Shown: in pieces, positions 1-64,000 of the stretch
Layout of the letters: each line of letters opens with the position of its first letter
How positions within the stretch are numbered: the stretch's first letter is position 1
Position numbers and translations under genes: made by a program
Assembly (NCBI GenBank): GCA_029227035.1
Contig: JAQXZD010000099.1
Span: forward strand, 1 to 64,000
Direction: 5' to 3'
From: Lachnospiraceae bacterium
Lineage (GTDB): Bacteria; Bacillota; Clostridia; Lachnospirales; Lachnospiraceae
DNA length: 64,000 bases
Notes under the pieces: generated by a model
Seen by the model: the letters and a program-made list of their open reading frames with translations, nothing else
What the model was told of the DNA's origin: nothing
The model's database searches: none

Positions 1-845
1 TTGGTGATCTGGATGCCATGAATGAATACATGAATCGCGTCAGTTTGTCTGTATTTAGCAGCTTTGATACCGGAAAACTTGCAACCTATTGGGCGAATAC
101 CAGTGCCAATGGTCTGGTGGGGAAACTGATTCGAGAGGGCAGCAACAAAGTAAAAGAGACCTTTGAGAGCCTTTTGGCGGGAGAGACGATTACAACCGCG
201 CTGGATGAACAGATTGTATATAATCAGTTGGGACAGACGGAAAATGCAATCTGGAGTTTGTTGCTTGCAAGCGGTTATCTGAAAGTGATAAAAGCGGATC
301 TTAAGGAAGAACGCTATGAACTCGGACTGACAAACTATGAAGTAAAAAGAATGTTTCAAAAAATGGTATCCGGTTGGTTTGACGCATCAGAGGGAAACTA
401 CAATGACTTTATCAAGGCATTGCTTTTGGGCGACTTGGATGCCATGAATGAATACATGAATCGTGTCAGCCTGTCTGTATTCAGCAGCTTTGATACCGGA
501 AATCGTCCGTCCGGAGCAGAACCGGAGCGGTTTTATCATGGATTTGTACTGGGACTCATGGTGGATTTGCGGAATCGGTATGTTATCACCTCGAACCGGG
601 AAAGCGGATTTGGAAGATATGATGTAATGCTGGAGCCAAAGGATAAAGCAGATGATGCGTTTATTCTGGAATTTAAGGTATTGAACCGGCGCAGGGAGCA
701 GACGCTGGAGGATACCGTTGCCGCTGCTCTTGCCCAGATAGAAGAGAAGCAGTACGAGAAAGTCCTGCTTGATATGGGAGTTTCGAAAGAAAAAATCAGA
801 AAGTACGGTTTTGCATTTGAAGGAAAGAATGTGCTGATCGGATAA
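1..845 (+). CDS. AAA-ATPase-like / PD-(D/E)XK nuclease domain protein, 3' part
   Basis: The reading frame is open from the first bases of the window (frame starts at base 3), so this is probably the 3' part of a longer gene; the track's ATG at 18 is not convincing as a start. The protein resembles the C-terminal half of the large clostridial family that joins an AAA-ATPase-like domain to a PD-(D/E)XK nuclease domain (DUF1703 type). The nuclease core is visible as a GFGRYDVMLEP strand followed by ILEFKV, giving the D...ExK catalytic pattern around residues 195-225. An 80-bp block coding GDLDAMNEYMNRVSLSVFSS occurs at the very start and again 142 codons later. The first copy sits where this family normally has other sequence, so the gene looks chimeric. 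Cellular role unknown. Confidence 0.7.
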   Translation, partial: GDLDAMNEYMNRVSLSVFSSFDTGKLATYWANTSANGLVGKLIREGSNKVKETFESLLAGETITTALDEQIVYNQLGQTENAIWSLLLASGYLKVIKADLKEERYELGLTNYEVKRMFQKMVSGWFDASEGNYNDFIKALLLGDLDAMNEYMNRVSLSVFSSFDTGNRPSGAEPERFYHGFVLGLMVDLRNRYVITSNRESGFGRYDVMLEPKDKADDAFILEFKVLNRRREQTLEDTVAAALAQIEEKQYEKVLLDMGVSKEKIRKYGFAFEGKNVLIG

Positions 846-897
846 AGAAACGAAAAGGGAGACCGCCATCTGCGGGCTCCCTTTTTCGTTTCTTTTT
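845..897. terminator. Bidirectional intrinsic terminator
   Basis: An inverted repeat (AAACGAAAAGGGAG ... CTCCCTTTTTCGTTT) lies between two convergent genes and has A-rich and T-rich flanks, so it can end transcription from both sides. Confidence 0.85.
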
Positions 898-2600
898 TAA
901 TCTGTCAAAGAGAAAATCTCTATGCTCTTTTCCAACTCCTGTATTACGTTCTGGACGCTGTTCATGGCGTTCTCGATTTCGGTTACTTTCTCGGTTACCT
1001 GATCCGTGAAGGCTGCCGTCTCTTCGGTGCTTGCGGCATTCTCCTGTGCGGAAGAAGCAACATTCTGTACCACTTCGATGGTCTTTCCGCGGGTTTCGTC
1101 AAGTGCATGTGTCTTGGTCTTGATTTCCTTGATACCGTTGATGGAGTTCTCAATATTGTCCTCCACGGTCTGGAAGATTGCGTTGGTATCGGAAATCTTT
1201 TCACCCTGTTCCTGAATGATTTTTTCTACTTCGTTCATGGTTGCAACAGAGCTGTCGGAATCCTCCCACAATTTGCGGAGCGTAACCTGAATCTCTTCTG
1301 CGGCCTTGTTACTCTGCTCTGCAAGCTGCTGGATTTCGGAAGCAACAACGGCAAAGCCTTTTCCCTGCTCACCGGCTCTGGCAGCTTCAATACTTGCATT
1401 CAGTGACAGAAGCGTGGTCTGGGAAGCGATATCGGTGATAACCTCCGTCATCTTGCCGACCGCCTGTACCGAATCATGAGTCTGTGAAGTCTGGTCGGAG
1501 ACAGTTCTTACGGCCTCGCGCACCTTGTTCATGTTTTCATTCAGCTCATTTAAAATATCCTTTGCCTGGTTGGAGGCTGCGGCCATGGTATCGGTGGTGT
1601 CGGTTAAGGAATCCACCTGCTGACCGGTTCTCTCAATCATGCTTCCCATCTCGGATACGTTGTCTCCGGCAGCCACGGCACTTGCGGCCTGGGAAGAAGA
1701 ATTGTTGGCGATATTCTGGATAGTCTGATCAATCTGCATAACGGAAGAGATGGCATCCTCTGTCCGCTGGGAGGAGGTGGTAGCCGCTTCTTCAAGGACA
1801 GTACATTGATCCTGCATATTCTGTATGATGGCGCGCAGCTTTTTCTCCAGATGCTTGACGCTCCGGCACATGTCTCCGATGACATCTTTTCGAATCATGA
1901 GACTCTTTTCCATCTTGAATCCCAGATGACCTTCCTCAAGCTGGGTTACATAGGAGATACCGGTGGAGATGTTGTTGACCAGCTTCATGGCAATCAGGTA
2001 GGCAACGATGGCCAGGATAATGGTCAGGAATAGGCTAAACAGTCCGATGGTAGACTTGGTGTCGTGGACGATGGCGTGCATTTCGTCATAGGATTGTCCC
2101 AAAAACAACATTCCGGCCACATCCTTGGTGCCGGTCTGATAAAGCGGAAGATAGTAGTCCACATAGCGCTTGCCCAGTACATTCGCGTTGTCGTTGCAGT
2201 AGGTGGCACCTTTTTTCAGTACTTCCGAGACAACAGCTTCGGAAGCCTGGGTTCCGACCTGTCGGTTGCCGTTTTCATCCGCGATGGTGGTGAGATAACG
2301 GGTGTCTCCGTAGAAAAGTGTGACATCGAAGCCGGATTGCTGCTTTAAGGAGTCCAACAGAGTGATTTCTTCGGAGAGATTATAGTTTCCTTTATATAGC
2401 TCTCCATTCTTTACCTCATATGCTCCGTCACCCAGCGCATCCAGCAAAGCTGTTGCAACAACGCCCGTTGCCTGCATGCCTTCATAGGCCTTGTCCGTGA
2501 TGCTTTGATCCATCCGGTACATGGAGTACGTGTATTGGACGGTACTGAACAGAAATGCCGGGAGAATCGCGAGTAAGACAATTTTGGTTCTTAATTTCAT
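897..2600 (-). CDS. Methyl-accepting chemotaxis protein
   Basis: Membrane chemoreceptor of 567 aa that would signal through CheA/CheW to the flagellar motor. An N-terminal membrane segment (residues about 8-28) is followed by an extracellular sensor domain of about 150 residues, a second membrane segment (about 183-205, [20 protein letters not shown]), a HAMP-like linker, and the cytoplasmic signalling helices. The receptor hairpin tip is clear around residue 395-420 ([20 protein letters not shown]). The ligand cannot be predicted. The ATG is preceded by AAGGGGG. It is transcribed alone from a good sigma-A type promoter, and no other chemotaxis genes are in the window. Confidence 0.93.
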
Positions 2601-2657
2601 TGTAAAGCCCCCTTTTTAAGTAAAGTATTTTCGTCGAAATTTATCGAATATAGCTGA

Positions 2658-2686
2658 ATACTAGCACTGGAAAATAAAATTGTCAA
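2658..2686 (-). promoter_or_regulatory. Sigma-A-type promoter of the chemoreceptor gene
   Basis: On the minus strand TTGACA is followed after 17 bases by TAGTAT, upstream of the methyl-accepting chemotaxis protein. Confidence 0.7.
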
Positions 2687-2764
2687 TATATTTAATGCGG
2701 ATTTAGCTTACATTCTAAATATATTAAGATTAAATTAAGAAATAAACGTAACCTGAGGCCCCTC

Positions 2765-2796
2765 TGTGCAACTTATCCCCCGATTTGTGCAACTTA
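2765..2796 (+). promoter_or_regulatory. Direct repeat, candidate operator of the ABC exporter operon
   Basis: The 11-mer TGTGCAACTTA occurs twice with a 21-bp period (2765-2775 and 2786-2796), about 85 bp before the ABC start codon. Two helical turns between identical half-sites suits tandem binding of a regulator on one DNA face. The regulator is not identified. Confidence 0.4.
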
Positions 2797-2879
2797 GTTG
2801 AAGTGCTATGGACATGGCCGAAAAATTCCGCTATTCTGTGGGAGAAGGAACACAGAGAGAAGCTAAGAGGAGGAAAGCT

Positions 2880-3800
2880 ATGAAAGAAGAACGTATTATT
2901 GAGATCGAGCACCTGAGCAAATCCTTCGGTGATGTCAAAGCAGTGCAGGATTTGAGTTTCTGTGTAAAACGCGGAGAACTGTTTGCATTCCTGGGAGTCA
3001 ACGGTGCCGGAAAAAGTACCACGATTTCCATTATCTGCGGACAGCAGAAAAAGGATATGGGAACCGTCCTGGTAAATGGAAAAAGGACAGACGGCAATAT
3101 GGATGCCATCCGGGAGGATCTGGGAGTTGTATTTCAGAACTCCGTGCTGGATCAGGCATTGAGCGTGCGGGACAATCTGCAGAGCCGCGCTGCCTTATAC
3201 GGCATAACCGGCAGAGCCTTTGAGCGGAGACTGGCAGAGCTGGCAGAACTTCTGGATTTTAAGGATATCTTAAAACGTACCGTCGGAAAACTCTCCGGAG
3301 GGCAGAGAAGAAGAATTGACATTGCGAGAGCTCTTTTGCACAGACCGGAGATTCTGATTCTGGATGAGCCGACCACGGGACTGGATCCGCAGACCCGAAA
3401 GCTTCTGTGGGATGTTGTGACAGAGCTTCGCCAAAAAGAAAAAATGACGGTATTTCTGACTACACACTATATGGAAGAAGCAGCGGATGCTGACTATGTG
3501 GTGATTCTGGACAGCGGAAAGATTGTGGCAGAGGGAACACCGCTTGAACTTAAAAATGCCTATACCGGAGACTTCGTTACCTTATATGGTGTATCGGAGG
3601 AGACCGCAAAACAGTTTGGCATGAAATATGAAAAAATCAGGGATGCTTACCGCATTGAAGTGCCGAATACAGCAAAAGCAACGGAACTGATTGTGGAAAA
3701 GCCGGAGCTTTTCAAGGATTATGAGATTACCAAAGGAAAGATGGATGATGTATTCCTTGCGGTGACAGGCAGAAAGCTGACAGGAGGAGAAAAATCATGA
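2880..3800 (+). CDS. ABC-2 type exporter, ATP-binding subunit
   Basis: Cytoplasmic ATPase of a two-component exporter of the drug/antibiotic (DrrA-like) class. Walker A is GVNGAGKST, the signature is LSGGQRRR, Walker B is ILILDEPTTGLD, and the H-loop is TTHYMEEA. The C-terminal extension of about 80 residues is usual in the DrrA group. The track's longer start at 2808 is replaced by the ATG at 2880 because AGAGGAGG lies just upstream of it; this gives 306 aa. It overlaps the permease gene by 4 bases. Substrate unknown. Confidence 0.93.
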   Translation: MKEERIIEIEHLSKSFGDVKAVQDLSFCVKRGELFAFLGVNGAGKSTTISIICGQQKKDMGTVLVNGKRTDGNMDAIREDLGVVFQNSVLDQALSVRDNLQSRAALYGITGRAFERRLAELAELLDFKDILKRTVGKLSGGQRRRIDIARALLHRPEILILDEPTTGLDPQTRKLLWDVVTELRQKEKMTVFLTTHYMEEAADADYVVILDSGKIVAEGTPLELKNAYTGDFVTLYGVSEETAKQFGMKYEKIRDAYRIEVPNTAKATELIVEKPELFKDYEITKGKMDDVFLAVTGRKLTGGEKS

Positions 3801-4699
3801 AGAAAACAGGATATTTGATAAAGAGAAATATGAAATTATTTTTTAAGGACAAGGGAATGTTTCTGACTTCGCTGATTACCCCGATGATTCTTCTGGTTCT
3901 CTATGTGACGTTTCTGGGAAGCATATTCCGGGATTCTTTTACAAGTGCCATTCCGGACGGACTGGAGGTATCGGAAAATCTGATTGACGCACTGGTGGGA
4001 GGACAGCTTTTCTCCTCGCTTCTGGCAGTCTGCTGCGTGACGGTTGCATTTTGCTCGAACCTTCTGATGGTACAGGATAAAGTCAGCGGAGCAAGAACCG
4101 ACCTGACCATGGCACCGGTAAAAAGCTCTTCGCTGGCACTGGGATATTATATCGCATCGGCTGCGGTAACACTGATTATCTGTCTGGTTACGACGGGAAT
4201 CGGTTTCCTGTATCTGGCCAATATCGGCTGGTATTTTTCCGCCACGGATGTCATCGGAATCCTGCTGGATGTATTTCTTCTGGTTATGTTCGGTACGGCA
4301 TTGTCTTCCATTATTAACTTTTTCCTGTCTTCACAGGGACAGATTTCAGCGGTGGGAACCATCGTCAGTGCCGGATACGGATTCCTCTGCGGTGCTTATA
4401 TGCCGATTTCCAATTTCTCGGAAGGACTTCAGAAGGCGCTGATGTTCATCCCGGGCACATACGGTACATCCCTTCTCAGAAACCATGCCATGGGCGGAGC
4501 CTGCGAGGCATTGCTGAAAGAGGATGTTCCGAAGGGCGTGGTAAATGCCATCAAGGATACGGTAGACTGTAATCTGGAATTCTTCGAACACAGCGTGGAC
4601 ATCCCGACCATGTATCTGGTTATGGGAATCTCGGTTATTGTGTTGCTTGCGGTCTATATCCTTATGAACATTGTGGGCGGCAAAAAGAGAATCAGGTAA
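3797..4699 (+). CDS. ABC-2 type exporter, permease subunit
   Basis: Integral membrane partner of the preceding ATPase (300 aa, ATGA overlap). The N-terminus enters the membrane at about residue 24 (LTSLITPMILLVLYVTFLG), followed by an external loop and five further hydrophobic segments, the ABC2_membrane pattern. The pair would export a lipid-like or drug-like substrate, which is not predictable from sequence. Confidence 0.9.
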   Translation: MKKTGYLIKRNMKLFFKDKGMFLTSLITPMILLVLYVTFLGSIFRDSFTSAIPDGLEVSENLIDALVGGQLFSSLLAVCCVTVAFCSNLLMVQDKVSGARTDLTMAPVKSSSLALGYYIASAAVTLIICLVTTGIGFLYLANIGWYFSATDVIGILLDVFLLVMFGTALSSIINFFLSSQGQISAVGTIVSAGYGFLCGAYMPISNFSEGLQKALMFIPGTYGTSLLRNHAMGGACEALLKEDVPKGVVNAIKDTVDCNLEFFEHSVDIPTMYLVMGISVIVLLAVYILMNIVGGKKRIR

Positions 4700-4753
4700 G
4701 TTAAAACTATCCACCCCCCTTTGCCGAAAAATAACTAATATTTTCGAAATAAA

Positions 4754-4782
4754 TTGAAAACGTATAGGAAATGTACTATAAT
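4754..4782 (+). promoter_or_regulatory. Sigma-A-type promoter of the LacI-like/GGDEF gene
   Basis: TTGAAA and TATAAT are separated by exactly 17 bases, about 55 bp before the start codon of the GGDEF protein. Confidence 0.75.
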
Positions 4783-4837
4783 TTGACCATAAAAATTAAC
4801 TCATTTTTGCCAATTAAAACAGGGGGAATTGGAAACC

Positions 4838-6811
4838 GTGGAAAAAAAGAAGACAATCGGAGTATTGGTTGGGGGAATTACGGATGACTTTACGAGATGT
4901 CTCTGTGACGGAGTGAAGAAGGCGGCAGAAGACAGCGATGTCAATGTTGTTGTATTTCCGGGAAAGTTTTTGGATCGTGACTATGCGGAGAATCTGGATA
5001 TCCGTTATGAGTATCAGTACGAGACTCTTTTTTCTTATGCGACGAAATATTCGCTGGACGGTCTGATTGTGGCGGCAAACTGTATTGGCTGCTGTACCAC
5101 AAGGGAGCGTCTGGTGGAGTTTATGCAGCAGTATAAGGAGATTCCGTGCGTACTGGTTGCTTCGGATATTGATGGTTTTGTCAGCGTTAATTTTGACAAT
5201 TATCAGGGAATTAAGGAAGGACTGGAATATCTGATTGAAGTCCTGCACTGTAAGAAAATCGGAATGGTGGGAGGACCGGCGGCGTTGTCGGACAACGTGG
5301 CGCGCCGCAATGCCTATGAATCGGTACTGCGCGCTCATGGAATTGAGCCGGAGGAGAAGCTATATATAGAGAAACGGCATACCACCACTTCAAGAGAGGT
5401 TTACGAGAAACTTCTGGATGACAATCCGGATATCGAGGCGGTCTTTTGCGTCAACGACGAGACGGCAGCGGAATTGTACGAGGAACTGAAGAAGCGGAAC
5501 CGTATGCCGGGCAAGGATATCTCTGTCTTTGGCTATGACAATGTGTCGTGGTGTACGCAGATGTTTCCGACGCTGTCTTCCGTCAGTGCGGATGTGTCGG
5601 TGCTTGGAATAGAATCTTTCCGGCTGCTCTGCCGTATGATGAACGGAGAGGACGTACAGAGTGTGAATCTTCCGACGAAGTTTGTCCGGAGAAATTCTGT
5701 CTGCAGACCGTCGGCAATGCCGGAAGAGGACAGAGAGGAAGTCTTTGAGCAGTATCTGACCATGAATCACTGGATGGAAGAGCAGAGAGGCAAACAGAAC
5801 CGGACGAATTTTGAGATGAAGCAGTTCATTGCAAAGATTCTTCAGTTTGAGAAGGCCAATGACCAGAGCTACGCGGAGATTCTGGGAACCATGGACTGGC
5901 TGGAGATTTACAATGCGTTTTTGTTTACCTTTGACAAGCCGATTATCCATCTGAATCATGAGAAGTTTGAGCTGCCGGATTATCTGTATCTGAAAGCAAA
6001 CCAGAGCAAGGGAAAGGTGCGGAGTGTGCCGGCTGTCAAGCAGAAGATGCGGGTCAGATCCATCTTTGACATGAAGCGGCTGGGAATCGGCGAGCGCGCC
6101 ATGTTGGTGGTATTGCCGCTGTACTCCAATGAGATTCTGTACGGAATTTTATTGTGTGACCTGTCAGAGGGCGTGATGGAGAACGGAGAGTTTCTGGGAA
6201 ACCTGATGTCGGCAACGGTCAAGATGATAGAGCTTCTCAAGGCAAACGACTCCATCATGAAGAAGCTGGAGCAGTCTCTGGCGGTGCTGGAGGAGAATAA
6301 TCTGGAGCTGAACAATCTCTCCAAGAGAGATCCGCTGACCGGTATTTTAAACCGCAGGGGCTTTTTCCTGCAGGCGGAGCCGATGCTGGAGAAGTGTCGC
6401 AGTGAACAGAAGGAAGTCACAGTGCTGTATGTGGACAAGAATAATCTCAAGATTATCAATGACCGTTACGGTCATGAGGAGGGAGATTATTCCCTGCGTA
6501 CCATTGCGGAGATTCTGAAGGAGCAGGTGGGCAAGTACGGAGTGGTCGCAAGAATCGGCGGAGACGAATACGCCTGTGTGCTGACTACGGTTCTGGAGGA
6601 CGGTCAGATTCTGGAGAAGATTTATGCGGCTTTTGAAAAACATAATAATGTAAGTGATAAGCCGTATAATGTCACGGTATCCATCGGGGCGTACCGGATT
6701 CTGGTGGATGACGGACATACGCTGGAGGATGCCATGACTCTTGCGGACGAACAGCTCTACGAGGTGAAGCGGCTTCGTACCAAGAATGTTGCCAAGGTAC
6801 AACAGGCGTAA
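4838..6811 (+). CDS. LacI-type ligand-binding domain fused to GGDEF domain
   Basis: Cytoplasmic sensor probably making cyclic di-GMP in response to a small ligand. Residues about 5-290 form a LacI-like periplasmic-binding-protein fold (GVLVGGITDDF, later VFGYDNVSWCT) without a helix-turn-helix. A middle region of about 150 residues looks GAF-like and ends in a coiled coil (MKKLEQSLAVLEENNLELNNL). The GGDEF domain begins near residue 495 (RDPLTGILNRRGFF); its signature is GGDEY near residue 574, and no upstream RxxD inhibitory site is visible. There is no signal peptide. The GTG at 4838 fits the AGGGGG site better than the TTG at 4829, which is only two bases from it. Ligand unknown; the GGDEY variant may still be active. 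Confidence 0.85.
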   Translation: MEKKKTIGVLVGGITDDFTRCLCDGVKKAAEDSDVNVVVFPGKFLDRDYAENLDIRYEYQYETLFSYATKYSLDGLIVAANCIGCCTTRERLVEFMQQYKEIPCVLVASDIDGFVSVNFDNYQGIKEGLEYLIEVLHCKKIGMVGGPAALSDNVARRNAYESVLRAHGIEPEEKLYIEKRHTTTSREVYEKLLDDNPDIEAVFCVNDETAAELYEELKKRNRMPGKDISVFGYDNVSWCTQMFPTLSSVSADVSVLGIESFRLLCRMMNGEDVQSVNLPTKFVRRNSVCRPSAMPEEDREEVFEQYLTMNHWMEEQRGKQNRTNFEMKQFIAKILQFEKANDQSYAEILGTMDWLEIYNAFLFTFDKPIIHLNHEKFELPDYLYLKANQSKGKVRSVPAVKQKMRVRSIFDMKRLGIGERAMLVVLPLYSNEILYGILLCDLSEGVMENGEFLGNLMSATVKMIELLKANDSIMKKLEQSLAVLEENNLELNNLSKRDPLTGILNRRGFFLQAEPMLEKCRSEQKEVTVLYVDKNNLKIINDRYGHEEGDYSLRTIAEILKEQVGKYGVVARIGGDEYACVLTTVLEDGQILEKIYAAFEKHNNVSDKPYNVTVSIGAYRILVDDGHTLEDAMTLADEQLYEVKRLRTKNVAKVQQA

Positions 6812-6835
6812 GAAAAACTTGAGAATTTGCAGAAG

Positions 6836-6868
6836 AAAAGGGATGACGTGAGTGCGTCATCCCTTTTG
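6836..6868 (+). terminator. Intrinsic terminator after the GGDEF gene
   Basis: A 13-bp hairpin (AAAAGGGATGACG / CGTCATCCCTTTT) ending in a short T run follows the GGDEF gene. Confidence 0.75.
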
Positions 6869-6957
6869 AAATACAGCACATAGTAATGAAAACTACATAA
6901 AGCAGTAGACAAAACAATACAAAAGGAGTACAATACCCTATGCAGAGGTGTTGATGT

Positions 6958-7734
6958 ATGAAAAAAGAGCAGAAGGTGATTTATTATCAGGATGAATTGG
7001 AGGATGAATTTGCCGGGGACAATATAAAAGCGAAACGGATTGATGGAAGCTACCGGTATCTGCGGGAGGGAGCCGGAGGAAGGTTTTTGCACCTGTTCTG
7101 GTACCGGGTGGTTGCCTATCCGCTGGCATGTGCTTATATGAAGCTGCATTTCCGCCATAAAGTGGTCAACCGTGAGGTGCTGCAGCAGGCGGGAGACAGC
7201 GGATATTACATGTACGGCAATCATACGCATTTTCTTGCGGACGCACTGGTGCCGACGCTGGTGAACCGCCCGAAGGATGTGTATGTGATTGTGCATCCCA
7301 ACAATGTGTCCATGCCGGTTCTGGGCAGGATAACGCCGAGTCTTGGCGCGATTCCGCTGCCGGATGACAGAGAGGCAATGCGGCATTTTGAGGAGGCACT
7401 GGATTACAGAATCCGGAAAAAGGACTGTATCCACATTTATCCGGAGGCGCATATCTGGCCGTATTATACGGATATCCGGCCTTTTAAGGAGGCATCCTTC
7501 GGCTATCCGGTTCGGCATAAGGTGCCGGTGTTCTGCCTGACAAATACCTATCAGAAGAGAAAGCACGGAAAAAGACCGCAGATGGTTACCTATATCGACG
7601 GTCCTTTTTATCCGGATGCCGCGCTTCCTGTGCGTCAGCAGAAAAAGATGCTTCGCGACAAAGTATACAATACCATGAAGGAGCGGGCAAAAAACAGTAA
7701 TGTGGAGTTGATACATTATATTAAAAGGGGATGA
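6958..7734 (+). CDS. PlsC-family lysophospholipid acyltransferase-like protein
   Basis: Predicted to move an acyl chain onto a glycerolipid or glycolipid acceptor at the inner membrane face. The catalytic block is GNHTHFLAD, a one-residue-longer form of the usual HX4D motif, and the acceptor-binding block is YPEAHIWPYY, equivalent to the PEG(T/S) block. With 258 aa it is the usual length. The next gene follows after 9 bases and carries a second acyltransferase domain, so both probably work on the same surface lipid. Exact substrate unknown. Confidence 0.8.
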   Translation: MKKEQKVIYYQDELEDEFAGDNIKAKRIDGSYRYLREGAGGRFLHLFWYRVVAYPLACAYMKLHFRHKVVNREVLQQAGDSGYYMYGNHTHFLADALVPTLVNRPKDVYVIVHPNNVSMPVLGRITPSLGAIPLPDDREAMRHFEEALDYRIRKKDCIHIYPEAHIWPYYTDIRPFKEASFGYPVRHKVPVFCLTNTYQKRKHGKRPQMVTYIDGPFYPDAALPVRQQKKMLRDKVYNTMKERAKNSNVELIHYIKRG

Positions 7735-7743
7735 TTCAGAAAT

Positions 7744-10371
7744 ATGAGAAATATCTTATTTTCAGGAAATGAGAGAGTGTTTGACGGAATACTGAGCTGC
7801 ATGTTGTCCATCTTAAAGAGGACAGAGACAACGGAGCCGTTCCGTTTTTATATTTACACCATGGACATGACAAGAATCAAGCCGGAGTACACACCGATTA
7901 CGAGGGAAGCGGCGGAGTTCCTGCAGCATACGGCAAAAGGGTACAATCCGGAGAATGAAGTTACGGTTTTGGATGTGACGGATACCTATGAGCGGGAATT
8001 TGCATACTGTCCCAACGAGGATGCCTACTGTTCCCCGTACACGCTTTTAAGGCTTTTTGCGGATATCATACCGGGGATGCCGGACAAACTTTTGTATCTG
8101 GATGTGGATATCCTGTTTCAGAGGGATATCTGCCTGTTGTATGATACGGACGTGTCGGCCGTGGAGTATGCGGCGGCAAGGGATCATTACGGAAAGTATC
8201 TGCTGAATCCGAATTATATCAATGCCGGTGTGCTTTTGCTGAATATGAAAGAAATCAGAAACAGCGGACTTTTTGTGAAAGCAAGAAAGCTGATTCAGAC
8301 AAAAAAGCTGGTGTTTGCGGATCAGAGCGCAATCATACGGAGTACCACCGGAAAGCGGATGCTTCCGCAACGGTTCAACGACCAGAAGTTTTTGCACAGG
8401 TGGACGGTAGTGCGCCATTTTTCCAAGAGGTTGTTTTACCTGCCGTATCCGCATACGGCAAATATCAAGCAGTGGGATGTCAGCAGTGTGCACAGGGTTT
8501 TTCACTATTATGCCTTTGATGATATTTTGTATGATTATATTTATTTGAAGAAACAATATGAAAGGATGCAGGAGGAGAAGATGAATAAGAGAATTCCAAT
8601 TTTTTATGCGTGTGATGATAATTTTGTAAAATATACGGCGGTGTCGCTGCGTTCCATTATGGACAATGCGTCGAAAAACAGAAAGTATACGGTACATGTG
8701 CTGAATACGAATATTTCCGACGATATGAAGCAGGTATTAAATGAGATGCAGAACGAGCAGTTTGAGGTGAGATTTGATGATGTGACGGATTATCTGCGTT
8801 CCATAAGTGACAAGCTGCCGCTTCGGGATTACTATTCAAAGACCACGTATTTTCGGCTTTTTATCGCAGAGATGTATCCGGAGTACGATAAGGCAATCTA
8901 TATTGACAGTGATACGGTTGTGACGGGAGATATCGCAGAACTGTACGATTATGAGCTGGGGGACAATTATGTGGGTGCCTGCAAGGAGCAGGTCATGATT
9001 CAGGAGGATGTGTACGGAACCTATGTGGAGCAGGTGCTGGGAATCGAGAGAGACAATTATTTCAATGCCGGTATGCTGGTCATCAACTGTGAGCAGTTTC
9101 GGAAAAATAAGGTTCTGGACAGCTTTATCGAGCTGTTGCATACCTACAATTTTGTGGTGACCCAGGATGAGGATTATCTGAACCTGATCTGCCACAATAA
9201 AGTATGTTTCCTGCCGCAGAAGTGGAACGTGGAAGTGTTTGGTACATTGCCGTGCAGGGAGGAAGAAATCTGCATGCTTCATTATATTATGGTGTCAAAG
9301 CCGTGGCATTACAGTGACTGCCGCATGAAGGAATATTTCTGGAAATATGCAGAAAAAACAGTAGTTTATGACAGTATCATGGAGGTACTTTCTTCCTATA
9401 CTAAGGAGGAAAAAGAAAGAGATGCAGCTTCCTGTGAGCGTCTTCTTAAGCTGGCACAGGAAGAGACGGCAAAGGAGAATAATTACCTGAAGCTTCTGAA
9501 GGCGGGAAAGCTGAAGGAGCGGGGACGTCTTGAGGTATTGGATAAGATTGCAAAGTTCGAGCGGGAAGGCCGCTTTGACGAGGATGTGGAGGAGGATCCG
9601 CCAACCCGCGAGTTAAAGCCGCGAGAGATTGATTATCTGCGGACAAAACTGAGCAGCCGGATTAAGACGAAGCTTACCTATAAGGTTGCGCGAAGCTTCC
9701 TGAACAACATTCTGGACAGTAAGCAGCTCATTATCAAGGATATCAAGGGAATTGAAAATATGAATGCTCTGGAGAGCGGGGCAGTCATCACCTGCAATCA
9801 TTTTAATGCCTTTGACAGCTTTGCCATCCAGATTGCCTACGAAAAATCCAACCAGTGCAAAAAGAGACGCCTGTATCGCGTGATCCGCGAGGGAAATTAT
9901 ACAAACTTCCCGGGCTTCTACGGGATGCTGATGCGAAACTGCTACACTTTCCCGTTAAGTTCCAACAAGGACACCATGAAGAAATTTATGCGTTCCATGG
10001 ACAAAGTATTACAGCATGGGGATTTTATGGTGGTTTATCCGGAGCAGAGCATGTGGTGGAATTACCGGAAGCCAAAGCCGCTTAAGAAGGGAGCCTATAC
10101 CTTCGCCGCAAAAAACAATGTGCCGGTGCTGCCTTGCTTTATCACGATGGAGGACAGCGACATCATAGGAGAGGACGGCTTTTTTGTGCAGGAGTACACG
10201 ATTCATATCGCACCGCCGATTTATCCGATGGAGGATAAGAGCCGGGCAGAGAACATTGCCTATATGAAAGACAAAAATTATGCGGTATGGAAAGAAATCT
10301 ATGAGACCACCTATGGGGAGCCGCTGGTGTATACCTGTGAGGAAATGCAGGAGAAAAAAACGATTGCTTAA
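7744..10371 (+). CDS. Fusion of two GT8 glycosyltransferases and a PlsC-like acyltransferase
   Basis: An 875-aa protein with three enzyme domains. Residues 1-275 are a GT8 glycosyltransferase with the metal-binding DxD in LLYLDVDILF. Residues 280-560 are a second GT8 domain with DSD in AIYIDSDTVV. Residues about 640-870 are a PlsC-like acyltransferase with NHFNAFD (HX4D) and YPEQSMWW. A charged, Lys/Glu-rich linker joins the last two. An internal ATG at 8581 (residue 280) is preceded by CAGGAGGAG at ideal spacing, exactly at the GT8/GT8 junction, so a shorter GT8-acyltransferase product may also be made or the ORF arose from two merged genes. With the upstream acyltransferase it suggests assembly of a glycosylated, acylated envelope lipid. 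This role is inference. Confidence 0.85.
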   Translation: MRNILFSGNERVFDGILSCMLSILKRTETTEPFRFYIYTMDMTRIKPEYTPITREAAEFLQHTAKGYNPENEVTVLDVTDTYEREFAYCPNEDAYCSPYTLLRLFADIIPGMPDKLLYLDVDILFQRDICLLYDTDVSAVEYAAARDHYGKYLLNPNYINAGVLLLNMKEIRNSGLFVKARKLIQTKKLVFADQSAIIRSTTGKRMLPQRFNDQKFLHRWTVVRHFSKRLFYLPYPHTANIKQWDVSSVHRVFHYYAFDDILYDYIYLKKQYERMQEEKMNKRIPIFYACDDNFVKYTAVSLRSIMDNASKNRKYTVHVLNTNISDDMKQVLNEMQNEQFEVRFDDVTDYLRSISDKLPLRDYYSKTTYFRLFIAEMYPEYDKAIYIDSDTVVTGDIAELYDYELGDNYVGACKEQVMIQEDVYGTYVEQVLGIERDNYFNAGMLVINCEQFRKNKVLDSFIELLHTYNFVVTQDEDYLNLICHNKVCFLPQKWNVEVFGTLPCREEEICMLHYIMVSKPWHYSDCRMKEYFWKYAEKTVVYDSIMEVLSSYTKEEKERDAASCERLLKLAQEETAKENNYLKLLKAGKLKERGRLEVLDKIAKFEREGRFDEDVEEDPPTRELKPREIDYLRTKLSSRIKTKLTYKVARSFLNNILDSKQLIIKDIKGIENMNALESGAVITCNHFNAFDSFAIQIAYEKSNQCKKRRLYRVIREGNYTNFPGFYGMLMRNCYTFPLSSNKDTMKKFMRSMDKVLQHGDFMVVYPEQSMWWNYRKPKPLKKGAYTFAAKNNVPVLPCFITMEDSDIIGEDGFFVQEYTIHIAPPIYPMEDKSRAENIAYMKDKNYAVWKEIYETTYGEPLVYTCEEMQEKKTIA

Positions 10372-10481
10372 AAATATTTAATTTCTGCTTGCCATAATGG
10401 AAAGGATATGTAATAATGTTTATATTGTATTTTTAGAAGTACAAAAAGAAAAATGGAAAGAACTAAGAAAGGAAGAAAGTT

Positions 10482-11498
10482 ATGAAAAAGAGTTTTTCAA
10501 AGAAGATGGCAAGTCTGGTTCTCGCATTTGCAGTTGCGTTTACCGCAGTATTTGCCAGTGCAACAACCGTACAGGCGGCAGAGACAGATATTCAGTATTT
10601 ATATAGTTCTGCTGATCTTGAGGCTGGATATGCACAGCAGGAGGTTCGTCATCAGTTTACACTGGATCAGGCGGGAATGGTTTATTTTGATTTATTCTCA
10701 TTAGCTCCAACAGGGGCAAAACTTGCAATCTATAACAGTGCAGGAAATCTGGTATCCGGATTTACTGATAATCCTGCAACAATTTATGCAAGTGACTGGA
10801 TAGCAGATGCCAGCTTGGGTGGATATGTTTATGGAGAAAGGTGTGATCTGAGTGCCGGAACTTATTATTATGGAGTAACATTTGATACGGATACATACTT
10901 TTTGGAGTATATTTCTACAGGAGCAGAAGAGGCAAAAATCAGTCAGGAAAGTGCTACCATTACAAAGGGATTTTCTCAGAAGTTATATGTAGAGGGCGCA
11001 AAGGTTAAGAGCTGGACTTCCAAGGATAAGAAGATTGCCACTGTCAGCAAGGATGGTAAGGTAACTGCAAAGAAGACCGGTAATACAACCGTTTATGCCA
11101 CACTGGAAGACGGAACCAAGCTTACCTGCAAGGTTAAGGTTAAGGCGAATGAGTACAAGGCTTCCAAGGGAACAACCGGGGATGTATCTTATGGCCAGAC
11201 AGTAGGTCAGATATATAACGCTAAGTATGATTCAAAGGGAAATCTTGTGGTAAAGATTAACATCATCAACAACTCTTATCACAGAATTGACAAGCTGCAG
11301 AATGTAAAGATTGTTGGTAAGGATCCAAACGGTAAGAAGTTTGTAAGTTACACTCTTAAGTCTAAGAGCGTATCTGTTTCATCAGGCTCCTGCAAGGTCA
11401 TTACCTTAACCATCAAGAAGTCTTCCCTGAAGAAGAAAAAGGTAGACCTTAGAAATTCTGAATTTTCATGCTCAGGAACATCTGTATATTATTACTAA
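10482..11498 (+). CDS. Secreted Ig-like (BIG_2) domain protein
   Basis: Exported protein of 338 aa. A Sec signal peptide covers residues 1-33 (hydrophobic SLVLAFAVAFTAVFA, cleavage after VQA). Residues about 35-145 resemble a carbohydrate- or protein-binding beta domain. Residues about 150-225 form a BIG_2 Ig-like domain (WTSKDKKIATVSKDGKVTAK). The last 100 residues are Lys-rich beta-strand sequence like cell-surface FxLYD-type modules. No sortase motif or membrane anchor is seen. The start has GAAAGGAAG upstream. Function unknown; an envelope-binding or adhesion role is plausible. Confidence 0.75.
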   Translation: MKKSFSKKMASLVLAFAVAFTAVFASATTVQAAETDIQYLYSSADLEAGYAQQEVRHQFTLDQAGMVYFDLFSLAPTGAKLAIYNSAGNLVSGFTDNPATIYASDWIADASLGGYVYGERCDLSAGTYYYGVTFDTDTYFLEYISTGAEEAKISQESATITKGFSQKLYVEGAKVKSWTSKDKKIATVSKDGKVTAKKTGNTTVYATLEDGTKLTCKVKVKANEYKASKGTTGDVSYGQTVGQIYNAKYDSKGNLVVKINIINNSYHRIDKLQNVKIVGKDPNGKKFVSYTLKSKSVSVSSGSCKVITLTIKKSSLKKKKVDLRNSEFSCSGTSVYYY

Positions 11499-11510
11499 TT
11501 TGTAAACATT

Positions 11511-11537
11511 GCAGGCACCTTCGGGTGCCTGCTTTTT
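11511..11537 (+). terminator. Intrinsic terminator after the Ig-like protein gene
   Basis: A 9-bp GC-rich stem (GCAGGCACC / GGTGCCTGC) with a TTCG tetraloop is followed by five T. Confidence 0.9.
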
Positions 11538-11539
11538 GA

Positions 11540-11568
11540 TTGTAGTTTGTCCGAGATTCTGCTATAAT
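11540..11568 (+). promoter_or_regulatory. Sigma-A-type promoter of the PAS/GGDEF/EAL gene
   Basis: TTGTAG and TATAAT are spaced 17 bases apart, directly after the preceding terminator and about 85 bp before the start codon. Confidence 0.65.
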
Positions 11569-11654
11569 GTAAAATAGATGTATACAATGAGAAAAATGTT
11601 TGTAACTGTGAAAGTACCGGGCAGTTACAGGTTTTTACGAAAGAAGGATTAGGA

Positions 11655-13319
11655 ATGGACAAAAGACAGTTCACGTTTGAGGAAATCAAGGAAGCAATTG
11701 AGAATTTTTCCCCATGCATGAATGATTATCTGTATGTGTTCGATATCCCGAATGACAGATATTATATTTCCGAGAGGGCGGTGGAACGGTTTAACATGCC
11801 GTGCTGCCAGTTTACGGATGTGGCAAATACGCACAGGAAGTTTGTGCATCCGGATGACGTTGATATGCTGTTTGAGGATTTGCAGCAGGTCATCTCCGGA
11901 GAGAAGGATGAGCATGATATCATATACCGCTGGATGGGGCGGGATGGGCATTCTATCTGGATTAACTGCAGGGGACGCAGTATTCGTGGAGAGGATCATA
12001 CCCCGCAGTTTCTGATTGGCTGTATCAATGAAGTCGGAATCCGGCCGATTGCGGACAATGTAAGCGGACTTTTGGAGAGTGTGGTTCTCAAAGCGTCTGT
12101 GGCAAATCTGCATGAGAACAGTCCGAAGGGATTTATCATGCGTCTGGGGATTGACGATTTTAAGGATATCAATGAGAAAATCGGAATCAGCTATGGTGAT
12201 TATGTCTTAAGGGGTGTTGCCGACCGGATTGTCAGCCTGCTTACGCCGAAGCAGAAGGTGTATCGCGTCGTGGCGGATGAGTTCATGGTGGTGGATTATC
12301 AGGATGGCGGCATTGAGGAGGCAGAGCGGATTTACCGTGCGCTTCAGCTGGCCGTGGATGAATTCATTCAGGAAGAGAATTACCGTGCGGTCTATGCACT
12401 GTCGGCGGGAATTATCTCCGGGGAAGATATTGCGGACATGGATTACAGCGAGATTATGAAGATATCCCAGTTTGCCTTAAGCAGGGCAAAGAAGCTTGGC
12501 AAGAATCAGAGCTACCGTTTTCAGGCGGAGGATTATCAGAAGTTTTTGAGAAAGCGGGAGATTCTTGTGGAGATGCGAAAGTCCATCGAGCGGAATTTTG
12601 AAGGCTTTGAGCTTCATTTTCAGCCGATTGTGACCGCAGAGAAAGAAGAGCTTTATGCGGCAGAAAGTCTTTTGCGCTATGTTACGTCGGAGGGAGAGCG
12701 GCTTTCGCCTCTGGAATTCATTCCCATCCTGGAGGAGAGCGGCCTCATTATTCCGGTTGGAAAATGGGTGCTGGAACACGCGCTTAAGATGTGTACCGAA
12801 TGCAGAAAGAGATACCCGGATTTTAAAATCAGCGTGAATCTGTCCTATGTGCAGATCTTAAAGAGTGATGTGCTGGAGGATATTGTACGGATTGTGGAAG
12901 AGAGCGGGGTTGCACCGGCGAATCTGATTATCGAGATGACGGAGAGCGGCTACGTGGAGCGAAATGCTTCTGTGCGTACCGTATGGAAACGGCTTCGGGA
13001 GTACGGAGTCTGGACGGCGATTGATGATTTCGGAACCGGATACTCCAACTTTTTGTCCATCAGTACCATGATGCCGAATGTGGTAAAACTGGACCGGGAA
13101 TTTACGGTAAAAGCCATGGAAAATGCTTATGAGTACCAGCTTATGCGCCATATTATCCAGCTTGTACACAGTGTGAACTTAAGAATTTGTGTGGAAGGTG
13201 TGGAGACACAGGAGGAATTGGAAAGGGTGCGAAAACTTGGGGCGGACTGTATTCAGGGCTACTATTTCAGCAAGCCTTGCCCGCCGCAGGAGTTTTTGGA
13301 ACGGTTTATAGAGCAGTAA
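11655..13319 (+). CDS. PAS-GGDEF-EAL protein, probable c-di-GMP phosphodiesterase
   Basis: Cytoplasmic signalling protein of 554 aa. A PAS-like domain fills residues about 15-135 (VFDIPNDRYYISERAVERF). The GGDEF domain (about 140-290) is degenerate, its signature reading VVADEF instead of GGDEF, so cyclase activity is unlikely and a GTP-sensing role is possible. The EAL domain (about 305-550) keeps its landmarks: ESLLRY in place of EALLR, IIEMTES, DDFGTGYSN, KLDREF and EGVETQEE, and looks catalytically competent. It is expected to degrade cyclic di-GMP and to oppose the LacI-like/GGDEF protein upstream. It meets the tetR gene tail to tail with a 14-bp overlap. Confidence 0.88.
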   Translation: MDKRQFTFEEIKEAIENFSPCMNDYLYVFDIPNDRYYISERAVERFNMPCCQFTDVANTHRKFVHPDDVDMLFEDLQQVISGEKDEHDIIYRWMGRDGHSIWINCRGRSIRGEDHTPQFLIGCINEVGIRPIADNVSGLLESVVLKASVANLHENSPKGFIMRLGIDDFKDINEKIGISYGDYVLRGVADRIVSLLTPKQKVYRVVADEFMVVDYQDGGIEEAERIYRALQLAVDEFIQEENYRAVYALSAGIISGEDIADMDYSEIMKISQFALSRAKKLGKNQSYRFQAEDYQKFLRKREILVEMRKSIERNFEGFELHFQPIVTAEKEELYAAESLLRYVTSEGERLSPLEFIPILEESGLIIPVGKWVLEHALKMCTECRKRYPDFKISVNLSYVQILKSDVLEDIVRIVEESGVAPANLIIEMTESGYVERNASVRTVWKRLREYGVWTAIDDFGTGYSNFLSISTMMPNVVKLDREFTVKAMENAYEYQLMRHIIQLVHSVNLRICVEGVETQEELERVRKLGADCIQGYYFSKPCPPQEFLERFIEQ

Positions 13320-13920
13320 GAAAATTCAGGGAACCCTGCGGATTGCCGGTGCCCTTTTCCAGAAGGGAGACCAGTCCGCGGAGAGTCTGCTCGATTTCTT
13401 CATGAGTGCCCGGGGAGATGGTATTGTCCAGCTTGACCGTCAGGATAATCAGAACAATTTCAGCAAGGGCAGACGGGGAGTCAAAGGTAATCTCTCCGTT
13501 GTCAATTCCCTGGTTGATGATTTCGGTGAGTACCGGTTTCATTTCACATACCAGATGGGACATATATTTATGATGAACGTAGGCCTCTTCCTGCACACTG
13601 TTGCCGGAAGAGGCTGTTTTGTTATTCAACAGCGCGGAGGAAGAATTGCGGCATGCCTGAAAAATCATTGCCATGCGGGTAAACGGCGAGATATCCGTCT
13701 GCTGTGCCAGATTCTTGGCAGTTTCAATGGGCTTCTCATAGTTGCGCGTCACCAGAGCTTCCAGCATTTCATCCTTTGAGGAAAAATAGTAATAGATACT
13801 TCCTTTGCCGATACCGGCAGCCTTTGCAATGTCACTGACAGAAATATTCTTCATTTCATTTGCTTCCAGCAATCCCTGCAGTGCGTCTAAGATCATATTG
13901 TATTTATCGGATGCTGCCAT
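13306..13920 (-). CDS. TetR-family transcriptional regulator
   Basis: A 204-aa regulator with the TetR N-terminal DNA-binding domain (SDIAKAAGIGKGSIYYYFSS, residues about 24-45) and a variable ligand-binding C-terminal part. Start supported by GGGAGG upstream of the ATG. It is transcribed away from the condensation/ligase operon, and two palindromes in the shared intergenic region are likely its operators. The inducer is probably a lipid or acyl compound made or sensed by the operon; this is inference. Confidence 0.9.
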   Translation of the reverse strand: MAASDKYNMILDALQGLLEANEMKNISVSDIAKAAGIGKGSIYYYFSSKDEMLEALVTRNYEKPIETAKNLAQQTDISPFTRMAMIFQACRNSSSALLNNKTASSGNSVQEEAYVHHKYMSHLVCEMKPVLTEIINQGIDNGEITFDSPSALAEIVLIILTVKLDNTISPGTHEEIEQTLRGLVSLLEKGTGNPQGSLNFLTAL

Positions 13921-14068
13921 TTCTCTGTTTCCTCCCTTTATGGCTCCCGTTACATACCGGGAGCGGTTCCATATTGCAACAAGTATAACACAGATAAAAA
14001 GAGCAGTTCAATAAAAATAATTCACAGATAATCTTATTTTTCCAGTTTAATTATGGCAAAATGTATAA

Positions 14069-14097
14069 TTGACCGACGGTCGATAGTGTGCTATTTT
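14069..14097 (+). promoter_or_regulatory. Promoter of the SCP2/condensation/ligase operon
   Basis: TTGACC and TATTTT are spaced 17 bases apart. The -35 box overlaps the first TetR-type palindrome, which fits repression by occlusion. Confidence 0.55.
14071..14081. promoter_or_regulatory. Putative TetR operator 1
   Basis: GACCGACGGTC is a perfect 11-bp palindrome of the type bound by TetR-family proteins, between the divergent tetR gene and the operon. Confidence 0.6.
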
Positions 14098-14112
14098 AGT
14101 TATAAACAAAGC

Positions 14113-14125
14113 CGACCAATGGTCG
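14113..14125. promoter_or_regulatory. Putative TetR operator 2
   Basis: CGACCAATGGTCG has 5-bp arms matching operator 1; its centre is 43 bp (about four helical turns) downstream of operator 1. Confidence 0.6.
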
Positions 14126-14151
14126 AAACCTAAAACGAGAGGAGAAAGATT

Positions 14152-14505
14152 ATGACATATGCGGATTTTTTTGCAGATATCAGAGGAAGATTTTTGGAGG
14201 CGGATGTAAGTGATATTACGGAGCATCTGGCTTACCAGTTTAACATTACGGGAGAGGCTTCCGGAATTTTTTATGTGGAGGTTAAGGACGGGGTACTCCA
14301 TGTGGAGCCGTATGAGTATTATGACAGGGACGCCATGTTTACGGCAGACGCGGATACCCTGATGAAAATTGCGGAGGGAAAGACAGATCCAATGAAGGCG
14401 CTGGCTTTGCAGAAACTCAAATTTGAGGGAAATGTGGAGAAGGCACTGCGGTTAAACGATTTGATTAAAAGCAAGACAAAAGCCAAAGGAAAGGAGAACG
14501 AATGA
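14152..14505 (+). CDS. SCP2 sterol-carrier domain protein
   Basis: A small (117 aa) cytoplasmic protein resembling the SCP2 lipid-binding fold (residues about 20-105; FNITGEASGIFYVEVKDG, then a helix with TDPMKALALQKLKFEG). Such proteins bind fatty acyl chains or other hydrophobic ligands. It opens the TetR-controlled operon and overlaps the hydrolase gene by 4 bases, so it may shuttle or sense the lipid intermediate of the pathway. Confidence 0.8.
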   Translation: MTYADFFADIRGRFLEADVSDITEHLAYQFNITGEASGIFYVEVKDGVLHVEPYEYYDRDAMFTADADTLMKIAEGKTDPMKALALQKLKFEGNVEKALRLNDLIKSKTKAKGKENE

Positions 14506-15455
14506 GAAACGGATGGATTATTGCCGGCGCGGCAGTCGGAGCTCTGGCGCTGCTGGAGGCCGGTATTTCTGCATATTTTTACAGAAGAACCATGATCAGA
14601 AGCAATGCAAAGCGCGAGCGGACGATTAAGATGGCGGGAACCGACTGGAACCAGTACATGCCATTGATTCAGGAGCGAAAAGAAAAGCTTCTGGCGCAGC
14701 CTCTGGAAGATGTGTTTCTCACGTCGGAGGATGGCTTAAAGCTTCACGGAACCTGGGTGAAAAATACGGACGGAAAAGAGACGACTAAGGTGGTAATCTG
14801 TTTCCACGGTTATACCAGCGAGGGACTGAGTGATTATATCGGACATTCCGATTATTATTTAAGAAACGGTTATGCGATGCTCCTTCCGGATGCCCGCGCA
14901 CATGGGCAGAGCGAAGGACATTATATCGGATTCGGTTGTAAGGACCGCTACGATGCAAGAAAGTGGATTGACTGGGTAATCAATCGGTGCGGATCAGACG
15001 TGCAGATTCTGTTGCACGGAACTTCCATGGGAGGTGCAACCGTGCTGATGACGGGCGGGCTGGAACTTCCGCCGCAAATCAAAGGCATTGTATCGGATTG
15101 TGCATTTACTTCCCCGAAGTATGTGTTTACCCATGTGCTTCATTCCATGTACCATATGCCGGCATTTCCGATTATTCAGATTGCCGATGCCGTCAATAAG
15201 AAAAAAGCGGGATACGGTCTGGATGAGTGCAATGCGGCAAGGGAAGCGGCAAAGATTAAGGTGCCGGTTCTGTTTATTCACGGAAGTGAGGATACCTTTG
15301 TACCTTGCAGTATGTGTGATGAAATCTATGACAGTTGCAGCGCGCCTAAGACGAAAGTGATTGTGGAAGGCGCCCATCATGCGGAAAGTTATTATAAGGA
15401 TACAGGGACTTATGAGAAAGCACTGGATTCCTTTACGGGAGGGATTATAAAATGA
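14502..15455 (+). CDS. Alpha/beta hydrolase with N-terminal membrane anchor
   Basis: Serine hydrolase of 317 aa. Residues 4-24 form a membrane segment (WIIAGAAVGALALLEAGISA). The nucleophile elbow is HGTSMGGAT (about residue 171), the acid is in GSEDTFVP, and the histidine is in GAHHAES near the C-terminus, so the triad is complete. The oxyanion region is CFHGYTSEG. It overlaps its neighbours by 4 bases on both sides. Within a condensation/carrier/ligase operon it could act as an editing or releasing thioesterase, or transfer acyl groups to the cell surface; neither is shown. Confidence 0.85.
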   Translation: MRNGWIIAGAAVGALALLEAGISAYFYRRTMIRSNAKRERTIKMAGTDWNQYMPLIQERKEKLLAQPLEDVFLTSEDGLKLHGTWVKNTDGKETTKVVICFHGYTSEGLSDYIGHSDYYLRNGYAMLLPDARAHGQSEGHYIGFGCKDRYDARKWIDWVINRCGSDVQILLHGTSMGGATVLMTGGLELPPQIKGIVSDCAFTSPKYVFTHVLHSMYHMPAFPIIQIADAVNKKKAGYGLDECNAAREAAKIKVPVLFIHGSEDTFVPCSMCDEIYDSCSAPKTKVIVEGAHHAESYYKDTGTYEKALDSFTGGIIK

Positions 15456-16855
15456 TGAAAACAAGAAAAGGATATCAGGTATATCCGCTTACGGATGCAC
15501 AGAAATTTCACCTTTTTTATCAGAACTTCTGTCCAAAGAAAGAGGTGCTGAATATCGGAACCAGTCTGACCATCGGAACGGAGCTGGACTGGGACGTATT
15601 AAAGAAGTCGATTTACAAGGCATATGAGCGCTGCGAATCCATGCGTCTGCGTTTTGCGGCAGACAAGGAGGGCAACTGGTATCAGTATGTGGTTGACAAG
15701 GAAGAGCGGGACATTGAGTTTGTGGACTTTTCCGGAAAGACCATGGAGGAAGCGGAGGAGATTATGCGCAAATGGACGCGCAAGCCTTTTAAGCGCGCGG
15801 ACTCCCCGATGAACCGTCTGGTTATGATTAAGACGCCGGACGGATACAATGGTCTGTATCTTCTGGTGGACCACATGACCATGGATGCCCAGTCGTTAAT
15901 CTGCTTTTTGAAGGATATCATTGAAATCTATTGCAGCACCCTGTATGAGGGCGTGGAGTATCCGAAGGAGATGGCGTCTTACATAGAGCAGTTGCAAAAA
16001 GATCTTGCCTATGAAGCCGGCAGCAAGGCAAAAGAGCGGGATGCGGAATTTTTCCGGCAGATGATTGAAAGCTCCGAACCGATCTACAACGGTATTCTGG
16101 GCTCGCAGAAGCTGGAGCGGGAGCGCAAAGAAAGCGGCAATCCGAAGCTTCGGGCAGCGGTGAATGTATCGGATTCCGTGGACTCCGAGCTGGACATCTT
16201 CCATCTGGAGGCAGAACCGACGGAACGTCTCTTGAAATTCTGCGAGGAGTATCATGTATCCCTTGCCTGTCTTTTGATTATGGGACTCCGGACTTATTTC
16301 CAGAAGATGAACGGCAATGATGATGTGTCCATCAACACGGCGATTGCAAGACGTGCCACGTTAAAAGAAAAGCGTTCCGGCGGTACGAGAATTCATTCGT
16401 TCCCGTTTAGAACCATTATCGGCAAGGATAAGTCTTTTCTGGAGGGAATCTACGATATCCGTGACCTGCAGAATTCTTATTTCCGTCATGCAAATTACAA
16501 TCCGGTGGATTATTTTGCACAGAGAGGAAAAGTCTATCCGAATGAAAACGGCAGAACCTATGAGCCGATGTCTCTGACTTATCAGCCGCTGACCATGCGT
16601 GACAAGAGTCTGGATAAACTGGGAGATATCAGGTACAAGACAAAGTGGTATCCAAACGGCGCCACAACGCAGGCAATGTATCTGACCGTGATGCACAGAC
16701 CGGAGGACAACGGACTGGATTTCAGCTTTGAGCATCAGGTGAAGGCAGTATCCAGGGATGAGCTGGAATATCTGTATTATTACCTGTGCAAGATTATGTT
16801 CAAGGGAGTGGAAAACCCGAATCTTCCAATCGGAGATATCATTCAATTAGTCTAG
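15452..16855 (+). CDS. Stand-alone condensation-domain protein (NRPS C-domain fold)
   Basis: A 467-aa protein with the two-lobed CAT-like fold of NRPS condensation domains. The N-terminal segment PLTDAQKFHLFYQ matches the C1 region, and the active-site motif is VDHMTMD (HxxxD, a variant of HHxxxDG) near residue 140. Stand-alone members join two acyl or aminoacyl groups as amides or esters, with at least one delivered on a carrier protein. The next gene encodes a carrier protein and the one after it a carboxylate-activating ligase, which completes a minimal chemistry set. Substrates unknown. Confidence 0.82.
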   Translation: MMKTRKGYQVYPLTDAQKFHLFYQNFCPKKEVLNIGTSLTIGTELDWDVLKKSIYKAYERCESMRLRFAADKEGNWYQYVVDKEERDIEFVDFSGKTMEEAEEIMRKWTRKPFKRADSPMNRLVMIKTPDGYNGLYLLVDHMTMDAQSLICFLKDIIEIYCSTLYEGVEYPKEMASYIEQLQKDLAYEAGSKAKERDAEFFRQMIESSEPIYNGILGSQKLERERKESGNPKLRAAVNVSDSVDSELDIFHLEAEPTERLLKFCEEYHVSLACLLIMGLRTYFQKMNGNDDVSINTAIARRATLKEKRSGGTRIHSFPFRTIIGKDKSFLEGIYDIRDLQNSYFRHANYNPVDYFAQRGKVYPNENGRTYEPMSLTYQPLTMRDKSLDKLGDIRYKTKWYPNGATTQAMYLTVMHRPEDNGLDFSFEHQVKAVSRDELEYLYYYLCKIMFKGVENPNLPIGDIIQLV

Positions 16856-16867
16856 GAGGAAAAGAGG

Positions 16868-17095
16868 ATGTTTGAAAAACTGGTAGAAATTATCTGTAAT
16901 TATGTGGATGTAAAGCCGGAGGATGTGCATGCCGAGTCCCGCTTTATGGAAGACCTCGGTTTTACTTCTTTTGATTTTATGAGTATGCTGGGGGAGCTTG
17001 AGGATGAGTTTGATGTGGAGATTGACCAGCAGAGAGCGGTAGAGATTCGCACGGTGCAGGAAGCCGTAGATTATCTGACGGAACTTGCGGAATAA
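16868..17095 (+). CDS. Acyl/peptidyl carrier protein
   Basis: A 75-aa acidic carrier protein with four-helix character. The phosphopantetheine-attachment serine is in LGFTSFDFM (residue about 36), equivalent to the DSL motif. It is preceded by AGGAGGAAAAGAGG. Placed between the condensation enzyme and the AMP ligase, it probably carries the activated acid of this pathway and is unlikely to be the housekeeping fatty-acid ACP. No phosphopantetheinyl transferase gene is in the window. Confidence 0.9.
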   Translation: MFEKLVEIICNYVDVKPEDVHAESRFMEDLGFTSFDFMSMLGELEDEFDVEIDQQRAVEIRTVQEAVDYLTELAE

Positions 17096-17105
17096 GGAGG
17101 CGCGT

Positions 17106-18590
17106 ATGGTTTGCAGTACAATTCGTCAACTGCTTGTGGAGGCGGAGAAAAAATTCGGTGCGGAAGATGCTATCCGTTACAAGGTTGGGAAAAAGGAGAT
17201 TGAGAAAAAGTCTTTTACCCAGTTGAAGGAGGACAGCGAGAGCTTTTCCCGTGCCTTGGAAAATCTTTGTGAAAAGGGTGCGCATGTGGCGGTAACCGGC
17301 ATGACCTCGTACCTGTGGATTGTCACTTATTTCGGAACGGTGGGAAGCGGACATGTAGCGGTTCCTCTGGATGCGGCACTTCCGGCGGAGGAGATGTGTG
17401 AGCTTTTGGACCGTTCGGACGCAGAGGTTTTCGTGTATGACGAGTGCAGAAAGGATGTGGCAGAGCTTGCAAAGGAGCGCTGCCCGAAACTTAAACACAT
17501 GATTTCCATGCAAAATGCCCTGGGAGCGCTGCTGGAGGAGAACCGGGGAAGCTTTGATTACAACCCGAATCCGGATGAGCTTTGTACGATCATGTTTACT
17601 TCCGGAACCACCGGAAAAAGCAAGGGTGTCATGTTGTCCCAGCGCAATCTGGCAGAGAATGCCACCTGTCTGGATATGAAGATTCCGCCGCGGACCGTAT
17701 TGCTTTCCGTGCTTCCGATTCATCATGCATACTGTCTGTCCATGGACATCTTAAAGGCACTTTCCCTGGGCAGCATTATCTGTATTAACGATTCCCTGCT
17801 TCGTGTGGCAAAGAATATCAAGCTCTTTGAGCCGGATATGATTCTGATGGTGCCGCTTATGATTGAGACGATGGCACGAAAGCTGGAGGATGCGGGTAAG
17901 ATGCCGAAGAAGCTGGTGAAAAAGATGGTGTTCGGAGACCGGTTCCAGACCATCTGCAGCGGTGGCGCATACCTTCCACCGGCATTGTATGATCTGTTTT
18001 CTTCTTATGGAATTACCATTCTTCAGGGCTACGGCATGACCGAGTGTTCACCGGTTATCAGCACGAATGTGGCTTGGAACATCAACAGGGATTCCGTGGG
18101 ACAGCTTCTGCCAAACTGTGAGGCAAAAGTGGTGGACGAGGAAATCTGGGTGCGCGGCAGCAGTGTGATGATGGGATATTACAAGATGCCGGAGGAGACG
18201 GCAGAGACTCTTGTGGACGGCTGGCTTAGAACCGGAGATCTTGGTTATGTGGATGATGAGGGATTTGTCTTCCTGACCGGAAGAAAGAAGAACCTGATTA
18301 TTACGAAAAACGGAGAGAATGTATCTCCGGAGGAACTGGAAAACAAGCTTGGCGAGAACCGTCTGGTCAATGAAGTTCTGGTTCGTGAACATGAAGGTAC
18401 GATTGAAGCTGAGATTTTCCCGGATTATGATTACGCAAAGAAGAAAAAGATATCGGATGTTCCGGCAGCCCTGCAGGAAATCATAGATACATACAATAAA
18501 GGTGCGGCATCCTATAAGAGAATCTATGGACTGAAAGTGCGTCAGACAGAGTTTGAAAAGACACCGTCAAAGAAGATAAAAAGATATTAA
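17106..18590 (+). CDS. AMP-dependent acyl/aminoacyl synthetase or ligase
   Basis: Adenylate-forming enzyme of 494 aa that would activate a carboxylic acid with ATP and load it on the neighbouring carrier protein. The P-loop is FTSGTTGKSKG, the A5-like motif is QGYGMTE, the A7 region is LRTGDLG, the hinge region GRKKNLIITKNGENVSPEE, and the C-terminal catalytic lysine lies in TPSKKIKR. The IHHAYCL region looks like fatty-acid-type ligases more than amino-acid-activating domains. The ATG at 17106 is chosen because AAGGAGG precedes it; the track start at 17085 lies inside the previous gene. Last gene of the operon. Confidence 0.9.
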   Translation: MVCSTIRQLLVEAEKKFGAEDAIRYKVGKKEIEKKSFTQLKEDSESFSRALENLCEKGAHVAVTGMTSYLWIVTYFGTVGSGHVAVPLDAALPAEEMCELLDRSDAEVFVYDECRKDVAELAKERCPKLKHMISMQNALGALLEENRGSFDYNPNPDELCTIMFTSGTTGKSKGVMLSQRNLAENATCLDMKIPPRTVLLSVLPIHHAYCLSMDILKALSLGSIICINDSLLRVAKNIKLFEPDMILMVPLMIETMARKLEDAGKMPKKLVKKMVFGDRFQTICSGGAYLPPALYDLFSSYGITILQGYGMTECSPVISTNVAWNINRDSVGQLLPNCEAKVVDEEIWVRGSSVMMGYYKMPEETAETLVDGWLRTGDLGYVDDEGFVFLTGRKKNLIITKNGENVSPEELENKLGENRLVNEVLVREHEGTIEAEIFPDYDYAKKKKISDVPAALQEIIDTYNKGAASYKRIYGLKVRQTEFEKTPSKKIKRY

Positions 18591-18608
18591 AAAAGGGCAT
18601 AAAAACAA

Positions 18609-18678
18609 GCAGATGACGGGAGTCGAACCCGCCTCCCCAGCTTGGGAAGCTGGTGTTCTACCGATGAACTACATCTGC
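18609..18678 (-). tRNA. tRNA-Gly (anticodon CCC)
   Basis: A complete 70-nt cloverleaf on the minus strand. The acceptor arm is GCAGATG/CATCTGC, the D arm has 4-bp stem GTTC/GAAC, the anticodon arm is CCAGC/GCTGG with loop TTCCCAA (anticodon CCC), and the T arm has TTCGACT. CCA is not encoded. Ends may be off by one base. Confidence 0.92.
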
Positions 18679-18768
18679 GTACTATTCAGTATAGCACAGG
18701 ATTCTGAAAAAGTCATTAAAATTCTGTTGCAAATTGCAAAAAACAGTCATATAATATTTGTTAAGTAC

Positions 18769-18799
18769 GAATTATTCACAGTCACCAAGTGAATAATTC
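18769..18799. repeat. Short inverted repeat related to the larger element at 29.8 kb
   Basis: GAATTATTCAC and GTGAATAATTC form a perfect 11-bp inverted repeat around 9 bases. The same ends (TATTCACAG, GTGAATAATTCAAA) flank the composite palindrome at 29758-29956. Confidence 0.6.
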
Positions 18800-18822
18800 A
18801 AAATTAATTTAGCGAATTGCCA

Positions 18823-18861
18823 AAGACGGTGTACTCAGGAAGGAGTACGCCGTCTTTTTTG
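18823..18861 (+). terminator. Intrinsic terminator just before the LuxR-type gene
   Basis: GACGGTGTACTC and GAGTACGCCGTC form a 12-bp stem with one G-U pair and a 6-base loop, then six T. It ends about 20 bp before the luxR-type start, so it either stops read-through from the ligase operon or acts as an attenuator. Confidence 0.8.
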
Positions 18862-18881
18862 CCTGATAGGAGAACAATCGG

Positions 18882-19634
18882 ATGAAGACCTTGGAGACCA
18901 ATGACTGGCTTGTACTCAATACCATCATTTATAAGATTTATACCATGGAGAGCATGGAGGAGATGAGGCGTGAACTGTTGGAACAGTTGAAGCTTCTGAT
19001 TGATTTTGACAGTGCGGATTTTTATCTGGCATCCATGCACGAAAAAGGAAAGCTGGAGAAGCCGGTGACCTTAAACTGTGAGGGAAATCTGGCTGAAGAA
19101 TATGAAAAGCTGGATACGGCGCGGGGCGTATTTTCCAGCGGAAAAGCCCTGATTTACCGGGAGACGGATATTATCAACGAGGATGCCCGGGTGGAGACAG
19201 ACTATTATCGGAACGTATATAAGCCGAACAACTGGGATTATTCCCTGCAGATGATTCTGGCAAAGGATAAGCGTTTTCTGGGAGTCATCACCTTTTACAG
19301 GACCATCGGAAAAGAGAATTTTAAGTATGAGGATATCTTTGTCCTGGACATCCTGAAAGAGCATCTGGCATACCGGTTGGAGAAGTATTTCAAAAACGGT
19401 GGGGAAGAGAATGACAAGCTGACCGTGACGGCAGCCGTAAGACAGTACGGCCTGACAAGACGGGAAGATACCATATTGAGAAAACTTATGCAGGGGATGG
19501 ACAATCAGAAAATCTGCGACGAACTCAGTATCAGTGCGAATACCTTAAAAAAGCATATCCTGAATATATACAGAAAGCTGGGTATCCGCAACCGTGTACA
19601 GCTCTTTAAGATGATTCGCGAGCACGAAGATTAA
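18882..19634 (+). CDS. LuxR-type regulator with GAF-like sensor
   Basis: A 250-aa transcription factor. The N-terminal 160 residues look like a GAF-type sensor (LLIDFDSADFYLASMHEKG). The C-terminal LuxR/GerE helix-turn-helix is at about 190-245 (LTRREDTILRKLMQGMDNQKI, then ANTLKKHILNIYRKLGI). GATAGGAGA precedes the ATG. No target operon can be named, and no quorum-signal synthase is nearby. The terminator just upstream suggests controlled or insulated expression. Confidence 0.85.
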   Translation: MKTLETNDWLVLNTIIYKIYTMESMEEMRRELLEQLKLLIDFDSADFYLASMHEKGKLEKPVTLNCEGNLAEEYEKLDTARGVFSSGKALIYRETDIINEDARVETDYYRNVYKPNNWDYSLQMILAKDKRFLGVITFYRTIGKENFKYEDIFVLDILKEHLAYRLEKYFKNGGEENDKLTVTAAVRQYGLTRREDTILRKLMQGMDNQKICDELSISANTLKKHILNIYRKLGIRNRVQLFKMIREHED

Positions 19635-19653
19635 GCCCGGCTCATTCGGGCTG
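19635..19653. terminator. Hairpin between convergent luxR-type and dtxR-type genes
   Basis: AGCCCG / CGGGCT hairpin with only a weak T-rich tail; may end transcription from either side. Confidence 0.45.
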
Positions 19654-19655
19654 AG

Positions 19656-20036
19656 TTATTTGGAACCTGTTGCAACGGATGCGGCATGTGCCTTGATTGC
19701 GGCAAAGCTCTCCGGACTGATGACATGTTCAATGCGGCAGGCATCCTCCGCCGCAACCTCCGGGGATACCCCCAGCTTTACAAGACATTCGCTGAGCAGC
19801 TCATGGCGTTCGTATATCATTTCCGCAATTCTGCGTCCTTCGTCCGTCAGATAGATAAAGCCGGCATCGGTCACGGTAATCTGATTCTTTTCCCGCAGAT
19901 TTTTCATGGCAATACTGACACTTGGCTTTTTGAATCCCAATTCATTTGCGATGTCCACAGAACGGACAACCGGCAGCTTTTTGCTGAGAATTAAGATGGT
20001 TTCCAAATAGTTTTCCGCTGATTCGTTGCTTCGCAT
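19656..20036 (-). CDS. DtxR/MntR-family metal-dependent repressor
   Basis: A 126-aa regulator with the DtxR winged helix-turn-helix (SVDIANELGFKKPSVSIAMKN) and the dimerization/metal domain (MIYERHELLSECLVKLGVSP, then ACRIEHVISPE) that carries the Fe/Mn ligands. It lacks the SH3-like third domain, as do MntR-type members. Start at 20036 is chosen for the AGGAGG site; the track's longer form is untenable. It faces a divergent FeoB-associated mini-gene whose promoter contains a plausible operator, so iron control is likely. Confidence 0.88.
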   Translation of the reverse strand: MRSNESAENYLETILILSKKLPVVRSVDIANELGFKKPSVSIAMKNLREKNQITVTDAGFIYLTDEGRRIAEMIYERHELLSECLVKLGVSPEVAAEDACRIEHVISPESFAAIKAHAASVATGSK

Positions 20037-20115
20037 GGCAATGCCTCCTGTTTTTAATCTTTTCTGATTATAGCATACCCTGAGAAAATCTTCCACAAAA
20101 AACGTCACAAAATTA

Positions 20116-20144
20116 TTGACATCTAATAAAAGTTAACATATACT
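20116..20144 (+). promoter_or_regulatory. Promoter of the FeoB-associated mini-gene
   Basis: TTGACA and TATACT are separated by 17 bases; the -10 box lies inside the putative metal-regulator operator. Confidence 0.75.
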
Positions 20145-20147
20145 AAC
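20132..20147. promoter_or_regulatory. Putative DtxR-type operator
   Basis: GTTAACATATACTAAC is an imperfect 16-bp palindrome (12 of 16 positions symmetric) over the -10 region, next to the divergent dtxR-type gene. Confidence 0.5.
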
Positions 20148-20191
20148 ATTGAATCAGATAAAGGGTAATTTTGCGAAAAGGAGTTGTTATA

Positions 20192-20326
20192 ATGGGTACA
20201 GCGATTGTATTGATTATATTGACGGTGATCGTTGCTCTGATTATAAAGAGCATGATCAAAAACAAGTTGAACGGAAAATCCCTGTCCTGTGGCGGTGACT
20301 GCAAGAACTGCCGAGGATGCCATTAA
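20192..20326 (+). CDS. FeoB-associated Cys-rich membrane mini-protein
   Basis: A 44-aa protein missed by the ORF track because of its length. A single membrane helix (AIVLIILTVIVALIIKS) is followed by a short tail with four cysteines (CGGDCKNCRGC). This is the layout of the small proteins found next to FeoB ferrous-iron transporters. AAAAGGAG lies 7-8 bases before the ATG. No feoA or feoB is in the window, so the gene stands alone under a likely iron-responsive promoter. Confidence 0.8.
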   Translation: MGTAIVLIILTVIVALIIKSMIKNKLNGKSLSCGGDCKNCRGCH

Positions 20327-20343
20327 GAATGTTCCTAAATCAT

Positions 20344-20368
20344 AAGACCGGTGTTCGCCGGTCTTTTT
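20344..20368 (+). terminator. Intrinsic terminator after the mini-gene
   Basis: GACCGG / CCGGTC hairpin followed by TTTTT. Confidence 0.8.
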
Positions 20369-20473
20369 GTTTTTACAAAAACTTTGCAAAAACAGGATAG
20401 AGCTCCTTACATTTTTCTTTTATCATAATCACGAAAAATGAATGGTTGAACAAGACCGGAAGGAGTATCAATT

Positions 20474-22225
20474 ATGAAGAAAAAAGTATTACGAGTAACA
20501 GCCGGAGTATTGTCCTCAGCAATGTTGATCGGTTTGTGCACGGCAGGAATCACGACAGATGTGAAGGCAGCCACAGAGCATTGGAATGATGCGTCACAGG
20601 AGTCAACAGACTGGGAGAACTGGAAGAAAAACTGGGCAGCATACAGCAGTGATTATGAAAATGTATCACTGACTCCGGGTGTGGATGAGACACAGTTGAA
20701 CCTTGCATGGTACAGCCATACGGCAGAGACACCGAAGGTTCGAATCGGAACGAAGCAGAATATGGATGGGGCAAAGGAGTATACCGGTTCCCAGACAGAT
20801 GCTGTAACAGTCGGAACGGTTAAGTATCTCTCCAACAAGGTTACCGTAACAGGCTTAAAGGAAAATACAAAGTACTATTATCAGGTATTCCAGAATGGGG
20901 CATGGTCAGATGCAGAGACCTATACCACAAAGTCATTCTCAAAATTCTCTTTCCTGTATGTAGGAGATCCGCAGATTGGAGCTTCCAAGGGACAGACCAG
21001 CACAGAGAATGATAAGATGGAGACCGCAGGCAATGAGGTTGATTCCAAGCCGGAGCAGAATCTTGCCGCAAGAAATGACAGTTACAACTGGAACAAGATT
21101 CTTAAGGAAGCAGTGGAGGATCACTCGGATGTAAGTTTTCTGGTATCTGCAGGAGACCAGGTAAACTATGGAGCAAACGAGCGTGAGTATGCAGGTTATC
21201 TCGGTGCAGAGGCGCTTACCTCTCTTCCGGTAGCCACAACCATCGGAAACCATGACTCAACTTCCAACCAGTACAGCCTGCATTTTAATAATCCGAATGC
21301 TTTTTCCGATACGGATGCAAGCTATATTCAGGGAAAGACAGCAGCAGGAACGGATTATTACTATACCTACGGAAATGTCCTGTTTATCGTACTGGATACC
21401 AACAATTACAACTGTGCAACCCATGAGAACGTAATTAAGAAGGCAATTTCCGAGAATAAGGATGTAAAGTGGCGGGTAGTAATGTTCCATCAGGATATCT
21501 ACGGCTCAGGTCTTGACCATTCGGATTCCGACGGAATGGTGCTTCGTACCCAGCTTACTCCTCTGATGGACAAGTACGATATTGATGTGGTACTGCAGGG
21601 ACATGACCATACTTATTCCAGAACCTATCAGCTTGCAGGGGATGGTAAGGACCATACCGCTTACAGCAAGGATGTGGATATGAAGTCAGCAGAATATCTT
21701 GCACAGAATAACTGCTATGAGATTGTCAATGATACAGAAAGCGGCAAGGTGGTAAATCCGAAGGGTACGGTATATCTGGAGGCAAACTCAGCCACAGGTT
21801 CCAAGTTCTATAACCTGATTGCATCCCAGCAGGATTACATTGCAGAGAGAAGCCAGACCTGGACACCAACCTATTCCGTTATCGATGTGACAGACAACAG
21901 CTTTTCCGTAACCATCTATGATGCTTCTACCAGACAGCCGTTAAAAGGCTCTTCCGCATACACGATTGTAAAGGAAGCAAAGAAGCAGACAATTTCCGTA
22001 AAGTCCGCTTATACAAAGAAGGTTGGAGATAAGGCATTCAAGTTAAATGCAAAGGCAAAGACAAAACTGACCTATACCTCTTCCAACAAGAAAGTGGCAA
22101 CGGTTGACAAGAACGGAAAAGTAACCATCAAGGGTGCCGGAACTGCAACCATCACGGTTAAGGCAGCAGCAAGTGGGCAGTATAAGGCAGCTACCAAGAA
22201 GGTTAGTATTACAGTAAAGAAATAA
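20474..22225 (+). CDS. Secreted purple-acid-phosphatase-like metallophosphoesterase
   Basis: A 583-aa exported phosphatase. The signal peptide covers residues 1-33 (cleavage near VKA). An N-terminal fibronectin-like domain typical of purple acid phosphatases spans about 55-155 (VTGLKENTKYYYQVFQNG). The metallophosphoesterase core shows the metal-binding blocks VGDPQIG, SAGDQVNYG, GNHDS, MFHQD and GHDHTYSR. A C-terminal BIG_2 Ig-like domain (about 510-583, TSSNKKVATVDKNGKVT) probably binds the envelope. It likely releases phosphate from extracellular esters. AAGGAG lies before the ATG, and the next gene begins 15 bp after the stop. Confidence 0.92.
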   Translation: MKKKVLRVTAGVLSSAMLIGLCTAGITTDVKAATEHWNDASQESTDWENWKKNWAAYSSDYENVSLTPGVDETQLNLAWYSHTAETPKVRIGTKQNMDGAKEYTGSQTDAVTVGTVKYLSNKVTVTGLKENTKYYYQVFQNGAWSDAETYTTKSFSKFSFLYVGDPQIGASKGQTSTENDKMETAGNEVDSKPEQNLAARNDSYNWNKILKEAVEDHSDVSFLVSAGDQVNYGANEREYAGYLGAEALTSLPVATTIGNHDSTSNQYSLHFNNPNAFSDTDASYIQGKTAAGTDYYYTYGNVLFIVLDTNNYNCATHENVIKKAISENKDVKWRVVMFHQDIYGSGLDHSDSDGMVLRTQLTPLMDKYDIDVVLQGHDHTYSRTYQLAGDGKDHTAYSKDVDMKSAEYLAQNNCYEIVNDTESGKVVNPKGTVYLEANSATGSKFYNLIASQQDYIAERSQTWTPTYSVIDVTDNSFSVTIYDASTRQPLKGSSAYTIVKEAKKQTISVKSAYTKKVGDKAFKLNAKAKTKLTYTSSNKKVATVDKNGKVTIKGAGTATITVKAAASGQYKAATKKVSITVKK

Positions 22226-22240
22226 GCAGGAAGACGGAAT

Positions 22241-23368
22241 ATGAGAAAAAACTGGAAGAAAATTCTGGCAGGAACCCTATGTTTTTTAGGGTTCCTGTTC
22301 CTATTGATAAAAGTAAATCAATTTGAAAAAACGCCCCTGATATCTACGGAGGGGCAGTCTTATGAAAAGGCAATCGTCACAGAAATCACGAAGGATAATC
22401 TGGCGGAGGACGGCAACCGCTACGGAACGCAGGAAGTGCGCGTGCAGGTAAAAAGCGGTGAGTTTAAGAACGAAGAATTTGACGCGGTAAATCCGAACGG
22501 CTCCCTCTTTGGGGCAGAGTGTGAAGTGGGAACCCGGGTCATTGTAATTGTGAGTGCTTCGGAAGAAAATCAGGTGGTTACGGTATACAGTCAGGACCGC
22601 ACGACGGCAATCTATCTGTTTGCGCTTGTCTTTGCGGCAATTGTATGTCTTATTGGCGGAAAAAAGGGAATCAAGGCTGTTGTCAGCCTTGTCTTTGCGG
22701 GAATCTGCATTATTTATCTGATGTTTCCGCTTATTTACCGTGGCATATCGCCGATAGCGATTACCATAGTGGTGGCGCTTCTTACGACGGTTGTTACTTT
22801 GGGACTTTTGGGAGGAGTGTCGAAAAAGACGGTGTCGGCGATCGTGGGAACTGTCTGCGGAGTAATCATTGCCGCTGTTTTTGCGCTGATTTTCGGAGCG
22901 GCAGCAGGCATCAGCGGTTATAACGTTCCGGAGATTGAGACGTTGAATTATGTGGCGCAGAACAGTCAGATCCGTATCGGACAGCTTCTTTTTTCAGGTA
23001 TTATCATCTCGGCACTGGGGGCAACGATGGATGTGGGAATGTCCATTGCGTCAACCATACAGGAGATCCATGAGAGAAGTCCGCACCTTGGAGCGAAGGA
23101 ACTGTTTTTGTCCGGAATCCGGGTGGGACGGGACATGATGGGAACCATGACCAATACTCTGATTTTTGCCTATGTGGGCGGTTCCATTTCCACGCTTGTC
23201 ATCAATTATGCCTATGATTTAAGCTATAATCAGATTATCAACTCCTATGTGATTGGCATAGAAATCATGCAGGGGCTTTCGGGAAGTCTGGGAGTGGTGC
23301 TGACGGTGCCGATTACAGCAATTGTCGCTGCGTTGCTTGCCGGACACGAAAAGAAGGTAGAATCTTGA
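22241..23368 (+). CDS. YibE/F family membrane protein
   Basis: A 375-aa integral membrane protein matching the YibE/F family. After one N-terminal membrane segment comes an extracellular beta-rich domain (residues about 40-120), then six or seven helices, including IYLFALVFAAIVCLIGG and VVSLVFAGICIIYLMF. The function of the family is not established. It lies close behind the phosphatase gene and may share its transcript. Confidence 0.88.
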   Translation: MRKNWKKILAGTLCFLGFLFLLIKVNQFEKTPLISTEGQSYEKAIVTEITKDNLAEDGNRYGTQEVRVQVKSGEFKNEEFDAVNPNGSLFGAECEVGTRVIVIVSASEENQVVTVYSQDRTTAIYLFALVFAAIVCLIGGKKGIKAVVSLVFAGICIIYLMFPLIYRGISPIAITIVVALLTTVVTLGLLGGVSKKTVSAIVGTVCGVIIAAVFALIFGAAAGISGYNVPEIETLNYVAQNSQIRIGQLLFSGIIISALGATMDVGMSIASTIQEIHERSPHLGAKELFLSGIRVGRDMMGTMTNTLIFAYVGGSISTLVINYAYDLSYNQIINSYVIGIEIMQGLSGSLGVVLTVPITAIVAALLAGHEKKVES

Positions 23369-23393
23369 ATCTGTTATCCGGGCATGCTATAAT
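23365..23393 (+). promoter_or_regulatory. Promoter of the heterodimeric ABC exporter
   Basis: TTGAAT and TATAAT are spaced 17 bases apart; the -35 box overlaps the yibE/F stop codon. Confidence 0.7.
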
Positions 23394-23435
23394 GCACAGT
23401 GGTTATCATAAAAAACAGAAAAGAAAAGAGATTCT

Positions 23436-25190
23436 ATGAAAAAATTACTGGTATATTTAAAAGGATACACAAAGGAGTGCATATTTGCACCCTTATTCAA
23501 GCTTTTGGAGGCTTCTTTTGAGCTGATTGTGCCTCTGGTGGTGGCGGCAATTATTGACCGCGGAATTGCACAGTCTGACCGCCCGTACATCTATCGGATG
23601 GGGGGCGTGATGGTGCTTCTTGCGCTGGTGGGACTGACCTGCTCCGTGACGGCACAGTATTTTGCGGCGCGGGCGGCGGTGGGCTTTTCCACAAAGCTTC
23701 GTCAGGCGCTTTTTTCCCATATCGAGAAGCTTTCTTTTTCAGAGATGGATACCATTGGAACATCCACGCTGATTACCCGGATGACAAGTGATATCAATCA
23801 GGTGCAGTCAGGGGTTAACCTTGTGCTGCGCCTGTTTCTGCGTTCTCCGTTTATTGTCGTGGGCGCCATGGTGATGGCGTTTACCGTGGATGTGAAGGCG
23901 GCACTGATTTTCGTGGTGACGATTCCGCTTCTGTCCATTGTGGTGTTTTCCGTCATGTTTGTAAGTATTCCCCTGTATAAAAAGGTGCAGCAGGGACTGG
24001 ACCGGGTGCTGGGACACACCAGGGAGAATCTGGAGGGAGCGCGCGTGATTCGCGCCTTCAATAAGGAAAAAGAGGAGACGAAGGAGTTTGAAGAGAGCAA
24101 CGATTATTTGATGAAAATGCAGGTGTTGGTTGGAAAAATCTCAACCTTGATGAATCCCCTGACTTATGTGATTGTCAACTGTGCCATTCTGGCGGTTATC
24201 TGGGCGGGCGGCAAGCAGGTATACATTGGCGCGCTGGCAGCAGGACAGGTGGTGGCATTGGTGAACTACATGTCCCAGATTCTGGTAGAGCTGATTAAGC
24301 TTGCCAATCTGATTGTGACCGTGAATAAGGCGGTTGCCTGCGGAAACCGTATTGAGGAGATTCTTGAGGTGAAGCCTTCCGTGGTATGCGACGAGAAGAA
24401 AGAATGCAAGAGTGGGACTGCGGGTGCTCCGGCAGTGGAGTTTTCCCATGTGTCCATGACTTATGCAGACGGAGCGGAGGAAGCCCTTACGGACATCAGT
24501 TTCAAGGTGGAAAAGGGACAGACCATCGGTATTATCGGAGGTACCGGTTCCGGAAAATCTTCAGTGGTGAATCTGATTCCGCGGTTCTATGATGTATCCG
24601 CCGGAAGTGTGAAAGTGGACGGAACGGATGTGAGGGAGTATGACCTGACAGAGCTTCGGGACAAGATTGGTGTGGTTATGCAGAAAGCGGTTCTGTTTCA
24701 GGGCACCATTGCAGAGAATCTGCGCTGGGGTAAGCCGGATGCCACGGACGAGGAGCTGTGGAAGGCGATTGAGGTGGCACAGGCCACGGATGTGGTGCAG
24801 AAAAAGGAAGGAAAGCTGGATTATGTGATTGAGCAGGGCGGAAGAAATCTCTCCGGCGGGCAGAAGCAGAGGCTTACCATTGCCCGCGCCGTAGTGAAGG
24901 ATCCGGAGATTCTGATTCTGGATGACAGCGCATCGGCTCTGGATTTTGCGACAGAAGCGGGACTTCGCCGGGCGCTTCAGAACCTGCAGGGAAATAAAAC
25001 CATTTTTATCGTGTCCCAGAGAACTTCTTCCATACGGTTTGCAGACCGGATTATTGTGATGGATGACGGACAGGCAGTGGGAATCGGTACCCATGAGGAG
25101 TTGTTGGAAAACTGTGAAGTATACAGGGAAATCTATGAGTCACAGTTTAAGAAAGAAGAACAGGGTGTGAAGGGAGGTGCACGTTCATGA
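23436..25190 (+). CDS. Heterodimeric ABC exporter, degenerate-site subunit
   Basis: A 584-aa half-transporter: six membrane helices (1-310) then an ATPase domain. Walker A is GGTGSGKSS and the signature LSGGQKQR is intact. The catalytic glutamate after Walker B is replaced by Asp (ILILDDSASALD) and the switch histidine by Gln (IVSQRTSS). These changes are known in the non-catalytic site of asymmetric exporters such as TM287/288 and BmrCD. It overlaps its partner by 4 bases. Likely drug, lipid or peptide export. Confidence 0.93.
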   Translation: MKKLLVYLKGYTKECIFAPLFKLLEASFELIVPLVVAAIIDRGIAQSDRPYIYRMGGVMVLLALVGLTCSVTAQYFAARAAVGFSTKLRQALFSHIEKLSFSEMDTIGTSTLITRMTSDINQVQSGVNLVLRLFLRSPFIVVGAMVMAFTVDVKAALIFVVTIPLLSIVVFSVMFVSIPLYKKVQQGLDRVLGHTRENLEGARVIRAFNKEKEETKEFEESNDYLMKMQVLVGKISTLMNPLTYVIVNCAILAVIWAGGKQVYIGALAAGQVVALVNYMSQILVELIKLANLIVTVNKAVACGNRIEEILEVKPSVVCDEKKECKSGTAGAPAVEFSHVSMTYADGAEEALTDISFKVEKGQTIGIIGGTGSGKSSVVNLIPRFYDVSAGSVKVDGTDVREYDLTELRDKIGVVMQKAVLFQGTIAENLRWGKPDATDEELWKAIEVAQATDVVQKKEGKLDYVIEQGGRNLSGGQKQRLTIARAVVKDPEILILDDSASALDFATEAGLRRALQNLQGNKTIFIVSQRTSSIRFADRIIVMDDGQAVGIGTHEELLENCEVYREIYESQFKKEEQGVKGGARS

Positions 25191-26941
25191 GCAGACAAAA
25201 AGGACAGCTTGAAACCTTGAAGAAGGTATTTCATTATATGAAACGGTATCTTCCGGTGCTTCTGCTTGCGATTCTTATGGCGGCGGTTACGGTGGCACTG
25301 ACTTTGTATTTCCCGATTCTGACCGGGCGGGCGATTGATCTGATTGTCACGAAGGGACAGGTAGATTTTGATGGAATCTTTGCTATCGTAAAGCAGGGGC
25401 TCATAGTGATCGGCATTACGGCGGCGGCACAGTGGGGCATGAACATGTGCAATAACCGGATGACTTACAACATTGTCCGGGATATCCGCAAGGATGCCTT
25501 CGATAAAATAGAGAAGCTTCCGCTCAGTTACATTGACAGCCATTCGCATGGGGACATGGTGAGCAGAATCATTGCGGATGTGGATACTTTTGCGGATGGA
25601 CTGCTGATGGGATTTACGCAGCTTTTTACGGGAGTTGCGACGATTGCCGGAACCCTTCTTTTTATGCTGTTTATCAATGTGAAGATTACCCTTGTGGTGG
25701 TGGTGCTTACCCCGATTTCCCTGGTGGTGGCAAGCTTTATCGCAAAGAAAACCTATGCGATGTTTCAGCTCCAGTCCAAGACAAGAGGGGAACAGACCGC
25801 ACTGATTGAGGAGATGGTTGGAAGCCAGAAGGTGGTGCAGGCCTTTAATCATGAGGATGAGGCTATGGAGCAGTTTACGGAGATTAATGAAAGACTGCAG
25901 AAATGCTCGCTTCGGGCAACCTTTTTCTCCAGTCTGACGAATCCAAGCACCCGTTTTGTGAACAGTCTGGTCTATGCGGCGGTTGCCATCACGGGAGCAG
26001 CGGCAGTGATGATTACGGCAGGCTCTTTTTCCGTGGGTAATCTGTCTGCTTTTTTGATGTATGCAAACCAGTATACCAAGCCGTTTAATGAAATCTCCGG
26101 GGTGGTAACGGAGCTTCAGAATGCGCTTGCCTGTGCGTCGAGAATCTTTGAACTGATTGAGGAACCGGCAGAGACAGCGGACGCAGCGGATGCCTGTGAG
26201 CTTTCCGGGGCAGAGGGAAATGTGGATGCAGAGCATGTGTATTTTTCCTATGTGCCGGAGCAGAAACTGATTGAGGATTTTAATCTGCATGTGAAACAGG
26301 GAGAGAGGATTGCCATTGTGGGACCTACCGGTTGCGGCAAGACTACGCTGATCAATCTTCTGATGCGGTTTTATGATGTGAATTCCGGAGAGATTGCAGT
26401 GGACGGACACAATATTATGGGTGTGACCAGAAAAAGCTTAAGAGCCAACTACGGAATGGTGCTGCAGGAGACCTGGCTGAAGAAGGGAACCATACGGGAG
26501 AATATCTGTATGGGTAAACCGGACGCGACGGAGGAGGAGATGATTGCAGCGGCAAAGGCATCCTACGCGCACAACTTTATTAAGCGTCTGCCAAAGGGCT
26601 ATGATACGGTGATTGCGGAGGAGGGCGGCAATCTGTCCCAGGGACAAAAGCAGCTTCTGTGCATTGCGAGAGTGATGCTGTGTCTGCCGCCGATGCTGAT
26701 TCTGGACGAAGCGACTTCCTCCATTGATACCAGAACGGAGATACGGATTCAGAAAGCCTTCCAGACCATGATGCAGGGGCGGACAAGCTTTATTGTGGCG
26801 CACAGGCTCTCCACAATCCGTGAAGCGGATGTGATACTGGTCATGAAAGACGGCAAAATAATCGAGCAGGGCAATCATGACACCCTGCTCGAACAGAACG
26901 GTTTTTATGCAAATCTTTATAATAGTCAGTTTTCTTCCTGA
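25187..26941 (+). CDS. Heterodimeric ABC exporter, catalytic-site subunit
   Basis: Partner half-transporter (584 aa, ATGA overlap). It has six membrane helices, then Walker A GPTGCGKTT, Walker B LILDEATSSID with the catalytic Glu, and a proper H-loop (VAHRLST). Its own signature is altered (LSQGQKQL), and in the dimer that signature faces the degenerate site of the first subunit. The pair therefore has one working and one degenerate ATP site. Its end overlaps the convergent L,D-transpeptidase gene by 16 bp. Confidence 0.93.
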   Translation: MSRQKGQLETLKKVFHYMKRYLPVLLLAILMAAVTVALTLYFPILTGRAIDLIVTKGQVDFDGIFAIVKQGLIVIGITAAAQWGMNMCNNRMTYNIVRDIRKDAFDKIEKLPLSYIDSHSHGDMVSRIIADVDTFADGLLMGFTQLFTGVATIAGTLLFMLFINVKITLVVVVLTPISLVVASFIAKKTYAMFQLQSKTRGEQTALIEEMVGSQKVVQAFNHEDEAMEQFTEINERLQKCSLRATFFSSLTNPSTRFVNSLVYAAVAITGAAAVMITAGSFSVGNLSAFLMYANQYTKPFNEISGVVTELQNALACASRIFELIEEPAETADAADACELSGAEGNVDAEHVYFSYVPEQKLIEDFNLHVKQGERIAIVGPTGCGKTTLINLLMRFYDVNSGEIAVDGHNIMGVTRKSLRANYGMVLQETWLKKGTIRENICMGKPDATEEEMIAAAKASYAHNFIKRLPKGYDTVIAEEGGNLSQGQKQLLCIARVMLCLPPMLILDEATSSIDTRTEIRIQKAFQTMMQGRTSFIVAHRLSTIREADVILVMKDGKIIEQGNHDTLLEQNGFYANLYNSQFSS

Positions 26942-28383
26942 TAGGAATAAGCATTGGAGATGCGGGCATTCTCGGCGGTCAGCTTGACCGGATCGCGGTA
27001 GTAAGCGATAACCGGGGTGCCCGTATCCAGTGTCTGATAAAGTTTCTTGGCGATTTTCGGCGGCACATTGATGCAGCCGTGGGAGCCGTTTTTCTTGTAG
27101 ATTTCCCCACCGAACTTATCACGCCATCCGGCGTCGTGGATTCCCACGTTATAAGCAAAAGGCATGAAATATTTCACTTTTGAGGCATAATTCTCGCCCA
27201 CCAGCGTCGCATCCCTCTCCTTATATACAACCTTATAGATGCCATCTGGTGAACCGTTCTTTAAGCTGATATTGCCGGAGACAATGTCCGTATCCGTAAT
27301 CAGCTTTCCTTCCTTGTAAAACCAGAGGTGCTGGTTGGTGTAGTCGATTTCCACATAGGTGTCACCGATATCGTCCAGTCCGCTCTGGATGGCGGTCTGT
27401 TCATAGACCGGCTCCCGGGAAACGGCTTTGCCTCCCTTTAAGTCCTTTTTTAACTGCTTTTTCTCTTTTTCCTTGCTGATTACCCAGCCATAATCCCCGC
27501 CGCCGACTTTGACGGTATCGCCCTTGGAGGTCTTGAATTTACGGACATCTCCGTAGGTGTTGTAGGTGCTGGCAAGATGCTGGACATAACTCGTCAGCCT
27601 GTCATCATTTATGGAGACGGTTCCGTCTTCTCCGATATCCAGAAGGGACAGAATTTTTTTCTTGTCCACGTTTTCGTCCACACCGTCAATTTCATAATGA
27701 ACCGTAGCGGCGGTGTAGGAGTCAATCTGTGCGGCGGTATCGGCAATGATACTGTCGTTTGCATAGACACCCGGATTTACATAACAGTCATCCGAGAGAG
27801 TGAGGTCTGTCTTCTGCTCGTCGATGGCAGAAGTAATCTCGGAAGCAACCTGCTCGGAAATCGGTTCGTTGCCCGGCACTTCCGGAACCACCTTGTAATC
27901 GTCTTCCGTGATATCCAGATAGGCATCCTTTGGCGTTTCTATGTAGTCTTTGGCAAAGAGCGGAAGTTCCTCAATCTTTGAAGAAAGTGCATCATTGTCA
28001 TAGGTAAAGGAATAATCCATCTCAATGTCATGGGTCTGAAAGATTCCCACAGGCCAGGCAAAGGCGTTCTGCTTTTTTAAGATGGCAAGTTCTTCGCCCT
28101 TTGCGTCATAGGCGTAATCGAAGTCTTTGCCGGCAATGGAGAAGGAGGAGCCTTTCCGGTCCTTGATGGTGAGAAGGTATTCGTTTGCCCGGGTAATATT
28201 CTCTTTCTCCACATAAGAGGCAGTCTGATTGCCGCAGGAGATGCCTCCAACGGTGGTCTTCGGGAAGAAATGTCCGCTGTAATAGACTGCCATACCGATG
28301 TAGAGGGCGATGAGAACAAGTCCTGTGATTAAGAGGGCTGTCTTTGGGGCAGTTTTCTTTTTATGTGTTGTTTTTGCTGTCAT
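26926..28383 (-). CDS. L,D-transpeptidase (YkuD) with peptidoglycan-binding domain
   Basis: Membrane-anchored cell-wall enzyme (485 aa) that forms 3-3 crosslinks or attaches molecules to peptidoglycan. One membrane segment lies near the N-terminus (LLITGLVLIALYIGMAVYY). A long extracellular region with a PG_binding_4-like module follows (about 100-330), then the YkuD domain with VGIHDAGW and the catalytic SHGCINV. The start at 28383 is preferred because AAAGGA lies 7 bases before it; the 28398 ATG lacks a ribosome site. Confidence 0.92.
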   Translation of the reverse strand: MTAKTTHKKKTAPKTALLITGLVLIALYIGMAVYYSGHFFPKTTVGGISCGNQTASYVEKENITRANEYLLTIKDRKGSSFSIAGKDFDYAYDAKGEELAILKKQNAFAWPVGIFQTHDIEMDYSFTYDNDALSSKIEELPLFAKDYIETPKDAYLDITEDDYKVVPEVPGNEPISEQVASEITSAIDEQKTDLTLSDDCYVNPGVYANDSIIADTAAQIDSYTAATVHYEIDGVDENVDKKKILSLLDIGEDGTVSINDDRLTSYVQHLASTYNTYGDVRKFKTSKGDTVKVGGGDYGWVISKEKEKKQLKKDLKGGKAVSREPVYEQTAIQSGLDDIGDTYVEIDYTNQHLWFYKEGKLITDTDIVSGNISLKNGSPDGIYKVVYKERDATLVGENYASKVKYFMPFAYNVGIHDAGWRDKFGGEIYKKNGSHGCINVPPKIAKKLYQTLDTGTPVIAYYRDPVKLTAENARISNAYSYQEEN

Positions 28384-28412
28384 TGTGTTTCCTTTCATGG
28401 GTATGCCATGGC

Positions 28413-29651
28413 TTATTTTGCGGGCTTAAGGTGTGTGACCGGCATATACACCGGAAGTCCGTCTTTGTATTCAATCGAGACCTCACCCTGAATCAGCGGC
28501 TTCAGATAAGCAAGAAGCTCAGGGGTGATGTCGTTTCCGTCTTTGTGAATCCATTCAAGAGGAACGGATTTTGCTTCGTTTGCGATGTCCTTAATCGGGG
28601 CATGACTATAAGTGACCTGATAAGGTGCATTGCTGATACGCTCTAACGTAATCATGGAAGCGGTCACTCCGTTTTCTGCGGCTTCCACAGCCTTTTCCCC
28701 GAGGCAGAAGGCTTCGTCCAAATCGGTTTTGGATGCCATGTGGGAGGCGCAGCGCTGCAGTACGTTGATCTCCACTGAGCGGACCTTGACACCGATATTT
28801 TCTTTTACCAGAAACTCCAGGGCTTTGCCGGCTCCGGAGAGCTGCGTATGGCCGAACTGATCCTTGGCGGTGGTGGAGGCGGTAATGTAATCCCCGTTCT
28901 CATCACGGATTCCTTCCGATACGGCGACAATGACATTGTTTAAAGTCTCCAGCTGCTTACGGATGTCCGCAAGGAACTGTTCCTTATGAAAAGGTGTCTC
29001 CGGCAGATAAATCAGGTGCGGAGCCGTATTGTATTCGTTTCTGGCAAGGGCGCTTGCGGCGGTCAGCCATCCGGCATCCCTTCCCATAATCTCCACGATG
29101 GTGACACTTTTTACCGCATAGATAAAGGTGTCATGGGCAATCTCCAGCATACTGGAAGCGACATACTTGGCGGCGGAACCAAAGCCCGGCGTATGGTCGA
29201 TGCTGCAGAGATCATTGTCGATGGTCTTCGGGATTCCGACGATACGGATATCACTGTTAATCTTGGCAGCATAGTCGGACAGCTTTAAAACCGTGTCCAT
29301 GGAATCATTGCCGCCAATATAAAAGAAGGCTTTGATATTCAGTTTGGCAAACTGGTTAAATATGAAAACATAGACGGAATCATCATCTTTGTAATCCGGC
29401 AGTTTGTAACGGCAGGAGCCAAGATACATGGCCGGAGTGACGGAGAGCCGGTTCAGGCTTTCTTCGTCCGGAATGAGTTCATCCAGATTGATATAATGTT
29501 CATTTATAATTCCCAGAATACCGTTGACGGAACCGTAGCAACTGTCGTATTTTTCGGATTTTCTGACTGCGGATATCACACCCGCGAGACTGGCGTTGAT
29601 GGCAACGGTTGGGCCGCCGGACTGGGCAACCATACAATTTGCTTGCTTCAT
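28413..29651 (-). CDS. 6-phosphofructokinase, probably diphosphate-dependent
   Basis: Glycolytic enzyme phosphorylating fructose 6-phosphate (412 aa). The phosphate-donor loop reads IGGNDSMDT and the substrate loop GIPKTIDND. The Lys in PKTIDND and the absence of GGDGS are the marks of PPi-using phosphofructokinases. VEIMGRDAGW is the other family block. The ATG at 29651 has AAGGAG upstream; the track's 42-residue extension reads through the promoter region. Donor choice (PPi or ATP) is inference. Confidence 0.9.
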   Translation of the reverse strand: MKQANCMVAQSGGPTVAINASLAGVISAVRKSEKYDSCYGSVNGILGIINEHYINLDELIPDEESLNRLSVTPAMYLGSCRYKLPDYKDDDSVYVFIFNQFAKLNIKAFFYIGGNDSMDTVLKLSDYAAKINSDIRIVGIPKTIDNDLCSIDHTPGFGSAAKYVASSMLEIAHDTFIYAVKSVTIVEIMGRDAGWLTAASALARNEYNTAPHLIYLPETPFHKEQFLADIRKQLETLNNVIVAVSEGIRDENGDYITASTTAKDQFGHTQLSGAGKALEFLVKENIGVKVRSVEINVLQRCASHMASKTDLDEAFCLGEKAVEAAENGVTASMITLERISNAPYQVTYSHAPIKDIANEAKSVPLEWIHKDGNDITPELLAYLKPLIQGEVSIEYKDGLPVYMPVTHLKPAK

Positions 29652-29757
29652 AGAATACTCCTTTTTTTCATAGTCATATGTCTTTATAATAGTTTTTTTT
29701 CGGGCAATTCGCAAGTGGTATGAATAAAAAAACAAAAATGGGATAAAATAACTTATA

Positions 29758-29956
29758 AATTTATTCACAGCCACCACACAGGCAGGCCGCAGACCAGCTG
29801 CGCTGTGCGCATCTGCCGCTGCTTTGCAGCTAATGTCTGAGGCTGTGTGGTGGGTGAATTCTATTCACCAGGCAGGCGAAAGTATAAATTCGTCTTACAA
29901 GCAAGCTTGACGTCCGAATTTATACTTTCACTTGCCGCTGTGAATAATTCAAATTT
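29758..29956. repeat. Composite palindromic element (two nested hairpins)
   Basis: This fills most of the gap between the phosphofructokinase gene and the next ORF. Hairpin A pairs CCACCACACAG with CTGTGTGGTGG. Hairpin B pairs GGCAGGCGAAAGTATAAATT with a near-identical inverted copy (two mismatches). Outer ends are TATTCACAG and CTGTGAATAATTCAAA, and a GGTGAAT/ATTCACC palindrome joins the two hairpins. No ORF of note. Confidence 0.7.
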
Positions 29957-30027
29957 TGCTGGCATTTTGTCGAATTTTGTAGTACCATGGTATTAGACAA
30001 ATGAATGTTATGAGGGAGGTTGGATAT

Positions 30028-30318
30028 ATGGGGAAAAAAGCACAGGGGCAGGTTTTAATCGAGTGCCCGAATACGGTTTTTTATCTTTATGTCAGTGATG
30101 AGAGGGATTTGTCCAAGATTGCGACTTTCACCAGGAATCTGAAGAAAATCAGAGAGATTGGGTTAAATGACATATATATGTGGTGCAACCGGCAGGGGAT
30201 TGCCTACCGCACCAGATTCCATTACAGAAAGGAATTTTCCCTGTTGGAGAATATGATTGCCTACATACGGTATTCCCAGCAGAAAATCAAATATCAGGTA
30301 CTAATCGGGATGGCTTAA
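30028..30318 (+). CDS. Small hypothetical protein
   Basis: A 96-aa basic protein that I do not recognise. It has alternating strands and helices (VLIECPNTVFYLYVSDERDLSK, then NLKKIREIGLNDIYMWCNRQG), no membrane segment and no signal peptide. GGGAGG with 8-base spacing supports the ATG at 30028, not the upstream 30001. A terminator follows directly, so it is a single-gene unit. Confidence 0.6.
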   Translation: MGKKAQGQVLIECPNTVFYLYVSDERDLSKIATFTRNLKKIREIGLNDIYMWCNRQGIAYRTRFHYRKEFSLLENMIAYIRYSQQKIKYQVLIGMA

Positions 30319-30349
30319 ACCGCTGTGCACTGCACAGTGGTTTTTTCGG
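30317..30349 (+). terminator. Intrinsic terminator after the small ORF
   Basis: ACCGCTGTG / CACAGTGGT stem (one G-U pair) followed by six T. Confidence 0.8.
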
Positions 30350-30361
30350 GTTAAGTAAATG

Positions 30362-30621
30362 CTTGTAAAATCACCTGAAAACAATTGTCTTGTATTATTA
30401 TGGGGATTCTGCAGGAGCGTATCATGTTTTGTGAAAGACCAAAAATCGACAGTATCAGGGTTCCATTGAATAATGGTAATAGCATAAAAGTTGCAAATTA
30501 TCAGTAGCTATATGAAATCGTTCCTGATGCAAACTCGATTTTTGACTTGAACAAAATATGATATGTTACTGCGGAAGGTTTTGATTTTAATGTAACAATT
30601 GTTTTCAGGTAATTTTGCAAG
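30362..30621. repeat. Dispersed palindromic element, copy 1 (full length with outer terminal repeats)
   Basis: A 260-bp element ending in 27-bp terminal inverted repeats (25 of 27 matching; core ACCTGAAAACAATTGT / ACAATTGTTTTCAGGT). Inside are nested arms shared with copies at 54.3 and 63.7 kb: CTGCAG/CTGCGG, ATCATGTTTTGT/ACAAAATATGAT, AAAAATCGA/TCGATTTTT and GTATCAGG/CCTGATGC. It occupies the intergenic space before the S66 peptidase gene. Confidence 0.8.
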
Positions 30622-30656
30622 AGACTTTTAGTTTGTGTTTGTAAAGGAGATAAAAA

Positions 30657-31679
30657 GTGAGATATCCGGAATTTTTGAAGGAGAACGGAACAATCGGGTT
30701 TGTGGCACCGTCCTTTGGGTGTGCGACAGAGCCGTATTATACAGCATTTCAGAATGCAATGACAAAGTTTAGACAGATGGGATACAGGATGAAGACGGGA
30801 CCGAACTGTTTTCTGGATGAGGGAATCGGAATCAGCAATAAACCGCAGTTGTGCGCACAGGAGTTAAATGACAGCTACTGTGATGAGGAGAGTGACATCC
30901 TGATTTCCTGCGGCGGCGGAGAACTGATGTGTGAGATTATTCCCTATCTGGATTTCGCGCGTATAAAAGCCGCAAAACCAAAATGGTATATGGGATTTTC
31001 GGATAATACAAACTTTACGTTTCTGTCTGCCACAATCTGTGATACGGCGGCCATTTATGGTCCCTGCGCAGCCGCCTTTGGCATGGAGCCGTGGCACAAG
31101 TCACAGCAGGATGCACTGGACCTTCTCTGCGGAAAAACGGAGCAGGTGCATAATTACGACATGTGGGAGAAAGAATCCTTAAAGGATGAGGAGCATCCGC
31201 TTGTTCCCTATAATCTTACGGAGCCGATGCAGATTCGGTATCATAAGGGAAAGGAAGCGCACCTGACAGGGCGGCTGATTGGAGGTTGCATGGATTGTCT
31301 GGTGACTTTACTTGGAACGGAATATGATAAAACGAAAGAGTTTGCAGAGCGTTATAAGGAGGACGGAATCATCTGGTTCCTGGAAGCCTGTGACTTAAAC
31401 ATTATGTCCATCCGCAGGGCAATCTGGCAGATGAAGAATGCCGGATGGTTTTCTTATGTAAAAGGCTTTTTGATCGGAAGACCTCTCTGTTATGGGGAGG
31501 AAATGTTTGGCATTGATCAGTACCGGGCAGTGACGGATCTTCTCGCAGATTATCAGGTTCCGATTCTTATGGATCTGGATATCGGGCATCTGTCACCGAT
31601 GATGCCGGTGGTAAGCGGGGCATTGGCAGAAATTAACGCAGTTGAAAATTCTCTGGATATACGGTATATTTGGAGGTAA
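30657..31679 (+). CDS. S66-family LD-carboxypeptidase / MccF-like peptidase
   Basis: Cytoplasmic serine peptidase of 340 aa. The nucleophile serine is in MGFSDNTNF (about residue 112); the Glu is in WFLEACD and the His in IGHLSPMMP. The family trims muropeptides (LD-carboxypeptidase) or inactivates microcin C-like aminoacyl nucleotides (MccF). The size favours the MccF-like subgroup, but both roles are possible. It starts with GTG, supported by AAAGGAG. Confidence 0.88.
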   Translation: MRYPEFLKENGTIGFVAPSFGCATEPYYTAFQNAMTKFRQMGYRMKTGPNCFLDEGIGISNKPQLCAQELNDSYCDEESDILISCGGGELMCEIIPYLDFARIKAAKPKWYMGFSDNTNFTFLSATICDTAAIYGPCAAAFGMEPWHKSQQDALDLLCGKTEQVHNYDMWEKESLKDEEHPLVPYNLTEPMQIRYHKGKEAHLTGRLIGGCMDCLVTLLGTEYDKTKEFAERYKEDGIIWFLEACDLNIMSIRRAIWQMKNAGWFSYVKGFLIGRPLCYGEEMFGIDQYRAVTDLLADYQVPILMDLDIGHLSPMMPVVSGALAEINAVENSLDIRYIWR

Positions 31680-31692
31680 AAGGAGGTAGAAG

Positions 31693-32628
31693 ATGAACAA
31701 GTTTGCAAAGAGATTGTTGGTGCTTGCGGTTGCGGCGGTGACCACAGCAGGGACGTTTACCACTGCAATGCCGGTATATGCGGCAGAAGAAGAGACTACG
31801 GAAGCCGGAGATGATGTGGATATCACATTGGAGGATAAGCCGTATCTGGCACTGGGAGCAGATCTGACTGCAGACGAGCAGCATAAGGTTCTTTCCTATA
31901 TGGGCGTGGAAGCCGCAGATTTTGATCAGTATGATGTGGTCTATGTCAGCAATGAGGAGGAGCATAAATATCTGGATGCTTATGTGCCAAAGGAGAAAAT
32001 CGGAACCCGCGCACTTTCTTCCGTTCTGGTTTCCCTGACGGAGGAAGGGGACGGACTTAAGGTTTCTACATATAACATCAATTACTGTACGGCAGGTATG
32101 TACAAAAATGCGCTGGCAACAGCAGGAATTTCGGATGCCAATGTGATTGTTGCGGGACCTTTTGAGTTGTCCGGTACAGCGGCTCTGGTGGGAACCTTTG
32201 AAGCATATGAAGAACTGTCCGGGGAGACCTTGGATGAGGATGTGGTGGACGCCGCCATGGATGAGCTGGTTACCACCGGGGAACTGGAGCAGAGCATCAA
32301 GGGAAACTCTCAGGACATCGAAGCAATGATTGCCGACCTGAAAGGAAGGATGGCAAACGGAGATCTGGATACAAGAGAGCAGATGGAAAAGGCAATCGAT
32401 GAATATGCCGGGAAATACGATCTGGGTATCTCAAAGGATGATAAGGAAAAAATCATGGATCTTCTGGAAAAACTTCAGGGCGTCGATTTGGACTGGGACA
32501 GTATCGCATCCCAGGCGCAGGAATGGGCAGACAAATTAAGCAATGCGGTGGACGGGGAAGGAATCGGAGCCGCAGTTAAGAATTTTTTCTCAAAAATCTG
32601 GGATGCCATTACCTCGCTGTTTGAATAG
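31693..32628 (+). CDS. Secreted DUF1002 protein
   Basis: A 311-aa exported protein with a signal peptide (residues 1-33, cleavage after VYA). The following region, with a repeated helical pattern (GISDANVIVAGPFELSGTAALVG), matches the DUF1002 family. The C-terminus is amphipathic (KNFFSKIWDAITSLFE). Function unknown. It starts 13 bp after the peptidase stop. Confidence 0.82.
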   Translation: MNKFAKRLLVLAVAAVTTAGTFTTAMPVYAAEEETTEAGDDVDITLEDKPYLALGADLTADEQHKVLSYMGVEAADFDQYDVVYVSNEEEHKYLDAYVPKEKIGTRALSSVLVSLTEEGDGLKVSTYNINYCTAGMYKNALATAGISDANVIVAGPFELSGTAALVGTFEAYEELSGETLDEDVVDAAMDELVTTGELEQSIKGNSQDIEAMIADLKGRMANGDLDTREQMEKAIDEYAGKYDLGISKDDKEKIMDLLEKLQGVDLDWDSIASQAQEWADKLSNAVDGEGIGAAVKNFFSKIWDAITSLFE

Positions 32629-32662
32629 CAACAGATAGGAGATCAGACAAAGGATAAGAGTT

Positions 32663-33208
32663 ATGAGAATAAGGGATATTGACTGGATGAAGGAGCGACA
32701 GATTACGCCGCTTCTGCTGGTGATGGTGTTTTTATTCGGGGGAGTGTTTGGGTTTTTATACGAAGAAGTTTTTTACAGGATAGATCTGGGATATTTTGTG
32801 AAGCGGGGAACCACTTTCGGACCATGGATACCCATCTATGGATTTGGGGCAATGCTTATCGTGGTCAGCACGGAGAAGCTGAAAAAGAGTCCGTTTCTGG
32901 TATTCCTGACGGCGGGAGCCGTCTCCGGAATTGTGGAGTTTTTGACTGGATATATCCTGTTTCACAGGCTGGGAATCCGCCTGTGGGATTACAATGTGGA
33001 GATTTGGAACTGGCTGAACGTCGGAGGATATGTGTGCCTGCGTTCGGTGTTGTTCTTCGGAGTCTCGGCATTGTTCCTGAAATATGTGGTACAGCCGGTC
33101 TTCTGCCAGCTTATCGACGAAGACCATCAGACTGCAATCACATGGCTTAAGCTTCTGGCAATGCTTTTTATCATAGATGTCATAGGAGCTTTCTTTAAAC
33201 TGATGTAA
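32663..33208 (+). CDS. CmpB-like (putative ABC transporter type IV) membrane protein
   Basis: A 181-aa protein with four or five membrane segments. The conserved blocks GVFGFLYEEVFYRID, GPWIPIYGFG and a middle GIVEFLTGYILF match the PF06541-type family common in Firmicutes. Family function not established. It lies 34 bp after the DUF1002 gene, probably on the same transcript. Confidence 0.78.
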   Translation: MRIRDIDWMKERQITPLLLVMVFLFGGVFGFLYEEVFYRIDLGYFVKRGTTFGPWIPIYGFGAMLIVVSTEKLKKSPFLVFLTAGAVSGIVEFLTGYILFHRLGIRLWDYNVEIWNWLNVGGYVCLRSVLFFGVSALFLKYVVQPVFCQLIDEDHQTAITWLKLLAMLFIIDVIGAFFKLM

Positions 33209-33238
33209 GACAGAACAGATAATCATTAGGAGGTATGC

Positions 33239-33700
33239 ATGATGAGACAGGAAATTGAAGTGGCAGAGCCATTAACGGACATAAAAATACATCCGTATGA
33301 GCACAAAGCGCAGTATTATGAAACGGATCAGATGGGAATTATTCACCACAGTAATTATGTCAAGTGGATGGAAGAGGCAAGAATGGATCTGATGGACCAG
33401 ATCGGCCTGAATTATAAGGCGATGGAAAAAATGGAGATTATCAGCCCGGTCCTTGCCATTTCGGTGGAGTATCACAGCATGGTTCACTTTGATGATGTGG
33501 TGGTGATTGAGACCAGACTGGTGAAGTACAACGGAGTCAAGATGGAGATTGAATATACCATGACGGATAAAGAGACCGGGGAGCTGCGTACCACGGGAAG
33601 AAGTTCCCATTGCTTCCTGACACGTTCCGGCAAGCCGATTTCCCTGAAGAGATCTTATCCGGAACTGGATACCAAGTTCTTTGAGATGAAGGAGGAGTAG
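33239..33700 (+). CDS. Acyl-CoA thioesterase, YbgC/4HBT hot-dog fold
   Basis: A 153-aa single hot-dog-domain thioesterase. The catalytic region is ETDQMGIIHHSNYVKWMEEAR, in which the Asp and the following strand/helix are the 4HBT hallmark. It hydrolyses short or medium acyl thioesters. AGGAGG precedes a double ATG. The aminopeptidase gene begins 2 bp after its stop. Confidence 0.88.
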   Translation: MMRQEIEVAEPLTDIKIHPYEHKAQYYETDQMGIIHHSNYVKWMEEARMDLMDQIGLNYKAMEKMEIISPVLAISVEYHSMVHFDDVVVIETRLVKYNGVKMEIEYTMTDKETGELRTTGRSSHCFLTRSGKPISLKRSYPELDTKFFEMKEE

Positions 33701-33702
33701 TA

Positions 33703-35502
33703 ATGATCCCGGAGAGACTTTCTGCGCTTCGAGGACAAATGAAAAAGAAAAACATTGCGGTCTATATCATTCCCACAGCGGATTTTCACATGTCCGAGTA
33801 TGTAGGGGAATATTTTAAAGCAAGAGAGTACATGACCGGTTTTACCGGTTCCGCGGGAACCGCCGTGATTACCATGACGGAAGCCGGGTTATGGACGGAC
33901 GGCAGATATTTTCTGCAGGCGGAAGAACAGCTTGCGGGGACAGGCATTACACTTTACCGGATGGGCGAAGAGGGTGTCCCGACGGTGGATGAGTATATCG
34001 AAGATACCCTGAAAGAGGGAGAATGTCTCGGATTTGACGGCCGCGTGCTGGATGGAAAATGGGGCAAAAAATTGCGTGCCCTTGTGCAAAAAAAGCACGG
34101 CAGTCTGCAGACAGAGGAGGATCTGGTCGGGCTTATCTGGATGGACAGACCAAAGATGTCCGGGGAGCCGGTGTGGATACTGGATACGGCATACAGTGGA
34201 CAGAGCACGGCGGACAAGCTGGCAGAGGTGCGTCAGAAGATGCAGGAGAAGGAGACATCCCTGCATCTTCTGACTTCCTTATGTGATATTGCTTATCTTC
34301 TGAACCTTCGTGGAAATGATATCTGTTATGTGCCGGTGGCACTGTCCTATCTGGTTCTTACGAAGCAGGAAGGAATCCTCTTCCTGCAGGAAGAGGCAGC
34401 GGATGAGAACGTGCGAACCTGTCTTTTGGATAACGGAATTACGATAAAGCCCTATGACAGCTTTTACGGATATCTGGAAGACATTCAGGACCAGACAATA
34501 CTTTTGGACACTTCCGTGGCAAATGACCGTATCTGCAGTGTGCTGGCAGAGAAAAACAGGATTGTGGATGAGCCGTCACCGGTAAGCCGGATGAAGGCGG
34601 TCAAGAACGAGACAGAGCTGGCAAATATCAGGAAGGCGCATGTAAAAGACGCGGTTGCAATGTGCAGGTTTATGTACCGGTTGAAAAAGAATGTGGGGAA
34701 GGTTCCCATGACGGAGCTTTCCGTGTCGGAATATCTGACCGGTCTTCGGGCAGACATGGATGGCTTTTTGGAGCCAAGTTTCGAGACCATCAGCGGATAT
34801 GCGGAGCACGGCGCAATTGTACACTATGCAGCGACTGCTGAGACGGATGTCCCTTTGAAGCCGGAAGGATTTCTTTTGGTGGACTCTGGGGGACATTATC
34901 TGGAGGGCACCACGGATATCACCAGAACTTTTGCGCTGGGGAAACTTACCCGGGAGATGAAGGAACTGTATACCCGCGTGTGCAGGGCAAATCTGAATCT
35001 TATGAATGCAAAATTTTTGTACGGATGTACCGGAAAAAATCTGGATATTCTTGCAAGGGAGCCACTGTGGGAAGCCGGACTGGAATACCGGCACGGAACC
35101 GGGCACGGCGTGGGATATATCCTGAACGTTCATGAGGGCACCAATGCGTTTCGCTGGCACGGAGAAGCCGGGGCAGTTTTGGAGGAAGGCATGGTGACAA
35201 CGGACGAGCCGGGCGTGTATCTGGAAGGAAAGTTCGGGATTCGTCTGGAGAATGAGCTTTTGTGCCGCAAGGGAGAGAAGAATGAATATGGGCAGTTTAT
35301 GTATTTTGAGAATCTGACATATGTGCCCTTTGATTTGGATGCGATTCTTCCGGAGCAGATGACGGAGACGGAAAAACGCCGTCTGGATGCTTACCATGAG
35401 AAGGTGTACGAGACCGTGGCGCCTTATTTGGAGGGAGAGGAGCTTGCGTGGCTTAGAGCGGCCACGGAAAAAGTGAGTGAGGAAGGAGCAGAGAATGAGT
35501 AA
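33703..35502 (+). CDS. pepP: Xaa-Pro aminopeptidase (M24B)
   Basis: A 599-aa cytoplasmic metallopeptidase that removes N-terminal residues before proline. Two creatinase-like N-terminal domains (1-160, 165-300) precede the pita-bread catalytic domain (310-540). Metal ligands are seen in LLVDSGGHYLEGTTDITRTF, GHGVGYILNVHEG, TDEPGVYLEG and IRLENELL. The length is that of the eukaryotic-like APP1 type frequent in Clostridia. Its 3' end overlaps polA by 8 bp. Confidence 0.92.
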   Translation: MIPERLSALRGQMKKKNIAVYIIPTADFHMSEYVGEYFKAREYMTGFTGSAGTAVITMTEAGLWTDGRYFLQAEEQLAGTGITLYRMGEEGVPTVDEYIEDTLKEGECLGFDGRVLDGKWGKKLRALVQKKHGSLQTEEDLVGLIWMDRPKMSGEPVWILDTAYSGQSTADKLAEVRQKMQEKETSLHLLTSLCDIAYLLNLRGNDICYVPVALSYLVLTKQEGILFLQEEAADENVRTCLLDNGITIKPYDSFYGYLEDIQDQTILLDTSVANDRICSVLAEKNRIVDEPSPVSRMKAVKNETELANIRKAHVKDAVAMCRFMYRLKKNVGKVPMTELSVSEYLTGLRADMDGFLEPSFETISGYAEHGAIVHYAATAETDVPLKPEGFLLVDSGGHYLEGTTDITRTFALGKLTREMKELYTRVCRANLNLMNAKFLYGCTGKNLDILAREPLWEAGLEYRHGTGHGVGYILNVHEGTNAFRWHGEAGAVLEEGMVTTDEPGVYLEGKFGIRLENELLCRKGEKNEYGQFMYFENLTYVPFDLDAILPEQMTETEKRRLDAYHEKVYETVAPYLEGEELAWLRAATEKVSEEGAENE

Positions 35503-38152
35503 AAAGCTGGTACTGATTGACGGGCACAGTATTTTGAACCGGGCATTTTTCGGCTTGCCGGATCTGACCAATTCAGAGGGTTTACACACCAATGCAGTAT
35601 ATGGATTTCTCAATATTCTTTTTAAAATCCTGGAGGAAGAAAAACCGGATTATCTGACGGTGGCATTTGACGTGCATGCTCCGACCTTCCGCCATAAGAT
35701 GTATGAAGCCTACAAGGGCACCAGAGGACCTATGGATGATGCGCTGCGCCAGCAGGTGCCGCTCATGAAGGAGATGCTTACCGCCATGGGGGTATGCATT
35801 GTGGAAAAGGAAGGCTACGAAGCAGATGATCTTCTTGGAACCATTGCCGGAATGGGTGAGAGAGAAGGCATGGATGTATCCGTGGTATCCGGAGACCGCG
35901 ACCTTCTGCAGCTTGCGACGGAGCATGTAAAAATCCGGATTCCGAAGACCAAGAAGGGCGGAACCGAGATAGAGGATTATCTGGCAGAGGATGTCAAAGC
36001 GCGTTATCAGGTGACACCGAAGGAGTTTATTGATGTCAAGGCACTGATGGGCGATACGGCAGACAATATCCCGGGTGTGCCTGGAATCGGCGAGAAGACG
36101 GCGACCGCGCTGATTGCACAGTACGGAAGCATTGAGGAGGTTCACGCCCATGCAGAGACCGTGAAGCCGCCGCGGGCATCCAAAAATATCGTGGAATACT
36201 GGGAACAGGCAGTGATGAGTAAGGAGCTTGCAACCATCATTACGGATGTTCCGATCGCCTATGATTTTTCCAATGCGACACTTGAAACTGCCGCGGATCT
36301 GTATACAGAGGAAGCCTTTGTGTTGTGCAAACGTCTGGAATTTAAGAATCTTCTGGGACGTTTTGAGGTGAAGGGACCGAAGAACAATGTGGAGGAGAAG
36401 TTCCGGATTGTAAAGGAAAAAAAGGAGGCTGACGCCATCTGGGAAAAAGTGGGAAATGCTCCTCTGGCATTTTGTATTCTGGAAGATTTTTGCGGTATGG
36501 CGGTGGCTTTTTCCGAGGAGGACTGCTGTCTTTTTGTGACAGGAGAAGAGCTTACGGCTTCTTATCTTGAGGAAGCACTTTTCAAGTCAGAGGCAGAAAA
36601 ACTTCTGACAGCGGATTTGAAAGGGCAGCTTAAGTACCTGCACATAGCTGGCGAGGATGACTGGGACGGTTATCTGAAGACCAGAGGCCGCTTTTTCGAC
36701 CGAACCATTGCCGCCTATCTGTTAAATCCCCTGAAGGGAGATTATCCGTATGATGATGTGGCAAAAGACCAGCTTGGACTATTGCTTCCGGCAAAGGGAG
36801 AACTGCTGGGAAAGAAGACCGCGGCTGAGATGCTTTTGGAGAACGAGACCGAAGCCATGCGCTATGCATGTTATGAAGCATATGTGACATGGAAGTCATA
36901 TCCGCTCCTTACGGAAGGCCTTCGGGAGCACGGAATGACGCAGCTTATGGAAGAAATTGAGATGCCTCTGGTGTTCGTGCTTTCCGATATGGAAAAGCAG
37001 GGAATCTGCATTGATGCGGATGCGTTACGGGAGTATGGAGACAGACTTTCGGTGTCCATCACGGAGCTGGAGAAGAAAATCTATGAGCAGGCGGGAGAGG
37101 AATTCAACATTAATTCCCCGAAGCAGCTTGGAAACATTCTGTTTGAAAAGCTCCAGATGCCAAACGGTAAGAAGACCAAGACGGGATATTCCACTTCCGC
37201 GGAAGTCTTGGACAAGCTGGCGGCAGATTATCCGATTGTGGCGGATATACTGGAGTATCGCAAGCTGACCAAGCTGAAATCGACCTATGCGGACGGACTG
37301 TCCAATTACATTGATGATACCGGAAAGATTCACACCACTTTCCATCAGACCATTACGGCGACCGGAAGATTGAGCAGCACCGATCCGAACCTGCAGAATA
37401 TCCCGATTCGGATTGAGCGGGGAAAGATTATTCGAAAAGTTTTTCATCCAATGAAGGGAAATCTGTTTGTGGATTCGGACTATTCCCAGATAGAGCTCAG
37501 GCTTCTGGCGCATATGTCCGGGGATGAAAAACTGATTGAGGCCTTCCGTCAGAATCAGGACATTCACAGGAGTACGGCGGCGTCTGTGTTCCATGTACCT
37601 TTTGATGAGGTCAGTGACCTGCAGAGACGCAATGCCAAAGCAGTTAATTTCGGAATCGTGTACGGCATCAGTGCCTTTGGCTTAAGTCAGGATTTGAACA
37701 TCAGCCAGAAGGAGGCACAGGGCTTTATCGACAGCTATTTTGAGACCTATCCGAAGATTAAGGAATTTCTGGACGGGACGGTCGCAGAAGCAAAGGAAAA
37801 AGGCTTTACAAGAACGTTGTACGGAAGAATCCGTCCGGTTCCGGAACTGTCTTCCGGCAATTATATGCAGCGGCAGTTCGGGGAACGGGTGGCAATGAAT
37901 GCACCGATTCAGGGAACGGCGGCGGATATTATCAAGATTGCAATGATTCGTGTACATGACCGCCTGATCCGGGAGGGATACAAATCCCGTCTGATTCTTC
38001 AGGTGCATGATGAGCTTTTAATTGAGACAGTTGAGACAGAGAAAGATGCCGTGACAGCACTGCTGGAAGAAGAGATGCAGGGAGCCGCCGATTTGCAGGT
38101 GGAGCTTGCTGTGGGAACCGAGTGCGGCGCGGACTGGTATGAGGCACATTAG
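35495..38152 (+). CDS. polA: DNA polymerase I
   Basis: Repair and Okazaki-fragment polymerase of 885 aa. The 5'-3' exonuclease domain (1-300; LIDGHSILNRAFFGL, SGDRDLLQLAT) is complete. The middle 3'-5' exonuclease-like domain lacks the usual DxE metal ligands, so proofreading is probably lost, as in other Firmicutes. The polymerase domain has DSDYSQIELR, the O-helix RRNAKAVNFGIVYG and VHDELLIE. The ATG at 35495 is chosen for its AAGGAG site; the track start is 18 bases upstream. Confidence 0.96.
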   Translation: MSKKLVLIDGHSILNRAFFGLPDLTNSEGLHTNAVYGFLNILFKILEEEKPDYLTVAFDVHAPTFRHKMYEAYKGTRGPMDDALRQQVPLMKEMLTAMGVCIVEKEGYEADDLLGTIAGMGEREGMDVSVVSGDRDLLQLATEHVKIRIPKTKKGGTEIEDYLAEDVKARYQVTPKEFIDVKALMGDTADNIPGVPGIGEKTATALIAQYGSIEEVHAHAETVKPPRASKNIVEYWEQAVMSKELATIITDVPIAYDFSNATLETAADLYTEEAFVLCKRLEFKNLLGRFEVKGPKNNVEEKFRIVKEKKEADAIWEKVGNAPLAFCILEDFCGMAVAFSEEDCCLFVTGEELTASYLEEALFKSEAEKLLTADLKGQLKYLHIAGEDDWDGYLKTRGRFFDRTIAAYLLNPLKGDYPYDDVAKDQLGLLLPAKGELLGKKTAAEMLLENETEAMRYACYEAYVTWKSYPLLTEGLREHGMTQLMEEIEMPLVFVLSDMEKQGICIDADALREYGDRLSVSITELEKKIYEQAGEEFNINSPKQLGNILFEKLQMPNGKKTKTGYSTSAEVLDKLAADYPIVADILEYRKLTKLKSTYADGLSNYIDDTGKIHTTFHQTITATGRLSSTDPNLQNIPIRIERGKIIRKVFHPMKGNLFVDSDYSQIELRLLAHMSGDEKLIEAFRQNQDIHRSTAASVFHVPFDEVSDLQRRNAKAVNFGIVYGISAFGLSQDLNISQKEAQGFIDSYFETYPKIKEFLDGTVAEAKEKGFTRTLYGRIRPVPELSSGNYMQRQFGERVAMNAPIQGTAADIIKIAMIRVHDRLIREGYKSRLILQVHDELLIETVETEKDAVTALLEEEMQGAADLQVELAVGTECGADWYEAH

Positions 38153-38154
38153 AT

Positions 38155-40818
38155 ATGCAGTTTATTGGAATAACCGGCGGAGTCGGAGCCGGAAAATCGC
38201 AGATACTTTCTTATCTGGCAACAAAACCGAAGACAAAAGTAATGCTGGCGGATGATATCGCCCATGAGCTGATGGAACCGGGAACAGAATGTTACAGGCG
38301 GTTGCGTGAGCACTTTAAAGGGGAAGACATCTGGCAGCCGGACGGATATTTTGACCGGGAAAAGCTGGCAGCCGTCATTTTTTCGGATGACGGAAAGAGG
38401 GAAGAGATGAATGCCATTGTGCATCCGGCAGTCCGGGAATATGTGTGCGCGCAGGCGGAAAAAGAGCGGCAGGCAGGAGAGCTTGAGCTTCTGGTTCTGG
38501 AAGCGGCATTGTTAATCGAAGAACATTATGATGCAATTTGCGACGAACTTTGGTATATTTATACCAGCAGGGAAATTCGAAGGGAACGGCTGAAAGCATC
38601 CAGAGGCTATTCGGATGAAAAAGTGGATGGGATTTTTGCAAGCCAGTTAAGCGAGGAGGAATACCGCAGGCATTGCAAAGTGGTCATTGACAACAACGGA
38701 GCTCTGGAAGATACCCTGACGCAGATTGAGAAAGCTTTGAGGAGAAAGCATATGGAGAACGTATTTGGTTTGGACATTGGAACCCGCAATGTGGTGGGAA
38801 CCGTTGGATACCGCACAGAAGAGAATGAGTTTGTGGTGGTGGCACAGTATATGAAGCAGCATGAGACAAGAGCCATGCTGGATGGACAGATTCACGATAT
38901 CGGCAGAGTGGGCAGAACCATTAACGCGGTGAAGGCAGAGCTGGAATCACAGATTGGAGAGCCGCTGACGGATGTATGTATCGCAGCCGCAGGACGAGTG
39001 CTTAAGACCGTGACAACGCATGTGGAATATGAGTACGCGGAGGAGACTGTGGTTTCCGCGGAGGATCTGCATACACTGGATCTGCTTGGCGTGGAGAGTG
39101 CCCAGAAGACTTTGAAGGAAAAGAATGATACCAACTACCGGTTTTACTGTGTCGGCTATTCGGTTATGAAATATTATCTGAATGACGAAGTGTTTATCAG
39201 TATCAAGGACCATAAGGCAAACAAAATCGGGGAGGACATTATTGTGACTTTCCTTCCGGAAGATGTTGTGGACGGTCTGTATTCCGCAGTGGGACAGGCG
39301 GGACTTACCGTTGCCAATATGACTCTGGAGCCTATCGCTGCAATCAATGTGGCAATTCCGGAGAACTTCAGGATGCTGAATATCGCGCTGGTGGATGTGG
39401 GAGCAGGAACTTCCGATATCTCCATCACCAAAGAGGGAAGCATCATCGCTTACGGTATGATTCCATATGCGGGAGATGAGCTGACCGAGCTGATTGTGCA
39501 GAACTATCTGGTCGATTTTAAGATGGCGGAGGCAATGAAGCTGGCATCCACCACAGAGGACGAGATTACTTATGAAGACATCATGAGCATCACCCATACC
39601 ATTCCGTCCAAAGAGGTGTGGGATCTGGTAGCGCCGACGGTGGATAAGATTACGACGGAGGTTGCCGCCAAGATTAAGGAGTTAAACGGTGACAAGACGG
39701 TGAGCGCCTGCTTTGTGGTCGGCGGAGGCGGCAAGATACACGGTTTTACGGATATGCTTGCGGAGCGTCTGGATCTGCCGAAGGAGCGTGTGGCATTAAG
39801 AGGCGAGGAAGTCTTAAAAGAAGTGATCTTTGAGCAGGAGGATATCAAAAAGGATCCGCTTCTGGTTACCCCGATTGGTATCTGTCTGAATTATTATGAG
39901 CAGAAGAACAACTTTATCATGGTTCGTTTTAACGGAGAGCGGTTAAAGCTGTATGACAACAACAGACTGACCATTGTGGATGCTGCGCTTCAGGCGGGAT
40001 TCCCGAATGACCAGCTTTTCCCAAGAAGAGGCGTGCCGATTAATTTTACGGTCAACGGTGCGGCGCGAATCGCAAGAGGAGAAGCGGGAGAGGCGGCAAA
40101 GGTTACCATGAACGGCAAGCCTGCGCATATCAATACGCCTCTTGAGCCAAACAGCGAGATTGTCATTGAGCCTTCCACGGCGGGAGAAGATGCCGTGTAC
40201 CGTATCGGACAACTGGCGGAATATCACGAGTCTACGATTTCCTTTATGATTAACGGACAGAGGGTGGTATGCCCGAAGTTTGTGGAGGTAAACGGAAGTC
40301 TGGAGCCGGAAAGCTATGAGATTCAGGAAGGGGATGTCATTGAGACCAGAAACTTCTACACAGTTGGTCAGGTGGCGGAGTTCATGGATGCCACAATCGA
40401 TGAAAATTATCAGATTATGGTCAATAACCGGGTAGCCAATCTGGACACACTGGTGTATGAAAATTTCTCAATCGACTGGACTCTTTCCGGTTTCGGGGTT
40501 GCACCGGAGCCTGAGAATCTGTATAATGCTACAGGAGAAAGCAATGAAGACGAAGCGGACGGTGAGGTACCGCAGGAAGAACCGGAAACCATCCCTCCGC
40601 AGAATGAAACGATCTGCATTGTGTCGGTGAACGGAGAGACGGTTGAACTGATGGGCAAAGAGAGTTATATCTTTGTGGACATCTTTGACCGGATTACCTT
40701 TGACCTGAATGCCGGGCAGGGAAGAGCAATCGCCACACTGGTAAACGGGGAGCAGGCAGAGTTTTCACAGCCGCTTCACAATGGCGATCGGATTGATTTA
40801 TATTGGAAAGAGCAGTAA
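38155..40818 (+). CDS. coaE: Dephospho-CoA kinase fused in frame to an FtsA/actin-like ATPase
   Basis: An 887-aa ORF with two unrelated modules. Residues 1-198 are a complete dephospho-CoA kinase (P-loop ITGGVGAGKS, LADDIAHEL), the last step of coenzyme A synthesis. From residue 200 an actin-like ATPase of the FtsA/Hsp70 superfamily follows (FGLDIGTRNVVG, LVDVGAGTSDISI, VVGGGGKIHG), then about 250 residues of beta-rich repeats. No stop separates them, but ATG 38752 at the junction has GAGGAG at 7-base spacing, so the second module can be translated alone. Only 2 bp separate it from polA. Role of the FtsA-like part unknown. Confidence 0.85.
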   Translation: MQFIGITGGVGAGKSQILSYLATKPKTKVMLADDIAHELMEPGTECYRRLREHFKGEDIWQPDGYFDREKLAAVIFSDDGKREEMNAIVHPAVREYVCAQAEKERQAGELELLVLEAALLIEEHYDAICDELWYIYTSREIRRERLKASRGYSDEKVDGIFASQLSEEEYRRHCKVVIDNNGALEDTLTQIEKALRRKHMENVFGLDIGTRNVVGTVGYRTEENEFVVVAQYMKQHETRAMLDGQIHDIGRVGRTINAVKAELESQIGEPLTDVCIAAAGRVLKTVTTHVEYEYAEETVVSAEDLHTLDLLGVESAQKTLKEKNDTNYRFYCVGYSVMKYYLNDEVFISIKDHKANKIGEDIIVTFLPEDVVDGLYSAVGQAGLTVANMTLEPIAAINVAIPENFRMLNIALVDVGAGTSDISITKEGSIIAYGMIPYAGDELTELIVQNYLVDFKMAEAMKLASTTEDEITYEDIMSITHTIPSKEVWDLVAPTVDKITTEVAAKIKELNGDKTVSACFVVGGGGKIHGFTDMLAERLDLPKERVALRGEEVLKEVIFEQEDIKKDPLLVTPIGICLNYYEQKNNFIMVRFNGERLKLYDNNRLTIVDAALQAGFPNDQLFPRRGVPINFTVNGAARIARGEAGEAAKVTMNGKPAHINTPLEPNSEIVIEPSTAGEDAVYRIGQLAEYHESTISFMINGQRVVCPKFVEVNGSLEPESYEIQEGDVIETRNFYTVGQVAEFMDATIDENYQIMVNNRVANLDTLVYENFSIDWTLSGFGVAPEPENLYNATGESNEDEADGEVPQEEPETIPPQNETICIVSVNGETVELMGKESYIFVDIFDRITFDLNAGQGRAIATLVNGEQAEFSQPLHNGDRIDLYWKEQ

Positions 40819-40819
40819 A

Positions 40820-41623
40820 ATGTTGGAATTATGCAGTATTGCAAGCGGAAGCAGCGGAAATTGCATATGTGTCGGTTCGGATGACTGCCACATACTGATT
40901 GACGCAGGCATCAGCGGAAAGAGAATTGAACAGGGACTCAATTCCATTGATTTGAAGAGTCAGGAGATGCAGGGGATTTTTGTTACCCATGAGCATATCG
41001 ACCATATTGCGGGACTCGGCGTGATGGCAAGAAGGTACGGACTGCCGATGTATGCCACCCAGGGAACCATTGAAGCAATCAAAAATACATCTTCTGTGGG
41101 AAAAATTGATGAGGAACTGTTTCATCCGGTATGTCCGGAGGAAGAAATTACCATTCAGGATTTGTCTATTACACCCATTGCCATTTCCCATGATGCGGCG
41201 GAGCCGGTGGCTTACCGGATTCGAAGCGGGCAGCAGCAGGCAGCGGTGGTGACGGATCTTGGCAATTACGACGAAGAACTGGTAGGAAAACTGCAGGGAC
41301 TGGATTTGCTGCTTCTGGAAGCAAATCATGATATACATATGCTGGAGACAGGCGTATATCCTTATCCGCTGAAGCGGAGAATTATGGGAGACAGAGGGCA
41401 TCTGTCGAATGAGCGGAGCGGGCAACTGCTCGGCGAACTTCTTCATGATAGATTTGGTGCAGTGATGCTTGGGCATCTGAGTAAAGAAAACAATTACGAG
41501 GAGCTTGCCTATGAGGCGGTGCGTCTGGAGGTTACGATGGGCGATAATCCGTACAAGGCAGACGATTTCCCGATGCAGGTGGCAAAGCGGGATACGGTTT
41601 CTCCTGTAATGCGGGCAGAGTGA
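40820..41623 (+). CDS. MBL-fold metallo-hydrolase, WalJ/YycJ type
   Basis: A 267-aa metallo-beta-lactamase-fold protein. The metal-binding motif is THEHIDHIAG, and SIASGSSGNC at the N-terminus is typical of the YycJ/WalJ group, linked in other Firmicutes to cell-wall and DNA-repair control. The ATG at 40820 is one base after the previous stop; the track's longer form overlaps that gene. Confidence 0.9.
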   Translation: MLELCSIASGSSGNCICVGSDDCHILIDAGISGKRIEQGLNSIDLKSQEMQGIFVTHEHIDHIAGLGVMARRYGLPMYATQGTIEAIKNTSSVGKIDEELFHPVCPEEEITIQDLSITPIAISHDAAEPVAYRIRSGQQQAAVVTDLGNYDEELVGKLQGLDLLLLEANHDIHMLETGVYPYPLKRRIMGDRGHLSNERSGQLLGELLHDRFGAVMLGHLSKENNYEELAYEAVRLEVTMGDNPYKADDFPMQVAKRDTVSPVMRAE

Positions 41624-41646
41624 AAGTGAAAGGAGAATAGAACATT

Positions 41647-41931
41647 ATGGAAAATGCAATCAAAAAGACAATTATCACTGTTGTTGGAAAGGATACCGTT
41701 GGAATTATCGCAAAGGTGTGTACCTATCTGGCAGATAACGGAATCAATGTACTGGATATCTCACAGACAATTGTGTCCGGTTACTTTAATATGATGATGA
41801 TTGTTGATATGAGCGGGGCAACAAAAGCCTTTGCCGAGATTTCGGAGGAGATGGACCAGCTTGGCGATCAGATTGGAGTTGCCATCAAGTGCCAGCGCGA
41901 GGAAATATTTGAAAAAATGCATCGTATATAA
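41647..41931 (+). CDS. ACT-domain protein (UPF0237 type)
   Basis: A 94-aa single ACT domain ([20 protein letters not shown], then [20 protein letters not shown]), a small-ligand or amino-acid binding fold. It precedes the UPF0210 gene by 14 bp, a pairing that is common in Firmicutes and suggests a shared but unknown function. Confidence 0.9.
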
Positions 41932-41945
41932 GAAGGAGCAGACGG

Positions 41946-43310
41946 ATGATTAATATCGGTGAAGTAATAGAAACAAATGATATGATTGAGAAGGAAAATC
42001 TGGACGTTCGGACCATTACGCTGGGCATCAGCCTGCTGGATTGTATTGATTCCGATCTGGATCGCCTGAATGAAAAGATTTTTGACAAGATTACAACGGT
42101 TGCAAAGGATCTGGTGGCAGTAGGAGAGGATATTGAGAACCATTATTGTATTCCGATTGTCAACAAGCGAATTTCCGTGACACCGATTGCACTGGTGGGA
42201 GGTTCGGCCTGCAAGAAGCCGGAGGATTTTGTGACCATCGCGCACACACTGGATCGTGCGGCAAAGAAGGTCGGAGTCAATCTGATTGGCGGTTATTCCG
42301 CAATTGTATCTAAGGGTATGACAAAGGCAGATGAGAATCTGATTCGCTCCATTCCGCAGGCACTGGCGGAGACGGATGTGGTGTGCAGCTCCGTGAATGT
42401 GGGCTCCACCAAGACCGGTATCAATATGGATGCGGTACGTCTGATGGGAGAGATTATTAAAAAGACTGCAGAGGAAGCTCACAAAAAGGGTATCTTCGGC
42501 TGTGACAAGCTGGTGGTATTCTGCAATGCGCCGGACGATAATCCGTTTATGGCGGGAGCTTTCCACGGTGTGACAGAGGCAGATGCCATCATAAACGTTG
42601 GTGTCAGCGGACCGGGAGTGGTTAAGACCGCACTGGAGAAAGTACGCGGAGAGAGCTTTGAGGTACTCTGCGAGACCATCAAAAAGACCGCCTTTAAGGT
42701 AACCCGTGTGGGACAGCTTGTGGCAAAGGAAGCATCCGCAAAGCTTGGCATTCCGTTTGGAATTATCGATTTGTCCCTGGCACCGACTCCGGCAATCGGA
42801 GACAGTGTGGCAGACATTCTCTGTGAGATCGGACTGGAGCATGCGGGCGCACCGGGTACCACGGCAGCCCTTGCCCTTTTGAACGATCAGGTAAAGAAGG
42901 GCGGAATCATGGCTTCTTCCTACGTGGGTGGTTTAAGCGGCGCCTTTATTCCGGTCAGTGAGGATCAGGGTATGATCAATGCCGTTGAAGCGGGCGCACT
43001 GACACTGGAGAAGCTTGAGGCAATGACCTGTGTCTGCTCCGTCGGACTGGATATGATTGCTATTCCGGGAGATACAAAGGCAACAACGATTGCCGGTATC
43101 GTAGCGGATGAGATGGCAATCGGAATGATTAACCAGAAGACCACGGCGGTACGTCTGATTCCTGCAATTGGTAAGGATGTGGGCGAAATCGTCGAGTTCG
43201 GAGGACTGTTCGGTTATGCGCCGATTATGCCGGTCAACAAATTCTCCTGTGACGATTTCATCAATCGAAAAGGACGTATTCCGGCACCTGTGCACAGTTT
43301 CAAAAACTGA
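41946..43310 (+). CDS. UPF0210 / DUF711 (PFL-like) family protein
   Basis: A 454-aa cytoplasmic protein of the UPF0210 (DUF711) family, with the Gly-rich segments [13 protein letters not shown] and [21 protein letters not shown] glycyl-radical-like barrel fold is suggested by annotation tradition, but no activity is established. Last gene of its operon; a 27-bp hairpin follows. Confidence 0.88.
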
Positions 43311-43325
43311 CGCGATAAGCGATGA

Positions 43326-43391
43326 AAATGAAAAGAAAGAAGCTCTGGAAAGAAAATTTATTTGCTTTCCAGAGCTTCTTTCTTTTCATTT
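43326..43391 (+). terminator. Very long perfect hairpin after the UPF0210 gene
   Basis: Two 27-base arms (AAATGAAAAGAAAGAAGCTC ... with exact complement) around an 11-base loop; terminates the ACT-UPF0210 operon. It is unusually long for a terminator. Confidence 0.75.
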
Positions 43392-43394
43392 GAG

Positions 43395-43644
43395 GAGCAA
43401 CGCGATCACGAGGAAATCAGAGATTTCCGAGTCGTCGCTTATCGCGTCCCAAAAACAACGCGACAGCCCGCGCACGAGGAAATCTGTGATTTCCGAGTCG
43501 ACGCGTCTCGTAGCGTAATATATCAGAGCAACGCGATCACGAGGAAATCAGAGATTTCCGAGTCGTCGCTTATCGCGTCCCAAAATAATGCGACAGCCCG
43601 CGCACGAGGAAATCTGTGATTTCCGAGTCGACGCGTCTCGTAGC
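43395..43644. repeat. Tandem repeat of a 120-bp palindrome-rich unit (two copies)
   Basis: Copy A (43395-43514) and copy B (43526-43644) are nearly identical with a 131-bp period. Each carries two hairpins: GGAAATC-aga-GATTTCC and GGAAATC-tgt-GATTTCC, flanked by CGA/TCG. TCGCTTATCGCGT inside each copy is the inverse of ACGCGATAAGCGA at the end of the UPF0210 gene. Small ORFs here are repeat artefacts. Confidence 0.85.
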
Positions 43645-43647
43645 TTA

Positions 43648-44160
43648 TTACACACTAAAGGGTTTAACTTCTTTCATTAATTCATTGATTAAATAATTCT
43701 TTATATCGGTTATATGTTGAGGAAAATAGTTCGGTTTCCTGGATTCAAAGGCTAAAATTCTCTTTAATTTGCGTTCCAATTCGTTTACTGTTTCTGCTCT
43801 GCGAATAATTACATGTTTACCACAAGAACTAAATTCATGGTCTATGTATTTTTCAATAATAGGATAGCAGGAACTTATTTTATATAATGCCTCTTTAGTT
43901 GTTTTTCCTATATGATAATAGCAACTTCTTAAATCCTTATTTGGTAGTTCCAAGCACTTTTGGTAATAAGATTTTTGCGCATCAGTCCGATGGCTAATGT
44001 CACTTGTTGGGATAGCCCAATACAACCCTTCAATTAAATTATCCTTAATGCAACAATATATCGGGCGTTTGTTGCCATTATAGCAATCACAATCGCCACC
44101 AATATCACGTACTAATTGCAAAAAGTCTTTTTTGATAATATATAGTCCATGTTCTTGCAC
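43648..44160 (-). CDS. Type III toxin-antitoxin toxin candidate (CptN/ToxN-like endoribonuclease)
   Basis: A 170-aa protein starting with GTG (AGGAG 7 bases upstream). It shows the arrangement of type III toxins: an N-terminal strand (GLYIIKKDFLQLV), a NKRPIYCC segment, then GLYWAIPTSD and a helical C-terminal half with IIRRAETVNELERKLKRI. Similarity to the CptN group is judged by eye. The decisive support is genomic: on the same strand, three tandem RNA repeats and a terminator lie directly upstream. Its composition is more AT-rich than its neighbours, which suggests acquisition by transfer. It is expected to cut RNA and to be inhibited by the repeat RNA. Confidence 0.75.
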   Translation of the reverse strand: MQEHGLYIIKKDFLQLVRDIGGDCDCYNGNKRPIYCCIKDNLIEGLYWAIPTSDISHRTDAQKSYYQKCLELPNKDLRSCYYHIGKTTKEALYKISSCYPIIEKYIDHEFSSCGKHVIIRRAETVNELERKLKRILAFESRKPNYFPQHITDIKNYLINELMKEVKPFSV

Positions 44161-44179
44161 TTTATCTCCTGAATAATAG

Positions 44180-44203
44180 AAAAAGCCTATATTTTTATAG
44201 GCT
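44180..44203 (-). terminator. Terminator between antitoxin RNA and toxin gene
   Basis: On the minus strand AGCCTATA / TATAGGCT with an A-rich loop is followed by TTTTT. It sits between the RNA repeats and the toxin start, as type III systems require to set the RNA-to-toxin ratio. Confidence 0.85.
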
Positions 44204-44205
44204 CT

Positions 44206-44330
44206 CTATTCGTGTAATTTAGTAACGCCACACGACAGGCGTATTTCTTCGATTCATACATTTCAAACACTAATGACCTGTGTTTTTTAATCAATCTACT
44301 TAATTTGGAAGCGCCAAGTAGCAAGCGCAT
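44206..44330 (-). ncRNA. Type III antitoxin RNA: three pseudoknot repeats
   Basis: Read on the minus strand, three related units occur with periods of about 45 and 41 nt: 44330-44292, 44285-44250 and 44244-44206. Each can form an H-type pseudoknot. Unit 1 pairs GCGCT/GGCGC and CTACTT/AAGTAG. Unit 2 pairs AACAC/GTGTT and TCAT/ATGA. Unit 3 pairs ACGCC/GGCGT and TCGTGT/ACACGA. The stems change sequence but keep pairing, and the AAAT loop is shared. This is the expected antitoxin of the downstream toxin. Confidence 0.75.
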
Positions 44331-44565
44331 AAGAGAACAATTTGTTCTCTTGTTTGTATTATACACAATTATAGAAAAATTAACAGCACTCAATACATAG
44401 AAAACTAACAGAAAATCTCTACTTGAATTTGTATAAATTAACGAAATTTACAATTCATCAGATAATACAAAGTAAAATGAAAATGTATTGCAATTATGCG
44501 CACAAGTTGGCATAATAAGAGCAGGCAGAAGTTGACTTAGAGAAAGAAATTAAGATTCCGGAGCC
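44331..44565. other. AT-rich intergenic region upstream of the antitoxin RNA
   Basis: On the minus strand it holds a TATAAT box (in GTGTATAATAC) and an AAGAGAAC/GTTCTCTT hairpin just before the antitoxin repeats, probably the promoter region of the toxin-antitoxin unit. I see nothing else definable before the ZTP-riboswitch promoter. Confidence 0.4.
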
Positions 44566-44594
44566 TTGACAAGCTGAAAAAACCATGGTTAAAT
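44566..44594 (+). promoter_or_regulatory. Promoter of the purO-purH riboswitch transcript
   Basis: TTGACA and TTAAAT are spaced 17 bases apart and lie just before the ZTP riboswitch. Confidence 0.55.
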
Positions 44595-44599
44595 AAGAA

Positions 44600-44697
44600 C
44601 AGTTATATGACTGACGGAAGTGGAATCAACCACATGAAGTATAACAGTAAAAGCCGACCGTCTGGGCGCCATGCCCGGTCGTGTTGGCTTTTTATTT
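44600..44697 (+). promoter_or_regulatory. ZTP (pfl motif) riboswitch with terminator
   Basis: The conserved parts of the pfl/ZTP aptamer are present: GACTGACGG, a GTGG...CCAC hairpin, closing GTTATA/TATAAC pairing, then the junction GCCGACCGTCTGGGC (consensus CCGCCUGGGC with one change). The second half overlaps a terminator (AAGCCGACCG ... CGGTCGTGTTGGCTTTTT). Binding of ZMP/ZTP should relieve termination and turn on the AICAR-consuming genes downstream. Confidence 0.9.
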
Positions 44698-44718
44698 AAA
44701 TAACAGGAGGAAATGCAA

Positions 44719-45432
44719 ATGAACAAGGTATCACTTGCGGCAGAATTATCTGCGACAACGTATCCGGGACGGGGTATCGTCATCGGACGTTCTAAGGATG
44801 GAAAGAAGGCAGTTACGGCATATTTTATCATGGGTAGAAGTGCCAACAGCAGAAACCGCGTATTTGTGGAGGACGGCGAGGGCATTCGTACACAGGCGTT
44901 TGATCCGTCCAAGCTGGAGGATCCGAGTCTGATTATCTATGCGCCGGTGCGTGTGCTCGGCAACAAGACCATTGTGACAAACGGAGACCAGACGGATACG
45001 ATTTATGAGCTGATGGACAAGCAGCAGACCTTTGAGCAGTCTCTGCGAACCAGAGAGTTTGAGCCGGATGCGCCGAATTATACACCTCGCATTTCCGGAA
45101 TCATGCATATCGACAAGGGTGAGTTCAATTACGCCATGTCCATTTTGAAGAGCAACAACGGAAATCCGGATGCGTGCAACCGTTATACCTTTGCATATTC
45201 CAATCCGGTGGCAGGTGAGGGACATTTCATCCATACCTATATGGGAGATGGCAATCCGCTTCCGAGCTTTGAGGGAGAGCCGACCTGGGTGGAGATTGAC
45301 GGAGATATCGACAGCTTTACCGATATGGTATGGAAGAACCTGAACGAGGACAATAAAGTGTCCCTTTTTGTACGTTTTATCGACATTGAGACCGGGGCTT
45401 ACGAGTCCAGAATCGTAAACAAGAACAAGTAG
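44719..45432 (+). CDS. purO: IMP cyclohydrolase, PurO-like
   Basis: Catalyses closure of FAICAR to IMP, the last step of de novo purine synthesis. The 237-aa protein matches the stand-alone IMP cyclohydrolase family first known from archaea (YPGRGIVIGRSKDGKKAV, AYFIMGRSANSRNRVF). It replaces the cyclohydrolase half of bifunctional PurH, and the formyltransferase is the next gene, 16 bp downstream. AGGAGG fits the ATG at 44719 (8-base spacing) better than the one at 44713. Confidence 0.88.
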   Translation: MNKVSLAAELSATTYPGRGIVIGRSKDGKKAVTAYFIMGRSANSRNRVFVEDGEGIRTQAFDPSKLEDPSLIIYAPVRVLGNKTIVTNGDQTDTIYELMDKQQTFEQSLRTREFEPDAPNYTPRISGIMHIDKGEFNYAMSILKSNNGNPDACNRYTFAYSNPVAGEGHFIHTYMGDGNPLPSFEGEPTWVEIDGDIDSFTDMVWKNLNEDNKVSLFVRFIDIETGAYESRIVNKNK

Positions 45433-45448
45433 ACGAGAGGAGAAAATA

Positions 45449-46627
45449 ATGCAGGAATATGAATTAAAGTATGGATGTAACCCGAACCAGAAACCTTCCA
45501 GAATCTATATGCAGGAAGGTGAGCTTCCAATCAAGGTATTGTCCGGCAGAGCCGGTTATATCAATTTTCTGGATGCCTTCAATGGATGGCAGCTTGTGAG
45601 AGAGTTGAAGAAGGCAACCGGACTTCCGGCGGCAGCATCTTTTAAGCATGTATCACCGGCGGGAGCAGCCGTGGGACTTCCTCTTTCCGATGTGGAGAAG
45701 AAGATCTACTGGGTGGACGATATGGATATCGAGTTTACTCCGCTTGCCAATGCATATATCCGCGCGAGAGGCGCAGACCGTATGTCTTCCTTCGGAGATT
45801 TTATTTCCCTGTCGGATGTCTGCGATAAAGAGACGGCACTGGTTATCAAAAGAGAGGTGTCGGACGGTGTGATTGCTCCGGGTTATACCGAGGAGGCGCT
45901 GGAAATCTTAAAGCAGAAGAAAAAGGGAAATTACTGCGTGATTGAGATGGATCCGGATTATGAACCGGCTCCGATTGAGCGCAAGGATGTGTTTGGAATT
46001 ACCTTTGAGCAGGGAAGAAACGAGCTTCACATTGATGACAAGTTTTTTGACAATATCGTAACACAGAACAAGGAGCTGCCGCAACAGGCGAAGATTGATC
46101 TTGCAATCGCCATGATTACGTTAAAGTATACGCAGTCGAACTCGGTATGCTATGTCAAGGGCGGACAGGCAATCGGTATCGGTGCAGGACAGCAGTCCAG
46201 AATCCACTGTACCCGTCTTGCCGGTTCGAAGGCGGACAACTGGTGGTTGCGTCAGTCTCCGCAGGTGCTGGGACTTCAGTTCGTGGACGGCATCAAGCGT
46301 GCAGACCGTGACAATGCAATCGATTTGTACATGGGCGAGGATTATATGGATGTCCTTGCAGACGGCGCGTGGGAGAAGATTTTCAAGGTGAAGCCGGATG
46401 TCTTTACTGCCGAGGAGAAGCGAGCATGGCTGGATAAGAATACGGATGTAGCTCTTGGTTCGGATGCCTTTTTCCCATTCGGGGACAACATTGAGCGTGC
46501 ACACAAGAGCGGCGTGAAGTATGTTGCAGAGCCGGGCGGCTCTGTGCGTGATGATAACGTGATTGAGACCTGTGATAAGTATGGAATGGTAATGAGCTTT
46601 ACAGGAATCCGTCTGTTCCATCATTAA
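45449..46627 (+). CDS. purH: AICAR formyltransferase (PurH formyltransferase domain only)
   Basis: Transfers a formyl group from 10-formyl-THF to AICAR (ZMP). The 392-aa protein contains only the AICARFT part of PurH: KYGCNPNQKPSRIY near the start, SFKHVSPAGAA (catalytic K-H), and VKGGQAIGIGAGQQSRIHC. The missing cyclohydrolase activity is supplied by the upstream PurO-like protein. Control by the ZTP riboswitch makes sense because its ligand is this enzyme's substrate. Confidence 0.93.
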   Translation: MQEYELKYGCNPNQKPSRIYMQEGELPIKVLSGRAGYINFLDAFNGWQLVRELKKATGLPAAASFKHVSPAGAAVGLPLSDVEKKIYWVDDMDIEFTPLANAYIRARGADRMSSFGDFISLSDVCDKETALVIKREVSDGVIAPGYTEEALEILKQKKKGNYCVIEMDPDYEPAPIERKDVFGITFEQGRNELHIDDKFFDNIVTQNKELPQQAKIDLAIAMITLKYTQSNSVCYVKGGQAIGIGAGQQSRIHCTRLAGSKADNWWLRQSPQVLGLQFVDGIKRADRDNAIDLYMGEDYMDVLADGAWEKIFKVKPDVFTAEEKRAWLDKNTDVALGSDAFFPFGDNIERAHKSGVKYVAEPGGSVRDDNVIETCDKYGMVMSFTGIRLFHH

Positions 46628-46650
46628 TCAGAATAGTTATAACAAAAGTG

Positions 46651-46760
46651 ACTCTGACACCGAAACCACGGTTGAGGTGAAAGGTATGGCATAAGAATAA
46701 GGGAGCGCTGCGCAAGCAGCGTTTACTGGCTGTACCCATTTGGAGGGTACAGCTTTTTTA
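46651..46760 (+). promoter_or_regulatory. Unidentified regulatory leader with terminator/antiterminator
   Basis: A structured leader precedes the hydrogenase-maturation operon. Hairpin 1 (46658-46679) is CACC-GA-AAC-CACG-GTT-GA-GGTG with facing GA/GA. Hairpin 2 is CGCTGC-GCAA-GCAGCG. The terminator is GCTGTACCC/GGGTACAGC plus six T (46729-46760). GGTATGGC (46683-46690) is fully complementary, with two G-U pairs, to the terminator's 5' arm GCTGTACC, so an antiterminator can form. I do not recognise a known riboswitch class. Confidence 0.65.
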
Positions 46761-46810
46761 TTTCATACTTTTGTAAAAAGGAACTTATTAAAATATGTGT
46801 AGGAGAAAAT

Positions 46811-47068
46811 ATGGAGACAAGAATTGCATTGATTGGAATCATTGTGGAGAATGATGAGGCAGCGGAGCCATTGAATCATCTGCTGCATGAATACAGGGAG
46901 TGTGTGGTCGGAAGAATGGGAATTCCGTACCGGGACAAGGGTGTGAACATTATCAGCGTTGCGGTGGATGCACCGCAGGATGAGATTAACGCCCTGTCCG
47001 GAAAAATAGGAAGATTGGATGGCGTAAGTGCCAAGACGGTATATTCAAATGTTAAGGGAAGTCGTTGA
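46811..47068 (+). CDS. TM1266-type iron-only hydrogenase system regulator
   Basis: An 85-aa ACT/NikR-like small protein (TRIALIGIIVENDEAAEPLN, GIPYRDKGVNIISVAVDAP), the family regularly found with HydE/F/G and annotated as a putative regulator of the iron-only hydrogenase system. It overlaps the start of hydE. Biochemical role unproven. Confidence 0.85.
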   Translation: METRIALIGIIVENDEAAEPLNHLLHEYRECVVGRMGIPYRDKGVNIISVAVDAPQDEINALSGKIGRLDGVSAKTVYSNVKGSR

Positions 47069-48092
47069 TCGGATTCAAAAGGAACAGAACATCAGCAGGG
47101 AAGACCTGGCCCTGCTTCTTACGGCAGGGGACGAAGAGATTGCCTGCCTTAAGGAAAAGGCACGAGAGGTGGCAGATGAGGTGTATGGAAAGCAGATTTT
47201 TATCCGAGGTCTGATAGAATTCACCAATTACTGTAAAAATGACTGCCTCTACTGCGGAATACGAAGAAGCAACCGGTGTGCAGAGCGTTACCGGCTTTCA
47301 GAGGAGGAGATTTTATCCTGCTGCGAGAATGGATATGCCCTGGGATTTCGGACGTTTGTGCTTCAGGGCGGAGAGGATTCTTATTTTACGGATGAGAAAA
47401 TCTGTGCCCTGATTCGAAAGATTAAGGCAGGTTATCCGGACTGTGCCCTGACGCTCTCCATCGGAGAGAAGGAAAAAGACAGCTATCAGGCATATTTTGA
47501 TGCGGGAGCGGACCGTTATCTGCTTCGGCATGAGACCGCGGACGAAGCACATTACAGGCGGCTGCACCCGGCGGAGATGTCCCTTGTGCACAGGAAGCAG
47601 TGCCTGCGGAACTTAAAGGAAATCGGCTATCAGGTGGGGTGCGGATTTATGGTGGGCTCACCGGGACAGACTGTGGATACGTTGTATGAGGATCTGCAGT
47701 TTATTCGGAAGCTGCAGCCCCACATGGTGGGAATCGGCCCCTTTATCCCCCAGAAGGACACGCCTTTTGGAGCGGAAAAGGTGGGCACACTGGAAATGAC
47801 GCTTCGGCTTCTTTCTATTATCCGCCTGCTTTTGCCGCGTGTACTTCTTCCGGCAACCACGGCGCTTGGAACCATTCATCCGCTGGGGCGGGAAAAAGGA
47901 ATTCAGGCCGGAGCCAATGTGGTGATGCCGAATCTGTCCCCGGTTGCCGTAAGGGATAAGTACCTGCTTTACGACAATAAGATTTGTACCGTAGATGAGG
48001 CGGCAGAGTGCAGATATTGTATGCAGCGGCGCATGGAAGGGATTGGCTATCAGGTGGTAGTAGACAGAGGGGATTACAGAGAACAGAGATAG
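47049..48092 (+). CDS. hydE: [FeFe]-hydrogenase maturase HydE (radical SAM)
   Basis: Radical-SAM enzyme of 347 aa for assembly of the H-cluster dithiolate bridge. The cluster motif is CKNDCLYCG (CX3CX2C, residue about 60) in a TIM barrel. The start is uncertain: the ATG at 47049 gives the usual MLREVVDRI opening and overlaps the upstream gene by 20 bp; the track's GTG adds 7 residues. It may be translationally coupled. Confidence 0.92.
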   Translation: MLREVVDRIQKEQNISREDLALLLTAGDEEIACLKEKAREVADEVYGKQIFIRGLIEFTNYCKNDCLYCGIRRSNRCAERYRLSEEEILSCCENGYALGFRTFVLQGGEDSYFTDEKICALIRKIKAGYPDCALTLSIGEKEKDSYQAYFDAGADRYLLRHETADEAHYRRLHPAEMSLVHRKQCLRNLKEIGYQVGCGFMVGSPGQTVDTLYEDLQFIRKLQPHMVGIGPFIPQKDTPFGAEKVGTLEMTLRLLSIIRLLLPRVLLPATTALGTIHPLGREKGIQAGANVVMPNLSPVAVRDKYLLYDNKICTVDEAAECRYCMQRRMEGIGYQVVVDRGDYREQR

Positions 48093-48107
48093 ATAAAGGA
48101 GAATACT

Positions 48108-49535
48108 ATGTACGATGTAAAATCATTAAAAGCGGAGGAATTTATCTCCGACGAGGAAATCAGAGAGACGCTGGCATATGCCGATGCCAACAGGGACAAT
48201 ATGGAGTTGGTGGATGCCATCATTGAGAAGGCGAAGGAGCGCAAAGGATTAAACCACAGGGAGGCATCCGTGCTTCTGGCGTGCGAAAATGAGGAAAAAA
48301 TTCAGGAAATTTATGAGCTTGCGCAGCAGATTAAGAAGGATTTTTACGGAAACCGGATTGTCATGTTTGCACCGCTGTATCTGTCCAATTACTGCGTAAA
48401 CGGCTGTGTATACTGCCCGTATCATATGAAAAATAAGCATATTGCGCGCAAAAAGCTGACACAGGAGGAGATTGTGAAGGAAGTGACGGCGCTTCAGGAT
48501 ATGGGACACAAGCGTCTTGCCATTGAAGCGGGAGAGGATCCGGTAAACAATCCGATCGAGTATATTCTGGAGTGTATCAAGACCATTTACAGCATCAAGC
48601 ATAAGAACGGTGCCATCCGCCGCGTAAATGTCAATATTGCGGCAACCACGGTGGAGAATTACCGTAAGCTCAAGGATGCGGGAATCGGGACTTATGTGCT
48701 GTTTCAGGAGACCTACCACAAGGAAAGCTATGAACAGCTTCATCCGACCGGACCGAAGCATGATTATGCGTACCACACAGAGGCCATGGACCGTGCCATG
48801 GAGGGCGGTATTGATGATGTGGGACTTGGCGTGCTCTTTGGACTGGACAAGTATCGTTATGAGTTTGCAGGTCTTCTCATGCATGCGGAGCATCTGGAAG
48901 CAGTTCACGGTGTGGGACCGCATACCATCAGTGTTCCACGCCTTAAGAGAGCGGATGATATAGATCCGACTGCTTTTGACAACGGCATCAGTGATGATAT
49001 TTTTGCAAAAATCTGTGCGCTGATTCGTATTTCCGTGCCATATACCGGAATGATTATCTCAACCCGTGAGAGTCAGGCAGTGCGCGAAAAGGTGCTGCCG
49101 CTTGGAGTGTCCCAGATCAGCGGCGCCTCCAAAACCAGTGTGGGCGGCTATGCAGATCCGGAGGCAGAGAAGCTTGCAAACGAGACTTCGGAGCAGTTTG
49201 ACGTCAGTGACCAGAGAACGCTGGATGAAGTGGTGAACTGGCTGATGAAGCTGGGATATATTCCTTCTTTCTGTACGGCATGCTACCGGGAAGGCAGAAC
49301 CGGAGACCGTTTTATGGCACTCTGCAAAAACATGCAGATTTTAAACTGCTGTCACCCGAATGCGCTTATGACCTTAAAGGAATATCTGGAGGATTATGCA
49401 AGCGAGGAGACCAGAAAACTGGGAATGGAGCTGATTGAGCGCGAGCTTGAGAAGATTCCGAATCCGAAGGTGAAGCAGACTACCTATGAGCACATTCACG
49501 ATATCTCGGAAGGAAAGAGAGACTTTCGTTTTTAA
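48108..49535 (+). CDS. hydG: [FeFe]-hydrogenase maturase HydG (radical SAM tyrosine lyase)
   Basis: A 475-aa radical-SAM enzyme that cleaves tyrosine to supply CO and CN ligands of the H-cluster. The first cluster motif is CVNGCVYC (CX3CX2C), and the C-terminal motif is CTAC followed after 22 residues by CHPNALMT, giving the CX2CX22C site of the dangler-iron cluster. YCPYHMKNKHI is typical of HydG. It starts 15 bp after hydE. Confidence 0.96.
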   Translation: MYDVKSLKAEEFISDEEIRETLAYADANRDNMELVDAIIEKAKERKGLNHREASVLLACENEEKIQEIYELAQQIKKDFYGNRIVMFAPLYLSNYCVNGCVYCPYHMKNKHIARKKLTQEEIVKEVTALQDMGHKRLAIEAGEDPVNNPIEYILECIKTIYSIKHKNGAIRRVNVNIAATTVENYRKLKDAGIGTYVLFQETYHKESYEQLHPTGPKHDYAYHTEAMDRAMEGGIDDVGLGVLFGLDKYRYEFAGLLMHAEHLEAVHGVGPHTISVPRLKRADDIDPTAFDNGISDDIFAKICALIRISVPYTGMIISTRESQAVREKVLPLGVSQISGASKTSVGGYADPEAEKLANETSEQFDVSDQRTLDEVVNWLMKLGYIPSFCTACYREGRTGDRFMALCKNMQILNCCHPNALMTLKEYLEDYASEETRKLGMELIERELEKIPNPKVKQTTYEHIHDISEGKRDFRF

Positions 49536-49547
49536 GGAGGACAGGGC

Positions 49548-50762
49548 ATGGGCGTTACGTTAAATGATACACCGTCGGCAAACCGGCTGCACATTGGTGT
49601 GTATGGAAAGACAAACAGCGGAAAATCCGCATTGATCAATGCTTTTACGGGACAGGAAGTGTCGATTGTGGCAGATGTGGCGGGAACAACGACGGATCCG
49701 GTATACAAGGCAATGGAGATTCATCCGTTGGGGGCGTGTACCATCATCGACACGGCTGGATTTGATGATGACAGCAGTCTTGGCGGGCAGCGGGTGGAGC
49801 GGACAAAGCTTGCGGCGGAGAAAACTGACCTGGCGGTCATGGTATGTGCGGCAGACAGTGAATGCAGCCGTGAAAATTTCACGGAGGAATTGAAGTGGTA
49901 CCGTTATTTCCGGGAAAAGGGGACACCGGTACTGTTTATCATCAATAAGACGGATCTTGCGGATGCGGAAGAGCTTTCGGCCTTTTTGAAAAGAGAAACC
50001 GGGGAAGAGGCATTGGCGGTCAGTGCAAAAACCGGGGAGGGAATGGACGAGGTAAAGACTGCGCTTGTCCGGAAGGTGCCGGAGAACTTTGGAAGCCGGC
50101 TGATTACCGGAGATATGGTGAAAGAAGAGGATCTGGTTCTTTTGGTGATGCCACAGGATATTCAGGCACCAAATGGGAGACTGATTCTGCCGCAGGTACA
50201 GACCTTGCGTGAGCTTCTGGACAAGAAATGCCTGGTTATGAGCGTGACAACCGACAAGTTAATTCCTGCTTTAAAAACGCTGTCGGCACCGCCAAAGCTG
50301 ATTATCACGGATTCGCAGGTGTTTGATTATGTATATGAGAACAAGCCGAAGGAGAGCATGCTGACTTCTTTTTCCGTACTTTTTGCGGCATATAAGGGAG
50401 ATCTGCCTTATTATGTGCAGGGGGCAAAGGCGATGGATGCTCTTACGGAGAAGTCGAGGGTTCTGATTGCGGAGTGCTGTACCCATGCTCCGCTTGCGGA
50501 GGATATCGGAAGAGTCAAGCTGCCGCGGATGCTCAGGAAGAGGTTCGGGGAAAAACTGCAGGTAGAGAATGTGAGCGGAACGGATTTTCCAAAAGATTTG
50601 TCTGGATATGACCTGATTATCCAGTGCGGCGCCTGTATGTTTAACAGAAAGTATGTCCTGTCACGCATTGACAGGGCAAAGGAGCAGGAGATTCCGATGA
50701 CCAACTACGGGGTGGCAATTGCGCATCTGACAGGGATTTTGGAGCATGTGGCTATGCCGTAG
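49548..50762 (+). CDS. hydF: [FeFe]-hydrogenase maturase HydF (GTPase scaffold)
   Basis: A 404-aa GTPase that carries the 2Fe precursor to the hydrogenase. The P-loop is GKTNSGKSALINA, switch DTAGFDDD and NKTD base recognition. The C-terminal cluster domain has CCTHAP and QCGAC, where the usual HCxxC histidine is Gln. It completes the HydE-G-F set; no hydrogenase structural gene is in the window, so the target hydA lies elsewhere. Confidence 0.95.
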   Translation: MGVTLNDTPSANRLHIGVYGKTNSGKSALINAFTGQEVSIVADVAGTTTDPVYKAMEIHPLGACTIIDTAGFDDDSSLGGQRVERTKLAAEKTDLAVMVCAADSECSRENFTEELKWYRYFREKGTPVLFIINKTDLADAEELSAFLKRETGEEALAVSAKTGEGMDEVKTALVRKVPENFGSRLITGDMVKEEDLVLLVMPQDIQAPNGRLILPQVQTLRELLDKKCLVMSVTTDKLIPALKTLSAPPKLIITDSQVFDYVYENKPKESMLTSFSVLFAAYKGDLPYYVQGAKAMDALTEKSRVLIAECCTHAPLAEDIGRVKLPRMLRKRFGEKLQVENVSGTDFPKDLSGYDLIIQCGACMFNRKYVLSRIDRAKEQEIPMTNYGVAIAHLTGILEHVAMP

Positions 50763-50786
50763 GGGGGAGACGCTGTGAAAAAAAAT

Positions 50787-50815
50787 TTGACTTTTGCAGC
50801 AGACAGTGCTATTCT
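50787..50815 (+). promoter_or_regulatory. Promoter of the T-box transcript
   Basis: TTGACT and TATTCT are spaced 17 bases apart, just before the T-box leader. Confidence 0.65.
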
Positions 50816-50821
50816 TAAGCA

Positions 50822-51140
50822 GAAACAGAGAATCAAATGCGATGAACAGGCATACGAACCTTAAGAGAATTCTTTCAGAGAGCTGCCGGATGGTGTGAGA
50901 CAGCAGATATCTTTTGGCGACATCCCCTGCAAGCAGTACACTGAAACGACGGCCGAAGAGCTGACTGTCGGATTAAGTCATACCGGAGTCCCACCGTTAC
51001 AGGGGAGCTTATTGATACGGCTGAGCGCCGGAAGATAGGGCAGAGTGGTCATATTTTATATGGCAAGCAAAGTGGTAACGCGGAAGAATTGATTGGCTTT
51101 CGTCTTTGACAGTTGATGTTAAAGACGAAAGCTTTTTTGT
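50822..51140 (+). promoter_or_regulatory. T-box riboswitch with intrinsic terminator
   Basis: A tRNA-sensing leader. Stem I contains the AG-bulge/distal loop region AGAGAGCTGCC...GGTGTGAGA. The T-box sequence AAAGTGGTAACGCGG is at 51069-51083. The terminator GCTTTCGTCTTTGAC/GTTAAAGACGAAAGC with T run ends it (51096-51138). The TGGT element pairs with a tRNA ending A-CCA; in the specifier region GCGACATCCCC the codon ATC (Ile, A73) would fit, while GAC (Asp, G73) would not. Uncharged tRNA should allow expression of the downstream transporter. Confidence 0.85.
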
Positions 51141-51310
51141 TTCATAGGAAAGCGTGTCCTATGAAACAAAAGCCCTCCGGGCAGGATGCGCACCTCGCGG
51201 ATGTGAAATTTATGCTGCGCATACCGCTCGAGCGCAAAAGAGTCGCTTGCGACTCTTTATGTGTAGCATCTTCGCGAAAGTTTGTGAAACGCAGGTGATT
51301 TTCTGAAAAA
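51141..51310 (+). repeat. Hairpin-rich spacer between T-box and transporter gene
   Basis: About 170 bases without a real ORF. It contains TTTCATAGGA/TCCTATGAAA, AAAGAGTCGC/GCGACTCTTT and smaller GC-rich palindromes (ATGCGCAC ... GTGTAGCAT region). Could be a palindromic repeat insertion or a second regulatory hairpin set. Confidence 0.5.
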
Positions 51311-51327
51311 TAAAAGGAGTGTGTGAT

Positions 51328-53043
51328 ATGAATAGTTTAGTAATTGTGTTAATCGGTGTGCTTGTGCTGGCATTGGGTTACATATTGTACGGACGCTGGC
51401 TGGCTAAGAAATGGGGAATTGATCCGAAGGCCGAGACACCGGCAGTGAAGTATGAGGATGGACAGGATTTTGTACCTTCTTCAAAATTTACGGTATTTTC
51501 GCATCAGTTTTCTTCCATCGCAGGAGCAGGACCTGTCACCGGACCGATTCTTGCATCTGTATTCGGATGGGTACCGGTTATGCTCTGGCTGTTAATCGGC
51601 GGTCTGTTTTTCGGTGCGGTACAGGATTTCGGAGCTTTGTATGCATCGGTAAAAAACGAAGGAAAATCAATGGGTATGCTGATTGAAAAGTATATTGGCA
51701 AGATGGGACGTAAGCTTTTCATGCTTTTCTGCTGGCTTTTTACTCTGTTGGTTATTGCAGCATTTACGGATATGGTAGCCGGAACATTTCAGGCGTTTCC
51801 GGTAGATGCGGCAACAGGAAAGGCAGTTACCGAGCCGGTATTTGCAAACGGTGCAGCGGCATCCGTTTCCATGCTGTTTATCCTGGTAGCGGTTATCATG
51901 GGACTGATTCTGAAAAAGGTAACAAACATAAATGAGATTGTTAAGGGCGTTCTCGCCATTGGTCTGATTATCGTCATGTTTGCAATCGGTATGAAGCTTC
52001 CGATTTATGCAGATAAGAATGTATGGATTTACATTATTATGGCATATCTGTTTCTTGCATCCGTTCTTCCGATGTGGTTACTGATGCAGCCGAGAGATTA
52101 CATGACAACCTATATGCTTCTTGGCATGATTATCGGTGCAGTGGTCGGTGTGCTGGTGGCACATCCGGACATGAACCTGAATGCTTTCAACGGATTTACA
52201 CTTGTGGCAGCAGACGGAAGCAAGTCTTATCTGTTCCCGACACTGTTTGTAACCATCGCCTGCGGTGCGGTATCCGGTTTCCACAGTCTGGTATCTTCCG
52301 GAACTTCATCCAAGACCATCCGGAATGAAAAGGATATGCCGATGGTCGGATACGGTGCCATGGTGGTAGAGTCTTTACTTGGTATTATTGCACTTGTTGT
52401 TGTCGGTGCAGTGGCAGTAAACGGCACAAAGCCGGAGGGAACTCCGTTTGCCATCTTCTCCTCAGGTGTTGCCGGATTTTTGGAGAAACTTGGACTGCCG
52501 GTAGAGGTGGCAACGGTATTTATGACCATGTGTGTATCGGCTCTGGCTCTGACATCTCTGGATTCTGTTGCACGAATCGGAAGAATGTCTTTCCAGGAGC
52601 TGTTCTATGACGATACCACAGATCCTTCCAAGATGGGACCGGTTCGCAAGGTACTGACCAATAAGTATTTTGCAACGGTAATTACTCTGTTCTTTGGCTG
52701 GCTCTTATGCCTTGGCGGATACAACAATGTATGGCCGTTATTCGGTTCTGCAAACCAGCTTCTTGCAGCACTGGTACTGATTGCTCTGGCTGTATTCTTA
52801 AAGACAACCGGACGTACCGGCTGGACCTTGTATGTGCCGATGTTTGCAATGCTTGCAGTTACCTTTACGGCACTTGTCCAGAAGACAATTGCTCTGATTG
52901 GCAATGTCGCAAGTGGAAATGCAACCTTCCTGGTAGATGGCTTGCAGCTCATTATTGCAATTCTTTTGATGGTACTTGGTGTGCTGGTTGCGGCAAGCTG
53001 CTTCCAGAAGCTCTTCAAAAAGAAAGAAAAGCAGGCAGCTTAA
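51328..53043 (+). CDS. CstA-family transporter (carbon starvation protein / peptide or pyruvate permease)
   Basis: A 571-aa membrane protein with about 15 helices. The family blocks are near the N-terminus (GAGPVTGPILASVFGW and QDFGALYASVKNEGKS) and GSANQLLAALVLIALAVF near the C-terminus. CstA and its relatives import peptides or pyruvate. The upstream T-box ties expression to amino-acid shortage, which favours an amino-acid or peptide role here. The ATG at 51328 follows AAAGGAG; the track's start is three codons earlier. Confidence 0.92.
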   Translation: MNSLVIVLIGVLVLALGYILYGRWLAKKWGIDPKAETPAVKYEDGQDFVPSSKFTVFSHQFSSIAGAGPVTGPILASVFGWVPVMLWLLIGGLFFGAVQDFGALYASVKNEGKSMGMLIEKYIGKMGRKLFMLFCWLFTLLVIAAFTDMVAGTFQAFPVDAATGKAVTEPVFANGAAASVSMLFILVAVIMGLILKKVTNINEIVKGVLAIGLIIVMFAIGMKLPIYADKNVWIYIIMAYLFLASVLPMWLLMQPRDYMTTYMLLGMIIGAVVGVLVAHPDMNLNAFNGFTLVAADGSKSYLFPTLFVTIACGAVSGFHSLVSSGTSSKTIRNEKDMPMVGYGAMVVESLLGIIALVVVGAVAVNGTKPEGTPFAIFSSGVAGFLEKLGLPVEVATVFMTMCVSALALTSLDSVARIGRMSFQELFYDDTTDPSKMGPVRKVLTNKYFATVITLFFGWLLCLGGYNNVWPLFGSANQLLAALVLIALAVFLKTTGRTGWTLYVPMFAMLAVTFTALVQKTIALIGNVASGNATFLVDGLQLIIAILLMVLGVLVAASCFQKLFKKKEKQAA

Positions 53044-53061
53044 CAACTGTGTATAAGAAAG

Positions 53062-53099
53062 AAGCATTTCCGCGGGTTTTTGTGGAAATGCTTTTTTTT
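53062..53099 (+). terminator. Intrinsic terminator after the CstA-family gene
   Basis: AAGCATTTCC / GGAAATGCTT stem with a 12-13 base loop and seven T. Confidence 0.88.
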
Positions 53100-53170
53100 A
53101 ATAAATACTCTCCCATATCTGTGGGAAAAATGATAGAATAGGCACAGAGTTTGTTTACAGAGGTGAGGAC

Positions 53171-53548
53171 ATGAAATATTTAAGACAACTACTAATCATT
53201 CTTTTGTTTTCTTTTATCGGGGAGCTGTTGCATGCTTTTATTCCCTTGCAGATTCCCGCCAGCATTTACGGGCTGGTGCTTTTGTTTGTGGCGCTGATGG
53301 CAGGCTGGATTAAGCTGCCGCAGGTAAGTGAAACGGCAAAATTTTTGATTGAAATTATGCCCATGATGTTTATTCCGGCAGGAGTGGGGCTGATGGTAAG
53401 CTGGGGAGAGCTTAAGCCGATTCTGCTTCCGGTCTGTGTCATTGTCGTGGTTTCCACGATTCTGGTGATGGGCGTATCCGGCAGGGTGACGCAGACTATG
53501 ATGCGTTCGGCCCGGAAAAAGAAGATTGCGAAAGGAAAAGAAGAATGA
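53171..53548 (+). CDS. CidA/LrgA holin-like protein
   Basis: A 125-aa protein with four membrane helices (LLIILLFSFIGELLHAFIPL, ASIYGLVLLFVALMAG). LrgA/CidA proteins influence murein hydrolase activity, and in some species pyruvate uptake, together with LrgB. A 4-base overlap joins it to lrgB. Confidence 0.9.
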   Translation: MKYLRQLLIILLFSFIGELLHAFIPLQIPASIYGLVLLFVALMAGWIKLPQVSETAKFLIEIMPMMFIPAGVGLMVSWGELKPILLPVCVIVVVSTILVMGVSGRVTQTMMRSARKKKIAKGKEE

Positions 53549-54243
53549 AGGAATTTTGGCAGAACTCGGTATTTTTTGGAGTGTTTATCAGTATTCTCAC
53601 TTATGAGATTGGTGTGCTTATCAAGAAAAAATGGAATGTTGCATTGTTTAATCCACTTTTAATTTCAATTATTTTAATTATTGTTTTCCTGCAGTGCTTT
53701 CATGTGGATTATGAGACTTATGAGTCCGGAGCAAAATACCTGTCGTATTTTCTGACACCGGCCACTGTGGCGCTGGCGGTGCCGCTTTACGAGCAGATAG
53801 AGCCGCTTAAGAAGAACTGGAAAGCAATTATGGCAGGTATTCTGGCGGGAACGCTGACTTCCGCAGTCTGTGTGCTGGTTTTTGCGCTGCTGTTCGGATT
53901 CAGCCACAAGCAGTTTGTGACACTGCTTCCGAAGTCCATTACCACGGCAATCGGAATGGGAATGTCGGAAGAGCTGGGAGGAATTGTGACCATCACGGTT
54001 GCGTCGATTGTTGTGACCGGACTTTTGGGGAACATGTTTGCGGAAACTATCTGCAGGCTGTTTCATATTACGGATCCGGTTGCCGTGGGAATCGGGATCG
54101 GTACGGCATCCCATGCGATGGGAACAGCAAAGGCTATGGAGCTGGGTGAGGTGGAAGGTGCCATGAGCAGTCTCTCCATAGCAGTCTCGGGACTTCTCAC
54201 CGTCGTGGTAGCCATTGTCTTTTCCAATATATATCCTCTGTAA
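53545..54243 (+). CDS. LrgB-family membrane protein
   Basis: A 232-aa partner of the LrgA-like protein with seven or eight membrane segments. It has the conserved LPKSITTAIGMGMSEELGG and a GIGTASHAMGTAKAMELGE block near the C-terminus, diagnostic of LrgB. The pair follows a possible pyruvate/peptide permease, so a shared role in uptake under starvation is conceivable but unproven. Confidence 0.92.
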   Translation: MKEFWQNSVFFGVFISILTYEIGVLIKKKWNVALFNPLLISIILIIVFLQCFHVDYETYESGAKYLSYFLTPATVALAVPLYEQIEPLKKNWKAIMAGILAGTLTSAVCVLVFALLFGFSHKQFVTLLPKSITTAIGMGMSEELGGIVTITVASIVVTGLLGNMFAETICRLFHITDPVAVGIGIGTASHAMGTAKAMELGEVEGAMSSLSIAVSGLLTVVVAIVFSNIYPL

Positions 54244-54278
54244 CAGAGTATGGGAGACTGCGAAACTGCATGAAAGTA

Positions 54279-54505
54279 ATTGCCTGTTAAAAATTGTACC
54301 ATTTCACAGGAGAGCATCATATTTTGTTCAAGTCAAGAATCGAGTTTGGACCAGAAACGATTTCACATAATTGCCGACAATTTGCAACTTTTACGCTATT
54401 ATCTCACGTGGAGCACTTTGGTCCTGTCGATTCTTGGCCTTTCAAAAACACGATGCCCCCCTGCGAAATATTACTAAGAGTGCAAGGCAACTACTTGATG
54501 GAGTA
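54279..54505. repeat. Dispersed palindromic element, copy 2 (inverted orientation)
   Basis: Shares with copies 1 and 3 the arms ATCATATTTTGTTCAAGTC, AAGAATCGA, GGACCAGA and the core TTGCAACTTTTACGCTATTA, here in the opposite direction. Outer TTGCCT/AGGCAA are possible ends. Fills the gap between lrgB and addB; the ORFs called here are inside the repeat. Confidence 0.8.
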
Positions 54506-54551
54506 CCGCAATCGTTGATGTAGCAGAATATGGGAAATGAAGGAGAGAGAG

Positions 54552-57500
54552 ATGTCGCTACAGTTTGTTCTTGGCAGCTCAGGGAGCGGAAAAACAGAAT
54601 ATATTTACCGGAAAGTGGTGGAGGAAGCAGGAAAGCATCCGAAGAAGAATTATCTTGTGATTGTGCCGGAGCAGTTTACCCTGCAGACACAGCAGAAACT
54701 GGTGGAGCTGGCACCCGCCCATGCCATCATGAATATCGACGTGCTGAGTTTTAAGAGACTTGCGTACCGTGTGTTTGATGAACTGGGGAAAAATGATATA
54801 CAGGTGATTGAGGAGACAGGAAAAAACCTGATTCTCCGAAAGCTTGCGGGAGAGCAGGAGGAGAAGCTTACGGTGTTTCGCCCGAATATGAACCGGATGG
54901 GATATATCGGGGAAATCAAATCCCTGCTCTCGGAGCTGGTGCAGTATAATGTATCACCCGAGCAGCTTACGGAGATTACAAGGCGGCAGGATATCTCCCC
55001 GGTGCTGGCGGCAAAGCTTAAGGACGTGGTGACCATGTATCGGGCATTTAACGACTATATGCAGGAAAGTTATATCACGGCTGAAGAAATATTGCATGTG
55101 TTAAAGGAGCTTGCACCACAGTCAGCCATCTTAAAAGACAGCGTGATTGTCTTTGATGAGTTTACCGGTTTTACACCGATACAGAATGACCTGCTCCATG
55201 AACTTTTAAGGATTGCGGAGCATATTTTTGTTGTGCTTACCATGGATGAGCGGGAAGATTTTTATCACAGTACCGGAAGTGAAGATCTTTTTGATATGTC
55301 AAAAAAGACCATTGCAGCCCTGATGAAGATGGCAAACGAGCAGCATATCGAAGTGCTGGAACCGGTGGTGCTTGGAGACAGCGGGAAGAAGCGTTTCGCA
55401 AATGCACCGGCGCTTGCCTTTATGGAGCAGAACCTGTTTCGTCCGCAATACGAAAAAATGCAGGGAGAGGTTCGGGAGATTCGGATTTCTGCAGTGCGTT
55501 CCCCAAGGGAGGAACTGATTCTTGTGGCAAGGGAAATTAACCGGCTGATTCGTAAGGGATATCATTACCGGGAGATTGCGGTTGTGACGGGAGCAGTGGA
55601 GAACTATCAAAGCTATGTGGAGTCTGTCTTTCGCAAATATGAGATTCCGTATTTTATGGATACCACGAAGGAAGTCCTGTTTCATCCGTTTATCGAGTTT
55701 GTGAGGGCTACGCTTGAGGTGGTGGAGAGCAATTACAGCTATGAAGCCATGATGCGTTTCCTGCGGTGCGGATTCTGTGGCATTGAGCAGGAGGAACTGG
55801 ACAGGCTGGATTTGTATCTGACCGCCACCGGCATCCGGGGAAGGGCAGCCTGGAAGAAAAGATGGGTACATATGCCGGCGCAGAAAAGCCTGTACGATCT
55901 GGAGAAACTGGAGGAGCTTCGCGTCACCATCTATGATATTCTGGAGCCTCTTACAGAGGTGTTCTCTAAAAAGGAAGCCTGTGTGAGTGATGGAATTGAA
56001 GCGCTGTATGCCATGTTTGTCCGTCTGCAGGTGGAGCAGCAACTGTGGGACAGGGAGCAGGAGCTGTTAAGTCTGGACGAGCAGGCAAAGGCGAAGGAGT
56101 ATGGACAGATTTATCGTATTGTCATGGAACTTCTGGAAAAATACTATGCGCTTCTGGGACAGGAAAAGCTGGATATTGAGGAGTTTTCGGATATTCTGGA
56201 CGCGGGGCTGTCGGCAGCTTCCGTCGCTGTGATTCCGCCGGGATATGACAGCGTAACCATCGGAGATATCGAGCGTACCCGATTGGATTATACCAAGATT
56301 TTATTTTTTATCGGTGTGAATGACGGGGTGATTCCAAAGTCCGGCAATTCCGGTGGAATTATTTCCGAGTATGAAAGGGAATATCTGATGGAAGCGGATA
56401 TGGAGCTGGCACCGGGAGTACGGGAGCAGGCTTTTATCCAGAGATTTTATTTATATCGCAATTTGACAAAGCCTTCAGAGGGACTGTATATCAGCTATTC
56501 CAAGCTTGACCATGAGGGGAAAAGCGTGCGCCCGTCCTATCTGGTCGGAATGTTAAAGAAGCTGTTTCCGCAACTGGAAGTAAGGGAATATGAAGATGTG
56601 GAGGCAGGAGAGGATTTCTATACAAAAGGCGCTGCCATAGATTATCTTCTGCACGGAAACAGAGACGAATCCTGGATGGCGCTTGCCAAGTGGTTCCTTC
56701 ACGGGGATGAGGCGGATGCCCGCAGGGTGGAGGAGCTTCTGGCGGCGGAATACAAAACTTATGTCAATACACCAATCAGCAAGGCGGTTGCGCTGGCATT
56801 GTACGGCAGAAAGCCGACGGCGAGTGTTACGCGGCTGGAGCAGTTTGCGGCCTGTGCCTATGCACATTACCTACAGTATGGCCTGAAACTGAAGGAGCGG
56901 GAGACTGCAGGCTTTGAGAGCGTGGATATGGGAAACCTGTATCACATGGCATTGGAGCGTTACAGCAGGAAGCTTGAGGAATCCCGGTATGACTGGTTTG
57001 GCGTCCCGGATACGGTGCGGGAAGAACTGGCGCATGAGGCAATGCAGGAGGCTTTTGATTCCTATCCCAATGCCGCAATGTATGGGACGGCGGAGAATAG
57101 CTACCGGGCAAAGCGGATGGAAGAGATTTTTTCGAGGACGGTATGGGCGCTGACCGGACAGGTGCGGGCAGGGGAATTCGTACCGAAAGATTTTGAGATT
57201 TCTTTTGCCGAGCTGTATGATGTGGATGCGTTGGAAGTGGAATTGGCAGATGATGTCCGAATGAAATTAAACGGACGTATCGACCGACTGGACAGCTATG
57301 ATGACGGAAATCATATCTCGATTAAAATAATTGATTACAAGTCCGGCAATACAAAATTTGACTTGGTTCGCATCTATCAGGGCCTGCAGTTGCAGCTCAT
57401 GTTCTATATGAATGCGGCAGTCGAGCTGAGCCGGAAAAAATATCAGGGGAGGGAAATCCTGCCGGGAGGTGTGCTCTATTATCACATTGATGATCCGGTG

Positions 57501-57986
57501 CTGGAAGCGGACGGAGAAATGACAGAGGCAGAGGCAGAACATGCGCTGATGCTGGCGCTTCGCCCGGATGGTCTGGTCAATGCGGATGAGAATATTTACC
57601 GGGCAATGGACCGGGATCTGGAAGGAAAATCTGAGGTGATTCCTCTGGAACTGAAAAAATCCGGTGAAATCTCCGAGGCACGTTCCCATGTGGCAACCAC
57701 GGAAGAGTTCAATCTGCTTTCCCGCTATACGGCTGAGAAGATACGGCAGAACGGGCAGGCGGTTTATGACGGGGATGTGAGTGTGAATCCGTACCGGATG
57801 GGAACCCAGAGCAGTTGCGATTACTGTCCGTATGCTTCGGTCTGCGGACTGGACGGAAAGATTCCGGGATATGCCTACCGTTATCCGGAGAACCTGAAAA
57901 AAGAGGAAGTGCTGGAGAAAATGGAGACGGAACTGGCACGCAGAAAGCAGCACAAGGAGGAACCGCAGCATGAAGTGGACAAGTGA
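54552..57986 (+). CDS. addB: AddB, helicase-nuclease subunit
   Basis: Subunit of the AddAB double-strand-break processing enzyme that feeds RecA. The 1144-aa protein has an N-terminal Walker A-like LGSSGSGKTEY, a long inactivated helicase core and a C-terminal RecB-type nuclease (IIDYKSGNTKFDL). The iron-sulfur cysteines are seen in CDYCPYASVC near the end and FAACAYAHY further upstream. ATG 54552 is chosen for AAGGAG at 6-base spacing. Overlaps addA by 17 bp. Confidence 0.95.
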   Translation: MSLQFVLGSSGSGKTEYIYRKVVEEAGKHPKKNYLVIVPEQFTLQTQQKLVELAPAHAIMNIDVLSFKRLAYRVFDELGKNDIQVIEETGKNLILRKLAGEQEEKLTVFRPNMNRMGYIGEIKSLLSELVQYNVSPEQLTEITRRQDISPVLAAKLKDVVTMYRAFNDYMQESYITAEEILHVLKELAPQSAILKDSVIVFDEFTGFTPIQNDLLHELLRIAEHIFVVLTMDEREDFYHSTGSEDLFDMSKKTIAALMKMANEQHIEVLEPVVLGDSGKKRFANAPALAFMEQNLFRPQYEKMQGEVREIRISAVRSPREELILVAREINRLIRKGYHYREIAVVTGAVENYQSYVESVFRKYEIPYFMDTTKEVLFHPFIEFVRATLEVVESNYSYEAMMRFLRCGFCGIEQEELDRLDLYLTATGIRGRAAWKKRWVHMPAQKSLYDLEKLEELRVTIYDILEPLTEVFSKKEACVSDGIEALYAMFVRLQVEQQLWDREQELLSLDEQAKAKEYGQIYRIVMELLEKYYALLGQEKLDIEEFSDILDAGLSAASVAVIPPGYDSVTIGDIERTRLDYTKILFFIGVNDGVIPKSGNSGGIISEYEREYLMEADMELAPGVREQAFIQRFYLYRNLTKPSEGLYISYSKLDHEGKSVRPSYLVGMLKKLFPQLEVREYEDVEAGEDFYTKGAAIDYLLHGNRDESWMALAKWFLHGDEADARRVEELLAAEYKTYVNTPISKAVALALYGRKPTASVTRLEQFAACAYAHYLQYGLKLKERETAGFESVDMGNLYHMALERYSRKLEESRYDWFGVPDTVREELAHEAMQEAFDSYPNAAMYGTAENSYRAKRMEEIFSRTVWALTGQVRAGEFVPKDFEISFAELYDVDALEVELADDVRMKLNGRIDRLDSYDDGNHISIKIIDYKSGNTKFDLVRIYQGLQLQLMFYMNAAVELSRKKYQGREILPGGVLYYHIDDPVLEADGEMTEAEAEHALMLALRPDGLVNADENIYRAMDRDLEGKSEVIPLELKKSGEISEARSHVATTEEFNLLSRYTAEKIRQNGQAVYDGDVSVNPYRMGTQSSCDYCPYASVCGLDGKIPGYAYRYPENLKKEEVLEKMETELARRKQHKEEPQHEVDK

Positions 57987-60900
57987 GCAGCAGAAGGTAA
58001 TTGAATACAGAGACCGGGATATTCTGGTATCCGCTGCGGCAGGTTCCGGAAAGACGGCGGTGTTGGTGGAGCGTATTATCAGACGGATTACCGATCCGGA
58101 AAATCCCATGGACATTGACAGGCTTTTGGTGGTGACTTTTACGAAAGCGGCTGCGGCAGAGATGCGGGAGCGTATCGGAAATGCCATAGAGGAGCAGTGC
58201 GAGAAGAATCCGGCGGACAGCCATCTGCGCAGGCAGTCGGCGCTTCTTCACAATGCGATGATTACCACCATAGACAGCTTCTGCCTGTTTGTGGTGCGGA
58301 ATCATTTTGATGAGATCCATCTGGATCCGAATTTCCGCATTGCGGACGAGGGCGAGATACGGCTGTTGGAACAGGATGTATTAAAGCAGGTTTTTGAGGA
58401 ATGCTATGGGGAGCAGTCGGAGAGCTTTACGCATCTGATTGATACCTATGCGGGAAAACGAAACGATGCTGCGGTGCGCGATATGGTGGGGAAAATCTAT
58501 CGGATGTCTTTGAGCAGTCCATGGCCGAAGGAATGGGTGCAGGGACTGGGTGAGCCTTACCGGGCAGAGGATACCGAGGGTCTTTTTCAGACACCGATGT
58601 TTCAGGATATTGCGGAAAATGCAAAGCTTCTGCTTTGTGATATGCGAAAAAGACTTTCGGAACTGCTTGTGACCGCGCAGGCGGAAGATGGGCCTACGGT
58701 TTATGCAAAGACTCTGGAAGAGGACATTGCTGCGTTGGAGCAGGCAAAGGAGTTGGAAGGCTATGAGGCGGTGAAGGACTTTTTTGCCGGTTTAAAGTTT
58801 GGAAATCTGTCTCCGGTTCGCAAATATACGGGCGATATCTTAAAGAAAGAGGCGGTGCAGAACGAGCGGAATGCCATCAAAAAAGAGATTGAGGAGATGC
58901 GGAAAAAGTATTTTTCCGGGGATGGGGATGCGATACTGGAGCAGTTGAAGCGCCTGCGTCCGCTGGTGGAGGAACTGGTTCGTGTCACGCTTTTGTATAT
59001 GGATGCCATGGAGCGGGCAAAACGGAAAAAGAGGATTGTGGATTTTTCCGATATCGAGCATTTTGCGCTGAAGATTCTGGTGGATGAAGAGACGAAGTGC
59101 AGCAAGCAGACGGCGCAGGAGTTTCAGGCACATTTCGAAGAGATTATGATTGATGAATACCAGGACAGCAATCAGGTGCAGGAAGAGATTATGCTTGCCA
59201 TCTCCAAGGAACACAATATGTTTATGGTGGGGGATGTGAAGCAGAGTATTTACCGTTTTCGTCTGGCAAGACCGGAGTTGTTTATGCAAAAATATGACAG
59301 CTTTTCGACGGAGGATGGGCTGCAGCAGAGAATTGACCTGCACAGGAATTTCCGAAGCCGGAGAGAGGTTGTGGATTTCTGTAATGATATCTTTTATAAG
59401 ATTATGAGTCCGGATCTTGGAAAAGTCCGGTATGACGAAGAGGCGGCACTTTATTGTGGAGCGTCTTATCCGGAAAATACCGGTATGGATGCGGAGCTTC
59501 TTCTGGTGGATGAGGAGGATCCGCTTCTTGCTGACAAAAAGGACTGGAATAAGCATGAGCTGGAAGCACATCTGGTGGCTGTGCGGATTCAGGAACTGAT
59601 GAAGCAGACCATGGTGACACAGAAGGACGGAACCACCCGTCCGCTCCGTTATTCGGATATCGTCATTTTGTTTCGAAGCCTCAAAAACTGGGGAACGGAT
59701 TTTGTGAAGGTGCTGGAGGAACATGGAATTCCGGCTTATGTGGAGTCTTCCACGGGTTATTTCTCCGCGACGGAGGTACAGACGGTACTCAATATGCTTA
59801 AAATTCTGGATAATCCGTATCAGGACATTCCGATGGCTGCAGTACTCAAATCACCAATTGTGGGGCTGGACGAGGAGGAGCTGGCGGAGATTCGTGTGAA
59901 GGATGAGACGGTTACGTTTGCGGAGGCTGCCATGCAGGAGATGCGGGAAGCCGGAGAAGGACCGCTTTTTGAGTTTTACAGGACATATTGTGCGCTCAGG
60001 GAAAAGCAGGATCTGCCAATTCATGAGCTGATACAGGAGCTTTTGGAGCAGACGGGATACGGAAATTATGTGGCGGCGCTTCCGGCAGGGGAGCAGCGCG
60101 CGGCAAATCTCGCAATGCTGGTTGAGAAAGCGGTGGATTATGAGAAAACCAGTTACCGGGGACTGTTTCATTTTGTACGGTACATTGATGCGCTGCAAAA
60201 GTATGAAATTGACTTTGGAGAAGCGGATGTGTCCGGAGAAAATGCGGATGTGGTGCGGATTATGACCATTCATAAGAGCAAAGGTCTGGAATTCCCGGTG
60301 GTATTTGTGTCTGGGCTGTCCAAGAAATTCAATCAGATGGATGCCGGGGACAAGCTTGTGGTGCATGCGGATCTGGGACTTGGACTGACGGAAGTCACGG
60401 GAAGCCCGAAGGTGAAGAAGAACTGCATTTACCGGGAGGAGATTGCAGACAGAATCCGTAGGGAAAATCAGGGCGAGGAGCTCCGGATTCTCTATGTGGC
60501 GCTGACCAGAGCGAAGGAGAAACTGATTTTATCGGGAGTCATAAAGAATTTGGAAAAGACAGTTTCCGGTTATACCGGAAACAGGACTGAGCATATGCCA
60601 ATCAGTTACCGCCAGAGAGTAAAAGCTGGCAGTTATATGGACTGGGTTCTTCCGGCAATGCTGTCCTATCCGGAAAAGTACACCATTGACACGGTGGATG
60701 TCGCGGAGATTGTGACGGCGCAGGTGAAGGAAAAGGCAGACCGGAAGATAAGCCATGGGCAGCTTCTGGAACAGATAGAGGCCGCAGATGACAGTCAGGT
60801 CAGCCGGTATGATGAGCTTTTTTCCTATCAGTATCCTTATCAGAGGGAAATCGGGCGGAAAAGCAAGTATTCCGTTTCTGAGCTTAAGCATGTCTCTCTG

Positions 60901-61515
60901 GTGCAGCAGTATGACAGGACCGAGGGCGGGGAAGAGGTGCCGGATTATGCCAAAAGTGATAAGGACTCTTATATCCCGGCCTTTGCAAGGGGAGCAGAGC
61001 AGACAGACCATGCTTTGGGGGCAAACCGTGGTACAGCGGTTCACCGCGTTATGGAGTGCTTGGATTTTCAGGCTCTTGCACAGGTAGACAGGTCCAGCAG
61101 AACAGAGGTAAAACAGTTTGTTAAATCAGAACTTAACAGAATGTTATCTGCCGGTGAACTGACCAAAGAGTGGTATGAGCTGATTTATCCGCCGGTGATT
61201 GAGACTTTTGCACAGACACAGACGGCAGAGCGCATGGCACAGGCGGCGCTTCGCGGCGAACTGTACCGGGAGAAGCCGTTTGTCATGCAGCAGGATGGCG
61301 TGCTGGTGCAGGGAATCATTGATGTGTTCTGGAGAGAAGAGGACACAATTCAGTTGCTGGATTACAAGACGGACCGGGTGGAGCAGGCGGAGGAGCTGCG
61401 GAAACGCTATCAGATGCAGCTTGATTTGTATGGGGATGCCCTGGAGAGGATTTTTTCCGGAAAAGCAGAGAAATATATTTATTCATTCAGTCTTCAGGAG
61501 GTGGTTACATTATGA
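57970..61515 (+). CDS. addA: AddA, helicase-nuclease subunit
   Basis: UvrD-type helicase with a RecB-type nuclease, 1181 aa. Walker A is SAAAGSGKTAVLVERI, Walker B is IDEYQDSNQVQEE, motif IV is HRNFRSRREV, and motif VI is LYVALTRAKEK. The C-terminal nuclease motif is LLDYKTDRVE followed by YQMQLDLYG. It works with AddB in recombination repair. The maf-like gene starts 4 bases before its stop. Confidence 0.96.
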   Translation: MKWTSEQQKVIEYRDRDILVSAAAGSGKTAVLVERIIRRITDPENPMDIDRLLVVTFTKAAAAEMRERIGNAIEEQCEKNPADSHLRRQSALLHNAMITTIDSFCLFVVRNHFDEIHLDPNFRIADEGEIRLLEQDVLKQVFEECYGEQSESFTHLIDTYAGKRNDAAVRDMVGKIYRMSLSSPWPKEWVQGLGEPYRAEDTEGLFQTPMFQDIAENAKLLLCDMRKRLSELLVTAQAEDGPTVYAKTLEEDIAALEQAKELEGYEAVKDFFAGLKFGNLSPVRKYTGDILKKEAVQNERNAIKKEIEEMRKKYFSGDGDAILEQLKRLRPLVEELVRVTLLYMDAMERAKRKKRIVDFSDIEHFALKILVDEETKCSKQTAQEFQAHFEEIMIDEYQDSNQVQEEIMLAISKEHNMFMVGDVKQSIYRFRLARPELFMQKYDSFSTEDGLQQRIDLHRNFRSRREVVDFCNDIFYKIMSPDLGKVRYDEEAALYCGASYPENTGMDAELLLVDEEDPLLADKKDWNKHELEAHLVAVRIQELMKQTMVTQKDGTTRPLRYSDIVILFRSLKNWGTDFVKVLEEHGIPAYVESSTGYFSATEVQTVLNMLKILDNPYQDIPMAAVLKSPIVGLDEEELAEIRVKDETVTFAEAAMQEMREAGEGPLFEFYRTYCALREKQDLPIHELIQELLEQTGYGNYVAALPAGEQRAANLAMLVEKAVDYEKTSYRGLFHFVRYIDALQKYEIDFGEADVSGENADVVRIMTIHKSKGLEFPVVFVSGLSKKFNQMDAGDKLVVHADLGLGLTEVTGSPKVKKNCIYREEIADRIRRENQGEELRILYVALTRAKEKLILSGVIKNLEKTVSGYTGNRTEHMPISYRQRVKAGSYMDWVLPAMLSYPEKYTIDTVDVAEIVTAQVKEKADRKISHGQLLEQIEAADDSQVSRYDELFSYQYPYQREIGRKSKYSVSELKHVSLVQQYDRTEGGEEVPDYAKSDKDSYIPAFARGAEQTDHALGANRGTAVHRVMECLDFQALAQVDRSSRTEVKQFVKSELNRMLSAGELTKEWYELIYPPVIETFAQTQTAERMAQAALRGELYREKPFVMQQDGVLVQGIIDVFWREEDTIQLLDYKTDRVEQAEELRKRYQMQLDLYGDALERIFSGKAEKYIYSFSLQEVVTL

Positions 61516-62138
61516 GTCGGATTGTACTGGCGTCGGCATCACCCCGCCGCAAGGAGCTTTTGGAGCAGGTTGGAATTGAATTTGAAATCTGCCCGGCGCG
61601 GGGAGAGGAGAAAATCACACAGACAGCGGCAGATGCCGTGGTGCTGGAGTTGTCCAAACAGAAAGCGGAGGAGGTGGCTTCCGGGATTCTTGCCTATCAG
61701 AATCAGCACAGGGAGCTTTCCACACCGCAGGACATTCTTGTTATCGGAGCGGATACCGTGGTGTCTTGTGCGGGAAGAATTCTTGGAAAACCGAAGGATG
61801 ACGAGGATGCAAAAGACATGCTTACGCAGCTTGCGGGACGGACACATAGTGTATATACCGGAGTAACCCTTGTCTTTATGGATAAGGCAGGCCGGATTGG
61901 GGAACATTCTTTTTATGAGAAAACGGATGTGGACATGTATCCCATGTCAGAGGAGGAGATTGCCCGTTATGTGGCTGGCGGCGAGCCTGTGGACAAGGCC
62001 GGAAGCTACGCCATTCAGGGACAGTGTGCGGTTTATATCCGTGGAATTAAGGGGGATTACAACAATGTGGTGGGCCTGCCGGTGGCAAGGCTTTATCAGG
62101 AGATAAAGAAACTGGGAATAGACATATACAATTTTTAA
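61512..62138 (+). CDS. maf: Maf-family nucleotide pyrophosphatase
   Basis: House-cleaning nucleoside triphosphate pyrophosphatase of 208 aa (dTTP/UTP-type by size). Family motifs ASASPRRKELLEQ, GADTVVSCAGRILGKP and DKAGSYAIQG are complete. It is coupled to addA by an ATGA overlap. Maf proteins remove modified nucleotides and can delay septum formation. Confidence 0.94.
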   Translation: MSRIVLASASPRRKELLEQVGIEFEICPARGEEKITQTAADAVVLELSKQKAEEVASGILAYQNQHRELSTPQDILVIGADTVVSCAGRILGKPKDDEDAKDMLTQLAGRTHSVYTGVTLVFMDKAGRIGEHSFYEKTDVDMYPMSEEEIARYVAGGEPVDKAGSYAIQGQCAVYIRGIKGDYNNVVGLPVARLYQEIKKLGIDIYNF

Positions 62139-62218
62139 AGGAAAAGGCTTTCTATCGGTTGTATCCTGTCTCTTTCTTGGATATAATAGCAGTCAGAAGT
62201 GATGAAAGGAGAAATGAT

Positions 62219-62482
62219 ATGTACGAATATGATGAAGAAGTACTGGATTATTTTCTGGCACACCAGAGCCGGCTTTTTTCGGAAAATGTGGCAGAGACCA
62301 GAGAGGATGCGGAGGCATTTTTGGAGGACTGCATGGCAGTGGTCTGCGACAGCATCGCAGATGTCCGGGATTATTTTGAGGATGCAGGCATGGATATTTC
62401 AGGGCTTGATGATGAGGAGCTTTTGGAGGAGAGCGAAGTGTTTTCCATTCCGGACGGCAGATATCTGATTGTTGAGGGGTAA
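62219..62482 (+). CDS. Small acidic hypothetical protein
   Basis: An 87-aa very acidic protein that I do not recognise (MYEYDEEVLDYFLAHQSRLF, ISGLDDEELLEESEVFSIPD). No signal peptide or membrane helix. AAAGGAG at good spacing marks the ATG at 62219, so the track's extra 20 residues are untranslated. It lies 9 bp before the foldase gene and is probably cotranscribed. Confidence 0.75.
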   Translation: MYEYDEEVLDYFLAHQSRLFSENVAETREDAEAFLEDCMAVVCDSIADVRDYFEDAGMDISGLDDEELLEESEVFSIPDGRYLIVEG

Positions 62483-62491
62483 AGGATATAT

Positions 62492-63487
62492 ATGAGAAGA
62501 AAAAGGGTGATGGCGGTTATTCTTGCAGCCTGTATGGTATCAACAGTGCTGACAGGCTGCAGAGTGGGGGATACCGAGATCAGAATCGAGGGAAGGCAAC
62601 TGAATAACCAGAGAACCATCTTTGAAGTTAATGATTATAAATGCAGCATTAAGCAGGCAAAGCTGTATCTGTGCAATTACCGGAATCTCTACGGAGAGGC
62701 ATACGGGCAGGATTTGTGGCAGGACAATGATCAGGAGCTGGAGGCATATGTCAAGGATGTGACCATACAGGAGCTTTCGCATATTGTGTGCATGGAGCTT
62801 CTGGCCAGGGAGCAGGGAATGAGCCTGACGGAAGAGGAACAAAAGCAGATGCAGGCGGCAGCAAAGGCATATTACGATTCCCTTAAGGAGGAAGAAATCT
62901 CTTACATGGACATCAGCGAGAAGGACGTGGAAGAGGCTTACATGCAGTACGCTCTGGCGCAGAAACTGTATGATTCCCTGACGGAGGATAACAACGAGGA
63001 AATCAGTGATGATGAGGCGCTGGTTATCCGTGTCCAGCAGATATGCGTCAAGGACAAGGACACCGCAGATTCCATACAGCAGAGACTTGCGGCAGGGGAA
63101 GAATTCAGTGCGATTGCGGGTGCATACAGCAAGAGCGGTGAGATTGAAAAAACCGTGGCAAGAGGAGATTATCCGCAGGAAGTAGAGAACATAGCCTTTA
63201 ATCTGGAAGACAATGAAGTGTCGGATATGGTAGAGGCGGATGGCAGTTACTATTTTATCAAATGTATCAGCAAATTTGAGGAAGAACTGACGGAACTGAA
63301 CAAGGAGAAGATTCGCATCAACCGGGAAAAAGAGCAGTTTGAGGACAGCTATCAGAGCTTTGTGGATGCTTCCTCTTTTCGGATGAATGAGGAACTCTGG
63401 AAAAAGGTTTCATTGCAGGATACTTCCTACATTACAACGGATTCTTTCTTTGAAGTATTCGAAAAATATTTTGCTCCGCATCATTGA
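62492..63487 (+). CDS. PrsA-like peptidyl-prolyl isomerase lipoprotein
   Basis: A 331-aa exported foldase. The signal peptide ends in the lipobox VLTGC (Cys about 23), giving a lipid anchor. A SurA-like N-terminal helix bundle (60-170) surrounds a parvulin domain at about 180-260 (VRQICVKDKDTADSIQQRLA, FSAIAGAYSKSGEIEKTVAR). A C-terminal helix follows. It assists folding of secreted proteins outside the membrane. Confidence 0.88.
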   Translation: MRRKRVMAVILAACMVSTVLTGCRVGDTEIRIEGRQLNNQRTIFEVNDYKCSIKQAKLYLCNYRNLYGEAYGQDLWQDNDQELEAYVKDVTIQELSHIVCMELLAREQGMSLTEEEQKQMQAAAKAYYDSLKEEEISYMDISEKDVEEAYMQYALAQKLYDSLTEDNNEEISDDEALVIRVQQICVKDKDTADSIQQRLAAGEEFSAIAGAYSKSGEIEKTVARGDYPQEVENIAFNLEDNEVSDMVEADGSYYFIKCISKFEEELTELNKEKIRINREKEQFEDSYQSFVDASSFRMNEELWKKVSLQDTSYITTDSFFEVFEKYFAPHH

Positions 63488-63512
63488 TAAGTCTCTTTTT
63501 AAAAGTGTACCC

Positions 63513-63647
63513 AAATGAATTTGCATATTCTATTGCAGACACGCTTTCGCTCTGATCGCAACGTAGCGGTACTAAATTCGTAAAAAACACTCATTAAGTA
63601 CCGACGTTGCTTTACGGTCTGCAATTAGAATAGCAAAATTCATTTTT
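63513..63647. repeat. Palindromic element of a second type
   Basis: Long arms AATGAATTTGCATATTCTA-TTGCAGAC pair with GTCTGCAATTAGAATAGCAAA-ATTCATT. Inside, GCAACGT-ag-CGGTACT pairs with AGTACCG-ACGTTGC. No T run, so a simple terminator is unlikely. It follows the foldase gene. Confidence 0.7.
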
Positions 63648-63674
63648 ATGAACGCAACAGTAAAATGGAGTTAG

Positions 63675-63870
63675 GTATTTCACAGGAGTGTATCGTGTTT
63701 TGTGAAAGGCCAAGAATCGACAGGACCAGAGTTCATTACCTGAAAATAATAGCGTAAAAGTTGCAACTTGTTGGCAATTATGTGAAATCGTTTCTGGTCC
63801 AAACTCGATTCTTGACTTGAACAAAATATGATGCAATTCTGTGAAATGATGCAATTTTTAGTAGGCAATC
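63675..63870. repeat. Dispersed palindromic element, copy 3
   Basis: Arms TTTCACAG/CTGTGAAA, ATCGTGTTTTGT/ACAAAATATGAT, AAGAATCGA/TCGATTCTT and GGACCAGA/TCTGGTCC nest around an AT-rich core with GTAAAAGTTGCAACTTG. Same orientation as copy 1. Confidence 0.8.
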
Positions 63871-63906
63871 ATATCATTAAGGCAGGAAGCGGAAGGAGAT
63901 TGTATC

Positions 63907-64000
63907 ATGGATTGGGAATTTGACTGGTTATATGCATTACAGGAGATACATAATCCGGTGATGGATAAGCTGATGGTGTTTTTCTCTCATCTGGGAGATA
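63907..64000 (+). CDS. PAP2-like phosphatase, 5' end (partial)
   Basis: Only the first 31 residues are in the window (MDWEFDWLYALQEIHNPVMD, then KLMVFFSHLGD). This start is typical of PAP2/undecaprenyl-diphosphatase-like membrane phosphatases. AAGGAG precedes the ATG. Assignment is tentative because the catalytic motifs lie beyond the window end. Confidence 0.55.
   Translation, partial: MDWEFDWLYALQEIHNPVMDKLMVFFSHLGD

Follow-up and report, generated by a model that had tools for sequence, protein, structure and literature searches.

We describe a family of dispersed hairpin elements that, in the genomes sampled, is almost wholly restricted to one genus of Lachnospiraceae and whose arms have been rewritten many times without loss of complementarity. 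Carrier species differ almost completely in the sequence of the element but share its hairpin shape, an indication that the fold, probably as RNA, is what matters. The explanation that we favour, by a narrow balance of probability, is that of a MITE-like, non-autonomous mobile repeat with a selected folded top strand, probably RNA, whose shape would be read by a protein acting in trans. Hairpin repeats scattered over a genome are commonly regarded as debris of transposons; in this family individual copies stay paired as their sequence turns over, so that the conserved trait is the fold itself.

Three copies lie in the analysed window, i.e. the whole stretch of 64,000 nucleotides under study (Table 1). 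Copy 1, just upstream of a gene for an LD-carboxypeptidase, is a nested palindrome of 260 bases. A sequence-only reading of the window had proposed a full-length element here, and its coordinates proved exact: the + strand folds with -103 kcal/mol (z = -13.2; matched by none of 200 shuffles) and the - strand with -73 kcal/mol (z = -9.3). The 27-nt ends of this copy (CTTGTAAAATCACCTGAAAACAATTGT / ACAATTGTTTTCAGGTAATTTTGCAAG) form 25 Watson-Crick pairs out of 27, as that reading had stated, and one of the two exceptions is G-U. The paired substitutions that it had quoted between copy 1 and copy 3 (at 63.7 kb) are all present, and the window contains exactly three occurrences of the unpaired core that it considered conserved, TAGCNTAAAAGTTGCAA, at 30480 (+), 54382 (-) and 63750 (+), against a chance expectation of 0.06. 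The three copies do share this core; their completeness differs, since the ends of copy 2 have partly decayed and copy 3 is devoid of the outermost arms, with no outer helix exceeding the shuffled level.

Table 1. Position of the hairpin elements and of their parts within the window
Feature	Position	Strand	Remarks
Copy 1, full-length element	30362..30621	+	Nested palindrome; own-genome and model matches; no counterpart at the orthologous place in five relatives
Outer arm of copy 1, 5' side	30362..30388	+	Partner 30595-30621, 25/27 Watson-Crick
Outer arm of copy 1, 3' side	30595..30621	+	Partner of 30362-30388
Conserved core of copy 1, modelled by R2 (inner stem A, tandem G-A loop, stem B, asymmetric loop, stem C, apex)	30426..30557	+	133 bits, the top score among 91 genus matches
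5' GA of the tandem G-A internal loop, copy 1	30433..30434	+	GA in 86/90 copies
3' GA of the tandem G-A internal loop, copy 1	30549..30550	+	GAG or GAA in 77/90 copies
Unpaired apical word TAGCATAAAAGTTGCAA	30480..30496	+	Subfamily-conserved; three exact window matches, 0.06 expected
Copy 2, between lrgB and addB	54259..54490	-	Ends partly decayed; BLAST match to copy 1; core 54321-54450
Direct repeat, low-coordinate flank of copy 2, target-site-duplication-like	54239..54255	.	15/17 identical to ~54519-54535; coordinates derived from offsets
Direct repeat, high-coordinate flank of copy 2	54519..54535	.	Partner of 54239..54255; coordinates approximate
Copy 3, inner stems and apex only	63677..63848	+	Outermost arms missing; 187 bits with R1; core 63697-63827

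The window also carries other repeats and structured RNAs. A distinct dispersed repeat of ~165-190 bp (63488-63673) with inverted ends AAATGAATTTGCATATTCTATTGCAGAC / GTCTGCAATTAGAATAGCAAAATTCATTT abuts the 5' side of copy 3 and has three further copies of 93-97% identity in the same genome (C71 twice, C112). A palindromic repeat of ~190 bp at 29760-29960, whose ends resemble AATTATTCACAGC / GCTGTGAATAATT, is also present in C28 and C115 of this genome and in G039. Both a T-box leader (50833-51110) and a ZMP/ZTP riboswitch (44597-44674) score above the Rfam gathering values.

The window copies are a small sample of the family. BLAST revealed about nine copies and fragments in the genome of origin (2.4 Mb, 121 contigs, 86% complete), where eight copies with a full core were counted in addition to fragments. 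A covariance model built from 12 copies (R1) reached far more distant members of the family elsewhere in the genus, and a second model (R2), covering the shared 132-nt core, identified 91 copies of an element of ~200-270 nt in 8 of the 62 genus genomes searched. The carriers hold between 1 and 28 copies each (G000, 8; G005, 1; G010, 15; G014, 14; G016, 14; G027, 10; G055, 1; G099, 28). Among 397 genomes of the wider Lachnospiraceae, searched by scoring few candidates per genome so that rare distant copies may be missed, the sole additional carrier was G221, with one copy, and its searched relatives yielded no more. This patchy presence, together with subfamilies that are mostly private to a genome, fits repeated amplification and loss.

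No Rfam family matched any of 12 loci at E values up to 1, and none was found over the element in the window. Searches of phage and plasmid collections gave no match, nor did a search of viral contigs with the arm pattern. The apex pattern produced a single viral match, which was unconfirmed by the model and within chance expectation. This match adjoined an apparent tRNA, and the 'anti-tRNA' reading of the apex derived from it was dropped, as the motif is not kept in the G016 and G014 copies. Most pattern matches in genome contigs beyond the Lachnospiraceae assembly fell in unrelated phyla and resemble chance matches, and locus L022 showed no match to the model.

The subfamilies have unrelated arm sequences and one shared layout, which comprises, from the outside in, an outer helix, stem A, a tandem G-A internal loop, stem B, an asymmetric internal loop, stem C and the apex. 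The outer helix measures ~8-27 bp; for most copies of G000, G014, G016, G055 and G099 the distance between its end and the core is ~28-38 nt, and for G027 it is ~53 nt. Stem B measures ~10-14 bp and stem C 8-9 bp. The asymmetric loop opposes 5' C(A/U) to 3' (A/U)RAY, and its two sides agree (A with A, U with U) in 88 of 91 copies, an agreement that may reflect only a few ancestral changes. Words of the apex are partly conserved (UUCCA or CUCA 3' of stem C; CUAUCCG or UGAAAUC ahead of stem C'), and a small hairpin, weakly supported, is placed there as well.

The pairing of this layout is retained through extensive substitution. In 32 diverse copies, 28 of the 34 pairs have changed on both sides, and the number of cells with two-sided change, which are non-independent events, is 243 compared with 79 in shuffles. 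The covariation score of 0.566 (shuffled, 0.189) was reached in none of 500 shuffles, and slid pairings scored at most 0.166; the 94-copy alignment gave a like result, which leans towards the model because that alignment was fitted to it. To allow for the relatedness of copies, changes were counted by parsimony on a tree: the pairs of the model account for 116 compensatory events, as against 5-12 for slid pairings and 3-22 for random re-pairings. The covariance model and statistical check called for by the sequence-only reading thus support its suggestion that the folded form is selected; the outcome that would have spoken against it, three copies in all and unsupported covariation, did not occur.

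The same holds within single genomes. The outer arms of G016 copies vary and nevertheless remain complementary (GCTTCCCGC/GCGGGAAGC, TGCTTCGCACT/AGTGCGAAGCA, GCGCCTCGCT/AGCGAGGCGC, AAACTTCCCAC/GTGGGAAGTTT and others), unlike the fixed end of a transposase substrate. This genome and its sister G014 share orthologous copies with flanks that are mostly 89-99% identical. When one decayed pair was omitted and tandem duplicates were counted once, the stems of these copies differed by ~1% and the unpaired core by ~8%, i.e. stems changed about sevenfold more slowly. Stems that change so slowly mean that folding is maintained once a copy has inserted, and debris would not behave in this way.

The sequence-only reading had named an RNA hairpin or a DNA cruciform as the selected form. 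A double-stranded cruciform predicts equal numbers of G-U and A-C cells, and an excess of G-U means that one strand is picked. G-U is the commonest class of non-Watson-Crick cell in the stems (125, with 26 A-C), and of the changes out of Watson-Crick pairs that were counted on the tree, 33 led to G-U and 15 to A-C; the bias is weak in G027 (6:5) and G010 (6:3), and the opposite strand is equally stable in several subfamilies. The G-U excess and the kept tandem G-A favour a fold of one strand, either RNA or single-stranded DNA, over the double-stranded cruciform, which is thereby the disfavoured part of the earlier proposal. Because G-U is tolerated, RNA is preferred over single-stranded DNA, and the selected folded strand is probably RNA. 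A conserved promoter was not observed, and the promoter-like sites of copy 1 do not rise above those of shuffled sequence.

Comparison with related genomes shows that the family is mobile. Copy 1 is absent from five relatives with the same gene order, between a terminator-like hairpin and the LD-carboxypeptidase gene, and copy 2 from nine relatives that share the order of lrgB and addB; these empty sites identify both copies as insertions. As to target-site duplications, direct repeats of 10-17 bp, at matching positions just beyond the arms, flank copy 2 (17 bp, 15 identical), L002 (11 bp) and L013 (10 bp), and none is clear at the remaining copies. Repeats scoring at least 10 accompany 12.6% of copies and 1.5% of mismatched flank pairs, some of these matches being internal to the element. 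A transposase with matching ends did not appear in the examined loci, nor did an autonomous relative or a larger transposon ending in these arms. By simple ORF calling the copies are intergenic, in sense (20), antisense (18), convergent (20) or divergent (6) gene settings, and no common theme was seen among the neighbouring genes compared. Several G010 copies lie just downstream of Rpn/PDDEXK_2 genes, and a general link to such genes was rejected: G005 has none over threshold, and matches in the other genomes do not adjoin copies.

Several structural variants were recorded. G016 carries tandem duplicates of the element, and in G010 the 3' arm is tandemly repeated next to a single 5' arm (L045 1627-1787, period 47, 3.4 copies; also L048 and L051). 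Broken copies mostly retain the 3' arm and lose the 5' one (L012, L015, L018 and the orthologous sites of L134 and L158), the reverse being seen only in L009. Two apparent clean empty sites in the comparison of G014 with G016 were rejected, as a remnant of the 3' arm persists at the orthologous sites. Positions 537-586 of L134 hold a ~45 bp repeat that recurs many times in both G016 and G014. Elements of two different classes form divergent pairs, 0.1-0.9 kb apart, in G099 (L114-L120), G027 (L160 and L161) and G010 (L166).

The family is short, non-coding, multi-copy and inserted between genes, as MITEs are; it departs from them in the terminal inverted repeats, which in MITEs have a fixed sequence common to the autonomous element and here differ within one genome. 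It also has traits of a structured RNA family, with compensatory changes beyond relatedness and strand-specific tolerance of G-U. Both halves of the earlier suggestion, a MITE-like element or a structured RNA, are therefore supported, and they are not alternatives. Copies have inserted between genes in either orientation, some of them with direct repeats of 10-17 bp at their flanks. In the mechanism that we propose, the + strand would be transcribed, either by read-through or from a promoter within or close to the element, and the RNA would fold into a long hairpin whose internal loops are conserved. A protein acting in trans may recognise this RNA by its shape, which would let the family spread, and copies that lose the fold would disappear. 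A bolder version, to which we give little credence, makes each copy an independently expressed functional RNA, belonging to a new structured family that spreads in an RNA-dependent manner, as a bacterial counterpart of SINEs, with recognition of shape and not of ends and with direct repeats of variable length.

The selected form might instead be a single-stranded DNA hairpin, recognised by a transposase or recombinase during replication or transposition. RAYT enzymes are believed to make such use of REP sequences, and the dispersed palindromes with one-sided features, the divergent pairs in some genomes, the evidence of insertion, the orientation unlinked to genes and the stability of tandem G-A in DNA as well would all suit a similar system. 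G-T in DNA hairpins is, however, less tolerated than G-U in RNA, and G-U is the commonest exception; moreover, G016 copies occur in both orientations on both chromosome halves (the halves being assumed), with no visible bias towards a strand of replication. We regard this explanation as unlikely, while giving it real weight.

A further rival is an ordinary MITE moved by a transposase acting on double-stranded DNA, in which the arms of long palindromes correct each other by template switching and covariation is a side effect. Such switching is an established process in quasi-palindromes and could imitate covariation, and the terminal inverted repeats, flanking direct repeats, intergenic location and absence of coding capacity are those of a MITE. 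Yet correction of this kind ought to remove both the tandem G-A and the asymmetric loop, and both persist; nor does it predict a G-U bias. Neither the variability of the outer arms within one genome, by which no end sequence is conserved for a transposase, nor the lower divergence of orthologous stems relative to unpaired bases, nor the missing transposase in the loci examined agrees with it, and we consider it improbable. A cis-acting regulatory or terminator structure for adjacent genes is more doubtful still: the copies are always intergenic, copy 1 lies just upstream of a gene, and fewer of the flanking gene pairs are divergent than convergent (6 vs 20), but antisense placement is about as frequent as sense (18 vs 20), no theme was seen among the neighbours compared, relatives manage without the element at the same loci, and no terminator-like site (a GC stem followed by a T run) is found in 30250-30700.

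The mobile repeat with a selected folded strand, probably RNA, remains our preferred explanation, and the long-standing question of whether repeats of this kind act as RNA becomes directly testable. A suitable carrier exists in G016, whose complete single-contig genome of 3,449,685 bases has 14 copies and whose sister species holds mostly orthologous ones. The family is at the same time a natural data set for separating selection on RNA from correction of DNA palindromes.

Several known systems share part of these properties. The mobile/repeat sequence candidate MRSC-65-2, from a survey of structured motifs, consists of UYCCGG repeats with more than 20,000 examples (PMC11109978); like the present family it is a structured motif with many copies per genome, inconsistent gene orientation and possible action as DNA or RNA, whereas the elements described here are limited to a genus, are longer and have a fold that outlives the sequence. 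Among the bcr repeats of the Bacillus cereus group (bcr1-bcr18), about half are transcribed, some are MITE-like and some have conserved RNA structure (PMC3446304). They are likewise intergenic repeats of Firmicutes with MITE-like traits, in an unrelated lineage; this comparison is with their published description and not with their sequences. QMITE2 of Coxiella, a prokaryotic MITE, gives stable hairpin transcripts (PMC10969869). Terminal inverted repeats, flanking direct repeats, intergenic location and a stable hairpin are common to such MITEs and to our family, the transcripts being a feature of QMITE2 (PMC10969869); here, in contrast, even copies in the same genome have different end sequences, which stay paired, the direct repeats are clear in three copies, and no parent IS was found in the loci examined. 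REP sequences are palindromes of 20-40 bp with GTAG or CGTC tags (PMC3733652). REP/BIME systems with RAYT resemble the present family in being dispersed palindromes, sometimes in inverted pairs, but the element described here, at ~200-270 nt, is far outside the REP size range. Finally, this family could be among the palindromic candidates listed by a survey of the human microbiome (PMC8040213).
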